A stretch of 53,159 nt of DNA. Source: Paludibacteraceae bacterium. GTDB lineage: Bacteria; Bacteroidota; Bacteroidia; Bacteroidales; Paludibacteraceae. This document shows, piece after piece, positions 1-53,159 of this stretch (positions are counted from its first letter, which is position 1; the number at the start of each line of letters is the position of its first letter). The position numbers and the translations under genes are program-made. Where the stretch lies: positions 1 to 53,159 of the forward strand of contig JAIKXR010000032.1 in NCBI GenBank assembly GCA_024683975.1. Direction: 5' to 3'. The notes below the pieces were generated by a model. The model was not told the origin of the DNA. It saw only the letters and a program-made list of their open reading frames with translations, and did not search any database.

Positions 1-182
1 GCGGGAGGATGAGGTTCTTAACTTCTTTGTCAATCGAGCCACTAACGCTTCTGCCGAATCATTAAATTCAAAGATCAAAGAGTTTCGAGCGCAATTAAGA
101 GGGGTGGTAGATGTTCCGTTTTTCTTATATCGTCTCTCAACTATTTATGCATAACACAGCCACAGGAAATCCCTGGTGACCC
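1..182 (+). mobile_element. right end of an insertion sequence (partial)
   Basis: The region contains the transposase tail plus 28 bases of non-coding DNA. A GC-rich imperfect dyad lies at 161-182 (CACAGG ... CCTGGTGACCC). It sits a few bases after the transposase stop, where a terminal inverted repeat would be expected, so I place the element end near 182. The matching left end is outside the window, so the boundary is an inference. Confidence 0.4.
2..154 (+). CDS. transposase, C-terminal fragment (ISL3/ISAon1-like)
   Basis: An open frame enters from the left edge and stops with TAA at 152-154, giving the last 50 residues of a protein. It contains NRATNASAES, then KIKEFRAQLRGV and a closing FFLYRLSTIYA. 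This resembles the C-terminal end of ISL3-superfamily (ISAon1-like) transposases that are common in Bacteroidota, where the NASAES segment lies in the catalytic DDE domain. The rest of the gene is outside the window, so it cannot be said whether the element is intact. The family call is from recognition of the residue pattern only. Confidence 0.75.
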   Translation, partial: REDEVLNFFVNRATNASAESLNSKIKEFRAQLRGVVDVPFFLYRLSTIYA

Positions 183-281
183 AAAATGATTCAAAAATTA
201 TCTTTCTCCTTTTTTGTTTACAAATTGGACAAATGGAACTGATGACGCTGACGCATCTTTCTTTTGGTCCCTCTATATTTT

Positions 282-317
282 GTACCAAATCTCGTTTTTT
301 TATGGTACATTTGGTAC
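282..317. repeat. dyad repeat 1 upstream of the AAA ATPase
   Basis: Perfect 9-bp arms GTACCAAAT (282-290) and ATTTGGTAC (309-317) are separated by 18 bases. A second copy with the same arm sequence and the same 18-base spacing lies 74 bp downstream. This looks like an operator or a cruciform-capable recognition site. Confidence 0.7.
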
Positions 318-355
318 GCTATCACGCTATTTTTTACGGAAAAGCGCATTATTTT

Positions 356-390
356 GTACCAAATCTCGGTTTTTCCTTGCACATTTGGTA
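356..390. repeat. dyad repeat 2 upstream of the AAA ATPase
   Basis: The arms TACCAAAT (357-364) and ATTTGGTA (383-390) again enclose 18 bases. The flanking bases (ATTTT before, ACTATC or GCTATC after) are also shared with repeat 1. The unit-to-unit offset is 74 bp, close to seven helical turns, so both dyads would lie on the same DNA face. The second dyad ends 47 bases before the chosen ATPase start. Confidence 0.7.
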
Positions 391-437
391 AACTATCCGC
401 ATCTTTGTCGCGTTTTTTGAACAAGCATAGCAGGATT

Positions 438-1859
438 ATGATTATCGGTCGTCAAAATCAGCAGCAGTTGTTGCTGTCGTTATTAGAAATGGAAGACTCG
501 CAGTTTGTTGCTGTCTATGGTCGTCGCCGTATTGGCAAAACCTATCTTGTCCGTGAGACCTATAGTACCCATATCGCTTTTCAGCACACAGGTTTGCAGA
601 ACGTAGATAAGAAAGGTCAGCTTAAAGAGTTCGGACGTTCGTTGCTTAATGCCGGAATGGCCGAAGTGCCGCGTATATCCGACTGGTTTGATGCTTTCTT
701 TGCGTTAGGGCAGTTCCTGCAAAGTCGTCCGGAAGGCAAGAAAGTGGTTTTCATTGACGAGTTGCCATGGATGGACACGCCGAAGTCGAACCTTGTCGCT
801 GCGCTTGACCATTTCTGGAACGGCTGGGCATCGGCGCGGAAGGACATAGTGCTTGTTATCTGCGGAAGCGCTACATCATGGATCATCAGCAAGATTGTCA
901 AGAACTATGGCGGCTTGCATAACCGGCTGACACGGCAGATTTATTTGGAGCCGTTCACGTTGCACGAATGCGAGCAGTTTGCCGCAGCCAACAATCTTGG
1001 TATGAGCCGCCGCAATATACTGGAAACATATATGGTTCTTGGGGGGATACCTTATTACTGGCAGTTTATGCAAAAGGAATACAGCCCGGCACAAAACATC
1101 GACCGTCTGTTCTTTGAGAAAACGGGTCCGTTGCGCGGTGAGTTTACTGCGCTGTATGCGTCTTTATTCCGCAATCCGCAGTCGTATATTGATGTTATCA
1201 CGGCTCTCGGCACAAAGAAAGCCGGTATGACACGCTCGGAGATTATTGATGCCACGGGACTGAATATCGGCGGCAAACTCACAACGATGCTCGAGGAACT
1301 GGAGGAGTGCGATTTTATCCGCTCGTTCTATGCGCTCGGCAAACAGAAAAAAGATATCATCTATCAACTGACAGACAACTTTACACTCTTTTATTTCAAG
1401 TTCCTTGCAGAGAAACGCGTTTCCGGAGCGAACTATTGGTCGCAGATGATTGTCAAGCCGCAATATAATACGTGGAGCGGATTGGCTTTTGAGCGTGTCT
1501 GTTTCCAGCATATAGAACAAATAAGGCGCGCATTAGGTATATCCGGTATCATCAGCAATATCTATTCATGGCAGTATCGTCCGAAAGAGAGTAACGAGAG
1601 CGGGGTGCAAATCGATATGCTTATTGACCGGGACGATCAAGTCATCAATCTTTGCGAAATCAAATTCGCACAAGGGGAGTATGAACTGACGGAGTCTTAT
1701 GACAAAGCGTTACGAAACAAGCTGGCTACATTTGTCGCACATTCAGGCACCAGGAAAGGCGTGTCGCTGCTTATTATCACGTCCTTTGGATTGAAACGCA
1801 ATCAATGGGCAAACAACATCCCCATCCAACTTACCATGGATGATTTGTTTGCATTCTAA
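438..1859 (+). CDS. AAA family ATPase with C-terminal PD-(D/E)XK-like (DUF234) domain
   Basis: A 473-residue protein. The Walker A site is in GRRRIGKT (about residue 30), and Walker B is in VVFIDELPWMD. The middle region is winged-helix-like (TRSEIIDATGL...GGKLTTMLEEL). The C-terminal part has D...EIK in QIDMLIDRDDQV and LCEIKFAQ, the signature of a PD-(D/E)XK nuclease fold as in DUF234 proteins. I use the ATG at 438 because the family normally begins IIGR followed by a short helix and the P-loop. The frame stays open upstream to 264, but that stretch covers the two dyad repeats. This family is abundant and mobile in Bacteroidota. Its biological role is not established, with defence or toxin-like functions suggested. 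It lies next to an IS remnant. Confidence 0.85.
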   Translation: MIIGRQNQQQLLLSLLEMEDSQFVAVYGRRRIGKTYLVRETYSTHIAFQHTGLQNVDKKGQLKEFGRSLLNAGMAEVPRISDWFDAFFALGQFLQSRPEGKKVVFIDELPWMDTPKSNLVAALDHFWNGWASARKDIVLVICGSATSWIISKIVKNYGGLHNRLTRQIYLEPFTLHECEQFAAANNLGMSRRNILETYMVLGGIPYYWQFMQKEYSPAQNIDRLFFEKTGPLRGEFTALYASLFRNPQSYIDVITALGTKKAGMTRSEIIDATGLNIGGKLTTMLEELEECDFIRSFYALGKQKKDIIYQLTDNFTLFYFKFLAEKRVSGANYWSQMIVKPQYNTWSGLAFERVCFQHIEQIRRALGISGIISNIYSWQYRPKESNESGVQIDMLIDRDDQVINLCEIKFAQGEYELTESYDKALRNKLATFVAHSGTRKGVSLLIITSFGLKRNQWANNIPIQLTMDDLFAF

Positions 1860-1986
1860 TGCTTTTTAGTAAACAACACGGGGCAGATGCTTCGCGCTTG
1901 AGGAAGAGATATCGGGATGTCGGAATTTGCCGAGGGGGAAGAGGAGAGATACCTAACTATGACGGTTCAGAAAAGAGAAGTGACCT

Positions 1987-2841
1987 ATGCAAAAAGAAAC
2001 GAAATTCGAAGAGCTGCTGTGCGCAATTGAGCAGAACGGCGTGGTTGTAGAAAAAGAGATACACGGCCTCCAATTTGTAGGTATCGACACGGTTGCTCCG
2101 CAGGTATTCTTTCTGTTATGCCTGCGCGGGAGCGCACGCACTATGTACGACATGCAGCCGGAGGAGGTTGTTCCCAACAGTTTAGACATTATCTTGCCCG
2201 GACATGTGTTGCGCCAGATTGACTGCTCCGATGACTTTATGTATGCACGCGTTTCTATTTCCAAGGATATCTATGAGGAACTGAAGTTACACGCCTTCAG
2301 CCATGAATCCGAGAAGTTCAACTATGCCCCCAATTGCCGCCTGACCGACATCCAAGCAAAACGTGTGATGGCTATAATCGAACTGTTAGATATAGTCGTT
2401 TCGCACGACACCCAAGACCTCCAACAAAAACGGCAAATGATCCTTGCCCAGATGGCGATAGGACTTGAGTTCATCAACTACTACCGCTGCGAACAAGACA
2501 AGCAATGGAAACTGAACAGCACATCGACGGTCTATGCAGAGTTCTGCGACCTTGTGGTAAGACACCACACGGAGAACCGCAATGTCAATTTCTATGCGGA
2601 GAAATTAGGTTATGACCCGCGGTATTTCTCGAAACTGTTCCGTCAGTTGAGCAACGGCATGTCACCGCTTGCCTGGATCCAGCAGTACGTAGCGACACAA
2701 GCCAAGCGCATGATGGACAAAAATCCACAAGCGAAAATCAAAGAGGTCGCCTTCCAATTAGGATTCCCCAACACCGCCGATTTCTGCCGATACTTCAAAC
2801 GCGCTACGGGCATCTATCCACAAGCGTACCGGCGTTCTTGA
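1987..2841 (+). CDS. AraC-family transcriptional regulator
   Basis: A 284-residue protein. About 180 N-terminal residues form an effector-binding-like region with no clear match. The C-terminal AraC/XylS DNA-binding domain has two helix-turn-helix units: FYAEKLGYDPRYFSKLFRQL and then IKEVAFQLGFPNTADFCRYF, ending with the typical GIYPQAYRRS. No strong promoter is visible in the 127 bases before it, so it may be read from the ATPase promoter. It lies directly upstream of the long regulatory region before the methylase operon, and could control that operon or itself. This is inference from position only. Regulators of this type usually control sugar, stress or transport genes, none of which is adjacent here. 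Confidence 0.88.
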   Translation: MQKETKFEELLCAIEQNGVVVEKEIHGLQFVGIDTVAPQVFFLLCLRGSARTMYDMQPEEVVPNSLDIILPGHVLRQIDCSDDFMYARVSISKDIYEELKLHAFSHESEKFNYAPNCRLTDIQAKRVMAIIELLDIVVSHDTQDLQQKRQMILAQMAIGLEFINYYRCEQDKQWKLNSTSTVYAEFCDLVVRHHTENRNVNFYAEKLGYDPRYFSKLFRQLSNGMSPLAWIQQYVATQAKRMMDKNPQAKIKEVAFQLGFPNTADFCRYFKRATGIYPQAYRRS

Positions 2842-2887
2842 CCGCATGATTCTGTGAAATTACGGTGACCCTTCGGTGCGGTCTGCT

Positions 2888-2931
2888 GAATCACACTGTA
2901 ATCACCCGCTAATCACCCGGTAATCACCCGC
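2888..2931. repeat. 11-bp-period tandem array (4 units)
   Basis: Three near-identical 11-mers TAATCACCCGC, TAATCACCCGG and TAATCACCCGC occupy 2899-2931. They follow a degenerate first unit GAATCACACTG (2888-2898). An inverted copy of the core (CGGGTGATT) lies at 3043-3051, just before the -33 box of the promoter at 3056. The spacing of one helical turn suggests cooperative protein binding on one DNA face. Confidence 0.75.
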
Positions 2932-3055
2932 TCTGACAATGGAGTTGTTCCGGTCTGACAAAGAAGGGAAAGGCAATATGAAACAGAGGTAAAGGACAGT
3001 AAAAAGGGTATGCGAAAAAATGAATACATTTTTGTCCATAAACGGGTGATTTAAT

Positions 3056-3086
3056 TTTGTGTAATTAGAAACAGACAGTAATTTTG
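3056..3086 (+). promoter_or_regulatory. Bacteroidota sigma-A type promoter of the methylase operon
   Basis: TTTG at 3056-3059, 19 bases, then TAATTTTG at 3079-3086 match the Bacteroidota -33/-7 consensus. A second, weaker pair (TTTG at 3031 and TAATTTTG at 3052-3059, spacing 17) overlaps it. The -7 box lies in a perfect dyad, AATTTTG TGCG CAAAATT (3080-3097), which could serve as an operator. The predicted transcript would carry a leader of about 350 bases. Confidence 0.7.
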
Positions 3087-3101
3087 TGCGCAAAATTGTT
3101 T

Positions 3102-3125
3102 GATTACGCCGGACTGTTCGTAATC
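3102..3125 (+). other. leader hairpin
   Basis: Perfect 7-bp arms GATTACG (3102-3108) and CGTAATC (3119-3125) enclose a 10-base loop. The hairpin lies about 10 bases after the predicted transcription start, so it would be the first structure of the methylase leader RNA. Confidence 0.45.
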
Positions 3126-3221
3126 TCCGGCACCCAAATTGACATGCAATATGCGCAAAGCGTTGCGCCGAAACGAAATAACATATTAACAAAGCATTAC
3201 TATTATTTCGCGTTTGCCGAA

Positions 3222-3364
3222 AACCCGCCAAGTTTTAAGGAGATAAACAGCAAATAATCAGTAAGAGGTTTCCGTATCAATAGGAATACCTTTCTACCTA
3301 ATATTAGATGCTTACACTGCGTAGTGTGAGTTTTTTAAGGTAGAAAAGGTCTCCTTGGCGGGTT
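3222..3364 (+). promoter_or_regulatory. structured leader RNA candidate (three-way junction)
   Basis: The outer helix pairs AACCCGCCAAG (3222-3232) with CTTGGCGGGTT (3354-3364), perfect over 11 bp. Inside are a hairpin at 3267-3273/3283-3290 (one bulge), a long arm pairing 3288-3299 with 3338-3350 (one bulge), and a terminal 8-bp hairpin at 3311-3330 followed by six T. The nested pairing over 143 bases is much stronger than chance in AT-rich intergenic DNA. It lies between the promoter at 3056 and the methylase start. It is probably a cis-acting attenuator or riboregulator, but a stand-alone RNA is also possible. I do not recognise it as a known riboswitch class. Confidence 0.6.
3311..3336 (+). 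terminator. intrinsic terminator inside the leader
   Basis: The stem CTTACACT/AGTGTGAG (3311-3318 and 3323-3330, one G-T pair) has a GCGT loop and is followed immediately by T6 (3331-3336). It lies about 105 bases before the methylase start, so readthrough would set expression of the operon. Confidence 0.6.
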
Positions 3365-3441
3365 ACCTTGGCACGCGATAAGAAACTCGCACTTTTCTTG
3401 TCGCCGCCGGATTGATAGTTATGCACAAACACTATCAATCT

Positions 3442-4467
3442 ATGGCAGGGAACAGGAATCTCAATGCCGCAATGAAGGCAAAGAAAGACGAGTTTTACAC
3501 TCAAATGGATGACATCGCAAATGAACTCAAGCACTATCGTCTGCATTTTCATGACAAGGTTGTGTTCTGCAACTGCGATGATCCATACGAAAGCAACTTC
3601 TTCAAGTACTTTGCTCTGAACTTCAATGCGTTCGGTTTGAAAAAACTGATTGCCACCTGTTATAACGGCTCTCCGATAGCGGGTGATGAACTGCCTTTGT
3701 TGTTTGAGTTAGAGGACAACACCGAGCCTAAAAAGATTGCATACAAGGTTGAGATAACCGAAGTAAAAGACTATAATGGTGATGGTGCAGTTAATCTCGC
3801 GGATGTGCAGTATCTTATTCAGAACGACAAGAATGTATTGTCGCTTCTGAAAGGCAACGGCGATTTCCGTAGCGCGGAATGCATTGAATTGTTGAAAGAA
3901 GCGGATATAGTTGTTACAAATCCGCCGTTCTCATTGTTTCGCGAGTATGTTGCACAGCTAATGGAATATGATAAGAAATTCTTGATAATAGGACATCAAA
4001 ACGCTATTCATTACAAGGATATATTTACCCTTATTAAAGCGAATAAACTTTGGTTGGGAATGGGTTTCAAAGGTGGTGCCACACACTTTTATTCAGTATA
4101 TAAGGACATTGCTACAGCAGGAAATCACAAGGAGGGTATGATAAGAGTTTCAGGGGTGAATTGGTTTACAAATCTTGATCTGCCGAAACGCCATGAAGAG
4201 TTGATATTATACAAACAATATACGCCGGAAGATTATCCGAAGTATGACAATTACGATGCTATAAATGTGGACAAGACAGCGGATATTCCCGAAGATTATT
4301 ATGGTGTGATGGGCGTGCCGATAACTTTTATGGATAAATATAATCCCGATCAGTTTGAGATAATAAATACAAGCACTATCGCTATGCCGAAAGGCGCTCC
4401 ATACATAAATGGGAAAAGAATTTATGAGCGTATTTTAATTCGCAACAAAAAACCACTAAAGCCATGA
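3442..4467 (+). CDS. EcoRI-type adenine-specific DNA methyltransferase
   Basis: This matches the EcoRI modification-methylase family, which transfers a methyl group from S-adenosylmethionine to adenine N6 in duplex DNA. The conserved start NLNAAMKAKKDEFYTQMDDI is present, followed by VVFCNCDDPYESNFFKYF and the catalytic motif IV in VVTNPPFSLFREYV. A dockerin-like DYNGDGAVNLADVQYL segment in the middle is, as I recall, a regular part of this family. With the ATG at 3442 the protein has 341 residues. An upstream ATG at 3421 and a TTG at 3412 are in frame, but the family usually begins close to the NLNAA segment. The stop overlaps the start of the next gene by 4 bases (ATGA), so the two are translationally coupled. 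Confidence 0.88.
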   Translation: MAGNRNLNAAMKAKKDEFYTQMDDIANELKHYRLHFHDKVVFCNCDDPYESNFFKYFALNFNAFGLKKLIATCYNGSPIAGDELPLLFELEDNTEPKKIAYKVEITEVKDYNGDGAVNLADVQYLIQNDKNVLSLLKGNGDFRSAECIELLKEADIVVTNPPFSLFREYVAQLMEYDKKFLIIGHQNAIHYKDIFTLIKANKLWLGMGFKGGATHFYSVYKDIATAGNHKEGMIRVSGVNWFTNLDLPKRHEELILYKQYTPEDYPKYDNYDAINVDKTADIPEDYYGVMGVPITFMDKYNPDQFEIINTSTIAMPKGAPYINGKRIYERILIRNKKPLKP

Positions 4468-5585
4468 CAATAGAATTACAGGAAGTGCGCGTACGGGAGT
4501 TGTGCGCAGGCTACAATGATTTGAGTATTCAGGAAGAAGGCATCGTCGGATACGGCGGTCGCCTCAATATCCGTCCGAAATACCAGCGCGAGTTTGTCTA
4601 TGACACCCAGAAACGCAATGCGGTCATGGACACCGTTTGGCAGAACTTCCCGCTCAACGTCATGTATTGGGTCAAGACCGACGGCGCGGATGGCATCGAC
4701 TACGAAGTACTCGATGGTCAGCAACGCACAATTTCCATCTGCTCGTTCATCGCAGGCGAGTATATGATGGAGTTCGACGGTAACTTGCTTGGCTTTAATA
4801 ACATGACCCAGGAACAGCAGAACCGCATTCTTGACTACAAGTTGCAAGTCTATATCTGCGAAGGTACCGAAGAAGAGAAAATCAAATGGTTCCAGCGTAT
4901 CAACATAGCCGGCGAGAAACTGACCGACCAAGAGATTCTGAACGCTATCTATGCGGGCAGTTGGACGACGCAAGCCAAACGCCGTTTCTCCAAAACTAGC
5001 TGTGTGGCGTATCGTATTGCCTCGGATTTCATGTCCGGTTCGCCTATTCGTCAGGACTATTTCGAGACCGCTCTCCAATGGATAGGAGATGCGCAAGGCA
5101 AGTCTCTTCGCCAGTACATGGCAGACCACCAGCACGACACCGATGCCGATGAACTCTGGCAGTATTTCCAGGATGTCATTCATTGGGTGGACAAACTCTT
5201 CGGCCGACGCTTCAAGAAAGAGATGAAAGGAGTGGAGTGGGGATTGCTGTATAACCGTCACCGTGACACCAAACTTACTGCTACTTCCATCGGGGAGCAA
5301 ATGGCAAAACTGATGGCAGACAGCGATGTGCAGAAGAAGTCAGGCATTTTTGCTTATATCTTGGACGGCGACATCCGCCATCTTGGCATCCGCGCTTTCG
5401 ACAACAACACCCGCCGTGAGGTTTATGAGCGGCAAGAAGGCAAGTGTGCCATCTGCGGCAAGCCCTTTGATATCGAAGTCATGGAAGCCGACCATATCAC
5501 CCCGTGGGTGGAAGGCGGACGCACCATTGCCTCCAACTGCCAGATGCTATGCCGCGACTGCAACCGGCAGAAAGGCAGCAAATAA
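4464..5585 (+). CDS. DUF262 / HNH endonuclease protein
   Basis: A 373-residue protein with two parts. The N-terminal DUF262 (ParB/Srx-like, GmrS-related) domain has the diagnostic YEVLDGQQRT and the FQRINIAGEKLTDQE segment. The C-terminal zinc-binding HNH nuclease has CAICGKPF, the ADHITPW core and LCRDCNRQKG, with its four zinc ligands as two CxxC pairs. DUF262-HNH proteins include DNA-cleaving defence enzymes of the GmrSD and related types, in which the DUF262 part uses nucleotides. Coupling to an EcoRI-type methylase suggests a restriction-modification pair, with this as the nuclease. The specificity and the role of the DUF262 part cannot be read from the sequence. Confidence 0.85.
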   Translation: MTIELQEVRVRELCAGYNDLSIQEEGIVGYGGRLNIRPKYQREFVYDTQKRNAVMDTVWQNFPLNVMYWVKTDGADGIDYEVLDGQQRTISICSFIAGEYMMEFDGNLLGFNNMTQEQQNRILDYKLQVYICEGTEEEKIKWFQRINIAGEKLTDQEILNAIYAGSWTTQAKRRFSKTSCVAYRIASDFMSGSPIRQDYFETALQWIGDAQGKSLRQYMADHQHDTDADELWQYFQDVIHWVDKLFGRRFKKEMKGVEWGLLYNRHRDTKLTATSIGEQMAKLMADSDVQKKSGIFAYILDGDIRHLGIRAFDNNTRREVYERQEGKCAICGKPFDIEVMEADHITPWVEGGRTIASNCQMLCRDCNRQKGSK

Positions 5586-5671
5586 TAGTCAAGTGGCGCA
5601 AATAGTCAGGTATATGGTCGGTAAAAACGGGTATGCGAAAAGGGAGAAAAAGCAAAAAAATAGCGAAATGT

Positions 5672-5702
5672 TTTGGTAGATAGAAAAAGTTGTGTACTTT
5701 TG
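5672..5702 (+). promoter_or_regulatory. promoter of tRNA-Cys
   Basis: TTTG at 5672-5675, 19 bases, then TACTTTTG at 5695-5702. This is a clean match to the Bacteroidota consensus and lies about 50 bases before the tRNA. Confidence 0.8.
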
Positions 5703-5753
5703 CGCCCGCTTTCGACAGGAAGGAAAGTGTTTCTTTTGGCCGGACAGTGAAAG

Positions 5754-5824
5754 GGTACCTTGCCCGAGTGGTTAGGGACCGGTCTGCAAAACCGGGGACA
5801 GCGGTTCGAATCTGCTAGGTACCT
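5754..5824 (+). tRNA. tRNA-Cys (GCA)
   Basis: A cloverleaf can be folded. The acceptor stem is GGTACCT/AGGTACC, the anticodon stem CCGGT/ACCGG with loop CTGCAAA (anticodon GCA), and the T loop TTCGAAT. The discriminator is T at 5824 and CCA is encoded at 5825-5827, unlike the other two tRNAs in the window. It is followed by its own terminator. Confidence 0.95.
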
Positions 5825-5830
5825 CCAATG

Positions 5831-5862
5831 AATCGAAACCACTCAGCGGTTTCGATTTTTTG
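5831..5862 (+). terminator. intrinsic terminator after tRNA-Cys
   Basis: Perfect 10-bp arms AATCGAAACC (5831-5840) and GGTTTCGATT (5848-5857) with a 7-base loop are followed by a T-rich tract. Confidence 0.85.
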
Positions 5863-5955
5863 TTTTGAGAGAACAGCCGCCTGCCTGTGAACGGAAAAGC
5901 ATGGTCAATTCCGTCAAAAAGAAGAGAGAGGGATGGCATCCATCATAAGAAAATA

Positions 5956-7392
5956 ATGAAGCAAGAGATAGAAGACATAACCAAGAGCGAGTATGCGTAC
6001 GGGTTCACAACAGATGTGGAGACGGATGTGATTGAGCGCGGTCTGAACGAGTATGTGGTACGACTGATATCGCGTAAGAAGAATGAGCCGGAGTGGCTGT
6101 TGCAGTTCCGTCTGAAAGCTTATCGCAAATGGGTACAGATGACCCCGCCGAAGTGGGCGCATCTGGATATACCCGACATAGATTTTCAGGCTATTTCTTA
6201 TTATGCAGCCCCCAAGACACTGAAAGGCAAAGAGCAGAAGAAGGAGATAGACCCCGAGGTGATGAAGACTTTTGACAAACTCGGCATACCGTTGGAGGAA
6301 AGGGAGGCTTTGGCGGGCAATGTGGCAGTGGATGCGGTGATGGACTCGGTGTCGGTGAAGACCACTTTCCGGGAGACGCTGATGCGTCAGGGCATACTGT
6401 TCTGCTCAATCAGTGAGGCAGTGCAGAACTATCCGGAGTTGGTTCAGAAATACTTGGGTTCGGTAGTGCCGTATTCGGATAACTTCTACGCCGCGCTCAA
6501 TTCGGCGGTGTTCTCTGACGGTTCGTTTGTATATATACCCAAGGGCGTGAGATGTCCTATGGAACTGAGTACCTATTTCCGTATCAATGCCGGTCAGACG
6601 GGTCAGTTTGAGAGGACGTTGCTCATCTGTGACGAGGGCGGTTATTTGTCATACTTGGAGGGTTGCACAGCCCCGCAACGCGATGAGAACCAACTCCATG
6701 CGGCAATAGTGGAGATAATAGTCCATAAGGATGCGGAGGTCAAGTACTCGACGGTTCAGAACTGGTATCCCGGTGATAAGGACGGCAAGGGAGGCATATA
6801 CAATTTTGTGACCAAGCGCGGCATAACCTACGAGAATGCGCGGCTGAGCTGGACACAGGTGGAGACGGGTTCTGCCATAACGTGGAAATATCCGAGTTGC
6901 ATATTACGCGGAGACAATTCCCGTGCCGAGTTTTATTCGGTGGCGGTGACAAACAACCACCAGCAGGCGGACACGGGAACGAAGATGATACATCTGGGCA
7001 GGAACACCCATTCGCGGATAGTGAGCAAGGGAATATCGGCGGGTCAGAGCCAGAACGCTTACAGGGGTCTGGTGAAGGTTGCAGGCAACGCATCGGGCGC
7101 AAGGAATTACAGTCAGTGCGACTCGCTGTTGATAGGCGACAAGTGCGGGGCGCACACTTTTCCCGACATACAGATATCCAACCGTTCAGCGATAGTGGAG
7201 CATGAGGCGACGACATCAAAGATATCCGAGGATCAGTTGTTCTACTGCCGTCAGAGGGGCATAGGCGAAGAGGATGCGGTGGGCTTGATAGTGAACGGAT
7301 ATGCCAAGCAAGTGATGGACAAACTGCCGATGGAGTTTGCCGTTGAGGCGCAGAAACTGCTGCAAGTGAGTCTTGAGGGCAGTGTAGGATAA
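5956..7392 (+). CDS. sufB: Fe-S cluster assembly scaffold SufB
   Basis: A 478-residue protein with typical SufB length and sequence. SufB forms the SufBC2D complex that assembles Fe-S clusters in the cytoplasm. Visible signatures include [25 protein letters not shown], and the C-terminal core with [11 protein letters not shown] and [13 protein letters not shown], which contains the conserved cysteine used in cluster assembly. I start at the ATG at 5956, since the frame extends upstream to a GTG at 5887 but that 23-residue extension is unlike the family. The usual partners sufC and sufD are not next to it here. The following genes are divIC-like, ruvC and ribD, closely spaced and probably cotranscribed. 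Confidence 0.95.
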
Positions 7393-7412
7393 ACGATACA
7401 ACAAACAGACTT

Positions 7413-7736
7413 ATGAAAAGTTTTTTCCAACGTAATGATTCGCCGACCAGCCAGCGTCCGAAGTGGGTGCGTTGGGTGTTCAACAAGTACGTGATAGTGA
7501 TTGTCGTGTTTTTGCTTATATTGATGTTTTCCGGTGAGAAAAGTCTTATAAGCTCATTTGAGCGCAGTTGTAAGATACGGCAGGCGGAGGCACAGATAGA
7601 ACGCACACGCAAACAGATAGAAGAGTGCAACCGGGAGATACGCACGATGGGTAATACTGACTCGTTGGAGAGGTTCGCCCGCGAGAATTACTATATGCAC
7701 ACGGACAATGAGGACGTTTATCTGATAGGCAGGTGA
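7413..7736 (+). CDS. septum formation initiator, FtsB/DivIC-like
   Basis: A 107-residue bitopic membrane protein. A short cytoplasmic N-terminus is followed by one membrane helix (YVIVIVVFLLILMFS, residues about 28-43) and a periplasmic coiled coil (RQAEAQIERTRKQIEECNRE). It ends with the FARENYYMHTDNEDVYLI segment typical of Bacteroidota DivIC/FtsB. The protein links FtsL and FtsQ in the divisome that activates septal peptidoglycan synthesis. It starts 20 bases after sufB and ends one base before ruvC, so it is part of the same operon. Confidence 0.88.
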   Translation: MKSFFQRNDSPTSQRPKWVRWVFNKYVIVIVVFLLILMFSGEKSLISSFERSCKIRQAEAQIERTRKQIEECNREIRTMGNTDSLERFARENYYMHTDNEDVYLIGR

Positions 7737-7737
7737 T

Positions 7738-8379
7738 ATGCAGGACCAACTTGTCAGACAGCACCGCATACTCGGCATCGACCCCGGCACACTGCTGATG
7801 GGTTACGCCATACTGAATACCGAGGGGCAGCATACGGAGACGGTGGTTTATGACGTGTTCGATGTGCGCAAGACGGACGACCAGTACGCCCGGTTGCAGA
7901 AAGAGTTCTTTTTTCTGCAGGATATCATAGACAAATACAAGCCGACATGTCTGGCGATAGAGACGCAGTTTGTGGACAAGAACCCGCAGACAATGATTAA
8001 GATTGTACATGCTCAAGGTGTGGCCATAGCCGCCGCATTGAGCAGAGACGTGCCTGTATATGAGTATTCGCCGATGAAGATCAAGATGGCGATAACCGGT
8101 AACGGTCATTCAACCAAACAGCAGGTGGCGGATATGCTGATACGTTTTCTTGGTCTTGACGCACAGGTGGATGGCAACAGGTTGTCCAACGGCAAGCCCT
8201 TGGATGCTACAGACGCGTTGGCTATCGCTTATTGTCATTTTCTGCAGCTGGGGTTGCCATTGTCAGGCGGGCATGGTGCGAAGAACTGGACGCAGTATGC
8301 CAAGCAGCGTGGATTGGCGGGCAGTCCGGTATCGGTTCCCAATCAGAAACTGATGGCGGCTCTGGCGGGAAGGAAATAA
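7738..8379 (+). CDS. ruvC: crossover junction endodeoxyribonuclease RuvC
   Basis: A 213-residue Holliday-junction resolvase that acts with RuvAB in recombinational repair. The four metal-binding acidic residues are present: Asp in ILGIDPGTLLMGYA, Glu in LAIETQFVDKNPQT, and two Asp in LDATDALAIAYCH. It is slightly longer than the E. coli protein because of a C-terminal extension of about 30 residues (GGHGAKNWTQYAKQRG onward). The start is one base after the preceding stop, consistent with coupled translation. Confidence 0.95.
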   Translation: MQDQLVRQHRILGIDPGTLLMGYAILNTEGQHTETVVYDVFDVRKTDDQYARLQKEFFFLQDIIDKYKPTCLAIETQFVDKNPQTMIKIVHAQGVAIAAALSRDVPVYEYSPMKIKMAITGNGHSTKQQVADMLIRFLGLDAQVDGNRLSNGKPLDATDALAIAYCHFLQLGLPLSGGHGAKNWTQYAKQRGLAGSPVSVPNQKLMAALAGRK

Positions 8380-8390
8380 CGGTTAACGAT

Positions 8391-9398
8391 ATGTCTCACG
8401 AGAAATATATGCGCAGATGCCTGCAGTTGGCGCGGTTGGGCGAGTATTATGTAGCTCCCAATCCGATGGTTGGTGCTGTACTGGTGCGTCGTGATGCAGA
8501 CGGAAGCGAGCGTGTGGTGGCAGAGGGCTGGCACAGGCAGTACGGCGGTCCTCATGCGGAGGTTGATTGTTTGCGTGCAGCCGAACAGAGAGGTGTGATG
8601 TCGTACGAGGGATGCACTTTGTATGTGAGTCTGGAGCCATGCAGTCATTACGGCAAGACCCCGCCTTGCGCCCAACTGCTTATTGACAAGAAGATACCGC
8701 GAGTGGTGGCAGGTTGTTCAGACCCCAATGCGAAGGTGAGCGGCAGGGGAGTGAGTATGTTGCAAGCGGCGGGTATAGAAGTAGTGATAGGTGTGTTGGA
8801 GGCTGAATGCAGGGAGTTGAACAAGCGGTTTATATGTTTGCACGAGAAGCACCGTCCCTACGTGACACTCAAATGGGCGCAGACGGCTGACGGTTTTATT
8901 GACTATAATAGGCAATTGGCAGAAGACAGCAAGCCGTTGGTTATTTCCAACGCAGTGACCAAGCAGCTGGTCCATCAGATGCGTGCGGAGAATATGGCGA
9001 TAATGGTGGGTAGCAGGACGGCTTTGCTTGATAATCCCCGTCTGCTGACGACACGCTGGTCCGGGCGCAATCCTGTACGCGTGCTACCGGACAGACATCA
9101 TGTTGTACCCCGCAGTTACAGGATTTTTTCAGATGACAGTGAGACCATTGTATATGAGAACGATACCGATTGGCAATACATATTGGGTGATCTTGCAAAA
9201 AGAGGCATACATTCAGTGATGGTGGAAGGCGGAAGACAATGGTTGGAAACAATCTTGCAGTCAGATATATGGGACGAAATCCACGTTGAGGTTGCCCCCG
9301 TAACCATAGGAGACGGAGTGCCAGCCCCGAAGGTTGGAATGGCTTATTCAAAAGAGGCAACGACAGGCAATCACAGACTCTATGTTGTGACCCGTTAG
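8391..9398 (+). CDS. ribD: bifunctional riboflavin biosynthesis protein RibD
   Basis: A 335-residue fusion of a deaminase and a reductase that performs two early steps of riboflavin synthesis. The N-terminal deaminase has NPMVGAVLV, the zinc-site HAE in GGPHAEVD and PCSHYGKTPPC. The C-terminal reductase begins near RPYVTLKWAQTADGFI and contains MVEGGRQWLET. I use the ATG at 8391, 11 bases after ruvC. An in-frame start far upstream would lie inside ruvC. It is the last gene of the sufB operon, as a promoter for dnaG follows. Confidence 0.94.
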   Translation: MSHEKYMRRCLQLARLGEYYVAPNPMVGAVLVRRDADGSERVVAEGWHRQYGGPHAEVDCLRAAEQRGVMSYEGCTLYVSLEPCSHYGKTPPCAQLLIDKKIPRVVAGCSDPNAKVSGRGVSMLQAAGIEVVIGVLEAECRELNKRFICLHEKHRPYVTLKWAQTADGFIDYNRQLAEDSKPLVISNAVTKQLVHQMRAENMAIMVGSRTALLDNPRLLTTRWSGRNPVRVLPDRHHVVPRSYRIFSDDSETIVYENDTDWQYILGDLAKRGIHSVMVEGGRQWLETILQSDIWDEIHVEVAPVTIGDGVPAPKVGMAYSKEATTGNHRLYVVTR

Positions 9399-9431
9399 CG
9401 GGTGTTCTGAACGTTTCTCAAAAATAATTTT

Positions 9432-9460
9432 CTTGTTTTCAAACAAATGCATTATCTTTG
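9432..9460 (+). promoter_or_regulatory. promoter of dnaG
   Basis: TATCTTTG at 9453-9460 is a full -7 match. The upstream element is CTTG at 9432-9435 with spacing 17, so the -33 box is imperfect. The predicted start is about 20 bases before the dnaG ATG. Confidence 0.55.
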
Positions 9461-9487
9461 CGGCGAAAGGTAGTGCCGGTTTGACTT

Positions 9488-11539
9488 ATGATACCCCGCG
9501 ATACGATAGACAAGATATATTCCGCAGCCCAGATAGAGGATGTGGTCGGGCAATATGTGTCTTTGAAACGTCGCGGTGCCAATATGATAGGTTTGTGTCC
9601 GTTCCACTCAGAGAAGACAGGAAGTTTCACGGTGTCTCCATCGAAAGGCATATACAAGTGTTTTGGTTGCGGCAAGGCGGGAAATGTGGTTAATTTCATA
9701 ATGGAGATAGAGCAATGCTCGTACCCGGATGCATTGAAGACACTTGCCAAACGCTATCATATACAGGTGGAGGAGCGTGAGATGACGCAGGAGGAGCAGC
9801 AGCGGCAAGACAACAGGGAGTCGATGTTTGTGGTGAATGAGTTTGCCGGCAAATGGTTTGTGGAGCAATTGTGGGAAACGGCAGAAGGCAAGGCGGTCGG
9901 ACTGGGATATTTCCGCGAGCGAGGGTTGCAAGACGACACAATACGCAAGTTCGGGTTGGGATACAGTCCCGCTAAGGGCAATCCGCTGACGGAGGCATTG
10001 CAGAAGAAAGGTTTTGCGGAGCGGTTCATCACTAACGATGTGGAAAGCGGCATAGGCACCGGTCTGGCAGGCAAGACAGATGACGGCAGACTGTACGACA
10101 GGTTCAGAGACAGGGTTATTTTTCCCATTCACACCGTTTCGGGCAAGACAGTCGCCTTTGCAGGCCGCATATTGAAGAAGAAAGAGAACACGGGCAAGTA
10201 CGTCAATTCGCCTGATTCGGTTATATATTCCAAGACCCGCGAGCTATACGGTATGTTCCTTGCCAAACAGGCGATTAAGAGGGAAGACCGGTGCTACTTG
10301 GTAGAGGGACAGATGGATGTCATATCGCTGCATCAGTCAGGTATTCAGAACGTTGTGTCGAGTGGCGGAACGGCATTGACCAAAGACCAGATAAGACTCA
10401 TTCATCGTTTTACGGACAACATAACCATTATTTATGACAGCGATGCTGCCGGTATCCACGCCGCGTTGAGGGGGATAGACATGGTGTTGGAGGAAGGAAT
10501 GAACGTGCAGGTGCTGCTTCTGCCCGACGGTAAGGATCCTGACGAGTTTGCGAGAAGTATGGATGCGTCGTTGGTAATAGAATACATACAGACGCATAGT
10601 ACAGACTTCATTCATTACAAGTCGGACCTGCTGTTGAAAGACGCCGGCAGCGACCCAATCAGACGTTCGCAGGCACTGACGGATATACTTCATTCGATAG
10701 CGATTGAGCCTGAACTGGTTAAGCGGAGCGAGCATATCAAGTTGCTTGCAGCATTGTCGGGAACAAGCGAGCAGGACTTGCACAGGGTGATGACCAAGCA
10801 GAGGCGCAAGTACATAGACGAGAAGATAAAGCAGAAGGCCGGGGCGGACAGCCCGTCAGACCCCATATCAGAGGCTTCGGCGGAGAATGCAACAGGCGGT
10901 CAGGAAAAGCCGGCTCCACAGACAGACACATCGCTGATGTATTCGGCACAAGACAAGCGGCTGCAGCAACGCAATGCGCAACTTGACACACATTTTCGCG
11001 ATATAGTCCAGATTATGTTGCGTGACGGTCAGAAGACGTTGTATTCAGATGAGAACGGTAAGACGGTGAGCGCCGCCGAATATGTAATATCGCAACTGCG
11101 TCAAGACGGTATAGAGATATCGAATCCGCTTTACGCGCGCATATTGAGCGAATATGAGCAGCACCTGAACGAGCAGGGTTTTGCGCCTGACAGGTACTTC
11201 TCTTTCCATCAAGACACGGAGATAAACAAACTTGCCATCAGCCTGCTGTCAGACCCATATCCTTTGAGCCGTATGTTCAGCAGGCAGTATGTGTCGGAAA
11301 ATGTGCAGACGGAGGTGTCACAGGAAGACCAGGACAACGTGATTAACTATATCATTCAGGTTCTACTGGAGTTGAAGTTCGACCTTATCAATCTGCGTAT
11401 AGACGAGGTGCAACAGATGCTTTCCAATCCGATGACAGACGCGGCAAGCCAAGAGACATTACTTAAGCACCAGGTTGAATATATGCGGATACGCGGTGAG
11501 ATTTCGCACGCATTGGGCAACCGGATAACAGCAATATAA
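9488..11539 (+). CDS. dnaG: DNA primase DnaG
   Basis: A 683-residue primase that makes RNA primers at the replication fork. The N-terminal CHC2-type zinc finger is LCPFHSEKTGSF with KCFGCGKAGNVV. The catalytic core follows with the TOPRIM segments LVEGQMDVIS and IIYDSDAAGIHA. The C-terminal part (after about residue 440) is a poorly conserved helicase-interaction region with a low-complexity linker (SDPISEASAENATGGQEK). Downstream genes start within 6 to 20 bases, so the radical SAM and helicase genes are likely cotranscribed. Confidence 0.96.
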   Translation: MIPRDTIDKIYSAAQIEDVVGQYVSLKRRGANMIGLCPFHSEKTGSFTVSPSKGIYKCFGCGKAGNVVNFIMEIEQCSYPDALKTLAKRYHIQVEEREMTQEEQQRQDNRESMFVVNEFAGKWFVEQLWETAEGKAVGLGYFRERGLQDDTIRKFGLGYSPAKGNPLTEALQKKGFAERFITNDVESGIGTGLAGKTDDGRLYDRFRDRVIFPIHTVSGKTVAFAGRILKKKENTGKYVNSPDSVIYSKTRELYGMFLAKQAIKREDRCYLVEGQMDVISLHQSGIQNVVSSGGTALTKDQIRLIHRFTDNITIIYDSDAAGIHAALRGIDMVLEEGMNVQVLLLPDGKDPDEFARSMDASLVIEYIQTHSTDFIHYKSDLLLKDAGSDPIRRSQALTDILHSIAIEPELVKRSEHIKLLAALSGTSEQDLHRVMTKQRRKYIDEKIKQKAGADSPSDPISEASAENATGGQEKPAPQTDTSLMYSAQDKRLQQRNAQLDTHFRDIVQIMLRDGQKTLYSDENGKTVSAAEYVISQLRQDGIEISNPLYARILSEYEQHLNEQGFAPDRYFSFHQDTEINKLAISLLSDPYPLSRMFSRQYVSENVQTEVSQEDQDNVINYIIQVLLELKFDLINLRIDEVQQMLSNPMTDAASQETLLKHQVEYMRIRGEISHALGNRITAI

Positions 11540-11544
11540 AAACA

Positions 11545-12303
11545 ATGTTATTTCCATCTATTGTATATGGACCTGTTCATTCCCGCCGTTTGGGACTGTC
11601 CTTGGGAATGAACTTAATGCCTACCGAGGCCAAGATTTGTACTTTTGACTGCATTTATTGCGAGTGCGGTTTCAACAAACCTGTGTCACACCCTTCCATT
11701 CCCACCCGCGATGAGGTGAGAGAGGCATTGGAAAAATGCCTGCAGTCGATGACCGAACAACCGGATGTGATTACTTTTTCCGGTAATGGCGAGCCAACTC
11801 TGCACCCTGATTTTGAAGGTGTGATAGACGACACAACAGCCATCAGGAACCGTTATTGTCCGAAAGCACAAGTGTGCGTGTTGAGCAACTCCACCCAATT
11901 ATGCCGCGAAGAGGTGGTGAGAGCACTGCGGAAGGCTGACCAAAGGATTCTGAAACTTGATTCAGCTTTTGATGATACGATGCGCGCCATCGACTGTCCT
12001 GTCAATAAAGAACTGACAGTAAGACAGATAATCGAACACTTGCAACAATTTGACGGTGACTTCACACTTCAGACATGTTTCTTAAGCGGGACAAGAGACG
12101 GGAAAGTGATAGACAATACGACCGAGCGTGAAGTGGAGGCATGGTACGGTGTGGTGGAACAGTTAAAGCCAAAGAAGATAATGATTTATGTGATTGACCG
12201 TGCCACGCCCGTAAAGACACTCGGCAAGATTTCCCGTGAGAGGATGGAACAGATAGCCCGTCCGCTGACAGACAAAGGTTACGATGTGGAGATTTCCGCC
12301 TGA
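11545..12303 (+). CDS. radical SAM protein
   Basis: A 252-residue protein. The radical SAM cluster motif is CTFDCIYCECG, close to the N-terminus (residues about 33-43), preceded by VYGPVHSRRLGLSLGMNLMP. A GNGEPTLHPD motif, the usual GGE-like SAM-binding element, is also present. It resembles the COG0731 group of Fe-S oxidoreductases, for which the substrate is not known to me. It starts 6 bases after dnaG. Confidence 0.85.
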   Translation: MLFPSIVYGPVHSRRLGLSLGMNLMPTEAKICTFDCIYCECGFNKPVSHPSIPTRDEVREALEKCLQSMTEQPDVITFSGNGEPTLHPDFEGVIDDTTAIRNRYCPKAQVCVLSNSTQLCREEVVRALRKADQRILKLDSAFDDTMRAIDCPVNKELTVRQIIEHLQQFDGDFTLQTCFLSGTRDGKVIDNTTEREVEAWYGVVEQLKPKKIMIYVIDRATPVKTLGKISRERMEQIARPLTDKGYDVEISA

Positions 12304-12320
12304 CGAAAACGATAACAGAT

Positions 12321-13601
12321 ATGTATTTTGACGAATTAGACTTATCTGACGAGGTACTTGATGCATTGTGGGACATGCATTTTGACCAGTGTACGCCTGT
12401 ACAGGAAAAGACCATACCCGTATTGCTGGAAGGTCGGGACGTTATCAGTTGCGCGCAAACGGGTACAGGCAAGACAGCGGCATACATACTGCCATTGCTG
12501 ACCAATCTCAAATACGACGGTCACGATCCTGACAAACTGAACGCGATAATAATGGCACCGACCCGCGAACTGGCCCAGCAGATTGACCAGCAGATGGAAG
12601 GATTCGGGTTCTATGTACCGTTCTCGTCCGTTCCCATCTATGGCGGCAATGACGGCGGTGCGTGGGGCAACCAGGTGTCGGGACTGCTGAAAGGCGCAGA
12701 CATAGCCATTGCCACTCCCGGGCGGCTGATAAGCCTGATGAACATATATGACATCGACTTTTCGGGGATCAAATATTTCATCCTTGACGAGGCGGACCGT
12801 ATGCTGGATATGGGTTTCTACGATGATATAATGACCATAGTCAAGCGTTTGCCTACGGACAGGCAGACGATTATGTTTTCCGCCACTATGCCTGCCAATA
12901 TCCGTAAGTTGGCGAAGACTATAATGAAAACCCCTGCGGAGATACAGATAGCGGTCAGCCGTCCGCCTGAAACGATACGTCAGACGGCAGTGGACTTGTA
13001 CGAAGGACAAAAGACGGCGATGGTTGTCCATCTGCTTTCAAGCGAATCGCCGTTGCTTGCAGGTACGGAGAACAAGCAACTCAAGAAGGTGATACTGTTT
13101 GCCGGCAGAAAGCAGAGAGTCAAAGAACTGGCCCATTCGCTTCAGACCAAAAAGATATCCGCCCGTCCGATGCATTCGGATCTGACGCAGAAAGAGAGGG
13201 ATGAGGTGATGCTGGACTTCAGGAACGGCAAGGTGGATGTGCTAGTGGCGACGGACATAGTGGCGAGGGGAATAGATGTGGACGATATACCTTTGGTTAT
13301 CAACTATGATGTGCCTCGTGACGCGGAGGATTATGTCCACCGTATAGGACGAACGGCAAGGGCGGAGAATCTGGGTGTGGCAGTGACATTGGTAAGCGAA
13401 GAGGAGCAGAGATACTTCCACAAGATAGAGCAGTTTTTGCACAAAAAGATAGAGCGTCTTCCTCTTCCTGCTGAGTTGGGCGACGGACCTGCACCTTACG
13501 GTCCCGACACCAAGAGCAACGGAAGGAAACGCGGCGGCAAGTCACGCGGTCGTTTCTTTCACGGCAGAGGCAGGAAAAAGCAAGTGAAGGAGGCAACTTA
13601 A
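12321..13601 (+). CDS. DEAD-box ATP-dependent RNA helicase
   Basis: A 426-residue helicase of the RhlE type. Q-motif residues are in CTPVQEKTIP, motif I is AQTGTGKT, Ia PTRELAQQ, Ib TPGR, II DEAD, III SAT and VI HRIGRTAR. The last 45 residues are basic and glycine-rich (GRKRGGKSRGRFFHGRGRKK), an RNA-binding tail. Likely roles are ribosome assembly or mRNA decay. It lies 17 bases after the radical SAM gene and shares its direction. Confidence 0.94.
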   Translation: MYFDELDLSDEVLDALWDMHFDQCTPVQEKTIPVLLEGRDVISCAQTGTGKTAAYILPLLTNLKYDGHDPDKLNAIIMAPTRELAQQIDQQMEGFGFYVPFSSVPIYGGNDGGAWGNQVSGLLKGADIAIATPGRLISLMNIYDIDFSGIKYFILDEADRMLDMGFYDDIMTIVKRLPTDRQTIMFSATMPANIRKLAKTIMKTPAEIQIAVSRPPETIRQTAVDLYEGQKTAMVVHLLSSESPLLAGTENKQLKKVILFAGRKQRVKELAHSLQTKKISARPMHSDLTQKERDEVMLDFRNGKVDVLVATDIVARGIDVDDIPLVINYDVPRDAEDYVHRIGRTARAENLGVAVTLVSEEEQRYFHKIEQFLHKKIERLPLPAELGDGPAPYGPDTKSNGRKRGGKSRGRFFHGRGRKKQVKEAT

Positions 13602-13627
13602 TTACTCACTTTTAACAATTTACGCCT

Positions 13628-15217
13628 ATGAATAAACATTTACTTTATTTTTTTATTTGTTTTATCTTAGTCGGTTGTCAGAAACGACAGGATGTGGTTG
13701 TTTATTTTGAGAACGATGTTCATTGTGCGGTGGATGCATACGTGAATATAGCGGCTATGCGCGATTCGGCATTCCGGCATACGCCATACGTGTGTGTGGT
13801 CAGTTCGGGCGACTTTTTCCAAGGAGATATAGTAGGTTCGTTGTCGCAAGGACAGTACATAGTGGATATAATGAACACCGTTCCATACGACGTGGTGACA
13901 CTTGGCAATCACGAGTTTGACTACGGATTGGTCAAGCAGAGGCAATTATGTGAGGAACTGACGGCTGATGTGGTTTGCTGCAATATCAGCAGGAACGCGA
14001 AGGACGGCGGCGAAACGCTCTATCCGACATACGTCATACGAAAGTACGGTCCGGTGAAAGTGGGTTTTGTAGGTGTGGCGACACCTTCCACTTTGCATTC
14101 ATCAACTCCGACTTTCTTTATGGATTCTGCAGGCCAGGTGGTGTATGATTTTCACCAGAATGACACTTATGAATGTGTACAACATTCGGTTAATGAGGCG
14201 CGAAAACAGGGTGCGGATTACGTGTTTGTACTGAGTCATTTAGGAGATGACGGTCCTGACAGCAACAGTCCGTCGCTGATAGCCGCCACCACCGGCATAG
14301 ACGCTGTGTTTGACGGTCATGCGCACCATATTCTGAATCAACGTATGCCCAATGCCAACGGAGAGGATGTATGGCTTCTGTCGGTCGGCTCCAAGGGAAA
14401 GTACATAGGTGAGTTGGTCATACCCGTAGAAGGAGATATCAAAGTTCGTTTCATAGACCCCGCTACGATAAGCGACTCTTTATTGCCTGCAAGAGTAACC
14501 GAAAAGATAGACCACATAGAGCATTGTCTGGATTCAGTGGTTAACAAAGCGGTTGGTTACAGCGAAGTCGATTTGCTTGACCGCGACTCACAAAAGAAAC
14601 GTATCATACGTTGGCAGGAAACCAACCTGAGCGATTTCGTTTCTGACGCGCTGCGTGCAGTGGGCGGAGGACAGATAGGCGTTATCCATGGCGGAGGCCT
14701 GCGAGCGCCGATAATGCAAGGGACGATAACGGTTGGCGAACTCATATCGCTCTTCCCGTTTAACAACCGTCTTGCCAAAGTGAGTATGACAGGTCAGCAG
14801 CTTTTGGACGCAATGGAGGTGAGTGTCGCCACTTATCCGGTCGAGAGCGGTGATTTCCATATATGCAGCGGCTTGAGGTATGCCATTGATTCCACTATTC
14901 CGTCTTCTGTGGTGTGGGACGAAAACAAGATGTTTGTTGGTGTAGGGGAAACGAGACGTATAGTAGATATGGAAGTGGAGGTGAAAAAAGGCGAATGGCG
15001 ACCTGTTGACCCCCAAGCAAGATACACCGTCTCCGGTCTTAACTACACGCTACTGTCAAAGGGCGCATCGGGCATGTTCCGCTATGCGCAGCCTATGATG
15101 ACGGAAAACATGAAGGATACTGAAGTGCTGTTGCGTTACTTGCAGATGCTTGGTGACACCATCCGTGCAGCGCAATACCCTGAAGGTCTGCATGAACACA
15201 GATTTGAAGTAAGGTAA
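13628..15217 (+). CDS. 5'-nucleotidase / UshA-like metallophosphatase lipoprotein
   Basis: A 529-residue protein. The N-terminus is a lipoprotein signal with lipobox LVGC (Cys at residue 17). The calcineurin-like metallophosphatase domain has FENDVHCAVD, SGDFFQGD, TLGNHEFDYG, LSHLGDDG and FDGHAHH. The C-terminal 5'-nucleotidase domain (GQIGVIHGGGLRAP, ISLFPFNNRL) completes the UshA architecture. It is probably anchored in the outer or inner membrane, facing the periplasm, and salvages nucleotides. It follows the helicase by 26 bases. In some Bacteroidota these two domains are split over two genes; here they are fused. Confidence 0.9.
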   Translation: MNKHLLYFFICFILVGCQKRQDVVVYFENDVHCAVDAYVNIAAMRDSAFRHTPYVCVVSSGDFFQGDIVGSLSQGQYIVDIMNTVPYDVVTLGNHEFDYGLVKQRQLCEELTADVVCCNISRNAKDGGETLYPTYVIRKYGPVKVGFVGVATPSTLHSSTPTFFMDSAGQVVYDFHQNDTYECVQHSVNEARKQGADYVFVLSHLGDDGPDSNSPSLIAATTGIDAVFDGHAHHILNQRMPNANGEDVWLLSVGSKGKYIGELVIPVEGDIKVRFIDPATISDSLLPARVTEKIDHIEHCLDSVVNKAVGYSEVDLLDRDSQKKRIIRWQETNLSDFVSDALRAVGGGQIGVIHGGGLRAPIMQGTITVGELISLFPFNNRLAKVSMTGQQLLDAMEVSVATYPVESGDFHICSGLRYAIDSTIPSSVVWDENKMFVGVGETRRIVDMEVEVKKGEWRPVDPQARYTVSGLNYTLLSKGASGMFRYAQPMMTENMKDTEVLLRYLQMLGDTIRAAQYPEGLHEHRFEVR

Positions 15218-15299
15218 GATTCTATCTCTTCGTTTACAGCAGTGTCATCCGTTTGACGAGGACAAATCCTCTTCCCACGCCAAATCCAAGCCTGCACAG

Positions 15300-15329
15300 A
15301 AAAATCCCCGACGGATGCCGGGGATTTTT
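15300..15329. terminator. bidirectional intrinsic terminator
   Basis: Perfect 11-bp arms AAAAATCCCCG (15300-15310) and CGGGGATTTTT (15319-15329) with an 8-base loop separate the convergent nucleotidase and lipoprotein genes. Confidence 0.9.
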
Positions 15330-15362
15330 CTGTAATTCTGGTAAGTCAAAAGAATCAAGTTA

Positions 15363-16481
15363 TTATATCATGTCTTCTGGTTCATCCGGGTACTCTCTAA
15401 CAACGTTTTTCGGGTCAATTTCCGGTTTGGCGAACTCACATACTGTAGTGGTAACGTTTTCAATTTTCCCTTTTTTGTTTTTCACTTGCTTTGTTTCCTG
15501 TGTCTCATTAGCATCAATCACCCAACCTTTGTCCACGTAGTACGTCAAAGTGACATCCACTTTTGCAGGAATACCATCAATGATATCATTCATGAGGATA
15601 TGTCCTTGCGGTGTCACATTTTTGGACTTAACGATTACTTCGCAACGAGCGGCCAACGAGTGGTCTTCTTTGTTGAATACCTGGAGATTGCGGCTTTTGA
15701 CTGCGGTTATCTCATACGCAAGAATAAGTACATTGCCGTGTTTCTCTGCATTTTTTGCCTCTTTGTAGCGATTGGTAGTAGCCATGTCAATCGAGACGCA
15801 TCTCGGTTTTTTCTCAACGTGAGGCACTTCTTTTCTTTGAACGGTGTTTTTTTGTGCCTTCGGTGTCTCTTTTTTCTCTTTGCACTTGATGTCCTTGCGC
15901 TCTACCGGAGGATCCGGAATCTTCGGAGCCACCATCTCCGGCCATGCTTCATTATTCTGCAAGTTGTCTTCCGGGAAAGCTTCATAATCATATAAAGGAG
16001 CAGCCATATCCAAATCTTCGATATTGGGCTCTGGAAGCGCATCTACTAACATGGATTTATATTTACTGCTGATGCGTACATCAACCATGTAGTGCTCTTC
16101 GAGATCATAGGAGATTTCTTCTCCTTTACCATACACATCCTTCCGGTCGATATAATCGCCATTGTCTTTGCAGTAGTAATCAATCTTTTTAATAACCGTA
16201 TATTTAATATCGGTACATTTGTTGAACCAAGCGAAACGCTCTACATTGTACTCAATAACACCGGCATGCGCCAATTGCTGCAGTTTGTAGCGCGCTTCCG
16301 CATCGTTAAGTTCATAGTAACCGGTGTCGATTGTGGTGTACACTTTGTCCATGCACAACTCTGCGAGCTTCTCGTTGTAAAGTTTGTTGACCGCCTTGGG
16401 GTCAATTTTGGTGTTGTCAACACCACACGAAACCATCATCATTGCGATAACTGTCGTGACAATCAAATAACGTACTTTCAT
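15363..16481 (-). CDS. lipoprotein of unknown function
   Basis: A 372-residue protein. The signal peptide ends in a lipobox VSC with Cys at residue 19. The N-terminal half contains aromatic-rich segments (YTTIDTGYYELND, YTVIKKIDYYC). A Pro/Lys/Glu-rich linker follows (PKIPDPPVERKDIKCKEKK), then a C-terminal region that looks beta-rich (GHILMNDIIDGIPAKVDV). I do not recognise a family. It may have its own weak promoter, as 120 bases separate it from the BspA gene upstream on the same strand. Confidence 0.75.
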   Translation of the reverse strand: MKVRYLIVTTVIAMMMVSCGVDNTKIDPKAVNKLYNEKLAELCMDKVYTTIDTGYYELNDAEARYKLQQLAHAGVIEYNVERFAWFNKCTDIKYTVIKKIDYYCKDNGDYIDRKDVYGKGEEISYDLEEHYMVDVRISSKYKSMLVDALPEPNIEDLDMAAPLYDYEAFPEDNLQNNEAWPEMVAPKIPDPPVERKDIKCKEKKETPKAQKNTVQRKEVPHVEKKPRCVSIDMATTNRYKEAKNAEKHGNVLILAYEITAVKSRNLQVFNKEDHSLAARCEVIVKSKNVTPQGHILMNDIIDGIPAKVDVTLTYYVDKGWVIDANETQETKQVKNKKGKIENVTTTVCEFAKPEIDPKNVVREYPDEPEDMI

Positions 16482-16601
16482 GATAACAAGTTTTTTGTTA
16501 CGCCTACTCTTTTAACGGATTTTCGGCAGTTTCCGTTGCGAATTTACAAGTGTTTTCTCACATACGCAGGTGTGCGCGTGATTCTTTGTATGTTTTTACC
16601 G

Positions 16602-19600
16602 CTACTGCTGAACGGCTCTTCCTGTCGCGTCGTAGCGTCGTCCGTTATGCTCGATGTAGAGAACGCCGTTGCGGAGGAGCTTGCGGGGGGCGGGGGAGTG
16701 GACGTCCGTCTCGTCAAGGGCGGTGGACTCCTTCTTCTCATACTGCGCCACCACAGTCATATCGGCGGTGATGTGGGTCAGCGGCTTGCTCCAGCCGGTG
16801 AAGGTGTAGCCGTCGCGTGCCGGGTCGGCAGCCGGGCCTTTCGCGTCCTCGCCTTCGATGACATCCTCCTTGTAGAGTTCGTCGCCGTTCCAGTCGAGGT
16901 AAGTCACCGTGTGCAGGACGACAATCTTTGTGAAGGCGGCGGTGACCGTCGTGTCGCTTGTCACCACGAGTCCTGTTTCGGGGTTGTAATTCGTCCAGCC
17001 GGCAAACTCATATCCCTCGTCGGGCGTGGCGGTAAGGTGAAGCACCGTGCCTTCCTCCACCTTGTCAAGGTCAACGTCTTCCGCGACCGTAATCGTCCCG
17101 TTTTCGGCAACGAGTGTGACGGCAAACAGTTCCGGCGGCAGCAGGGTGAAATAGCCCTCGTTCCCTTCGCCTCCGTCCGGACGAGCAATGTAGGCTTTTT
17201 TTACCTTCCATTCCGCATACGCCGTGCCGTTGCCGCCTACCAGACTATTGCAGTCGATAAACATATATTTCGTATCCTCGTCAATGTCATCATACAGGGC
17301 AGTGCTCCAGTCGTAGTTGCAGTAGATGGTCTTCAGTTTCCGGCAACCGGCAAACATCTCTTCCAATTTGGCGCCGTCCCTGATCTGGAAATTGGCGAGG
17401 TTCAGTTCTTCCAATTTGCTCCCTTCGATTTCCATCAAAAACATTGCGCTCATGTCTTTCACTTTACCGGTGTTGAATCGATGCAGGTCTAACTGTTTCA
17501 GCGATACACAGTTATAGAACATACTGCTCATATTCTCCACATTCTCCGTGTTGAAACTGCCGAGGTTCAGTTCTTTCAGAGCCACACACCCCGCAAACAT
17601 CTGGCTCATATCCGTCACGTTGGCGGTGTTGAAAGTGCTGAGGTCCAGTTTCTCCAGACCGGGGAGGTAGAAAGCGTAATGCATGTCCGTCACTTCGTCC
17701 GTATGGAGGTTCTCTATGCCCTCTATCGATTCTGCGTAGGGCATGTAGATACCATGCTTCTCATCCTCTAAATAGAACAGTCCGGAGAGGGAGGTAAGGT
17801 GTGCATTCGCCATCGAGGGGTCAAGCACGATTTCCTCTACCTTATCCATATACTCGAATTGTCGTGTGCGCTTGTCAACGAAGTCCACAATCCCTTCCTC
17901 CGCACGGGTGGAACGCAGGCGGTCGCAATAATAGGTGAGGACATGTTTGGAATAGACGGTATAAATAGTGCCTTCCCTGTCGCTGAAATATCCCGGTTTT
18001 CCGGATTCGGGTCCTTCGTCTGGCCGCGCACGGGAAATATCCGTATAGTTGCTGTCATAGACTGTCTGCGCCATACCCGCCAGATTGGTACATTCGGTGA
18101 ACATACCGTCTGATACACATCCCTCCGGGACAATGGCTGTCCAGTCGTCGTAGCAATAGACGGCGGTCAGAGCGGTACATCCGGCGAAGAGTTGCGACAG
18201 GTCGTACACCTGCGACACATCGAACGAATTGAGGTCAATGGTCTTGAGCGAGGCGCAGCCGCGGAACATGCCGTTCATCGTTGTCACGGCGGATGTGTTA
18301 AGATACTCCATGCCGGTGATGGTCTCCACATTGCCGAAGCCGCTGAACCATCCTGCCGTGCCGGTAGGGAAGGCGTCCGCAAAGGACTCGTCAAACACGA
18401 CGGTGGTCACGGAGGATCTGTTCGCTTCCGTACCCCAGTCGCTCACACCGCCTTTCTCTTCGCGGTGGGTATCATAATAAAGGGTGAGCGTCTTGCCCTC
18501 ATCGCTGACAATGGCATATATCTCGTGCGGGGTGCTCCAGAAATAGCCCTCGTTCCCTTCGCCTCCGTCCGGGCGCGCCCACGAGGCATCCGCTATATAA
18601 GCATTGTAACTTGTGCCGTTCTGACCAACCAGAAGAAAGCAATGCGAGAACATGTATTGACTGCTGGCAGAAGTGCCGCTCCAGTTCTTGTCGCAGGTGA
18701 TGTATTTAAGAGACCCACAGGAATTGAACATATCTCTCATGCTGGTAACTTTCGAGATGTCGAAACTGCGCAAATCCAATTCCGTCAAAGAGGAACAGTA
18801 TGCGAACATAGAATTCATATTCTCCACTTTATCCGTGTTGAACCGGCTCAAATCCAATGCCTTCAGCCGGTTGCAGCCAGAAAACATGGAAGCCATAGTT
18901 GTCACCTTTCCCGTATTGAAATGGCTGAGATCCAATGATTTCAGGGATTGAAGGCCGTCAAACATATATGCCATGTCTGTCACGTTGTCTGTATTGAGGT
19001 TCTCCATGCCCTCAATGCTTGTCGCGTTCACAAAACAATGCTTGTCGTCTAATCCGAACAGTTGGTAGGCGCTGGTCAGATTGGCGTTCGCGAACGAGGG
19101 GTCTATCACGATCCGGACAACTTGCTCCATATATTGACTGTATTGCGTGCGGTTGGCAATCGGATCGGCAATCCCTCCGCGGGACTCTATGAGGTCGTCG
19201 TAATAATAAGTGAGGGTGTTGTCTTCTATCGTGAAGACGGTGTATGCCGTATTCACTTTCGGGATGGAGAAATATCCCGGGGTCTCCGACTCGGGACCGC
19301 CGTCCGGGCGCGCGTAGGTGGCATCTATGTGATCCGCGTCATACACAGTGCCTTTTCCGCCTGCCAGTTTCGGGCTGCTATAGAACATATTGGAGGAATA
19401 CTCGAATGTGTGCTTGCTCCAGTCCTCCGCGCATACGATGGTGGTCAGTTCGTTGCAGAAAGCGAACATGAGCATGATGTTGGTCACATGGCTGATGTCA
19501 AAACTGCTCACGTCAATGGTCTTCAGCGCCTTGCAGTTCATAAACATGGACTGCATCCTCGTTACGTTTTTCGTGTCAAAATGACTGAGGTCAAGTTCCT

Positions 19601-19955
19601 TGAGCGCATAGCAATCGGCGAACATCTCCATCATGTCCGTACACTTGTCCGTGCGGAGGTATTCGATATTGACAAACTCCTCCAGCACCTGAAAACTGCA
19701 GAACCACGCCCGGGTGGAAGTCGGGAACGCCAAGTTCATGGATTTGTCGAAAACCACCTTTTTGGTCTCTGTCACGTATTTGCCTTTCCCCTCCAGCCAG
19801 CTCAGTTCCCAGTAGCGTTCGCCGCCCCGTTCGGCTTTCTTGTCATCATAGTAGAACGTGACGGTCGTGCCGTCCGCTACGGCGTAGATTTCCGCGGCAC
19901 GCATTCCGCCTGCAAACAGCAGAATCAGGGTCAATAAAGAAAACAGTTTTTTCAT
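16602..19955 (-). CDS. BspA-family leucine-rich-repeat surface protein (paralogue 1)
   Basis: A 1117-residue exported protein. After a signal peptide (residues 1-20) come four tandem modules at about 22-233, 234-476, 477-659 and 660-940. Each begins with a Y-A/T-V ... YYYD-like strand and has DUF285-type repeats (DMSQMFAGC, LDLSHFNT, NVTDM). Each ends with ARPDGGxxxxxGYF or a close variant. Two InlB-B-like repeats follow (DEGYEFAGW and ARDGYTFTGW, about 941-1080). A C-terminal tail has RKLLRNGVLYIEHNGR. DUF285 proteins of Bacteroidales are surface adhesins or host-interaction proteins. The tail is shared with the second BspA protein and may be a sorting or anchoring signal. Confidence 0.9.
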   Translation of the reverse strand: MKKLFSLLTLILLFAGGMRAAEIYAVADGTTVTFYYDDKKAERGGERYWELSWLEGKGKYVTETKKVVFDKSMNLAFPTSTRAWFCSFQVLEEFVNIEYLRTDKCTDMMEMFADCYALKELDLSHFDTKNVTRMQSMFMNCKALKTIDVSSFDISHVTNIMLMFAFCNELTTIVCAEDWSKHTFEYSSNMFYSSPKLAGGKGTVYDADHIDATYARPDGGPESETPGYFSIPKVNTAYTVFTIEDNTLTYYYDDLIESRGGIADPIANRTQYSQYMEQVVRIVIDPSFANANLTSAYQLFGLDDKHCFVNATSIEGMENLNTDNVTDMAYMFDGLQSLKSLDLSHFNTGKVTTMASMFSGCNRLKALDLSRFNTDKVENMNSMFAYCSSLTELDLRSFDISKVTSMRDMFNSCGSLKYITCDKNWSGTSASSQYMFSHCFLLVGQNGTSYNAYIADASWARPDGGEGNEGYFWSTPHEIYAIVSDEGKTLTLYYDTHREEKGGVSDWGTEANRSSVTTVVFDESFADAFPTGTAGWFSGFGNVETITGMEYLNTSAVTTMNGMFRGCASLKTIDLNSFDVSQVYDLSQLFAGCTALTAVYCYDDWTAIVPEGCVSDGMFTECTNLAGMAQTVYDSNYTDISRARPDEGPESGKPGYFSDREGTIYTVYSKHVLTYYCDRLRSTRAEEGIVDFVDKRTRQFEYMDKVEEIVLDPSMANAHLTSLSGLFYLEDEKHGIYMPYAESIEGIENLHTDEVTDMHYAFYLPGLEKLDLSTFNTANVTDMSQMFAGCVALKELNLGSFNTENVENMSSMFYNCVSLKQLDLHRFNTGKVKDMSAMFLMEIEGSKLEELNLANFQIRDGAKLEEMFAGCRKLKTIYCNYDWSTALYDDIDEDTKYMFIDCNSLVGGNGTAYAEWKVKKAYIARPDGGEGNEGYFTLLPPELFAVTLVAENGTITVAEDVDLDKVEEGTVLHLTATPDEGYEFAGWTNYNPETGLVVTSDTTVTAAFTKIVVLHTVTYLDWNGDELYKEDVIEGEDAKGPAADPARDGYTFTGWSKPLTHITADMTVVAQYEKKESTALDETDVHSPAPRKLLRNGVLYIEHNGRRYDATGRAVQQ

Positions 19956-19958
19956 ACG

Positions 19959-19988
19959 TATTATTGTTTGTTGTATTATTGTTTGTTG
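19959..19988 (-). repeat. 15-bp tandem duplication in the bspA-1 leader
   Basis: TATTATTGTTTGTTG occurs twice head to tail, at 19959-19973 and 19974-19988, directly before the start codon of the minus-strand BspA gene. The leader is A/C-rich on the coding strand, with no Shine-Dalgarno sequence. Confidence 0.7.
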
Positions 19989-20074
19989 CTTTTTGGTGTT
20001 CCGTTGCCGCCGCGCTGTTCCGAAGTGGTTGTACTCCTTGCGTTGCGGGGCAACGTTTAGAGTTATTTGTCGTT

Positions 20075-20335
20075 TTAATGACCGTAAGCGGCAATCACAA
20101 GCACAACAACTTCCGTTTCGTAAATACGATAAACCAGCCGGTGCTTTTTGCTAATCTGCCGTGACCATCTTCCTTCCGGTTTGCCTTTCAACGGTTCAGG
20201 GTGTCCGGTGCCTGTCTTGGGATGCTCTTTCAACTCCTGTATAAAAGACACGACCTTCTTATAGGAAGAAGGTTCGTCTTTTTTGAGTTTGGCGATGTCT
20301 AACAACGCCTGCTCCCTATATTCAATCTCATACAT
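20075..20335 (-). CDS. YoeB/RelE-family toxin
   Basis: An 86-residue mRNA interferase-like protein. The segment HPEPLKGKPEGRWSRQISKK followed by HRLVYRI is diagnostic for the YoeB group, with the Glu and Arg of the active site in PEPL and WSRQ. The protein ends ...AAYGH, keeping the catalytic His but lacking the final Tyr of E. coli YoeB. It overlaps the antitoxin gene upstream by 8 bases, as is usual for these modules. Toxins of this group cleave mRNA at the ribosome when free of antitoxin. Confidence 0.85.
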   Translation of the reverse strand: MYEIEYREQALLDIAKLKKDEPSSYKKVVSFIQELKEHPKTGTGHPEPLKGKPEGRWSRQISKKHRLVYRIYETEVVVLVIAAYGH

Positions 20336-20573
20336 ACCCCAGCCGCGTCAGCATGTCGTCTAATGATTCATCAGGCAACATTTTGTATTTAGGTCCTTTT
20401 TCCGCCTCGTCAAGCCGACGGAAATACTCTTCTTCAGTCATCAACGCCGGGTCGTGCTTGAGTTGCGCCGCCAGACGCTTGAGATATTTGGCAGCACGTC
20501 TGAGCATGTTTTCGTCCTCTGAAAGAACACCCAAACTACGATAGATTTCCGCATTCAGTTGCAAAGCATTCAT
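20328..20573 (-). CDS. antitoxin of the YoeB-like module
   Basis: An 81-residue protein in the antitoxin position, upstream of and overlapping the toxin. It does not look like YefM/Phd. It begins MNALQLNAEIYRSLG, is acidic and helical, and ends MLPDESLDDMLTRLGYV. Short proteins of this form precede RelE/YoeB toxins in many Bacteroidota. The C-terminal acidic part probably wraps the toxin. Regulation by its own promoter is likely. Confidence 0.75.
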   Translation of the reverse strand: MNALQLNAEIYRSLGVLSEDENMLRRAAKYLKRLAAQLKHDPALMTEEEYFRRLDEAEKGPKYKMLPDESLDDMLTRLGYV

Positions 20574-20616
20574 AAAGTCGAAATAATTCCCATTAGGGTT
20601 TATAATAACAAGCGCG

Positions 20617-20648
20617 CAAAATTACCGCACTTTTTTGGGATATGCAAA
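20617..20648 (-). promoter_or_regulatory. promoter of the toxin-antitoxin module
   Basis: On the minus strand TTTG (20648-20645), 20 bases, TAATTTTG (20624-20617). This is an exact consensus match about 45 bases before the antitoxin start. Confidence 0.75.
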
Positions 20649-20736
20649 ATTATTTTATATTCAGCGCGGTTTCGGACTGAAACGGCACGGAAAACGGCTT
20701 CATTCATGTAGAAGCAATCGGCGAAGATACGGTTAA

Positions 20737-20813
20737 GGTATGGTGAGGGTATTGTGAATGTATTGTAATCACATACGAATAACATACGAATCACCTAAGA
20801 ATAGCATAAGACA
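20737..20813. repeat. degenerate 11-bp-period array (about 7 units)
   Basis: Units of 11 bases can be phased from 20737: GGTATGGTGAG, GGTATTGTGAA, TGTATTGTAAT, CACATACGAAT, AACATACGAAT, CACCTAAGAAT, AGCATAAGACA. AT at positions 4-5 and GAAT at the end recur. It lies in the 450-base gene-free stretch 20574-21026, which otherwise holds only a promoter, a terminator and a 26-bp repeat. Confidence 0.6.
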
Positions 20814-20898
20814 GACAGCGTACAGGTAGCAGAAATTATGCGTAAAGAACCGAGATACAGACGTGCAGGTGGCGGGAGGTAATGAACCGGATACAGCA

Positions 20899-20930
20899 AA
20901 AAAGAACCGCCCCGAAGAGCGGTTCTTTTT
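20899..20930. terminator. intrinsic terminator of bspA-2
   Basis: Perfect 12-bp arms (20899-20910 and 20919-20930; AAAAAGAACCGC and GCGGTTCTTTTT) with an 8-base loop lie about 100 bases downstream of the minus-strand BspA gene. Confidence 0.9.
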
Positions 20931-20960
20931 GACAGGCTTACACAGCCTATATGAGACAGA

Positions 20961-21012
20961 CTTTGTGAGAGCCTTTATGCGGCAGATTTTGTGACAGCCT
21001 TTATGTCGCGGT
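20961..21012. repeat. 26-bp tandem repeat downstream of bspA-2
   Basis: Two 26-bp units (20961-20986 and 20987-21012) match at 20 of 26 positions, sharing TTTGTGA and AGCCTTTATG. A more diverged third unit may precede them (20937-20960). They lie between the BspA stop codon and its terminator. Confidence 0.6.
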
Positions 21013-21026
21013 ATGCGCCTGTGGTT

Positions 21027-24000
21027 TTATCTCACTCTTGCGCCTTGAGCGTTATAGACTGCGCCGTGGTGAAGGATGTACATCTGTCCACGGATGAGGA
21101 CTTTGCGCGGGCGGTCGGAGCCGTCTGCGGTCTCGTCCATGCCAGTGGGAGTCTCCTTCTCCCGTATGGCTGCAAGGTCGGCTTCCGCCTGCAGGTAGAT
21201 CTCCACACAAGCAGTGTATATGGCGGAGAGGTTCTCCGAGAAGGACTTGCTGTCATCCCATTGGATGGCATCAACAGCGTCTTTGGCGTTGCTCACGACA
21301 AGCAGACATTCCTCGGTGTCGTTATCCTGCAGAAGCTCGTCCAAAGCGGTTTTGTACTCATCCAGAATGTCTTTCAGAGCCGTCTCCTTCGCCGCTTTCT
21401 CCAATTCCGCATACTGTTTTTCCGCCTCAGTGAGCGTCTCATAGTTGGTAACGAGCGCCTTGTCCTCGTCGCTGAGCGCGTCGTATGCCTCCCGTGCTAA
21501 ACGGATATTGACGCCGCAAGCGGGGGTGTAGGTCACTTCGCCGATGGCATCGATAAGATGAATGACGGCATATACCGCCGCATTGAGTGTGCGGAAATCA
21601 CCCTCGTCCGTATAGATAAGTTTCTCTTCCGCGTTGTGTGTCTGCATACGGAAATAGTACTTGGTGTCGGCATTCAAGCCCGTGATGGTGTATTGGAAAT
21701 GTTCTTCCTGTTCCTCCTTCGTGGCGCGGCGCGGAGTTCCAGACGCCGGTATGTAGTCTATGATATCGCCGTTCTGGTCGAAGATATACATGCCTGTCTC
21801 TTCCGTATAAGATTCATCCGCATAGAGGGTGAGAGTATAAACGTATGCGCCAGGGACTTTATACCAGCGGATTGTTGCGGCTGTTACCTCTATCTTGAAC
21901 TCTGGAACATCCGGCTCTTTGTCGTCTCCTATGAAGATGGCACGAAGATAGGTATCCTCTGTCAGTTTCAGGTTGTAATGAGTTTCCTCGCTGCCGTCGT
22001 TCCATTTGACGAACTTGTATCCGGTTTTAGGCACGGCTATTGCTGTCATCTCCGTGTTGATAGGGTAGGCGGATTCGGTCTGCGGCGTGCTGACATAGCC
22101 CCATGCGTCGTTGTTGCTTGCCACCTGCCATAGGAATTTCTTATGGTCGAACACAGCACCGTAGGTCTCATCCTTGCTGGGACGCTCCATCAGACGCGGG
22201 TTGTCGGTATTGCCGTCGCTCCAGCGGACAAATTCATAGCCTTCATCGGGTATGGCGGTCATGTACGGATAGCACGAACTGACAGGAACCTCAATGCTGC
22301 CGTGTTCGGACGGTGCGGCGGTTATTGTGAAGTAAGAGAACTCCTCGTTCTTGAGCAAGTCGGCGTACTGGAGCCAGAACTTCTCATAGTTAGCCAATGC
22401 ATTGCAGGGTACATAGATGGCCTGCAGTTTCTTGCAGTTCTTAAAAGCGTCCCTACCGAGCACGGGAGCGTCTTCACCGTTTTCATAGACTGCTAACAAC
22501 TCTCCGTCGTTCAGGAAAGCGTTTGTCCCGATAGTAAGGACACCGGTGCCTAACTCTATCCATTTCATATTGCGGCAATCATCAAACGCATAATTGCCTA
22601 TTGTGGTCACCCCGTCAGGGATATACACATCCTCTAACGCACAACCGGCAAAGGCGTTCTCGCCGATGGTGGTGAGAGATGACGGCAGTTCCATCTCCTC
22701 CAGTTTGGTGCACTTGGCGAAGGCATAAGGCTTGATTTCTTTCACACCCTCGGGAAGAGTCAATCCTGTCAGGCTCTGGCAGCCGTAAAACGCCTGACGA
22801 CCGATGGCACTGACGGCAAAGGATTTACTTGACCCGTTGAGTTGCACCTCTACGGCTTCCGGAACATCAACGGTAGTTATCTTTGAATTGACAGGACCTG
22901 CTACCTCTGCTGTATTATTCCACAGGCATAGGTCATAATAGTATTCGCCTGATTGCACATTATGCTGGATGCCCGAAAGGATATTGCTGAAGTATTTCCA
23001 GTCATTCGACCCTCTGTAAGCTTCAAGATTTTCTTCAAGAACATACACCGGTATCTGGTTGTCCACACCGTAGAATGTGGCTGCTTCGGTTGCAGGAGGT
23101 GTGGAGGCTTTGCTGACAATCCAGAGCAGGTGGGGAATCTGGTCGAAAGCAAAGTCACCTATCTCCTTGAGAGATTCGGGAAGAATCATACCTCTGAGGT
23201 CTGCACCGTTGAATACGTTATGCTCGATACGAGTTGTACCTTCAGGTACTTCGTACCACCCGCCGTAACGGCCTGTCGGATAGATAAGTAGTGTCTTCTT
23301 GTCTTTGGAGAATACGACACCACAAATATCACTATAGGTGCTGTTGTCGGCGGAGATATTGATGGTCATCAAAGCAGGGTTGCCTACAATGGCGTATTCC
23401 GCTATATCTGTGACGGTCGAAGGTATGGAAACGGAGAGTAGGTCGTTACAGCGTGCAAATGCGTATGTGCCGATGCTGCTTACTTCGTAGGTGGTTCCTT
23501 CGTAGGATATCTCTTCAGGCAGAATGATATTGCCTTTGTATTTGCCCTTCGGCAAAGCAACTACTTTGGCGGTATTGGCGGTGGAATTGAGCTCGTAGCA
23601 GATACCGTCTATCACGCATGCCGACGTGTGTATATCCGCGAATACGTTCCAGCCGTCAGCCTCTTTGTAAACAGACAGGCTCTCATTCGGTACATAGATG
23701 GAAATATCTGTAGGCACTCCTTCAAAAGCGTTTGTGCCTACTGCCTGCGGTTCAATGGAACTTACCGTCAGTGATGTGATTCCGTCGCAGTTGCGGAAAG
23801 CGTTGTCGCCGATGCGGGTTATAGGATAGTTCTTGCCGTACCACGTCACTTTATCAGGGATATAGAGATTCCCTTCGTACTTGCCTTCCGGCAGGGGCAG
23901 GACTTGTGCGGTGTTCGTCTTGTAGTCCAAAAGATAGCATACACCGTCAATGAGCGCGTTTTCGCTCAAGAGCGTGAAATACCCGGGACGATCCTTGCCT

Positions 24001-25727
24001 CCGTCCGGACGGGCGTAGGTCTTATCGGAAGGATTGGAGTTAATAAAACAAGTCCCTTTGTTGCCCTCAACAGCGAAACACCCGACGAACATCTCCAAAG
24101 ACCCTTTAAGCGTGGTGCTTTGCTGCCAGTCTTCAATGCAATATATAGTTTTCAGAGCGGTGCAGGAGGCAAACATATTCGTGGCATTTGTCAGTTGGCG
24201 AATATCGAATTGGCTCAAATCAAGCGACCGCAATGATACACAATGACTGAACATACCGTACATATTTGTTACGTTTGCAGTAGTAAAATCACCGCCAAAT
24301 TGAATGGTCTTAAGGGCGGAACAATCAGCAAACATATTTATCATTGTCGTTACGTTGGCAGTGTTCAGACCGCTGAGGTCCAACGAAACAAGGCTGCGGC
24401 AGCCCTTGAACATATAACTCATATCCGTAACGGCGGTTGTGTTGAGATTTTCTAATCCGGAAATGGAAGTAAGATTCTCCAGATAGCGGTATTCGTCCTT
24501 GCTCATCCCGTTTTCTTTTATGTTGGCTGTCGGACAAAACATCCTTCGCATAGAAGTGAGAGGAGCATCTTTCATAGAAGCATCAATGACAACTTTTTTG
24601 ACACGGGTGTGGCAGTCAATAATGCGGATGGAATAGTCGGTCTTGTACGCTTCCTTGATACCCGGACGTTCGATATCGTTGTATATCTCATCATCGTAGT
24701 AATAAGTCAGCGTGCCGGTATTCTCATTAAAAACAAGATAAACGAGTTTGCCTTCTTTTTTCCTTGAGAAATATCCGGGATTCTGGTCACCTCCGTCTGG
24801 TTGGGCGTACTGCTTGTCAGTGTAGTCCTTGTCGTATGTCGTACTGTTCGCTCCCTTTATAGAATAACATCCTTTGAACATACTCTTGCTGTTCTTCAGT
24901 GTCTCGCTTTGGCTCAAGTCCTCATTGCAATAAATGACGTTCAAGCCCGCATCGTAAAGGAACATACATTCCGTGTCTTCCAATTTGTCAAAACGGAACA
25001 TACTGATATCAAGAGATTTCAGACTCTCACAATAAGCAAACATGTATCTCATGTCCGTAACATTGACGGTATAGAAACTGCTTATGTCAAGCGAAACAAG
25101 GGACCTGCAATCAAAAAACATATCACTCATATCTGTAACATTGACGATATGGAAATCGCTTAGGTCAAGCGATGTAAGGGAATGGCAACCCGAAAACATC
25201 CTTCGCATGGTAGTTACATTGGTGGTATTGAAACTATTCAAATCAAGTGAAGCAAGTGATTCACATCCTTTGAACATACCGCACATACTCGTTACTTTGT
25301 TTGTCTCGAAATGACTCATATCAAGCGAAGTGAGCAACCGGCAGTCTTCAAACATATAGGACATGTCTGTCACATTGGCGGTGTTGAGATTCTCCAAGCC
25401 TTCGATGGACTTCAAAGCTGTCAAGCCCTTACCCTCATAGCCGATTGAGAACATACGCGCGGTAGAAGTGAGGTTGGCGTCTTGCATCGATGGGTCAATA
25501 ACCGCCTTCTTTATTTTTGTGTCGTATTCCATAAAATGCTGAAAAACATGCATCTCGTCGGGTTCATACAACTCTTTGATGCCGGGACGGGAGTCCATGA
25601 GGTCGTCATAGTAAAAGGTCACTGTGCCGGTGTTCTCATCGAACGCGGTATAAACCTTCTTTTCCGCTTTAGCCTGCAAGCCGGTCAGCATCAGCATTGC
25701 AGCAAGAACAAGTTTGATGTGTTTCAT
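21027..25727 (-). CDS. BspA-family leucine-rich-repeat surface protein (paralogue 2)
   Basis: A 1566-residue exported protein with a signal peptide ending near residue 21. Two DUF285 modules (about 22-325 and 326-595) end with YAQPDGG or YARPDGG and GYF, as in the other paralogue. A long LRR_5 (BspA-type) region follows to about 1180, with repeats such as IGDNAFRNC and IGENAFAGC. Then come two divergent InlB-like repeats (DEGYEFVRW, KTGYKFVKW), an Fn3-like domain and a helical segment (REAYDALSDEDKALVTNYE). The C-terminal tail is PRKVLIRGQMYILHHG. Such proteins bind host matrix or other bacteria in oral and gut species. It has its own strong promoter. Confidence 0.92.
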   Translation of the reverse strand: MKHIKLVLAAMLMLTGLQAKAEKKVYTAFDENTGTVTFYYDDLMDSRPGIKELYEPDEMHVFQHFMEYDTKIKKAVIDPSMQDANLTSTARMFSIGYEGKGLTALKSIEGLENLNTANVTDMSYMFEDCRLLTSLDMSHFETNKVTSMCGMFKGCESLASLDLNSFNTTNVTTMRRMFSGCHSLTSLDLSDFHIVNVTDMSDMFFDCRSLVSLDISSFYTVNVTDMRYMFAYCESLKSLDISMFRFDKLEDTECMFLYDAGLNVIYCNEDLSQSETLKNSKSMFKGCYSIKGANSTTYDKDYTDKQYAQPDGGDQNPGYFSRKKEGKLVYLVFNENTGTLTYYYDDEIYNDIERPGIKEAYKTDYSIRIIDCHTRVKKVVIDASMKDAPLTSMRRMFCPTANIKENGMSKDEYRYLENLTSISGLENLNTTAVTDMSYMFKGCRSLVSLDLSGLNTANVTTMINMFADCSALKTIQFGGDFTTANVTNMYGMFSHCVSLRSLDLSQFDIRQLTNATNMFASCTALKTIYCIEDWQQSTTLKGSLEMFVGCFAVEGNKGTCFINSNPSDKTYARPDGGKDRPGYFTLLSENALIDGVCYLLDYKTNTAQVLPLPEGKYEGNLYIPDKVTWYGKNYPITRIGDNAFRNCDGITSLTVSSIEPQAVGTNAFEGVPTDISIYVPNESLSVYKEADGWNVFADIHTSACVIDGICYELNSTANTAKVVALPKGKYKGNIILPEEISYEGTTYEVSSIGTYAFARCNDLLSVSIPSTVTDIAEYAIVGNPALMTINISADNSTYSDICGVVFSKDKKTLLIYPTGRYGGWYEVPEGTTRIEHNVFNGADLRGMILPESLKEIGDFAFDQIPHLLWIVSKASTPPATEAATFYGVDNQIPVYVLEENLEAYRGSNDWKYFSNILSGIQHNVQSGEYYYDLCLWNNTAEVAGPVNSKITTVDVPEAVEVQLNGSSKSFAVSAIGRQAFYGCQSLTGLTLPEGVKEIKPYAFAKCTKLEEMELPSSLTTIGENAFAGCALEDVYIPDGVTTIGNYAFDDCRNMKWIELGTGVLTIGTNAFLNDGELLAVYENGEDAPVLGRDAFKNCKKLQAIYVPCNALANYEKFWLQYADLLKNEEFSYFTITAAPSEHGSIEVPVSSCYPYMTAIPDEGYEFVRWSDGNTDNPRLMERPSKDETYGAVFDHKKFLWQVASNNDAWGYVSTPQTESAYPINTEMTAIAVPKTGYKFVKWNDGSEETHYNLKLTEDTYLRAIFIGDDKEPDVPEFKIEVTAATIRWYKVPGAYVYTLTLYADESYTEETGMYIFDQNGDIIDYIPASGTPRRATKEEQEEHFQYTITGLNADTKYYFRMQTHNAEEKLIYTDEGDFRTLNAAVYAVIHLIDAIGEVTYTPACGVNIRLAREAYDALSDEDKALVTNYETLTEAEKQYAELEKAAKETALKDILDEYKTALDELLQDNDTEECLLVVSNAKDAVDAIQWDDSKSFSENLSAIYTACVEIYLQAEADLAAIREKETPTGMDETADGSDRPRKVLIRGQMYILHHGAVYNAQGARVR

Positions 25728-25782
25728 ACGAAAACAGATTTATTGGTTAATGTCATATTTATCTTGCGAATCAAATGCGCCG

Positions 25783-25814
25783 CAAAAGTAGAGATTTTTT
25801 CAAGTTACGACAAA
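25783..25814 (-). promoter_or_regulatory. promoter of bspA-2
   Basis: On the minus strand TTTG (25814-25811), 20 bases, TACTTTTG (25790-25783). This is an exact match, about 55 bases before the start codon. It diverges from the secG promoter. Confidence 0.85.
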
Positions 25815-25869
25815 TAAGGAAGTGAATAGGGAAGGAACAGGACAATAAATAATGAAAAAAATCAAAAAA

Positions 25870-25901
25870 TTTGTAAGTTTAATGAAAGTGTGGTACTTTT
25901 G
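25870..25901 (+). promoter_or_regulatory. promoter of secG
   Basis: TTTG at 25870-25873, 20 bases, TACTTTTG at 25894-25901. This is an exact consensus match, with a leader of about 120 bases. Confidence 0.85.
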
Positions 25902-25958
25902 CCGCGTCTTTGAGTGGGCAGGCACTTTGACAGACAGAAGTACCAGTAAAAGACGCGG
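25902..25958 (+). promoter_or_regulatory. 5'-end stem-loop in the secG leader
   Basis: CCGCGTCTTT (25902-25911) is perfectly complementary to AAAGACGCGG (25949-25958), closing a 37-base loop. The first arm falls right at the predicted transcription start. A smaller inner pairing (ACTT with AAGT) is possible. It could protect the 5' end or act as a regulator; it is not a class I recognise. Confidence 0.5.
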
Positions 25959-26024
25959 CTCCATCTTAAAGACAAAACCGAAAATTGACAAAGAAACCCA
26001 AACGGAAACAAAAAAAGACAAACT

Positions 26025-26375
26025 ATGGATACATTTTTAACTATTCTTATCGTTATTATCGCCATTCTGCTCGTCCTTTTGGTATTGGTTCAGAACAGCA
26101 AGGGCGGTGGCTTGGCTTCAGGTTTTGCAAGCGGCAACCAGGTAATGGGTGCCCCCCGTACCGCAGACTTCCTTGAAAAAGCCACTTGGACGCTCATCGC
26201 CGCCATCGTTATTTTGAGTATTTTTGCCGTAGGTACAAGCAAAGGCAAGGAAGTTCAAACCACCAATGAAAGCGCTATCACCGAGCAAGTGGAAGAAGCC
26301 GCTTCGGCTCTCCAGCCTGCCGCTGCGCCCGCTGCAGACAACGCCGTAGATAACACAGAAGCCGCAGGAGAGTAA
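26025..26375 (+). CDS. secG: preprotein translocase subunit SecG
   Basis: A 116-residue membrane protein with two helices. The first is TILIVIIAILLVLLVLVQ, followed by the family motif QNSKGGGLASGF. The second is WTLIAAIVILSIFAV. The C-terminus is an Ala/Pro/Glu-rich low-complexity tail as often seen in Bacteroidota SecG. SecG assists SecYEG during protein export. It is monocistronic, with its own promoter and a hairpin behind it. Confidence 0.93.
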   Translation: MDTFLTILIVIIAILLVLLVLVQNSKGGGLASGFASGNQVMGAPRTADFLEKATWTLIAAIVILSIFAVGTSKGKEVQTTNESAITEQVEEAASALQPAAAPAADNAVDNTEAAGE

Positions 26376-26405
26376 TAACGGTTTTTCACATCTGTTTTAT
26401 TTAGC

Positions 26406-26441
26406 ACACAACATAGAGCCAGACATGGCTCTATGTTGTGT
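26406..26441. terminator. hairpin between convergent secG and glycosyltransferase
   Basis: Perfect 15-bp arms (26406-26420 and 26427-26441) with a 6-base loop. No T-run follows on either strand, so it may be a weak terminator or an RNA-stabilising end. Confidence 0.6.
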
Positions 26442-26486
26442 GTGTATATCTGTAGCGGGTCGGGTAAGCAATACAGATTACTTTCG

Positions 26487-27257
26487 TCAGAAAGAAGCGG
26501 ATTTTTTTTGCCGTGAGGCTATTCCTCCTGTCAGACTCACCAGCATATAGAGCGGATACAACAACTCCAGCAGCAGGATGACCCACCACGGCGAGTCCTT
26601 GTCCCTCTTCCTGACCAGCTTGTACTCAACAGGGAATTTGACTGCCAGCACCAAAGGACATACCACTTGCAGCACATTGGCAGCCACAACAGCCATACCG
26701 CACAGGCGTATGTCCCTGTCCTTAAATGCATCCGCTTTGCCTGCCCAGCGCATCCGCTGGCGAAAGAAAGCGCGCCAACCCTTGACGGGACGGACAACGG
26801 CTTCATATTCCGGCCTGTCCGCCACCTCTATAGCCAATCCTCTGCGCTTGAAACTCTCCAGCAAAAACATATCGTCGCCGCTCGCCATTTCCGCGTGCAA
26901 ATCCCCGTAACTCTCCATCCACCGCTGTCTTCGCACCAACAAGTTGGCACCCGAACACATGACAGCCCTGCCTTTAGCGGCAGTGAGCATAGTGATCGAC
27001 TGCAGGGCGGCGTATTCGGCAATCTGCAGCCGCTCAAGAAGAGCAGGGTGGGGACTGTCGGACTCCATCCGGAGTGGCAGTATGACCATATCCGCCTGAG
27101 TGTCAGGCAATGCCGCAGGCGGCAAAACATCGTCGTCCATCAAATGGACATACTCCGTCCGCGCATCGGCGACAAGCCTCCTGAGAGCATGTTTCTTGCC
27201 CTTGCCCTCATCGTTAATACCTCGCCGCGCCACTACTATGGTATAATCCTTCAGCAC
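26487..27257 (-). CDS. GT2-family glycosyltransferase, N-terminally short
   Basis: A 256-residue protein from a GTG at 27257. It has the middle and C-terminal parts of a membrane-associated GT2 enzyme: GKGKKHALRRLV, the metal-binding DDD in YVHLMDDDVLPP, the acceptor-site ASGDDMF, and a QRMRW motif (FFRQRMRWAGK). Membrane-like segments follow (VVAANVLQVVCPLVLAV and a second near VILLLELLYPLYMLV). The usual first strand and nucleotide-binding motif are missing. In the same frame there are only 13 more codons before the TGA of aroA. It is either an unusual short protein, started elsewhere, or truncated. It is the last gene of the M49-aroA operon. Confidence 0.7.
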   Translation of the reverse strand: MLKDYTIVVARRGINDEGKGKKHALRRLVADARTEYVHLMDDDVLPPAALPDTQADMVILPLRMESDSPHPALLERLQIAEYAALQSITMLTAAKGRAVMCSGANLLVRRQRWMESYGDLHAEMASGDDMFLLESFKRRGLAIEVADRPEYEAVVRPVKGWRAFFRQRMRWAGKADAFKDRDIRLCGMAVVAANVLQVVCPLVLAVKFPVEYKLVRKRDKDSPWWVILLLELLYPLYMLVSLTGGIASRQKKSASF

Positions 27258-27296
27258 AGTCTGTTTGAGTTTTGTCCCAACCGGTTTGCGTTTTTC

Positions 27297-28355
27297 TCAA
27301 ATTGATTCGCTTTTATCTCTGACTTTTTGCAGCTGACTCAAAAACATCGGGTAGGATTTGCCTATACACTCCTTGTCATCACAGTCCATATCCGCCGCCA
27401 TCAGTGCCATCGCCATACGGTGGTCGTGACAAGTGAGATGCCGTCCGACAGCCTGCAAGCGGTCACTCTCCTTCCAGCCAAGCCGTTCAGTCCCCGCAGC
27501 CTGCAAACAGACACCCAACCTTTCGCAGGCCAGTGCAACGGCAGGATAAAGGTCCGGACATGCGGAGAAATCCACCGCATAATTGTCAGGCAGCCGTACG
27601 GACTGGTCCTGCGTCAGAACCACCCCTTTGAGCTGCGGCTCACTGACAAAGGCAGTCTTTACCCCCAACGGCGCAAAAAGATTTTTCACACACTCGTCCC
27701 CCTGCAAAACAGACGGTTGCAAGTCTTCAAGAAAAATCTCCCCACCGTGCAACGCCACCCATTCGTACCAAAAAGCGGCACTGCTCCAGTCACGCTCTAT
27801 CGTGTCGCAACTGCGCGAACAGCCGTAACGGCCGATTATCCGGCGGGTCATAGATATATATGGTGACTGTTCATCCGTTTCCACCTCCAAACCAATCAGC
27901 AGCAGTGCGGACACAAACTGAGACGATAGCAACGGCTCACCGTCTGAATGTATCTTTTGTTTTTTCAGTTTCCTACTGATAATACGCAGCGGCGGAAAAC
28001 CTTCTTCGCCCAGATACCCAATGTCCGCGCCCGCTTGCCGCAACATTTCCACCTCTTGCCCTATCGGCCGCTGACGCATACGTTCATCGCCGTCTAAAAC
28101 AAAGGTCATAGGGCGGTTTGACAGTTGTGCGCAATAGGCGGTCAGAAAACGCATCGCGGTACCGCAGTTGCCTGTATCAAGAGCCAGTGTGCCTCCGTCA
28201 GCGGTCAGTATGGCCCGCAAAGCGTTGTGTATGACTCTCACATCTTCCGGAAAAGAAGCATCGGAGACCCCCATCAGCGGGTCTCCGTGCAAAGCCTGCA
28301 GTATGAGCCTGCGGTTGGCTATACTCTTGGAGATGGGAAGTGAGACAGTGACCAT
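27297..28355 (-). CDS. aroA: 3-phosphoshikimate 1-carboxyvinyltransferase (EPSP synthase), compact
   Basis: A 352-residue protein, well short of the usual 410-430. It makes EPSP from shikimate-3-phosphate and PEP in aromatic amino acid synthesis. Catalytic and binding residues are still present: PISKSIANR at the N-terminus, GTAMRFLTA, RMRQRPI, SSQF, the Asp of YAVDFSACPD, WKESDR, DHRMAMA and GKSYP. The missing length lies in the N-terminal lead, in the region around IIGRYGCSRSCDTIERDW, and between WKESDR and DHRMAMA. The start codon shares one base with the stop of the preceding M49 gene (TGATG), so translation is coupled. Confidence 0.9.
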   Translation of the reverse strand: MVTVSLPISKSIANRRLILQALHGDPLMGVSDASFPEDVRVIHNALRAILTADGGTLALDTGNCGTAMRFLTAYCAQLSNRPMTFVLDGDERMRQRPIGQEVEMLRQAGADIGYLGEEGFPPLRIISRKLKKQKIHSDGEPLLSSQFVSALLLIGLEVETDEQSPYISMTRRIIGRYGCSRSCDTIERDWSSAAFWYEWVALHGGEIFLEDLQPSVLQGDECVKNLFAPLGVKTAFVSEPQLKGVVLTQDQSVRLPDNYAVDFSACPDLYPAVALACERLGVCLQAAGTERLGWKESDRLQAVGRHLTCHDHRMAMALMAADMDCDDKECIGKSYPMFLSQLQKVRDKSESI

Positions 28356-30391
28356 CAGTTAACGTCCGGCAGGAACGAATAGTCACGCGAATAGCGCAGG
28401 TGTTGTTCGACGTAACCTTCAGTGTAGCCGATAGTGACATCGGTCACGTTGCCCGCCTCGTCTTTAACCAGCGTATAGACAGGGTTGACAAATCCTTTAT
28501 ACGGGGCAAGGTCAAGTTTCTTGTAACGCTCCAAAATCTCTTTGTGGAGTTCGGGATTGACTTTCACGGCGTATGTCTCCACCAACTCTTTTGCAGCGGC
28601 ATAGTCGCCCTCAGAGGTGACGCGCTGGATCTCGCGCAGCAGTTCTCCGAACAGACGGCGCAGACCCTCATAGTCGTTGATACGCAGGTAGTGCTTGCCG
28701 TCACGGTCCACAATCTCCACCTCTTTGTTCTCCGCGTGCTGATAGACCCAGTTGGCAATCAGCTGTCGGTCGCGCATGTGCGCTTCCTCAATGTCCTTGC
28801 CCGGCTCGATACGGACCAGCTGCGTCATCAGTCCGTTCATCATCTGCTGGTAGTACCCCGCCTTGTAAGCGTCCTTGTCAGGCAGCAGACCCAGTTCAAC
28901 CAGTTTGGGGTCGGCGAGATAATACAGTCCGAACAGGTCAGCGCGGGCCTCTTCGATGGTCGAGCCGTGTTCCTTCAGATTCTCTTTTGTCACTCCCGGC
29001 ATCAGTTTGCCCGAACCGTGTCCCGCGCATTCGTGCAGGTCGGTATGGAGGTCGTTGCACAGCGTCCCGTATTGTTCGGCGCGCTTGCGCGTCTCCTCGT
29101 CAATGACGAACTCCTCCGCAAAGCCGTTGCCTTTCGCCGCTTCGTCGTAGGCGTGCGAGAGATTGTCAATCGAGACAGACTTGCTGCCGTACTCTTTGCG
29201 AATCCAGTTGGCGTTGGGCAGGTTGATGCCGATGGGTGTGGCGGGATAGCAGTCGCCGCCAAGCATCGCCGCCGTTATCACTTTCGCGCTCACGCCTTTG
29301 ACTTCCTCTTTCTTGTATTTCGGGTCAGTCGGCGAGTTGTCCTCAAACCATTGCGCGTTCTGCGAAATAAGTTCGGTGCGGTGGGTTGATTCCACATTTT
29401 TGAAGTTCACCATTGCCTCCCAAGTACCCGTTATGCCTAACGGGTCGGCGTAAGTTTCGGTAAATCCGTTAACGAAATCCACCCGGCTGTCGAGGTCTTT
29501 AACCCATGCTATGCAGTACTCATTGAAGGTGTCAAGATCGCCTGTCTCGTTGTAGGCAATCAGTTTCTCTATCACCGCTTTTTGCTCTTCTGTTTCAGCG
29601 AACTCCAACGCTTTGCGCAGACTCTCCACCACTTTTTCCAACGCCGCCGAGTACAGTCCTCCTATGCGGTAAACGCGCTCTTCCACCTTGCCGTCCACTT
29701 TGACCAGCTGCGAGTTCAGACCTATCCATTTGGGCTGCTCCGAATTGTCCTTGTGGGCAGCGTACCAAGCCTCTGCATCGGCTTGCGTCATACCGTCGCC
29801 GTAGTAGTTGCCTGCAGATGCCGCTATCAGGTCCACGCCGTCTGCCTGAGCCATACGCTTCTGCATGAGTGCGGGGTCGAACATAACATCTATAACCTCT
29901 TTGTCAAGCGTGTAACCCGCTTCGGCAAGAGCCGCTTCAAACCACTCGCGGCTGAACTCCGGCAGGAACTTGTCCTCACTGTAGTGGTGGTGAATGCCGT
30001 TGGAGAACCATACCCGCTTGAGGTACTTCTCGAAAAGCCGGTCTTGTTCGTCCGCAGCGTTCTCAAGAGTGTTCTGGCCGTTTCGGGTCTTGTTAAGATA
30101 TACCGCCTCCAAAGCTCGGCGTATGCGCAGGTTGTAGTGGCAGTTCTGGTCGTACAGTATGTCCCTGCCTTGCAACGCCGCCTCACTCAAGTAAAAAACC
30201 AGTTGTTTCTGCTGAAGCGACAACTGCTCAAAGCCTTCCACGCGATAGCGCAGAACCTCCAGATCATAGAATTTGTCCACGTTGTAACTGAATTTGTCGT
30301 TGGTTGTTTTGTCTGTCTGTTTCTTGCAGCCTGTCATCGCTGCCACTGTTGCGACGGCTATCGCCGCGCACAAAATAAATCTGTTTTTCAT
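28355..30391 (-). CDS. dipeptidyl peptidase III-like metallopeptidase (M49), lipoprotein
   Basis: A 678-residue protein. The start at 30391 (MKNRFILCAAIA) gives a lipoprotein signal with Cys at residue 22 in AMTGC; an in-frame upstream ATG would add 20 unlikely residues. The zinc motif is HECAGHGSGK, the six-residue HExxxH form peculiar to family M49, followed by EEARADLFGLYYL for the third ligand. M49 enzymes remove dipeptides from peptide N-termini, here probably in the periplasm or at the surface. It is the first gene of an operon with aroA and the glycosyltransferase. Confidence 0.93.
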   Translation of the reverse strand: MKNRFILCAAIAVATVAAMTGCKKQTDKTTNDKFSYNVDKFYDLEVLRYRVEGFEQLSLQQKQLVFYLSEAALQGRDILYDQNCHYNLRIRRALEAVYLNKTRNGQNTLENAADEQDRLFEKYLKRVWFSNGIHHHYSEDKFLPEFSREWFEAALAEAGYTLDKEVIDVMFDPALMQKRMAQADGVDLIAASAGNYYGDGMTQADAEAWYAAHKDNSEQPKWIGLNSQLVKVDGKVEERVYRIGGLYSAALEKVVESLRKALEFAETEEQKAVIEKLIAYNETGDLDTFNEYCIAWVKDLDSRVDFVNGFTETYADPLGITGTWEAMVNFKNVESTHRTELISQNAQWFEDNSPTDPKYKKEEVKGVSAKVITAAMLGGDCYPATPIGINLPNANWIRKEYGSKSVSIDNLSHAYDEAAKGNGFAEEFVIDEETRKRAEQYGTLCNDLHTDLHECAGHGSGKLMPGVTKENLKEHGSTIEEARADLFGLYYLADPKLVELGLLPDKDAYKAGYYQQMMNGLMTQLVRIEPGKDIEEAHMRDRQLIANWVYQHAENKEVEIVDRDGKHYLRINDYEGLRRLFGELLREIQRVTSEGDYAAAKELVETYAVKVNPELHKEILERYKKLDLAPYKGFVNPVYTLVKDEAGNVTDVTIGYTEGYVEQHLRYSRDYSFLPDVN

Positions 30392-30417
30392 CGTTGTATA
30401 TGGTTGGTTTGCCGCCG

Positions 30418-30425
30418 CAAAGGTA
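30418..30425 (-). promoter_or_regulatory. -7 element of the M49-aroA operon
   Basis: TACCTTTG on the minus strand, 27 bases before the start codon. No clear -33 TTTG is found at the expected distance (a CAAA on the plus strand lies 23 bases away), so only the -7 element is well supported. Confidence 0.5.
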
Positions 30426-30520
30426 ATGCTTTTTTTTGCAATTCCACCCAAATTGTGACATTTTCAAAATAAAGAAACAGAGACAAACAAACTTGCGAAA
30501 AATAAATAATGAATTTACTA

Positions 30521-30552
30521 TTTGTGCGAATGTAACAATTATGTTATTTTTG
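30521..30552 (+). promoter_or_regulatory. promoter of the tsaB operon
   Basis: TTTG at 30521-30524, 20 bases, TATTTTTG at 30545-30552. It diverges from the M49 promoter and lies about 60 bases before tsaB. Confidence 0.8.
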
Positions 30553-30614
30553 CGCGCTATTTCGTATCGCTTGGTTATTATAGGAAACAAGCAGTAATGC
30601 CGTGAGCAGACAGT

Positions 30615-31355
30615 ATGGACAAGTCAGTGTTGTGTATAGAGACGAGTACGGATGTATGTTCGGCCGCAGTGGTGAGCAAGGAGCGTGGTGTGCTGTCATG
30701 GAGGATATCCGAGGGCGGCAACCATTCGCAGCTGCTGCCGCGTTTTGTTGATGAATTGATTGGAGAATTAAGAGAGAGCAAGAGGCCGGCAGGCACAGAC
30801 AGTAACAATTCAGACAGAGGAAAAATAATAGATGCTGTTGCGGTCAGCAGCGGTCCGGGGAGTTATACGGGGTTGAGAATAGGTGTCAGCACAGGCAAGG
30901 GACTGGCATACGGTTTAGGAGTGCCTTTGATATCGGTACCGACGTTGGAACTGCTGTGCGAATGCGCGTTAACGGGCGGCGAGACAGAAGACGGCTCGAT
31001 GTTGTGCCCTATGATAGACGCCCGCAGGATGGAAGTGTTTACGGCATTGTATGACAGGGAGTTGAATGTGATTATGGGTTTGCGTGCGCAGGTAGTGAGT
31101 GATGGCAATTGGCTGCCATCCGGAAAAATATATTATTTTGGCAACGGCGCTGAGAAGTGTGAGGAGATATTGAGCGGAGATGATTCAGGTGTCAGGGAAT
31201 TGTGTTTATTGAAGGGTATAAGGGCGGATGCGCGAATGATGGGGAGAATTGCGATAAGAAAGTCAGAAGAAGGTCAGACAGTGGATGTGGCATACTTTGA
31301 GCCTTTGTACTTGAAGGAGTTTGTAGCCGCTCCATCGCATATAAAAGGATTATGA
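30615..31355 (+). CDS. tsaB: tRNA threonylcarbamoyladenosine biosynthesis protein TsaB
   Basis: A 246-residue protein that acts with TsaD and TsaE in t6A37 modification of ANN-decoding tRNAs. It has the ASKHA-type start VLCIETSTDVCSAAV, the GGNHSQLLP segment, and SSGPGSYTGLRIGVSTGKGL, the TsaB hallmark. It overlaps the next gene by 4 bases (ATGA). It is the first gene of a plus-strand operon that runs to the flippase. Confidence 0.94.
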   Translation: MDKSVLCIETSTDVCSAAVVSKERGVLSWRISEGGNHSQLLPRFVDELIGELRESKRPAGTDSNNSDRGKIIDAVAVSSGPGSYTGLRIGVSTGKGLAYGLGVPLISVPTLELLCECALTGGETEDGSMLCPMIDARRMEVFTALYDRELNVIMGLRAQVVSDGNWLPSGKIYYFGNGAEKCEEILSGDDSGVRELCLLKGIRADARMMGRIAIRKSEEGQTVDVAYFEPLYLKEFVAAPSHIKGL

Positions 31356-33976
31356 AGATAAAAGTATTTATAGTATTCAGTTTGTTGAGTTTGACAGTGT
31401 TGAGTGGTTGCAAGACCACGAAGAACACCGGTGCCACACGTGCTTATCACGGTATGCGTGTGGTTCATAATGTGTATTTCAACGGTCAGATATCCTATAA
31501 TGACGGTTTGCGGGCTATAGGAAAGTCGAACAAGGATGATTATTCGGGTATTATACCGTTGTATCCGATCAGCAATGAGAGTTCTCGTCAGACAGCAACG
31601 GGTGAGATGGAGAAATGTATAGAGAAGTGCAGGAAGTGCATCAAGTTACATTCGATACACGTCAAGCCTGAGGTTGATTATAAGCGCAGCAGTGACCCTG
31701 AATACAAGAACTGGCTACGCAGCAAGGAGTTTAACCCTTATATGTACAGGGCCTGGCTGCTATTGGCAGAGGCAGAGTTTCACAAGGGAGACTTTTTGGG
31801 CAGCATAGGTACGTTTAACTATGTGAGCAGGTTGTATGAGAATGATCCCGATATGGTGGCAATGTGTCAGTTGTGGGTGGCTCGCTCATACGGTGAGATG
31901 GGTTGGATATACGATGCGGAGGATATGCTCAGCAAGGTCAAGGTGGATAATCTCAAGCGTCAGAACCAGCCGTTTTATTCGGCAGTGAGTGCGGATATAC
32001 ATATAAAGTCGAAGCGTTATCAGGAAGCCATACCTTTTGTGAAAGTAGCAGAGAGGGGCGAGAAGCGGAGTTTGTACAAGCCGCGTTTTGAGTTTGTTCT
32101 GGGGCAGTTGTATCAACGGGCAGGTCAGAACAAGCAGGCCAAAGACGCATACAAGCATGTGATAGACATGCAGCCTGAGCATGAGATGAATTTTCAGGCA
32201 CATTTGCGTTATTATGAGTTGCAAGGCGATACAATGAAGACAATGAAGCGGCTAAGGCGTATGGTGAGACTGGAAAAGAACAAGGAGAAACTTGACGTGC
32301 TGTACGGCACGATGGGTAACATATATCTTGCCAACAAGGATACAGTCAAGGCTCTCAGGTGTTATGAGGAGGGAATAAAAGGCAGCAAGTCCGGCGGAAC
32401 CGACAAGGCATTGATATTGGTGAAAGCCGGTGACCTGTATTATGAGCGTATGGATTATGAGGACGCGTCGCGTTGTTACGGCGAGGCGGAGCCGTTGCTC
32501 AGTCATCAGAACGATGCCTACGAGCGTGTGCAGAAACGTCAGGATGTGTTGTCAGATTTGGTTCAGTATGTACAGACTATACGTCTTCAAGACTCGTTGC
32601 AGTACCTGTCGGGGTTGAGTGAAAAGGAGCAGTTGGCGGTGGTGGAGAAACTGATAGAGGACTTGAAGGCAAAGGAAGCGGCGGACAGTATAAAACAGGC
32701 AGCAGAGGCGCGTGAGAGGGAGTTGGGCGATGAGCCGTTGTCGGTCAATACTGACTTGATGGTTGGCGGTATGCGTGACAACAGCTGGTATTTCTACAAT
32801 GCCGATTTGCTTCAGAAAGGCAAGGGTCTGTTCCGTAAGCAGTGGGGTAACAGGTCGTTAGAGGATAACTGGCGCAGGACGAGCAAGTCGCTAACCGTTT
32901 CATCGCAGGACATGGCAGAGGAACAAGAGGAAGGAATGAAAGCAGATTCGACCGGTGGTACCGGTATCAAGGAGGAAAAGGCACCGGACAAGTACCAGCC
33001 TGAATATTATCTCCGTCAGATACCCAAGACAGCGGAAGATATAGCGGCATCCAACGAGCAGATTGCTGACGCTTTGTATGCATTGACAGGTGTTTACAGG
33101 GACAGGTTGGAAGATTTGCAACTGAGCAGGGAGTCGATGGAGGATTATGAACGCCGTTTCCCGAATAATGAGAATGTTGTGGAACTGATATACAGGCAAT
33201 ACCTGTCAGCACTTAAGAAAGATGACGAGAAGGAGGCGGAACGGTGCAAGCAGTTGTTAGTGAGCCGGTATGGCAAGACGGAGCAGGCAAGAATAGTGTC
33301 AGATCCGCAGTATCTGGAGTCATTACGCAGGATGGCGAAGGAACAAGATTCCGTTTATGAAGACACATACGCCGCATACAGGGATGGCAGATATGATGTG
33401 GTGAAGACAAACAAGGAGTATGCAGAGTCACGTTTTCCGCAATCGTATCTGATGCCGAGGTTTATGTTCCTGAGCGCAGTCGGCGTGGCGAGGACAGAGG
33501 GTCAGCAGCCATTTGTAGAGAGTTTGCAGGAGATGGTGGACAAGTATCCTAATCACGAGTTGAGTGCGATGGCCAAGTCGATGCTTGCAATGATGGGTGA
33601 GGGTCAGACTGCACAGACTGGCGGTTCGCCGACATCGTTGGAGGATGCACGACAGGAAGAGCAAGCCCAGACAGCGGCTGAAACGGCAGCACAGGAGGCT
33701 GAAGACAAGGAGAACAGGATAGCCATTGTAATAGCAAAAGATGAAGCCAAACTGAACAACCTGCTGTATGAGGTGGCTGTATATAATTTCAGTCAGTTCC
33801 TGATCAGGGACTTTGACCTGCAGTCGGAGTTGAACTACGGAACAGGAATCAGTGCGGTGATAATAAGCGGATTTGAGAAAGAAGAGGATATGCAATGGTA
33901 CTTGAACAAGTTAAGAGAAAACGAATATATGTCAGTCTTGTTGCAAAACGCAGAGGCACAAATAGAAACACATTAA
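31352..33976 (+). CDS. PorW/SprE-like TPR lipoprotein
   Basis: An 874-residue protein with a lipoprotein signal (lipobox LSGC, Cys at residue 20). The start of the mature part (TRAYHGMRVVHNVYFNG, then YSGIIPLYPIS) and the following TPR repeats (residues about 120-420) resemble PorW/SprE, the outer-membrane lipoprotein linked to the type IX secretion system. The second half has charged linkers (EEGMKADSTGGTGIKEEK), further TPR-like helices, and a C-terminal segment that may be an SPOR-like unit (EEDMQWYLNKLRENEY). Homologues also occur in Bacteroidales without gliding. Its presence makes a T9SS possible but does not prove one. Confidence 0.78.
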   Translation: MKIKVFIVFSLLSLTVLSGCKTTKNTGATRAYHGMRVVHNVYFNGQISYNDGLRAIGKSNKDDYSGIIPLYPISNESSRQTATGEMEKCIEKCRKCIKLHSIHVKPEVDYKRSSDPEYKNWLRSKEFNPYMYRAWLLLAEAEFHKGDFLGSIGTFNYVSRLYENDPDMVAMCQLWVARSYGEMGWIYDAEDMLSKVKVDNLKRQNQPFYSAVSADIHIKSKRYQEAIPFVKVAERGEKRSLYKPRFEFVLGQLYQRAGQNKQAKDAYKHVIDMQPEHEMNFQAHLRYYELQGDTMKTMKRLRRMVRLEKNKEKLDVLYGTMGNIYLANKDTVKALRCYEEGIKGSKSGGTDKALILVKAGDLYYERMDYEDASRCYGEAEPLLSHQNDAYERVQKRQDVLSDLVQYVQTIRLQDSLQYLSGLSEKEQLAVVEKLIEDLKAKEAADSIKQAAEARERELGDEPLSVNTDLMVGGMRDNSWYFYNADLLQKGKGLFRKQWGNRSLEDNWRRTSKSLTVSSQDMAEEQEEGMKADSTGGTGIKEEKAPDKYQPEYYLRQIPKTAEDIAASNEQIADALYALTGVYRDRLEDLQLSRESMEDYERRFPNNENVVELIYRQYLSALKKDDEKEAERCKQLLVSRYGKTEQARIVSDPQYLESLRRMAKEQDSVYEDTYAAYRDGRYDVVKTNKEYAESRFPQSYLMPRFMFLSAVGVARTEGQQPFVESLQEMVDKYPNHELSAMAKSMLAMMGEGQTAQTGGSPTSLEDARQEEQAQTAAETAAQEAEDKENRIAIVIAKDEAKLNNLLYEVAVYNFSQFLIRDFDLQSELNYGTGISAVIISGFEKEEDMQWYLNKLRENEYMSVLLQNAEAQIETH

Positions 33977-33980
33977 TGTT

Positions 33981-34529
33981 ATGAAGATAACAGAGACTCC
34001 GATAGAAGGCTTGCTGGTGATTGAGCCGGATGTTTTTCGCGATTCGAGGGGATTTTTCCTTGAGGTTTTTAATGAGTCACGCTACAGTGAGGCAGGCATA
34101 GATGCGCATTTTGTGCAGGATAATATGTCGATGAGTTCGTATGGTGTGGTCCGTGGTTTGCATTTTCAGAGAGGCGAATGGTCCCAGGCCAAGTTAGTGA
34201 GTTGTGCAGTAGGCTGTGTATTTGATGTGGCGGTTGATTTGCGCAAAGGGTCAAAGACTTACGGCAGGTGGTATGGTGTTGAATTGAGCGATGACAACCA
34301 TCGTCAGATGTTCATACCCCACGGATTTGCCCACGGTTTTTCGGTATTGAGTGAGAAGGCGTTGTTCATGTATAAATGTGACAGGTTTTTCCACAAGGAG
34401 TCGGAAGGCGGCATATTGCTCAGTGACAGCGATCTGGATATCGATTGGCGTGTGCCTGAAAGTGCGCGCATCTTGAGCGACAAGGACAAGGTTTATCCGA
34501 GGTTGCGGGATACGCTAATTGAGTTTTAA
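33981..34529 (+). CDS. rfbC: dTDP-4-dehydrorhamnose 3,5-epimerase
   Basis: A 182-residue cupin-fold enzyme of dTDP-L-rhamnose synthesis. Typical residues are seen in FVQDNMSMSSYGVVRGLHFQ, with the catalytic His in RGLHFQ, and in FIPHGFAHGFSVLSE. It starts four bases after the TPR gene and is followed by rfbD. The first two pathway enzymes, rfbA and rfbB, are not in the window. The product would feed surface polysaccharide, in line with the flippase in the same operon. Confidence 0.95.
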   Translation: MKITETPIEGLLVIEPDVFRDSRGFFLEVFNESRYSEAGIDAHFVQDNMSMSSYGVVRGLHFQRGEWSQAKLVSCAVGCVFDVAVDLRKGSKTYGRWYGVELSDDNHRQMFIPHGFAHGFSVLSEKALFMYKCDRFFHKESEGGILLSDSDLDIDWRVPESARILSDKDKVYPRLRDTLIEF

Positions 34530-34550
34530 CGATTTGAGAAAAGCGCGAAT

Positions 34551-35405
34551 ATGAGAGTGTTGGTTACAGGCTGCAAAGGGCAGTTGGGTACAGAGATGCG
34601 TCGTCTGAGCGTTGAACACACAAAACACAGTTATGTATATGTGGATATAGATGAACTGGATTTGACAGACGGTGAGGCTGTCAAACGGTTGGTGGAGAAA
34701 GAAAAGACAGATGTGATTGTTAATTGTGCGGCATACACCAATGTGGACGGTGCGGAAGAGAATGAGGCTGCGGCTTTGAGGGTTAATGCGGATGCAGTGG
34801 AGAACCTGGCGCGAACCGGACGGAAGATTATACACATATCGACTGATTATATTTTTTCGGGTGAGGGCTGGCTGCCTTACAGGGAGACAGATGCGGCGGC
34901 ACCGAGGACCGCATACGGCAGGACCAAATGGGAAGGAGAGAAACGACTAAAGGAATGGAGCAGGGATGCGATAGTGTTCAGAACGGCATGGTTATATTCG
35001 CCTTGGGGCAAGAATTTTGTGAAAACGATGCTTAAATACGGCGCGGAAAAGGATGAGTTGAGGGTGGTATATGACCAGATAGGCTCTCCCACATACGCCG
35101 GAGATTTGGCGCGGGTCATATATGCGGCATTAGATGCTGATGAATGGCATGGAGGCACTTATCACGTGACTGATGAGGGTGTGTGCTCGTGGTACGATTT
35201 TACGGTAGAGATACTGCGTCAGGCGAATGAAAGGGAAAATAAATATAAGGCGCGGGTAATACCTATTCGTTCGGACGAATATGTATATAAGACCCCCCGT
35301 CCGCATTACAGTGTGTTGGACAAGCAGAAAGTGAAAGATACATTTGGTGTCAGCATACCTCATTGGACAGAGAGTTTGAAGGAGTGTCTGGAACAGATGA
35401 TATGA
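34551..35405 (+). CDS. rfbD: dTDP-4-dehydrorhamnose reductase
   Basis: A 284-residue short-chain dehydrogenase-type enzyme that makes dTDP-L-rhamnose. The nucleotide-binding motif is VTGCKGQLGTEMRRL (GxxGxxG-like), the active-site motif YGRTKWEGE contains the YxxxK pair, and STDYIFSGEG is the usual middle segment. It lies 21 bases after rfbC. Confidence 0.95.
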   Translation: MRVLVTGCKGQLGTEMRRLSVEHTKHSYVYVDIDELDLTDGEAVKRLVEKEKTDVIVNCAAYTNVDGAEENEAAALRVNADAVENLARTGRKIIHISTDYIFSGEGWLPYRETDAAAPRTAYGRTKWEGEKRLKEWSRDAIVFRTAWLYSPWGKNFVKTMLKYGAEKDELRVVYDQIGSPTYAGDLARVIYAALDADEWHGGTYHVTDEGVCSWYDFTVEILRQANERENKYKARVIPIRSDEYVYKTPRPHYSVLDKQKVKDTFGVSIPHWTESLKECLEQMI

Positions 35406-35456
35406 TGAGAGAAGGCACTCAAGAACGAACACAAAGTGCAGGAATATAAACCGAAT

Positions 35457-36164
35457 ATGGAAGATATATTGAGTTATTTGTCGGAGTTGTCAGTAAATAA
35501 CAACCGCGAGTGGTTTGAGGCAAACAGATTGCGATATGAGGCTTGCAGAAAGCGTTTTATAGAGTTTTCAGAGGAGTATCTGCGTGGTTTGGTGTTGACA
35601 GATTCCCAATTAACCGGTTTGAAGCCGAAGGATTGTATATGGCGCATATACAGGGATGTGCGTTTTTCGAAGGACAAGCGTCCGTACAAGGACTGGTTTG
35701 GGGTTTTCCCCGCTGCTGCTGCTCCCGGCAAGCCAAATACGGGCGGCAAGAAGTCGATGAGAGGAGGTTATTATATTCATATACAGCCCGGTAATTGTAT
35801 GTTTGCGGGTGGAATATGGAACCCTTCAACGGATTTGCTGAAAGCGTTGCGACAAGAGGTATATGCCAACTATGAGGAGGTGGAGGAGATAATGAGCAGC
35901 AAGAGCTGGAAGCGATATTTTGATGATTTTGACACCCAATGGATGTTGAAGAAGGGACCTGCCGGTTTTCCTCAAGATTTTGTGCATATTGACTGGCTCA
36001 AGAGGAAGAGTTTCACATTTTCCACACGTCTGACAGACAAGCAGGTATGTGACAAGGATTTTGTTTCTTTGGCTCTTGATATCGCGAAGGCAGCCAAGCC
36101 GATGAATGATTTTCTGAATTATACATTTGAAGAATACGGAGAGTTCAAGCCCAATGAAAGGTAG
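35457..36164 (+). CDS. DUF2461 / TIGR02453 family protein
   Basis: A 235-residue protein. It has the family pattern NNREWFEANRLRYE near the start, WRIYRDVRFSKDKRPYK and GGYYIHIQPGNCMFAGGIW. The function is unknown. I use the ATG at 35457; a GTG at 35436 is also in frame. Its end overlaps the start of the flippase gene, so they are coupled. Nothing else here hints at its role. Confidence 0.88.
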   Translation: MEDILSYLSELSVNNNREWFEANRLRYEACRKRFIEFSEEYLRGLVLTDSQLTGLKPKDCIWRIYRDVRFSKDKRPYKDWFGVFPAAAAPGKPNTGGKKSMRGGYYIHIQPGNCMFAGGIWNPSTDLLKALRQEVYANYEEVEEIMSSKSWKRYFDDFDTQWMLKKGPAGFPQDFVHIDWLKRKSFTFSTRLTDKQVCDKDFVSLALDIAKAAKPMNDFLNYTFEEYGEFKPNER

Positions 36165-37629
36165 TGCGATGCGTTTGCTGGCGAAAGAGACCGCTATTTA
36201 TGGTCTTTCGTCAATAGTAGGAAAGTTTTTGAACTGGTTGCTGGTGCCGTTATACACCTATATATTGGCGCAACAATCGGATTACGGCATTGTCACCAAT
36301 CTTTATGCCTGGACGGCATTGCTGCTTGTTGTATTGACTTACGGCATGGAGACGGGTTTTTTCCGTTTCGCCAATGACAAAGGCAATAATCCGACTACTG
36401 TTTATCGTACAACGATGACGTGTATAGGTGTGACATCGCTGTTGTTTGCTGTAGTCTGCTGGTTTTTCAGGGGTCAGATAGCGGGTTTGTTAGGTTATGG
36501 TGACCACGGTGAGTTTGTCGGACTGCTGGCTATTGTAGTGGCGATGGATGCTTTTGCCTGCATTCCGTTTGCGTATCTCCGGTATGAGAAAAAGGCTGTT
36601 CGTTTTGCAGTTTTGAAACTGCTGTTTGTTTTTCTCAATATATTATTGAATATCTTCTTTCTGGTGTTGTGCCCGCGTTGGCAAGGAAGCAGTTTGATAA
36701 GCAGTTGGTATGATCCTGATTACGGAGTGGGATATGTGTTTGTGGCAAATATTTTAGCGACCGGGATACAGACGTTGTGTTTGCTGCCAACTATTTTGTC
36801 CGGAGGAAAAGCAGAGAGGAATTTTTCGGGAGAGTTGCTTAAACGCATGTTAAGATACTCGTTGCCGTTGTTGGTATTAGGAGTGTGCGGCATAATGAAT
36901 CAGACACTTGACAGGATATTGTTTCCATTCCTGTATCCGGGAGAAGATGGGCAGGTACAATTGGGTATTTACGGTGCATGCTTCAAGGTGGCGATGGTGA
37001 TGATGATGTTCACGCAGGCTTTCCGTTACGCATACGAGCCGTTTGTCTTTGCCAAGCAGAAGGAGAAAGACTCGCTTAAGGCATACGCGGATGCGATGAA
37101 ATATTATATATATTTCTCGTACTTGATTATGATCGGGATGGTGGTGTATTTAGACTTGCTTAAGTACTTGATTGCACCGTCTTATTGGGAGGGTCTGCGT
37201 GTAGTGCCTATTGTGTTATGGACTTATATTTTTCAGGGTATATATTTCAATCTGTCGTTCTGGTACAAACTGACTGACAAGACCCAATGGGGGGCGTGGT
37301 TCTCCTTGATAGGATTGGTCATTACTCTTGTTATTCAGGTTGTCCTGGTACCCAAGTACGGTTATATGGCATCAGCCGGTGCATCGTTGGTATGTTACTT
37401 TGTCATTATGGTGTTGTCATACGTGACAGGCAAGCGTCATCTGGTTATACCTTACGATAAGAAAAGAATAGCCATAGCAACAGTCAGTTGTCTGTTGGTT
37501 ATGGCAGTCTATTATGCCTTTAACGGTATGGGAACTTGGACGCGAATGGCTATCGGCACCGGTCTGACAGCGGTTTACATAGGTGCTGTTTTGGTCATGG
37601 ACAGATCTATTTCCAGTCTCTTGCGTTGA
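36154..37629 (+). CDS. Wzx-like polysaccharide flippase
   Basis: A 491-residue polytopic membrane protein with about 12-14 helices. The N-terminal segment AKETAIYGLSSIVGKFLNWL and the following LLVPLYTYIL are typical of Bacteroidota oligosaccharide flippases of the MOP superfamily. Later helices include LLFAVVCWFFR and GLVITLVIQVVLVPKYGY. It moves lipid-linked oligosaccharide across the inner membrane. The ATG at 36154 overlaps the preceding gene by 11 bases; an ATG at 36169 is an alternative. Its last 23 bases overlap the end of the convergent BT_3928-type gene. Confidence 0.88.
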   Translation: MKGSAMRLLAKETAIYGLSSIVGKFLNWLLVPLYTYILAQQSDYGIVTNLYAWTALLLVVLTYGMETGFFRFANDKGNNPTTVYRTTMTCIGVTSLLFAVVCWFFRGQIAGLLGYGDHGEFVGLLAIVVAMDAFACIPFAYLRYEKKAVRFAVLKLLFVFLNILLNIFFLVLCPRWQGSSLISSWYDPDYGVGYVFVANILATGIQTLCLLPTILSGGKAERNFSGELLKRMLRYSLPLLVLGVCGIMNQTLDRILFPFLYPGEDGQVQLGIYGACFKVAMVMMMFTQAFRYAYEPFVFAKQKEKDSLKAYADAMKYYIYFSYLIMIGMVVYLDLLKYLIAPSYWEGLRVVPIVLWTYIFQGIYFNLSFWYKLTDKTQWGAWFSLIGLVITLVIQVVLVPKYGYMASAGASLVCYFVIMVLSYVTGKRHLVIPYDKKRIAIATVSCLLVMAVYYAFNGMGTWTRMAIGTGLTAVYIGAVLVMDRSISSLLR

Positions 37630-38701
37630 ATTTCTGTTGTACCACTCCGTTTTGTATAACTACTATTCCGGGGTTGGCACGGACGATAGTTTTGAGAGTG
37701 ACAGGGTCGCACGTGCAAAACTCTTCGGCATTAAATCCGGGGTGCTGCAAGCAGAATGAGATGATGTCGTCTATACCGCTGCCTGTGATATAGTATTTGC
37801 TGTCAGCAGGGTATGCGGATATTTTATCGAGATTGTCAGTCTCTGTTTTTTTGAGGTCGTACATAATTATCAGTGTGACCGGCTCTTCCGACTCGAGCAA
37901 ATCGTATGTTATGTTGTCGTCTTCGGCGGTGAGTATGTCAAAATCGTGAATGGGCGGCTCATAACCTTTTTTGACAAGTGTGGACTGCTGATTGACAAAA
38001 GTCCAAGCGGAATCGCCTTTGGGGTAATTGTCTAATGTAAAGGTCTGTTGCACACCGTCTTTTTCGTATATGAGAGTTACTTCATAAACGTCTTGTTCGG
38101 CATCTTCGGGGTATTCCATCAGTGAGGGCAGGTTGTTCCCAACTTTGTATGGGCGAAAGTCAGCAACGGGCAGATGGTGCAGCGTCCAAATCATAAAGCC
38201 GATGACGATAGCGATTGAGAGCAGGGTGGCAATGAGTTCCACTTGCCATATCCAATGTCCGGGTGCATGTTTTTTTGTATATAGCCAGATGATGACCAAA
38301 ATGAGCAGTATGACGTTTTTCCAGAAAGTCTGCCAGTTGGTGAGGATGACAGCCTCGCCAAAGCATCCGCAATCGCTGACGGGGTTATTGACGGCTATGT
38401 AGAGCGTGAGCGGTGTCATCACCAGATAGAAAGCGAAAGCCAGCCACGAGGTCCATTGCGGTTTGATGTTCATAATGAGACATATACCGAGAACGAATTC
38501 GACAGTTATAAGACAGAGTGCCGCAGTTTGTGCAAGAGGCATCAGGTCGGTGAAAAATCCTCCGAATGCTTTAAGGTAGTCTTCTATTTTGTAGGTTGTT
38601 CCGAGAGGGTCAATGGCTTTGACAGAACCTGAAAAAACGAACACCAAGCCTAACAAGGTACGTGACAAATGCGCAAAAACCGTAGAAATACTATTTTTCA
38701 T
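37607..38701 (-). CDS. BT_3928-type DoxX/MauE-like membrane protein
   Basis: A 364-residue protein. The N-terminal half holds four or five membrane helices in a DoxX/MauE-like arrangement: LSRTLLGLVFVFSGSVKAIDP, then VEFVLGICLIM, and the diagnostic SDCGCFGEAV. The C-terminal half (from about residue 190) is soluble and ends with a TCDPVTLKTI segment resembling a thioredoxin-like region. It is conserved in Bacteroidales as a BT_3928 family protein, of unconfirmed function in redox or electron transport. It is convergent with the flippase, with 23 bases of overlap. Confidence 0.82.
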   Translation of the reverse strand: MKNSISTVFAHLSRTLLGLVFVFSGSVKAIDPLGTTYKIEDYLKAFGGFFTDLMPLAQTAALCLITVEFVLGICLIMNIKPQWTSWLAFAFYLVMTPLTLYIAVNNPVSDCGCFGEAVILTNWQTFWKNVILLILVIIWLYTKKHAPGHWIWQVELIATLLSIAIVIGFMIWTLHHLPVADFRPYKVGNNLPSLMEYPEDAEQDVYEVTLIYEKDGVQQTFTLDNYPKGDSAWTFVNQQSTLVKKGYEPPIHDFDILTAEDDNITYDLLESEEPVTLIIMYDLKKTETDNLDKISAYPADSKYYITGSGIDDIISFCLQHPGFNAEEFCTCDPVTLKTIVRANPGIVVIQNGVVQQKFNARDWK

Positions 38702-38725
38702 AGGATAAAAATTTCAAATACGTCG

Positions 38726-38733
38726 CAAAAGTA
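38726..38733 (-). promoter_or_regulatory. -7 element of the BT_3928-type gene
   Basis: TACTTTTG on the minus strand, about 25 bases before the start codon. No clear -33 TTTG is present at the expected spacing. Confidence 0.5.
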
Positions 38734-38796
38734 GTAAAAATAACATATAAACAGCATTTTAATAAAAAAAATCGGCAAAATAATAAAAAAATACTC

Positions 38797-38804
38797 TACC
38801 TTTG
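38797..38804 (+). promoter_or_regulatory. -7 element of ileS
   Basis: TACCTTTG at 38797-38804, 28 bases before the ileS ATG. The -33 region is AT-rich without TTTG. Confidence 0.5.
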
Positions 38805-38832
38805 CGCGTTAAACCGGATAAAACCATATTGA

Positions 38833-41800
38833 ATGAAAAAGTTTACAGAGTATAAGCAGTTGAATCTACCTGCTTTGAGTGAAGAGGTATTGAAGGATTG
38901 GGATAAAGAGGATTTGTTCCACCGGACAGAGAGTCAGGAGTCAAAGAACGACAGAGAGAAGAAGGGTGACTACATCTTTTTTGAGGGTCCTCCTTCCGCT
39001 AACGGAATGCCTGGTATCCATCATGTGCTGGCTCGAACGATTAAAGACACTTTCCTGCGCTATAAGACTATGCAGGGTTATACCGTCCGTCGCAAGGCGG
39101 GATGGGACACTCACGGTTTGCCTGTAGAGTTAGGTGTGGAGAAAATGCTGGGCATAACGAAAGAGGATATAGGCAAGAAGATTTCGGTTGATGAATACAA
39201 TGCCGCTTGTCGTAGTGAGGTGATGAAATACACTAAAGAGTGGAATGCGCTGACCCGTCAGATGGGTTATTGGGTTGACTTGGAGCATCCGTATATAACC
39301 TACGACAACAAGTATATAGAGACTCTCTGGTATTTGCTCAAGCAGTTGTATGACAAGGGTTATCTGTACAAGGGTTACACTATCCAGCCTTATAGTCCGG
39401 CTGCAGGGACAGGTTTGTCGTCCCATGAATTGAACCAGCCCGGGTGTTATCGCGATGTGAAAGACACGACATGTACCGCAAAGTTCAAGATACGCAGTCA
39501 GCGTGGGGATAATGATGCAGAAAGGTATATCATAGCGTGGACAACCACTCCGTGGACATTGCCGAGTAATACAGCCTTGTGCGTAGGTCCGAAAATTGAT
39601 TATGTTGAGGTTCAACAGGATGGATATACTGTTATACTTGCCAAGGAGCGTGTAAATGCCTATCTGAAGGAGCTGGCAACGGGTGAAGGCGAAGATGCAA
39701 GTGTAAAAATCATAGCCGAATACAAGGGTCAGGATCTTGTAGGAACAGAGTATGAGCAGCTGTTTCCGTGGGTTAATCCAGGTGAAGGCGCTTTCCGCGT
39801 CATAGCGGGAGATTATGTGACGACCGAAGACGGTACAGGTATTGTGCATATCGCTCCCACTTTTGGCGCTGATGACAAGCGTGTGTCTGAAGCGGCAGGC
39901 ATACCGGGGATGTATCTGCTGACACGGGAATACGGCTGGCGTCCGATGGTGGATTTTACCGGCAAGTTCTGGCGTATAGAGGATTTGGACGAGGAGTTTG
40001 TTCGTACACGCGTTGACAGGGAACTTTATGGCAAGTATGCCGGTCAGTGGGTGAAGAATGCTTTTGACCCGCAGTTTACGACAGATGGCAAGTATGATGA
40101 GGCTGCCGCGCAGAAAGCGGAGACATTAGATATTCGTTTGTGTATCGAACTGAAGCAGAACGGACACAATTTCCGCACAGAGAAACATGTGCATAATTAT
40201 CCTCACTGTTGGCGCACAGACAAGCCCGTTATTTATTATCCTTTGGATTCGTGGTTCATTCGCTCGACAATGGCCCGTGAGCGGATGATTGCTCTTAACC
40301 AGACCATCAACTGGCAGCCTGCATCGACAGGTACGGGACGTTTTGGCAAGTGGCTTGAGAACTTGAACGACTGGAACTTATCGCGCTCGCGTTATTGGGG
40401 GACACCTTTGCCAATCTGGCGTACGGAAGACGGCAAAGAAGAGATTTGTATCGGCTCAATCAAAGAATTGTTTGATGAGATAGACAAGTCAGTCAAAGCA
40501 GGTTTGATGCCAGCCAATCCGTGGCAGAGACATAAGGCAGGCGATTATTCGGATGCCAACTACGCCCCGGATGTTATAGACCTTCACCGTCCCTATGTGG
40601 ATAATATTGTATTAGTCAGTCCTTCCGGCAAGCCGATGAAGAGGGAGGCGGATCTTATTGATGTATGGTTTGATTCGGGAGCTATGCCATACGCCCAGAA
40701 CCACTATCCTTTTGAAAACGCCGATTCCCCGAGAACGGCAGACTTCATTTCCGAAGGTGTGGATCAGACCCGTGGCTGGTTTTTCACACTGCATGCCATA
40801 CATACGATGATAGATGATACAGTAGCGTTCAAGAATGTCATTTCCAACGGATTGGTGCTTGATAAGAAAGGCAACAAGATGTCCAAACATCTTGGTAATG
40901 CTGTTGATCCGTTCAAAGCGATGAACACCTACGGACCGGATGCCGTCAGATGGTATATGCTGACCAACTCATCGCCGTGGGAGAATCTCAAGTTTGACGA
41001 GACAGGTGTGGATGAGATACGTCGCAAGTTCTTCGGCACACTGTTCAACACATATTCATTTTTTGCACTTTATGCAAATGTTGACGGATGGCGACAGGAT
41101 AATGTTGATATCGAGCAATGCGCATTGACCGAGATTGACCGCTGGATTTTGTCACGTCTCAATTCGGTGGTGAAAGAGGTAACGGTCAGCTATGAGGCAT
41201 ACGAACCGACCCGTGCGGGACGTGCAATCAGCAATTTCCTGCAAGACGAATTGTCCAACTGGTATGTCCGTCTTAACCGTAAGCGTTTCTGGGGAGGTGA
41301 GATGAACGATGACAAGAGGGCAGCCTACGCCACTCTCTATACTTGCCTGACCACCATTGCCCGGTTGATGGCTCCTAATGCCCCCTTCTTTGCCGACCGA
41401 CTCTATCGCGACCTTACGGGTAAGAGTGTGCATCTGAGCGTGTGGCCCGAGGCCAATGAGAGCATGATTGATACGTTGCTTGAAAGACAGATGTCACTGG
41501 CCCAACAAGCCACTTCAATGATTCTGTCGCTTCGGAAGAGGGCAGAGAAGAACGTTCGTCAGCCGCTCCAAAAAGCTGTCATTCCCGCTGCCGATGAGGA
41601 TATGAAGGAAGCATTGCTCCACGTTAGCGACCTTATACGTAGCGAAGTGAATGTCAAAGAATTGGAAATTGTGGATGCTGACAACAGCACAGTCAGACTT
41701 GTCAAAAAGATACGTCCCAATTTCAAAGTGTTAGGAAAGAAAGTAGGCAGTCAAATGAAAGTTGTCGCTGCGGCTATCGGACAGATGACACAAGAGGAAA

Positions 41801-42216
41801 TAGCCGCCTTCGAGAAGGACAGTCATTTTGTAGTGAGGACAGAGACAGGTGGTTATGAGTTGATAGAGGAAGATGTTGAGATTGCAACCGAGGATATGCC
41901 CGGATGGCTCGTGGCTAACGAAGGACAACTGACTATAGCTCTTGATATTGAGCTGACACAAGAGTTGATAGAGGAAGGTATAGCCCGTGAACTGATTAAC
42001 CGTATCCAGAACCTGCGTAAGTCATCGGGCTTTGAAGTGACCGACCGCATACGTGTTTCGCTCTCTTCGCACAAGCAGACAGATGCGGTAGTTGAGCATT
42101 TTCATGACTATATATCTTCCCAAGTACTTGCCACAGAGTTAATCACTACGAATCTTTCAGATGGCGAACAAATCGAGATAAACGGTGTTTCGCTGTTGGT
42201 GAAGATTGAAAAGTAG
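38833..42216 (+). CDS. ileS: isoleucyl-tRNA synthetase
   Basis: A 1127-residue class I synthetase. The HIGH-type motif is in GMPGIHHVLARTIKD, and KMSKS is KMSKHLGN. The N-terminal segment PPSANGMPG and the large size identify the type-2, eukaryote-like form usual in Bacteroidota. The editing domain, anticodon-binding domain and a C-terminal extension (from about residue 950) are all present. It is monocistronic, with a strong terminator behind it. Confidence 0.97.
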   Translation: MKKFTEYKQLNLPALSEEVLKDWDKEDLFHRTESQESKNDREKKGDYIFFEGPPSANGMPGIHHVLARTIKDTFLRYKTMQGYTVRRKAGWDTHGLPVELGVEKMLGITKEDIGKKISVDEYNAACRSEVMKYTKEWNALTRQMGYWVDLEHPYITYDNKYIETLWYLLKQLYDKGYLYKGYTIQPYSPAAGTGLSSHELNQPGCYRDVKDTTCTAKFKIRSQRGDNDAERYIIAWTTTPWTLPSNTALCVGPKIDYVEVQQDGYTVILAKERVNAYLKELATGEGEDASVKIIAEYKGQDLVGTEYEQLFPWVNPGEGAFRVIAGDYVTTEDGTGIVHIAPTFGADDKRVSEAAGIPGMYLLTREYGWRPMVDFTGKFWRIEDLDEEFVRTRVDRELYGKYAGQWVKNAFDPQFTTDGKYDEAAAQKAETLDIRLCIELKQNGHNFRTEKHVHNYPHCWRTDKPVIYYPLDSWFIRSTMARERMIALNQTINWQPASTGTGRFGKWLENLNDWNLSRSRYWGTPLPIWRTEDGKEEICIGSIKELFDEIDKSVKAGLMPANPWQRHKAGDYSDANYAPDVIDLHRPYVDNIVLVSPSGKPMKREADLIDVWFDSGAMPYAQNHYPFENADSPRTADFISEGVDQTRGWFFTLHAIHTMIDDTVAFKNVISNGLVLDKKGNKMSKHLGNAVDPFKAMNTYGPDAVRWYMLTNSSPWENLKFDETGVDEIRRKFFGTLFNTYSFFALYANVDGWRQDNVDIEQCALTEIDRWILSRLNSVVKEVTVSYEAYEPTRAGRAISNFLQDELSNWYVRLNRKRFWGGEMNDDKRAAYATLYTCLTTIARLMAPNAPFFADRLYRDLTGKSVHLSVWPEANESMIDTLLERQMSLAQQATSMILSLRKRAEKNVRQPLQKAVIPAADEDMKEALLHVSDLIRSEVNVKELEIVDADNSTVRLVKKIRPNFKVLGKKVGSQMKVVAAAIGQMTQEEIAAFEKDSHFVVRTETGGYELIEEDVEIATEDMPGWLVANEGQLTIALDIELTQELIEEGIARELINRIQNLRKSSGFEVTDRIRVSLSSHKQTDAVVEHFHDYISSQVLATELITTNLSDGEQIEINGVSLLVKIEK

Positions 42217-42253
42217 TTGATTGTGGAGTGAATTTTCGATAACCTTTGTAATC

Positions 42254-42310
42254 AAACAGCGGACAAAACCAGCCACTGATCAGGTGACTGGTTTAGTCCG
42301 CTGTTTTGCA
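42254..42310 (+). terminator. intrinsic terminator of ileS
   Basis: 19-base arms (42254-42272 and 42288-42306) pair except for one A-A mismatch, with a 15-base loop that can form a small inner stem. The stem ends in TTTT. It lies 38 bases after the stop codon. Confidence 0.85.
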
Positions 42311-42373
42311 CCATTTGACCTATACACCGAAAGTTATGCTAAAAAAGCGAACCTGTAAATCACATATTGGTGC

Positions 42374-42410
42374 AAAAAAAAAGAAACAACCTCATCCTGT
42401 TGCTTCTTTC
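42374..42410 (-). terminator. intrinsic terminator of tRNA-Asn
   Basis: On the minus strand AAGAAGCAAC pairs with GTTGTTTCTT around an 8-base loop and is followed by a run of seven or more T. Confidence 0.85.
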
Positions 42411-42416
42411 CTCTTG

Positions 42417-42490
42417 CGCTCCCTCTAGGACTTGAACCTAGGACCCCCTGATTAACAGTCAGATGCTCTAACCGACTGAGCTAAGGAAGC
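42417..42490 (-). tRNA. tRNA-Asn (GTT)
   Basis: The acceptor stem is GCTTCCT/AGGGAGC with one G-T pair. The anticodon stem-loop is CTGAC TGTTAAT CAG-like with anticodon GTT, and the T loop is TTCAAGT. The discriminator is G and CCA is not encoded. Confidence 0.93.
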
Positions 42491-42546
42491 TCGTACTGAT
42501 ATATTCCGCTCTTGTTCAAGAGTACATACTCTCTCAAAAGCGGCTG

Positions 42547-42577
42547 CAAAAGTACGGTGTTTTTTTGAACTACCAAA
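42547..42577 (-). promoter_or_regulatory. promoter of tRNA-Asn
   Basis: On the minus strand TTTG (42577-42574), 19 bases, TACTTTTG (42554-42547). This is an exact match. Confidence 0.8.
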
Positions 42578-42608
42578 TTTTTTTTTACATTTTTTATAAA
42601 ATAAGCAT

Positions 42609-42616
42609 TATCTTTG
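42609..42616 (+). promoter_or_regulatory. -7 element of the PfkB-kinase operon
   Basis: TATCTTTG at 42609-42616, about 84 bases before the start codon. The -33 region is T-rich (TTTA at 42584), so the match there is partial. Confidence 0.55.
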
Positions 42617-42699
42617 CGCGTTTTTTCCAAACCAAATGTATCTCATACATCCTGCCAAGCGTAGGGAAAAAGATACTTTAAGCGAATACAACCACACTT

Positions 42700-43701
42700 A
42701 TGAAAAAGGTTTTAGGATTAGGCAATGCGCTGACAGACATTCTCTTACAAGTCCAAGAAGAAGATTTGCGCGAACTCTCGCTGCCCAAAGGCAGTATGAA
42801 CCTTATCTCAATTGAGCAAGCGGAATATATCCAGCAGCGGTTTCTCAATGTACGCAGACGTTTAGTAGCCGGTGGCAGTGCCAGCAACACAGTCACAGCA
42901 ATCACCCAACTCGGCGGGAAAGCCGCTTTCATCGGCAAGATAGGTGCCGACGAAGTAGGCGATTTCTACCGTGACGACCTCAAGAAAAACGGTGTCAAAC
43001 CTATTCTTTTCACCTCCGACAAGATGTCTGGATGCAGTATTGTGCTTATCACTCCCGATGGTGAACGGACATTCGCCACCTACCTCGGTGCATCTGCCGA
43101 CCTCAATGCCGATGACATACAGAAAGAGGCGTTCACAGGCTACGACATTTTCCATATAGAAGGCTATATGGTTCAAGACAACAAACTAATCGAAAAAGCC
43201 ATTCGTCTCGCCAAAGAAGCAGGATGTATGGTTTCGCTTGACCTCGCGTCTTACAATGTTGTCAATGAAAACCACCTTTTCCTGAAAAATCTGATAAAAC
43301 GATACGTGGACATAGTTTTTGCCAATGAAGACGAGAGTTTTGCCTACACGCATCTTAATCCTGTTGAATCCGTTGCAAAGATAGCACAAGAATGTGATAT
43401 AGCCGTTGTCAAAGTCGGGAAAAAAGGCAGTTATGTCCAGCAAGGCAACAATATGTGCCATATAGGTGCCATCACCACCTCCTGTACAGATTCCACCGGA
43501 GCCGGAGACCTCTATGCAGGAGGATTCCTTCACGCCTTGAGCGATGGTTTTGACCTCCGGCGTTGCGCTGAAATAGGTACCATTGCCGCCGGACGGGTGG
43601 TAGAAATAATCGGCACCAAACTGTCAGACGACACATGGGAAGAAATAAGACGTATATGCGCACTCTATCGCGGATTTATGCAAAAATACACAACCGACTA
43701 A
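42700..43701 (+). CDS. PfkB-family carbohydrate or adenosine kinase
   Basis: A 333-residue kinase. N-terminal signatures are GNALTDILLQV and GGSASNTVTAITQLGG. The C-terminal PfkB motif DSTGAGDLYAGGFLH contains the catalytic Asp in GAGD. Sequence alone does not separate adenosine kinase from ribokinase or fructokinase, though GGSASNT with LGNALTD resembles adenosine-kinase-like members common in Bacteroidales. It is the first gene of a plus operon that runs to the HAD phosphatase. Confidence 0.88.
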   Translation: MKKVLGLGNALTDILLQVQEEDLRELSLPKGSMNLISIEQAEYIQQRFLNVRRRLVAGGSASNTVTAITQLGGKAAFIGKIGADEVGDFYRDDLKKNGVKPILFTSDKMSGCSIVLITPDGERTFATYLGASADLNADDIQKEAFTGYDIFHIEGYMVQDNKLIEKAIRLAKEAGCMVSLDLASYNVVNENHLFLKNLIKRYVDIVFANEDESFAYTHLNPVESVAKIAQECDIAVVKVGKKGSYVQQGNNMCHIGAITTSCTDSTGAGDLYAGGFLHALSDGFDLRRCAEIGTIAAGRVVEIIGTKLSDDTWEEIRRICALYRGFMQKYTTD

Positions 43702-43715
43702 ATACCTTATAAATT

Positions 43716-44426
43716 ATGTTACGCATCATTTATTGCATCTACCAGATTCTCGTTTTGCCCATCCTCGTTTTCAACACTCTGATGTGCGCCATCATAACTA
43801 TGATTTTCTTTCCTTTCCACAATTCCAAGCCAATCCATTGGGTACAGATTCTATGGTGCCGCCTTTTCTTTTATTGGCTCTTTATTCCCGTCACTGTTGA
43901 TGGATTGGAAAACATCGCCCCTAACCAGTCCTACGTCTTTGTTGCCAACCACTCATCGATGTTCGATGTCTTCCTCATCTACGGCTGGCTGCCCGTTGTT
44001 TTCAAGTGGCTGATGAAAAAAGAGTTGCGCAAAGTTCCTTTCGTAGGAACAGCCTGCAAAGCGGCAGGACACATATTTGTTGACCGCTCAAACGCACGGT
44101 CCTCCGCAAGAAGCCTCATTGAGATAAAAAAACAACTGCACGATGGTGTTTGCACTGTCATCTTCCCTGAAGGCACACGCTCAAAAGACGGACAGTTAGG
44201 ACGTTTCCATAGCGGAGCCTTCCGCATCGCTTTCGATCTCGGATTACCCGTCATTCCGCTCTCGCTATCGGGTTGCTATAACGTTCAGCGAAAAGGCGAA
44301 TACTTCGTTCATCGTCATCCAGTCCATCTGCATATAGGAGAACCTGTTGATATTTCACAGACAGAAGACAAAAACGAAGCTATGGAAATAGTAAGACAAG
44401 CTGTGGAGAAAGGAATAAAGAAATGA
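43716..44426 (+). CDS. plsC: 1-acylglycerol-3-phosphate acyltransferase (PlsC)
   Basis: A 236-residue membrane-associated acyltransferase of phospholipid synthesis. Block I is NHSSMFD (the NHx4D catalytic pair), and block III is FPEGTRSKDG. The N-terminus has a hydrophobic segment (YQILVLPILVFNTLMCAIITM). It overlaps the dacB start by 4 bases. A second, more diverged PlsC-like gene lies in the same operon. Confidence 0.9.
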   Translation: MLRIIYCIYQILVLPILVFNTLMCAIITMIFFPFHNSKPIHWVQILWCRLFFYWLFIPVTVDGLENIAPNQSYVFVANHSSMFDVFLIYGWLPVVFKWLMKKELRKVPFVGTACKAAGHIFVDRSNARSSARSLIEIKKQLHDGVCTVIFPEGTRSKDGQLGRFHSGAFRIAFDLGLPVIPLSLSGCYNVQRKGEYFVHRHPVHLHIGEPVDISQTEDKNEAMEIVRQAVEKGIKK

Positions 44427-45835
44427 AAAAACTGCTGCTCTTCCTGTCGCTTTTGCCGCTGCTGGCATCCGGACAGTCTGAATCAATATCCATATTCCTT
44501 GACGACCCGCATACACGATATGCAAACATAGGTGTTTATATACGCGACCTCCGTAGCGGTGAGGAAATAGAAGCATACCGCAAAAGCAATGCCATTCCGC
44601 CTGCTTCCGTTATGAAAATACTGACCACCGCTACCGCTCTTGAGATAATGGGTGAAGACTCATGTCTCGTCACTGTTCTCGAATACAGCGGAAAAATAGA
44701 CAACGGCACTCTCAATGGCAATCTCTACATTCACGGTTATGGGGATCCCGTACTCGGAAGTGCCAAGCAAGGACAAACATTCCTGCAAACGTGGGCTAAA
44801 GCAGTCCGTGACACCGGCATCAAAACTATCAACGGTGACATAGTGGCCGACGTTTCATACTTCAATGGAGACGCCCTCAATCCAGCTTGGCTGTGGGAAG
44901 ACGCGGGCAACTACTATGCTCCGGGTATCTATTCTCTCGCATATATGGACAACACGATGAATGTCATCCTGCGCAGCAACGAGACAGGCACCATCGCCAA
45001 AGTCCTTTATACCGTCCCCGAAGTCCCCGAAATTGAGTTTGAAAACCATATACGTTGTACGTCCATTCAAGAAGACGGTGCCTATATTCACGGTATGCCT
45101 TACAACTTCAAGCGTTATCTTGTCGGGGCTATACCTTCCAACCGCGGGCAGTTCGGTGTACGTGGAGACCTTCCTAATCCGGGACTTCTGCTTGCACAGC
45201 ATTTCACATCAAGACTCAGACAGGCCGGTATAACCATCAACGGAAAGGCTACATACATATCCGAACCTAACCTTATGCCGCGGACACAACTATATACTCA
45301 CCGCTCAACACCGCTCGGTGAGATAGTTGTCCAAACGAACCAACACAGCATAAATCTTTACGCCGAAATGCTCTATCGTCTGCTCGGTGCCAGGCTCGGA
45401 ACTCCCTGTACTTTGTACAATTCGGAAAAGATGGTGCGTAACTATTGGCGTAACCGTGGTGTCAACCTTATGGGTGCTACTATCAAAGACGGTTGCGGTC
45501 TTGCTCCGCAAAACGCCATCAGCCCGGAGTCGTTAGTGGACATACTCACCTATATGTCCGCGTCATCCAACCGCGATGCCTTCTACGAGTCGCTGCCGGT
45601 CAGCGGACGTACAGGCACACTGCGCTCACTACTCGCCGGAACAGAACTGGAAGGTCGTGTACACGCTAAAAGCGGTACCATCGCAGGAACCAAAAACTAT
45701 GCCGGATACATCGAACTGCCCGATGGCAGACGATGGGTCTTTGCTGTCATGATCAGCAGTGCAATAGGCAAATCGACGGAAATAAAAAACGTCATTGAAA
45801 AATACCTCATCGATGTATATCGCCGAAACAGATAG
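44423..45835 (+). CDS. dacB: D-alanyl-D-alanine carboxypeptidase/endopeptidase (PBP4)
   Basis: A 470-residue class C penicillin-binding protein with a signal peptide (MKKLLLFLSLLPLLASG). The active-site motifs are SVMK in PASVMKILTTA, SIN in QHSINLYAE, and KSG in HAKSGTIAG. The long insert between SVMK and SIN is as in PBP4. It trims or cleaves peptidoglycan cross-links in the periplasm. Its end overlaps birA by 23 bases. Confidence 0.92.
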   Translation: MKKLLLFLSLLPLLASGQSESISIFLDDPHTRYANIGVYIRDLRSGEEIEAYRKSNAIPPASVMKILTTATALEIMGEDSCLVTVLEYSGKIDNGTLNGNLYIHGYGDPVLGSAKQGQTFLQTWAKAVRDTGIKTINGDIVADVSYFNGDALNPAWLWEDAGNYYAPGIYSLAYMDNTMNVILRSNETGTIAKVLYTVPEVPEIEFENHIRCTSIQEDGAYIHGMPYNFKRYLVGAIPSNRGQFGVRGDLPNPGLLLAQHFTSRLRQAGITINGKATYISEPNLMPRTQLYTHRSTPLGEIVVQTNQHSINLYAEMLYRLLGARLGTPCTLYNSEKMVRNYWRNRGVNLMGATIKDGCGLAPQNAISPESLVDILTYMSASSNRDAFYESLPVSGRTGTLRSLLAGTELEGRVHAKSGTIAGTKNYAGYIELPDGRRWVFAVMISSAIGKSTEIKNVIEKYLIDVYRRNR

Positions 45836-46607
45836 TACAAACCGTCTTCTGCGTAAGCAATACCTCGACCGCGAAGACCTCTTCACCATCATTGCCGACT
45901 ACCAAACATCCGGACGAGGACAACAAGGCAACAGATGGGAAGCGGAAAAAGGCAAAAACCTTCTCTTCTCCACGCTCATTCGCGATTGGCATATTCCTGT
46001 TTCGGATCAGTTCGTCATCACACAAATAGTCAGTCTCGCTATATATAAAGCCACACTTTTCGTTCTTCCCGAAAAAGAACAACCGCAATTGGCCATCAAG
46101 TGGCCCAACGACCTCTATTACGGCAACTTCAAACTATCAGGCACACTAATCGAAAATATATGGCAAAGTGGCGAAGTCAGCTGTTCAATAGCAGGTGTAG
46201 GACTAAACGTCAACCAGACGAAATTCTTATCTGATGCCCCCAATCCCATATCACTATGCCAAATAACACATTGCGAAATTGAGCGCAATCTCATTCTTCA
46301 GCGTTTCCTTTTGTCATTGCAGAGTTATCGCTCTCTACTCTTCAACGCAAACGCAAAGAACGATTTCCCCAATTTCCGGCAACAAGTGGCTCACGAATAT
46401 ATGAAATGTCTGTATCGGCGTGAAGGTCTTTTCCTTTGGGAAGAAAGGGAAGTCTCAGCAGAACCTTCCACACCACAGCTCCTTCATAACAGCCGCCAGT
46501 TTCTTGCCCGTATCCAAACCGTTCTCCCATCCGGCGAGCTACAACTGCTGACTGAAGACAACCGGCAACTGACTTTCCATTTCAAGCAAGTGCGATACGT
46601 GCTATAA
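45813..46607 (+). CDS. birA: biotin-[acetyl-CoA-carboxylase] ligase
   Basis: A 264-residue biotin protein ligase. It has SGRGQQGNRWEAEKG (the GRGRxGRxW-like biotinyl-AMP loop), KWPNDLYYGNFK and GVGLNVNQ. It lacks the N-terminal DNA-binding helix-turn-helix, so it is a simple ligase and not a repressor. I use the ATG at 45813; a TTG at 45795 is also in frame. It overlaps dacB by 23 bases. Confidence 0.92.
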   Translation: MYIAETDSTNRLLRKQYLDREDLFTIIADYQTSGRGQQGNRWEAEKGKNLLFSTLIRDWHIPVSDQFVITQIVSLAIYKATLFVLPEKEQPQLAIKWPNDLYYGNFKLSGTLIENIWQSGEVSCSIAGVGLNVNQTKFLSDAPNPISLCQITHCEIERNLILQRFLLSLQSYRSLLFNANAKNDFPNFRQQVAHEYMKCLYRREGLFLWEEREVSAEPSTPQLLHNSRQFLARIQTVLPSGELQLLTEDNRQLTFHFKQVRYVL

Positions 46608-46644
46608 ACTCCTTTCAACTTTTAACATACAACCATAAACCATT

Positions 46645-47502
46645 ATGAATATCCGTTACGACTCACTCCAAGTCACACCCGGCACTCTCGTCCCCGAAAC
46701 AGGCAAATCCTATCCGCAGGACAACCCGCACGCAAGGCTCAAACCTATGAACCAAATCCACAAAGAGGATATTGACGAGAACTATCCCTATTATGACAAC
46801 TCGTTCCACAACCGTTGGCGCATCTTCTGGTCATATATATTTATTCTCTACATCTCGCTTGGTATCTATCTCAGACTATGTATGGGAATGCGCGTACACG
46901 GCAGACACAAACTGCGTCAATACAAAGACCTGTTCAAGAACGGAGCCATAACACTCTCCAACCACGTCTATTTTCTCGACTGCCCCGCTGTACTCATAGC
47001 CACACACGCCAAACCAACCACCAAAATACCTATGTTTGCGCCTAACTTCAATACACGCGTCAACTATTTCCTACATGTCGTCGGCGGTATCCCTATCCCC
47101 GAAAACAATTTCGAAGCAATGAAAAAGTTCAATGCCGCTTTCGATGCCTACCACGAACAAAAATCATGGTTTCATATCTTCCCTGAAGCCGCGCGATGGG
47201 ACTTCTACAAACCCTTGCGTCCATTCCAAAAAGGAGCTTTCTCAATGGCATACAAATATAACATGCCTCTTCTCCCTTGCGCAATCAATTTCCGTCCACG
47301 AACCGGCATATATCGTCTCTTTGGACCTAAAAACAGCCCTCTCATCACAGTAGAGATAGGCGACCCTGTCGTTCCCGACACCACCCGGCCCCGCTGTACG
47401 GAGGTGCAACGGCTGCTGCACGAATCACACCGGCAGATGCAAAAACTTATGGGAATAACCCACAATACTTGGGATGAGGAATTTACCACCCCAAAATCCT
47501 GA
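46645..47502 (+). CDS. PlsC-domain acyltransferase (second copy)
   Basis: A 285-residue protein. The NHx4D motif is NHVYFLD, and the later block reads FPEAARWDFYKPLRPFQKGA where FPEGTRS is usual. The N-terminus has about 50 polar residues before a hydrophobic helix (YIFILYISLGIYLRL). It is distinct from the plsC two genes upstream. The acceptor may be a lysophospholipid, ornithine lipid or other acyl acceptor; the sequence does not decide. Confidence 0.8.
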   Translation: MNIRYDSLQVTPGTLVPETGKSYPQDNPHARLKPMNQIHKEDIDENYPYYDNSFHNRWRIFWSYIFILYISLGIYLRLCMGMRVHGRHKLRQYKDLFKNGAITLSNHVYFLDCPAVLIATHAKPTTKIPMFAPNFNTRVNYFLHVVGGIPIPENNFEAMKKFNAAFDAYHEQKSWFHIFPEAARWDFYKPLRPFQKGAFSMAYKYNMPLLPCAINFRPRTGIYRLFGPKNSPLITVEIGDPVVPDTTRPRCTEVQRLLHESHRQMQKLMGITHNTWDEEFTTPKS

Positions 47503-47543
47503 ACCTTCAAATAAATAAATCTTCCAACCTTCACCAACTAACT

Positions 47544-48188
47544 ATGAACCTGCTATTTGATCTTGGCCACGTTCTCGTGGATATTGACCCCAAGCGTTCG
47601 CTACAGGCGTTTGCACAATTGCTGGATAAAAACAAAAAAGACTCCCGACAGGCAGCCTCTTCACTTATCACGGCCGATGCCCTGCTCGGCGGACACGACT
47701 CCAAACTTATTGACCTTTACCAAGTAGGACAAATAACCACCGACCAGTTCCTCTCCACCGCCCTGCAAGTTTGCAGACCTGATACCACCAAAGAGCAACT
47801 GCTTGATGCATGGTTCGCTATGCTACTGCCTTTCAGACCTGACAAGGCACTCCTTCTCCGACAGTTGCACCAAGCAGGCATACCTTTTTATATTCTCAGC
47901 AATATCAACGACACTCACGCCGCTTGGGTCAGGCACAACTGCCCCGAATTAAGCCTTGCTACCGCGCAGTTCTTCTCCAACGAAATACACATAGCCAAAC
48001 CCGCCCCCGAAGCATTTCAATACGTCATTGACCATACCGGTATCAATCCTTCAGACACACTCTATATAGACGACCTCACACCCAATTTGGAAGTCGGCAG
48101 ACGGTTCGGTTTCCGGTGTCTGCAAGCCACCACAGACAGTGCTTGGATGCCGGTGGTTCAAGAAATAACAGAAAAAAGCAGGAAGTGA
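47544..48188 (+). CDS. HAD-family phosphatase, YihX-like
   Basis: A 214-residue HAD hydrolase. Motif I reads LLFDLGHVLVDIDPKRS, closely resembling E. coli YihX (glucose-1-phosphate phosphatase). Motif II is ILSNIND, motif III has Lys in HIAKPAPEAF and motif IV is YIDDLTPNLE. It is the last gene of the operon before a bidirectional terminator. The substrate is an inference from YihX likeness. Confidence 0.85.
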   Translation: MNLLFDLGHVLVDIDPKRSLQAFAQLLDKNKKDSRQAASSLITADALLGGHDSKLIDLYQVGQITTDQFLSTALQVCRPDTTKEQLLDAWFAMLLPFRPDKALLLRQLHQAGIPFYILSNINDTHAAWVRHNCPELSLATAQFFSNEIHIAKPAPEAFQYVIDHTGINPSDTLYIDDLTPNLEVGRRFGFRCLQATTDSAWMPVVQEITEKSRK

Positions 48189-48225
48189 CAGCATTGCAGG
48201 AGTGAACATTTGTAGATGTCATCAA

Positions 48226-48263
48226 AAAAGATGTGTCAAAATCTGATTTGACACATCTTTTTA
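48226..48263. terminator. bidirectional intrinsic terminator
   Basis: Perfect 16-bp arms (48226-48241 and 48248-48263) with loop ATCTGA. It has A-runs at one end and T-runs at the other, and lies between the convergent HAD and rpoD genes. Confidence 0.92.
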
Positions 48264-48277
48264 TGTTGTATTCCTTT

Positions 48278-49138
48278 TTATCCCAAGTATGTGCGAAGAA
48301 TGTGACTGCGGGAGTTCTGCTTCAGTTTCTTTATCGCTTTCTCCTTAATCTGCCGAACGCGCTCGCGAGTCAGATGCAACTCTTCGCCTATTTCTTCCAA
48401 TGTCTTCTCCTGTACACCAAGTCCGAAGAACTGACGCAGTATCTTAGCCTCTCTTTCGGTCAATGTCGCTAATGCCCGGTCTATTTCTTTCGTCAGCGAT
48501 TCGTTGATCAACCCCCTGTCGGCATTGGGACTGTCCTCGTTCGGCATAACGTCTATAAGACTGTTGTCCTCGCCTTCCACAAACGGTGCATCCATACTGA
48601 TGTGCCGTCCCGACATTTTCATAGTCTCGGCTATCTTCTCTACCGGCATATCCAGTATCTCCGCCAATTCCTCTAATGAAGGACGACGTTCATGCTCCTG
48701 CTCAAAATGCTGCAGAGTCTTGTTAATCTTGTTAATCGAACCTACCTGATTCAACGGCAAACGTACTATGCGCGCCTGCTCTGCCAAAGCCTGCAATATG
48801 CTCTGACGAATCCACCATACAGCGTAAGAAATAAACTTAAATCCACGCGTCTCATCAAACTTCTCTGCGGCTTTAATCAGTCCCAAGTTACCCTCATTAA
48901 TCAAATCAGGCAGACTAAGTCCTTGATTTTGATACTGTTTAGCCACCGATACCACAAAGCGGAGATTAGCCTTTGTCAGTTTCTCTAAGGCGGCGCGGTC
49001 ACCCTGACGGATACGGCCTGCCAATTCCACCTCGTCTTCCACTGATATCAACTCCTCACGACCAATTTCCTGTAAATACTTGTCCAACGATGCGGACTCG
49101 CGGTTGGTAATACTCTTTGTAATCTTTAACTGACGCAT
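48278..49138 (-). CDS. rpoD: primary RNA polymerase sigma factor (RpoD/SigA)
   Basis: A 286-residue sigma-70 factor, the short form typical of Bacteroidota without region 1.1. Region 1.2 is at [14 protein letters not shown]. Region 2 includes [20 protein letters not shown] and [15 protein letters not shown]. Region 3 follows near [14 protein letters not shown]. The region 4 helix-turn-helix is [20 protein letters not shown]. It recognises the TTTG/TAnnTTTG promoters found throughout this window. It has its own promoter and a structured leader. Confidence 0.95.
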
Positions 49139-49206
49139 ATTATCTCCTTTTTGACGGTGTTTTTTATATGTTGCTTTTTATTTTCGCATTGTTTCTACGT
49201 ATTTTG

Positions 49207-49227
49207 TTTTCCACTTTTTGTGGAAAA
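49207..49227 (-). other. hairpin in the rpoD leader
   Basis: Perfect 8-bp arms TTTTCCAC and GTGGAAAA with a 5-base loop lie about 70 bases before the rpoD start. It is not a terminator by sequence, as the gene follows. Confidence 0.5.
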
Positions 49228-49278
49228 CTCTCATTACGCGCACATAATCAGCGGTATTATTTTTGCGAAAAAAGCCCG

Positions 49279-49310
49279 CAAAATTACAACCTTTTTTATA
49301 TATATACAAA
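49279..49310 (-). promoter_or_regulatory. promoter of rpoD
   Basis: On the minus strand TTTG (49310-49307), 20 bases, TAATTTTG (49286-49279). This is an exact match with a leader of about 130 bases. Confidence 0.82.
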
Positions 49311-49325
49311 AAAATGCAGATTTTT

Positions 49326-49355
49326 TTTGTATGCTAAATATTTTTCCTACTTTTG
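49326..49355 (+). promoter_or_regulatory. promoter of tRNA-Arg
   Basis: TTTG at 49326-49329, 18 bases, TACTTTTG at 49348-49355, about 60 bases before the tRNA. Confidence 0.7.
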
Positions 49356-49360
49356 CAGCC

Positions 49361-49410
49361 CGTTTACGTTGTTAAAGTGCTGTTTTATCAGTGCGTTTGG
49401 GTTGTTAAAG
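49361..49410 (+). repeat. direct repeat in the tRNA-Arg leader
   Basis: Two 17-bp copies (49361-49377 and 49394-49410) differ at 2 positions and share GTTGTTAAAG. The second copy ends 5 bases before the tRNA. It could be a processing signal or the scar of a short duplication. Confidence 0.6.
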
Positions 49411-49415
49411 ATTTT

Positions 49416-49489
49416 GGTTTGGTAGCTCAGTTGGATAGAGCAACAGCCTTCTAAGCTGTGGGTCGGGGGTTCGAATCCCCCCCAAATCA
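49416..49489 (+). tRNA. tRNA-Arg (TCT)
   Basis: The acceptor stem is GGTTTGG/CCAAATC with one G-T pair. The anticodon stem is ACAGC/GCTGT with loop CTTCTAA (anticodon TCT), and the T arm is GGGGG TTCGAAT CCCCC. The discriminator is A and CCA is not encoded. Confidence 0.94.
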
Positions 49490-49512
49490 CAAAGTTTATC
49501 TTTCAAAATAAA

Positions 49513-49542
49513 GAGCAGCGGCAAATCTCTCTGCCGCTGTTC
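49513..49542 (+). terminator. terminator of tRNA-Arg
   Basis: 11-bp arms (49513-49523 and 49532-49542) with one G-T pair and an 8-base loop, then TTCTCTTAT. The T-tract is weak. Confidence 0.65.
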
Positions 49543-49631
49543 TTCTCTTATCTGTCGCTGTGTTTTTTTTTACGACTTATCTTCGATTTTATGAGAAGGA
49601 GGCAGGAGAGAGGACTTTTTGGGGGGGATTG

Positions 49632-49663
49632 TTTGCGGAAGTGGAGAAAGGTGGGTATCTTTG
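49632..49663 (+). promoter_or_regulatory. promoter of the type IIG gene
   Basis: TTTG at 49632-49635, 20 bases, TATCTTTG at 49656-49663. It ends 24 bases before the ATG at 49687, which rules out the upstream in-frame start at 49591. Confidence 0.82.
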
Positions 49664-49686
49664 CGGGCGAAATTTACAAGAGGTTT

Positions 49687-52600
49687 ATGAACGCAATAGA
49701 GCAAAAGAAAGCCGCCAGACAATTTGCCGGAAAATGGCAAGGCAAAGGATATGAGAAAGGAGACACCCAAAAATTCTGGCTGGAACTCCTGCAGTCGGTT
49801 CTCGGCATTGACAACCCCTATGATTTCATTGAGTTTGAAGACCGGGTAATGGTGGAGAGTACCAACTTTATGGACGGTTTCATACCCGCTACCAAAGTGC
49901 TGATAGAGCAAAAGTCTGTGGAGAAAGAACTTGGCAAAGGAATCCGCCAGTCGGACGGCTCAACGCTCAATCCGTTTCAACAAGCCAAGCGTTATATTGT
50001 GGGTCTGCCGGTCAGCAGACACCCCCGATGGGTTGTGACCTGCAATTTCCGCGAGTTCCGTGTACACGACATGGAGCATCCGCACGATGAGCCGTATGTT
50101 GTTCTCCTTAAAGACCTTGAAAAAGAATATAACCGCTTGCAATTCCTTGTGGACGAGGGCAACGAGCATCTGAAGAGAGAGCAGGAAGTGTCTGTCAAAG
50201 CGGGCGAACTGGTCGGGATGATCTATGACAAGTTACTGGAGCAGTACTGGAGCGCAGGCGGCCCGCCTGCTGACGATATGCACGCGAGCCGCGTGCGCTC
50301 CGACATCCTCCGATCCCTTAACATCCTCTGTGTCCGCCTCGTCTTCTGCCTTTACGCCGAAGACGCAGGACTCTTCCCGTCCCGGACATCCTTCCACGAC
50401 TACCTTGCCCCTTATCGCCCGCAGGATATCCGCCGCGCATTGATTGACCTCTTTGAGGTCCTTGACACACCCTTATCCGGCCGTGACCCCTATCTCAGTC
50501 CCGACCTCGCCGCCTTCCCCTACGTCAACGGAGGACTGTTCGGTAACTCGCTTGGAGCGCGGTCGTCCTCGCCCGCATCAATCCTCATCCCCAATTTCAC
50601 CGATGACCTCAAAACACTCCTGTTGGAGAAAGCGAGTGCCGATTTCGACTGGAGTGAGATTTCTCCTACCATCTTTGGAGCGGTGTTTGAAAGCACGCTG
50701 AATCCCGAAACGCGGCGCAGCGGGGGTATGCACTACACCTCCATTGAGAACATACACAAAGTCATTGACCCATTGTTCTTGGATGACCTGCGCAAGGAGT
50801 TTGATGTAATAATGCAGGCGAGCCGCCTGCGCTCCGACAAACGACAACGCTTACTCGCCTTCCAAGAAAAACTCGCATCACTCACATTCTTCGACCCTGC
50901 CTGCGGTTCAGGTAATTTCCTCACAGAGACTTACTTGTCGCTTCGTCGGTTGGAGAACAAGGTCATACAAGCCATGTTCGACGGGGCGAACATACTCACT
51001 TTCGATACGCTGATAAAAGTGAATATCAGTCAGTTCTACGGCATAGAGATCAACGATTTTGCCTGCACTGTGGCAAAAACAGCTTTATGGATAGCGGAGA
51101 ACCAGATGATGCAGCAGACATCCGCCATTGCAGGTCGTCCGATGGATTTCCTCCCGCTCAAGACCAACGCCTATATCCACGAAGGCAACGCTCTGCGAAT
51201 GGAGTGGGAGGAGTTATTCAGGAGCGCAAGCGTCCCGCTTGCGGAAAATGACGCGACCGAGACGGTCACGCTCCCGGCGTACCACTCCCCCGACTACAGA
51301 ATCGGCAGCACGCCGTTTGGGGGCTACAGACTGCAGAGCAAAGAGCAAAAGGAGGAAATGCTCGCCATCTATACCGATGAGAATGGCAAACCTTACAAGA
51401 CAGCAGGCAAGATTGACTATGTGGCGGCATGGTATATGAAAGTTGCACAGTTGATGTGTGCCGCCAGGAGCGCAAGCGTCCCGCTTGCGGAAACCGCGAC
51501 CGGGACGGTCACGCTTCCGAACATAAAAGCCGCCCTCGTCAGCACCAACAGCATCACACAGGGCGAGCAGGTGGCAGCCATCTGGCGGCCGCTGATGGAA
51601 CGCTACGGCGTGCAGATTGACTTCGCCTGGCGCACGTTCCGCTGGGACTCCGAAGCCGACATCAAAGCGCATGTGCATTGTGTGATTGTCGGGTTCTCTA
51701 TTGGAGCGCAGGCGGCTCGCCTGCTTAATGATAATGCACGCGAGCCGCGTGCGCTCCGACAAATATTCCTCTCCGACAGCCAGGTCATCCAAGCCCGCCA
51801 TATCAACCCTTATCTGATGGACGCGCCCAATGTGTGGATAGAGAGCAGAAACAAACCCCTGTGCGATGTGCCGGAGATGCTCAACGGAGGCAAGCCCGTG
51901 GAAGGGGGATTCCTTATTCTGACACAGGATGAACGGGACGAACTGCTTCACAAAGAGCCGCAGGCGGCACCGCTTTTGCGTCCGTATATGATGGGCAAGG
52001 ATTTTATTGACCGAAAGCCGCGCTGGTGTCTGTGGCTTGTCAATGCCAGTCCCAGACTGCTCCGTGAGTGTCCGCTTGTGCTGAAACGCATTCAGGCGGT
52101 AAGGGAGTACCGGTTGCAAAGCCCCAAAGAAGCCACACGCCGTTGTGCGGAAACGCCGGTGCTTTTTGCCGAAGTGAGGGAATGTCCGTCGGATTATGTG
52201 GCGATACCCAAAGTGTCGTCCGAAAACAGGAGGTACATCCCGATGGAGTATCTGCCGAAAGACATCATCGCAGGCGACAAGCTGTTTATGATTCCACAAG
52301 CCACACTCTGCCATTTCGGCATTCTGACCAGCAACGTGCACATGGCTTGGATGCGTGCCGTATGCGGAAGATTGGAAATGCGATACAGTTACAGCAACAC
52401 GATAGTGTATAACAACTTCCCATGGCCTGTCGGAGCGCACGCGGCCCGCGTGCAGGATAATGATGCATTCGAGCCGAATGCGCTCCCAGCCGATGCGTTC
52501 CCGGACGATGCGTTCCCAGATGAGCAGGCGAGCCGCCTGCGCTCCCGGATAGAGTTCACCGCCCAAGCTATACTTGATGCCCGCGCCTTATACCCGGATT

Positions 52601-52770
52601 GCAGCTTTGCCGACCTCTATGACGAGGTGGCGATGCCGCCGGAGTTGCGCCGCGCCCATCAGGACAACGACCGCGCCGTGATGGAAGCGTATGGTTTTGA
52701 CTGGCGGACAATGACCGAGAGCGACTGCGTGGCGGAACTCTTCAAGCTGTACCAGGCAATGACGAAATAA
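49687..52770 (+). CDS. MmeI-like type IIG restriction-modification protein, with repeat inserts and altered motif IV
   Basis: A 1027-residue single-chain restriction-modification enzyme. The N-terminal nuclease signature is D63-x10-E74-Q-K76. A helical connector follows, with SAM motif I in FFDPACGSGNF (401-411) and GIEINDFACTVAKTALWIAE. The target-recognition region begins near 690 (DSQVIQARHINPYL). Family members have about 920 residues; the excess matches seven or more in-frame inserts coded by a palindromic DNA element (residues about 188-205, 290-297, 377-383, 512-529, 594-611, 673-691, 916-953). Where family members have NPPF or NPPY (motif IV), this protein has STPF (541-544), followed by the normal GGYRLQSKEQKEEM. 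The methylase may therefore be inactive. The gene is monocistronic. Confidence 0.88.
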   Translation: MNAIEQKKAARQFAGKWQGKGYEKGDTQKFWLELLQSVLGIDNPYDFIEFEDRVMVESTNFMDGFIPATKVLIEQKSVEKELGKGIRQSDGSTLNPFQQAKRYIVGLPVSRHPRWVVTCNFREFRVHDMEHPHDEPYVVLLKDLEKEYNRLQFLVDEGNEHLKREQEVSVKAGELVGMIYDKLLEQYWSAGGPPADDMHASRVRSDILRSLNILCVRLVFCLYAEDAGLFPSRTSFHDYLAPYRPQDIRRALIDLFEVLDTPLSGRDPYLSPDLAAFPYVNGGLFGNSLGARSSSPASILIPNFTDDLKTLLLEKASADFDWSEISPTIFGAVFESTLNPETRRSGGMHYTSIENIHKVIDPLFLDDLRKEFDVIMQASRLRSDKRQRLLAFQEKLASLTFFDPACGSGNFLTETYLSLRRLENKVIQAMFDGANILTFDTLIKVNISQFYGIEINDFACTVAKTALWIAENQMMQQTSAIAGRPMDFLPLKTNAYIHEGNALRMEWEELFRSASVPLAENDATETVTLPAYHSPDYRIGSTPFGGYRLQSKEQKEEMLAIYTDENGKPYKTAGKIDYVAAWYMKVAQLMCAARSASVPLAETATGTVTLPNIKAALVSTNSITQGEQVAAIWRPLMERYGVQIDFAWRTFRWDSEADIKAHVHCVIVGFSIGAQAARLLNDNAREPRALRQIFLSDSQVIQARHINPYLMDAPNVWIESRNKPLCDVPEMLNGGKPVEGGFLILTQDERDELLHKEPQAAPLLRPYMMGKDFIDRKPRWCLWLVNASPRLLRECPLVLKRIQAVREYRLQSPKEATRRCAETPVLFAEVRECPSDYVAIPKVSSENRRYIPMEYLPKDIIAGDKLFMIPQATLCHFGILTSNVHMAWMRAVCGRLEMRYSYSNTIVYNNFPWPVGAHAARVQDNDAFEPNALPADAFPDDAFPDEQASRLRSRIEFTAQAILDARALYPDCSFADLYDEVAMPPELRRAHQDNDRAVMEAYGFDWRTMTESDCVAELFKLYQAMTK
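50249..50301 (+). repeat. palindromic element copy a (full, 53 bp)
   Basis: The outer arms GGAGCG (50249-50254) and CGCTCC (50296-50301) enclose two perfect or near-perfect palindromes (50254-50270 and 50281-50296) joined by a short AT-rich linker. It encodes SAGGPPADDMHASRVRS in frame. Confidence 0.85.
50554..50576 (+). repeat. palindromic element copy b (left half, degenerate)
   Basis: This begins GGAGCGCGG and contains a decayed palindrome GGTCG TCC TCGCCC. It encodes GARSSSPA. Confidence 0.6.
50814..50835 (+). repeat. palindromic element copy c (right half)
   Basis: 22 bases, GCAGGCGAGCC then GCCTGC and GCTCC. They are the exact reverse complement of the left half of copy f. It encodes QASRLRS. 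Confidence 0.85.
51221..51274 (+). repeat. palindromic element copy d (full, 54 bp)
   Basis: The arms GGAGCG and CGCTCC enclose GCAAGCG TCC CGCTTGC and a second dyad built on ACCG AGA CGGT. It encodes SASVPLAENDATETVTLP and sits just before the altered motif IV. Confidence 0.85.
51467..51518 (+). repeat. palindromic element copy e (full, 52 bp)
   Basis: The left half is identical to copy d over 24 bases; the right half ends CGCTTCC, a one-base deviation. It encodes SASVPLAETATGTVTLP. Confidence 0.85.
51703..51757 (+). repeat. palindromic element copy f (full, 55 bp)
   Basis: The arms GGAGCG and CGCTCC enclose a left palindrome at 51708-51724 and a right palindrome at 51736-51752, with the linker TTAATGATAAT. 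The right half is identical to that of copy a. It is read in another frame than copies a, d and e and encodes GAQAARLLNDNAREPRALR. Confidence 0.88.
52432..52486 (+). repeat. palindromic element copy g (full, 55 bp)
   Basis: Same layout as copy f, with linker AGGATAATGAT. The palindrome arms differ in sequence but are compensated on both sides. It encodes GAHAARVQDNDAFEPNAL. Confidence 0.88.
52487..52545 (+). repeat. 15-bp duplication plus element copy h (right half)
   Basis: GATGCGTTCCC occurs twice with a 15-bp period (encoding ADAFP and DDAFP). It is followed at 52524-52545 by a right half-element identical to copy c. It lies immediately after copy g, so element-derived DNA has been duplicated or inserted repeatedly here. 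Confidence 0.75.
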
Positions 52771-52771
52771 C

Positions 52772-52800
52772 AAAAGCCCTTGCGTTTGCAGGGGATTTTT
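52772..52800 (+). terminator. intrinsic terminator of the type IIG gene
   Basis: The stem CCCTTGC/GCAGGGG (52777-52783 and 52788-52794, one G-T pair) has loop GTTT and is followed by ATTTTTG. Confidence 0.8.
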
Positions 52801-52965
52801 GTTGGTGACAATCGTGAACAGCCAAACGGCGGCAACAAGACTGCCGCATAACGGACGCAGTGCCGGAACACGCACAGTCAAACTGCCATCGGGACAGATG
52901 CGCCAAGTACGTGAAGTGTGCATACTGCAAATTGATGGAAAGGGTGTGTTTTTGTGTAGAGTCCG

Positions 52966-52997
52966 TTTGCGTAATTGAAAGTATCGTGGTACTTTTG
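52966..52997 (+). promoter_or_regulatory. promoter of the right-edge gene
   Basis: TTTG at 52966-52969, 20 bases, TACTTTTG at 52990-52997. It lies about 35 bases before the ATG at 53032. The 165 bases before it (52801-52965) hold only a small GCGGCA/TGCCGC hairpin (52829-52847). Confidence 0.82.
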
Positions 52998-53031
52998 CGG
53001 CTGATTTCATTACGACTTAAATCAAACAGAT

Positions 53032-53159
53032 ATGAAAAGATTTGTTTTTATATTATTCTCTCTTTGCATATACCATTATGCATATTCGCAACATTTATAT
53101 CAAGGTTCCAACACCTATGGTACAAAGTTGTACACATGGGATGGTAAACACTTGTATCA
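53032..53159 (+). CDS. exported protein, 5' part only
   Basis: The first 42 codons of a gene cut by the window edge. A signal peptide (MKRFVFILFSLCIYHYAYS) ends near residue 19. The mature start reads HLYQGSNTYGTKLYTWDGKH and then repeats HLY, suggesting a short internal repeat. I do not recognise the family. A strong promoter lies directly upstream. Confidence 0.75.
   Translation, partial: MKRFVFILFSLCIYHYAYSQHLYQGSNTYGTKLYTWDGKHLY

What the first reader, a model, noticed from the sequence alone, without database searches (positions are those of the whole stretch)
50249..52545. A double-palindrome DNA element has entered one coding sequence about eight times, always in frame
Copies a, d, e, f and g share one layout: GGAGCG, a palindrome of about 17 bp, a 9-11-base AT-rich linker, a second palindrome and CGCTCC, in total 52-55 bp. 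Half-copies b, c and h are single arms. The palindrome arms differ between copies but remain self-complementary, which implies selection for structure or repeated transposition of variants. The element is open in at least two frames (GAQAAR... and SASVPLA...), so it adds neutral peptide loops. Coding-region palindromic elements are known for Rickettsia (RPE); I do not know this one as a described family. This is the strongest candidate here for an undescribed mobile system.
Basis: partly seen in the sequence, partly recalled or inferred. Interest (0 to 1): 0.85.

Follow-up and report, generated by a model that had tools for sequence, protein, structure and literature searches.

The report
Transposons riding inside phage-defence proteins
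The repeated hairpins in this restriction-enzyme gene are copies of a small palindromic element whose likely transposase sits, read in the same frame, inside a second restriction-enzyme gene of the same genome; the same nesting recurs in phage-defence genes of many bacterial phyla, so these transposons likely use bacterial immune genes as carriers.

Summary
The gene at 49591-52770 is an MmeI-like restriction-modification enzyme with 13 hairpin units (five inverted pairs, three singles) at seven sites: five between Pfam domains, two within the methyltransferase domain; the 923-aa homologue P0014 lacks them. Genome-wide, 38 of 42 exact units lie in restriction-modification genes (about 0.5% of the sequence). 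The only Y1 transposase found, a REP-associated tyrosine transposase (RAYT), is flanked by units of the same type and inserted in frame just before the NPPY motif of a second (type IIG) enzyme, in one 1286-aa frame. The elements are therefore REP/BIME-like, with a GGAG head. In-frame intragenic REPs are known (PMC3733652); I found no paper on whole RAYTs nested in defence genes. The nesting recurs: 112 of 120 listed long RAYT-containing proteins are DNA-modification or phage-defence proteins, as are 14 of 18 nested RAYTs in a capped genome scan and 9 of 10 listed in Bacteroidota. Orthologues with RAYTs at different linkers are each other's empty site. None of 86 non-nested RAYT loci interrupts a tested defence gene; one nested case (L066) lacks the host's right half. 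Likely mechanism: in-frame passenger transposons travelling with immune genes. Main rival: a co-opted ssDNA-nicking domain.

The parts
49591..52770 (+). Host gene: MmeI-like type IIL restriction-modification enzyme (one 1059-aa frame; the database gives a 1027-aa form from a later start). Domains MmeI_N, MmeI_hel, MmeI_Mtase, MmeI_TRD, MmeI_C in order.
   Evidence: PDB relative 5hr4 MmeI found with the uninserted homologue P0014
50249..50301 (.). Inverted REP pair (BIME) a, between MmeI_N and MmeI_hel; stands in place of P0014 residues 188-192
50554..50576 (+). Single degenerate REP unit b (LGARSSSPA), just after MmeI_hel
   Evidence: sequence; hairpin not better than shuffles
50814..50835 (-). 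Single REP unit c (QASRLRS), just before the methyltransferase domain; the same site holds a whole RAYT in P0175, P0217, P0218 and L058
51221..51274 (.). Inverted REP pair d, within the methyltransferase domain just before motif IV; the same site holds a whole RAYT in P0190, and the C38 gene of this genome has its RAYT just before motif IV as well
51467..51517 (.). Inverted REP pair e (second unit 1 mismatch), within the methyltransferase domain
51703..51757 (.). Inverted REP pair f, between methyltransferase and target-recognition domain; the same site holds a whole RAYT in P0040, P0130, P0143, P0163, P0194
52432..52486 (.). Inverted REP pair g, between target-recognition and C-terminal domain; the same site holds a whole RAYT in P0129, P0142, P0145, P0146
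52478..52522 (+). 15-bp tandem repeat (about 3 copies) overlapping the end of unit g, in frame
   Evidence: family D3; longer in the paralogue on contig C159
52524..52545 (-). Single REP unit h (QASRLRS), same site as g

Best explanation
These hairpin segments are REP-type elements, likely mobilised by a RAYT transposase that is itself inserted in frame, between hairpins of the same type, in a second restriction-modification gene of this genome. Shown: the units, the RAYT, its inverted REP flanks, the open reading frames, the uninserted homologues, and the recurrence in defence genes of other phyla. Inferred: the RAYT, made as part of the host protein, cuts and joins single-stranded REP hairpins and so spreads REPs and itself. 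Inferred: insertions persist where they fall, in frame and in sense, in tolerant linkers, so that both host enzyme and transposase can still be made. Inferred: anti-phage DNA-modification genes (HmaB, type IIG including MmeI, type III Mod, HsdR, PglX, HmaA) are favoured carriers because they are long, modular and often passed between genomes, so the passenger moves with the immune gene.
For: RAYT identity: NCBIfam NF047646 over cut-off (91.7 vs 80 bits; IS200 model 31.6 vs 55) and PDB TnpArep 4er8. RAYT inside the 1286-aa C38 frame with REPs on both sides. 38 of 42 exact REP units of the genome lie in restriction-modification genes (with the frames). Hosts of nested RAYTs: 111 of 120 listed proteins by homology plus P0189 (N6_Mtase) = 112, the query's own protein included; 14 of 18 in the genome scan; 9 of 10 listed in the Bacteroidota scan. 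Empty sites: MmeI P0014; HmaB P0155 against P0167; IIG P0121 against P0182. 42 of 78 HmaB inserts at linker 188-205 and 33 at linker 474-494. RAYT and host similarity are nearly unrelated at the first linker (Spearman 0.09, 32 genes) and weakly related at the second (0.40, 23 genes). Inverted repeats above the best of 60 shuffles flank 17 of 18 testable nested and 52 of 59 testable standalone RAYTs. 0 of 86 non-nested RAYT loci interrupt one of the defence genes used as queries. HUH and Tyr motifs, by strict patterns, intact in 101 of 119 nested proteins.
Against: No movement was observed. The host preference could partly be inheritance: host labels cluster on the RAYT tree, and only 3 separate HmaB changes are forced by well-supported branches. 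8 of 120 hosts are not defence genes (AlaRS, two cobalamin-type, PurH, GGPP synthase, three radical SAM), nor are 4 of 18 (WYL regulator, SpoU, aminotransferase, acetyl-CoA synthetase). In L066 the frame stops 54 codons after the RAYT and no right half of HmaB was found, so that host is broken. The window's own enzyme has lost motif IV (GSTPF where 119 of 119 homologues have GNPPF), so retained activity does not explain its intact frame. Only one of the two arm types in the window (GTCCCGC) flanks the C38 RAYT; the GGCTCGCC type may belong to another RAYT, not found in this 94%-complete assembly. The SOD insert is not a clean empty-site case.
Confidence: 0.68

Rival explanations
1. The nested RAYT has been taken over by the host: an HUH nickase domain that adds single-stranded-DNA cutting to the defence enzyme, with REP peptides as mere linkers.
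For: Catalytic motifs by strict patterns intact in 101 of 119 nested proteins; defence hosts in 112 of 120; HmaB-RAYT frames in several phyla.
Against: The same linkers take bare REPs without any RAYT (window); the RAYT sits at different linkers in orthologues; of 25 DUF1156 frames over 900 aa listed, two are known to hold a RAYT (G477, G162; one of 1184 aa was not examined); nested RAYTs are scattered among standalone ones (15 changes).
Confidence: 0.14
2. No preference: REPs and RAYTs land anywhere and survive in any long modular gene; defence genes are over-counted because fused genes are inherited and shared and because the protein search saw only 707-2250-aa proteins.
For: Intragenic REPs occur in many gene classes (PMC3733652); non-defence hosts exist; label clustering on the tree.
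Against: The two genome scans have no such length limit and still give 14 of 18 and 9 of 10; at least 3 forced changes each for HmaB, MmeI, IIG and HmaA; recurrent use of the same linkers by unlike RAYTs. The background share of defence genes was not measured.
Confidence: 0.12
3. The hairpins serve the restriction-modification genes: they mark exchangeable blocks, so that paralogous MmeI genes swap target-recognition segments by recombination between REPs.
For: Window gene against the C168 paralogue: 90-100% identity in the 60-base bins at 51661-51780 and 52441-52560 around REP sites, 40-68% in the target-recognition segment between; pieces of several MmeI paralogues in the genome.
Against: Homologues differ in the same kinds of segment without REPs of this type (P0014 and P0040 sequences); only one pair of paralogues was profiled; no breakpoint was mapped.
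Confidence: 0.05
4. Local duplication or ancestral protein sequence, no mobile element.
For: Paralogues in this genome share inserts at the same places.
Against: The homologue P0014 lacks the segments (alignment of 120); units of the same pattern stand in an unrelated IIG gene and in a superoxide dismutase gene, some letter for letter the same.
Confidence: 0.01

Closest known systems
REP/BIME elements with RAYT (REPtron), GTAG class
   Same: Short hairpin with unpaired 5' tetranucleotide, head-to-head pairs (PMC3733652); RAYT flanked by two inverted REPs (Nunvar 2010, PMC2817692; passages read).
   Different: Head is GGAG, not GTAG/GTGG; few copies; 38 of 42 in restriction-modification genes and not intergenic; the nested RAYT has no stop at its end and runs on into the host frame.
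Intragenic REPs of Opitutus terrae and others (Di Nocera 2013, PMC3733652)
   Same: REPs in frame in coding regions, dimers common, linkers suggested; DNA repair genes noted (section 15 and part 1 of 2 of section 17 read).
   Different: Restriction-modification or phage-defence hosts and a whole RAYT inside a gene do not appear in the parts that I read.
TnpA-REP subclass 2.4 (Quentin 2018, PMC6006769)
   Same: Bacteroidetes and Cyanobacteria; REP insertions within the transposase gene itself (section 23 read).
   Different: [quoted passage not shown] The subclass of the C38 RAYT was not tested.
Rickettsia palindromic elements (RPE)
   Same: Palindromes read in frame inside proteins.
   Different: RPE-4 and RPE-6 are CGTC-tagged and CGTC repeats are listed without associated transposase genes (PMC3733652); no RPE sequence was compared here.
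Inteins and homing endonucleases (recalled, no call)
   Same: A mobile coding unit in frame within a host protein gene.
   Different: No splicing known or tested; ends are REP hairpins; sites are mostly between domains.

Membership tests
RAYT (REP-associated tyrosine transposase) | Scores over the curated family model and above IS200 | tested here: met
   NF047646 91.7-96.8 bits vs cut-off 80 for 4 nested RAYTs; IS200 model under its cut-off in all 4
RAYT (REP-associated tyrosine transposase) | HUH motif and catalytic Tyr | tested here: met
   invariant in the 9 sequences of A1; strict patterns present in 101 of 119 nested proteins, 14 of 19 nested and 34 of 62 standalone rows of the genome set
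RAYT (REP-associated tyrosine transposase) | Gene flanked by two inverted REPs | tested here: met
   inverted repeat above the best of 60 shuffles in 17 of 18 testable nested and 52 of 59 testable standalone; 4 not testable
REP/BIME | 20-40-bp hairpin units, single and in inverted pairs | tested here: met
   the single at 50554 is not a significant hairpin
REP/BIME | 5' head GTAG or GTGG | tested here: not met
   head is GGAG in the 42 exact units (fixed in the pattern; no GTAG-headed search was run) and GG-headed in many flanks; so filed as RAYT-associated REPs of another head, not as GTAG REPs
REP/BIME | Mainly extragenic | tested here: not met
   38 of 42 exact units in restriction-modification genes, one in SOD, three not assigned
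REP/BIME | Cut and joined by the cognate RAYT | not testable with these tools
   needs biochemistry
IS200/IS605 insertion sequence | TnpA over the IS200 model cut-off | tested here: not met
   31.6, 23, 25.4 and 24.1 bits vs 55
Rickettsia RPE | In-frame coding palindromes | tested here: met
Rickettsia RPE | RPE sequence families | not tested
   no RPE sequence was compared
Intein | Splicing motifs at both ends | not tested
   no Hint or intein family among the Pfam hits of P0121 and P0040, which is not a dedicated test
MmeI type IIL restriction-modification enzyme | Five MmeI domains in order | tested here: met
MmeI type IIL restriction-modification enzyme | Methyltransferase motif IV NPPF | tested here: not met
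   GSTPF in the window, GNPPF in 119 of 119 homologues: related by descent, probably methyltransferase-dead

The most novel reading that the evidence does not exclude
A transposon lifestyle not yet described: RAYT-REP elements that live as stop-free, translated domains inside anti-phage DNA-modification proteins. They enter the same linkers again and again in unrelated enzyme families and phyla, and spread with the immune genes that carry them.
Probability: 0.5. Interest if true: 0.93.

Novelty: new variant of a known kind. Interest (0 to 1): 0.85.

Why it matters
RAYTs are thought of as mostly resident transposases whose REPs lie between genes. Finding them read in frame inside DNA-modification and phage-defence proteins of at least nine phyla (NCBI names) links two fields: it would give RAYTs a route between genomes, raises the question whether the fused HUH nickase helps or burdens immunity, and may explain part of the 'unexpectedly long' transposase annotations that an earlier survey set aside. 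It also supplies natural insertion maps of which linkers of MmeI, HmaB, HsdR and IIG enzymes can take a 20-kDa domain.

Tried and rejected
Clean empty site in superoxide dismutase (C107): the 96%-identical relative G050 is 12 nt shorter in that loop, but the loop varies among the relatives shown; not counted as proof. Structure models: P0163 (MmeI + RAYT) mean pLDDT 61.7, pTM 0.38, uninformative. Window protein mean pLDDT 65.0, pTM 0.45; REP residues lie in its low-confidence stretches in 98 of 131, other residues in 165 of 896, and one of seven blocks (MQASRLRS) in none: weak support for loops only. No fold search was run on these models. Other GGAGCG pattern hits on C25, C59 and C94 were not followed beyond a hairpin check of C25. 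REP-mediated swapping of target-recognition segments: a lead only. Six-frame openness as an adaptation: by a rough estimate of mine not unusual for GC-rich 22-mers, dropped. I judged a locus nested from frame lengths and Pfam; of the loci with long upstream frames and a short downstream one, L040, L073, L031 and L083 were scanned, showed only the RAYT domain and were counted as standalone; the others were counted as standalone without a scan. Among the 18 nested, L036 and L089 begin at a contig start and L066 lacks its right host half. The HsdR hosts in G268 and G418 are near-identical at the insert and may be one event. The share of defence genes among all long genes was not measured.

Full report
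WHAT IS IN THE WINDOW. The gene at 49591-52770 (+) is one open frame of 1059 codons with the five MmeI domains in order. PADLOC models place the related nested protein P0040 among type IIG restriction enzyme-methyltransferases. Inside the window gene lie 13 units of the form GGAGCG + hairpin: 11 exact matches to GGAGCGYRNNCGKYNCGNNYGC, one with one mismatch and one degenerate unit at 50554. The reversed pattern has no exact match in the genome. Folded as single DNA strands, the pairs and two of the singles are more stable than most shuffles; the single at 50554 is not.

INSERTS, NOT ANCESTRAL. The homologue P0014 has 923 aa and lacks every segment. The seven insert sites map to its residues 187-193, 274-279, 353-362, 487-494, 548-554, 613-620 and 841-851. 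Set against the Pfam borders, five lie between domains and two within the methyltransferase domain, one of these just before motif IV. In an alignment of 120 homologues (the window's own included) inserts of other proteins, made of several unrelated repeat families, fall at the same few places. A modest AlphaFold model agrees at least in part for six of the seven blocks: 98 of 131 REP residues lie in stretches under pLDDT 50, against 165 of 896 others.

WHERE ELSE IN THIS GENOME. Of 42 exact units in 2.3 Mb, 11 are in the window gene, 17 in pieces of MmeI paralogues that end at contig ends (C168 8, C159 5, C47 2, C97 2), 10 in a second restriction-modification gene on contig C38, one in a superoxide dismutase gene (C107), and three in places not assigned to a gene (C12, C86, C141) (with the frames). 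The 38 units in restriction-modification genes lie in frames that sum to about 11.5 kb, roughly 0.5% of the sequence. Paralogues inherit inserts, so these are fewer events than copies. The elements are rare in kin: 5 of 120 genomes, the window's own among them, have an exact match to the pattern.

THE TRANSPOSASE. The only Y1_Tnp match of the genome is on C38. It is a RAYT: NCBIfam NF047646 at 91.7 bits against a cut-off of 80, the IS200 model under its cut-off, and TnpArep 4er8 as best PDB relative. It lies at residues 596-780 of a 1286-aa frame that is a type IIG enzyme with Eco57I and TaqI_C domains. The insert stands just before motif IV (NPPY at residue 838), with REP units of the window's pattern on both sides; elsewhere in the same gene stand two units letter for letter the same as two of the window. 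There is no stop codon at either end. Host, REPs and transposase make one reading frame.

HOW GENERAL. A search with the RAYT part of this protein, which by design sees only proteins of 707-2250 aa, gave 228 hits; I analysed the 120 listed, the query's own protein included. Host parts by homology: 68 HmaB (DUF1156), 14 MmeI, 14 type III Mod, 11 IIG/TaqI_C, 4 HmaA, and 9 others, one of which (P0189) has an N6 methylase domain: 112 of 120. In 18 the RAYT is joined in frame to a host part: 11 HmaB, 2 type III Mod, 1 MmeI, a WYL regulator, a SpoU methylase, an aminotransferase and an acetyl-CoA synthetase. Two of the 18 begin at a contig start (L036, L089), and in L066 the frame ends 54 codons after the RAYT and no right half of HmaB was found. 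By record title the defence-gene cases come from nine phyla by NCBI names: Chloroflexota, Acidobacteriota, Pseudomonadota, Bacteroidota, Chlorobiota, Kiritimatiellota, Tectomicrobia, Armatimonadota and Myxococcota/Deltaproteobacteria. In 395 Bacteroidota genomes, listed RAYT matches over 50 bits have frames of about 110-330 aa or over 400 aa; the 10 long ones sit in HmaB (3), HsdR (3), IIG (2, one being this genome), PglXI (1) and RecG (1). The same genomes show what uninserted DUF1156 proteins look like: of 25 listed frames over 900 aa, 22 measure 906-1094 aa, two known to hold a RAYT 1218 and 1288 aa, and one of 1184 aa was not examined.

EMPTY SITES AND HOT LINKERS. HmaB proteins P0155 and P0167 are orthologues with the RAYT at about residue 198 in one and 495 in the other, each smooth where the other is interrupted. 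The IIG enzymes P0121 and P0182 do the same at residues 596 and 251. Of 78 HmaB inserts (67 proteins and 11 loci, at least one gene in both), 42 sit at reference residues 188-205, 33 at 474-494 and one each at 252, 346 and 463. In MmeI, whole RAYTs occupy four of the seven sites that hold bare REPs in the window. RAYT similarity hardly follows host similarity: Spearman 0.09 over 32 genes at the first HmaB linker and 0.40 over 23 at the second (55 of the 78 were used, and some are fragments). So unlike RAYTs have come to the same linker, or have replaced one another there.

RECURRENCE AND INTEGRITY. On a tree of 81 RAYTs the nested state needs 15 changes, at least 6 forced by well-supported branches, and is not clearly clustered (as low in 53 of 500 shuffles). 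With 116 of the 120 nested proteins added (196 rows, the C38 row entering as P0121) host labels are clustered, with 42 changes; at least 3 are forced for HmaB, MmeI, IIG and HmaA each, 1 for type III Mod. Both inheritance of fused genes and repeated entry are therefore at work. HUH and Tyr motifs by strict patterns are intact in 101 of 119 nested proteins, 14 of 19 nested rows of the first tree and 34 of 62 standalone ones. Inverted repeats above the best of 60 shuffles flank 17 of 18 nested and 52 of 59 standalone RAYTs that could be tested. None of 86 non-nested RAYT loci interrupts one of the defence genes used as queries; three have a relative elsewhere in the flank (L034, L068, L088).

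MECHANISM. Shown: anatomy, frames, empty sites and host bias in the examined sets. Known from others: E. coli TnpA-REP cuts and recombines single-stranded REPs in vitro, at CT beside the hairpin, with the tetranucleotide needed (PMC8266576, passages read). Inferred: the nested RAYT acts in the same way on GGAG hairpins, and the element persists mainly in frame and in sense in permissive linkers, because then host enzyme and transposase are both made. Inferred: defence genes are good carriers since they move between genomes. Against a simple 'host function is kept' reading, the window's own copy has GSTPF instead of GNPPF (119 of 119 homologues) at motif IV and is probably a dead methyltransferase with an intact frame, and L066 is a broken host.

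WHAT IS KNOWN. In-frame intragenic REPs were described, with DNA repair genes noted and linkers suspected (PMC3733652, section 15 and part 1 of section 17 read). RAYTs flanked by inverted REPs were described in PMC2817692 (passages). REP insertions inside RAYT genes of subclass 2.4, and the discarding of long fusion proteins, are in PMC6006769 (sections 14 and 23 and passages). My searches for RAYTs nested in restriction-modification or defence genes found no such paper (open-licence library only, at most 20 papers listed per search, and apart from the four papers named here seen as listings only). The parts are thus known; the nesting in defence proteins, its recurrence and its linkers appear new.

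Noticed in passing
window 51304-51318: Methyltransferase motif IV reads GSTPF in the window gene; 119 of 119 homologues have GNPPF. The copy is probably catalytically dead although its frame is open.
   Followed up: partly
window 49416-49490: A tRNA-Arg (tct) gene lies about 100 bp upstream of the MmeI-like frame, a common kind of integration spot.
   Followed up: no
L007, L008, L009, L010 (contigs C168, C47, C97, C159): Pieces of several MmeI paralogues sit at contig ends; window and C168 copies are 90-100% alike around two REP sites but 40-68% in the target-recognition segment between.
   Followed up: partly
L010:4629-4823 and window 52478-52522: 15-bp in-frame tandem repeats adjoin REP ends; longer in the C159 copy.
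   Followed up: no
P0006-P0008, P0053, P0093: The same MmeI linkers hold inserts of several unrelated peptide repeat families (for example GSQIKQINQ, VETQRAVSLQ, KVESLITDD), so they look like general insertion hot spots.
   Followed up: partly
L057:3102-7298: The nested HmaB frame begins with about 150 residues matching the start of HmaA, which looks like an HmaA-HmaB fusion or deletion.
   Followed up: no
L140, L145, L147: RAYT in frame in a type I restriction subunit (between HSDR_N and the SWI2/SNF2 part in L140), with another repeat type (NGGQECPPS, GGLENPP).
   Followed up: partly
L013:5814-5835: A single REP unit lies in a loop of an Fe/Mn-type superoxide dismutase gene (named from its sequence, no family scan); the 96%-identical relative is 12 nt shorter there.
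   Followed up: yes
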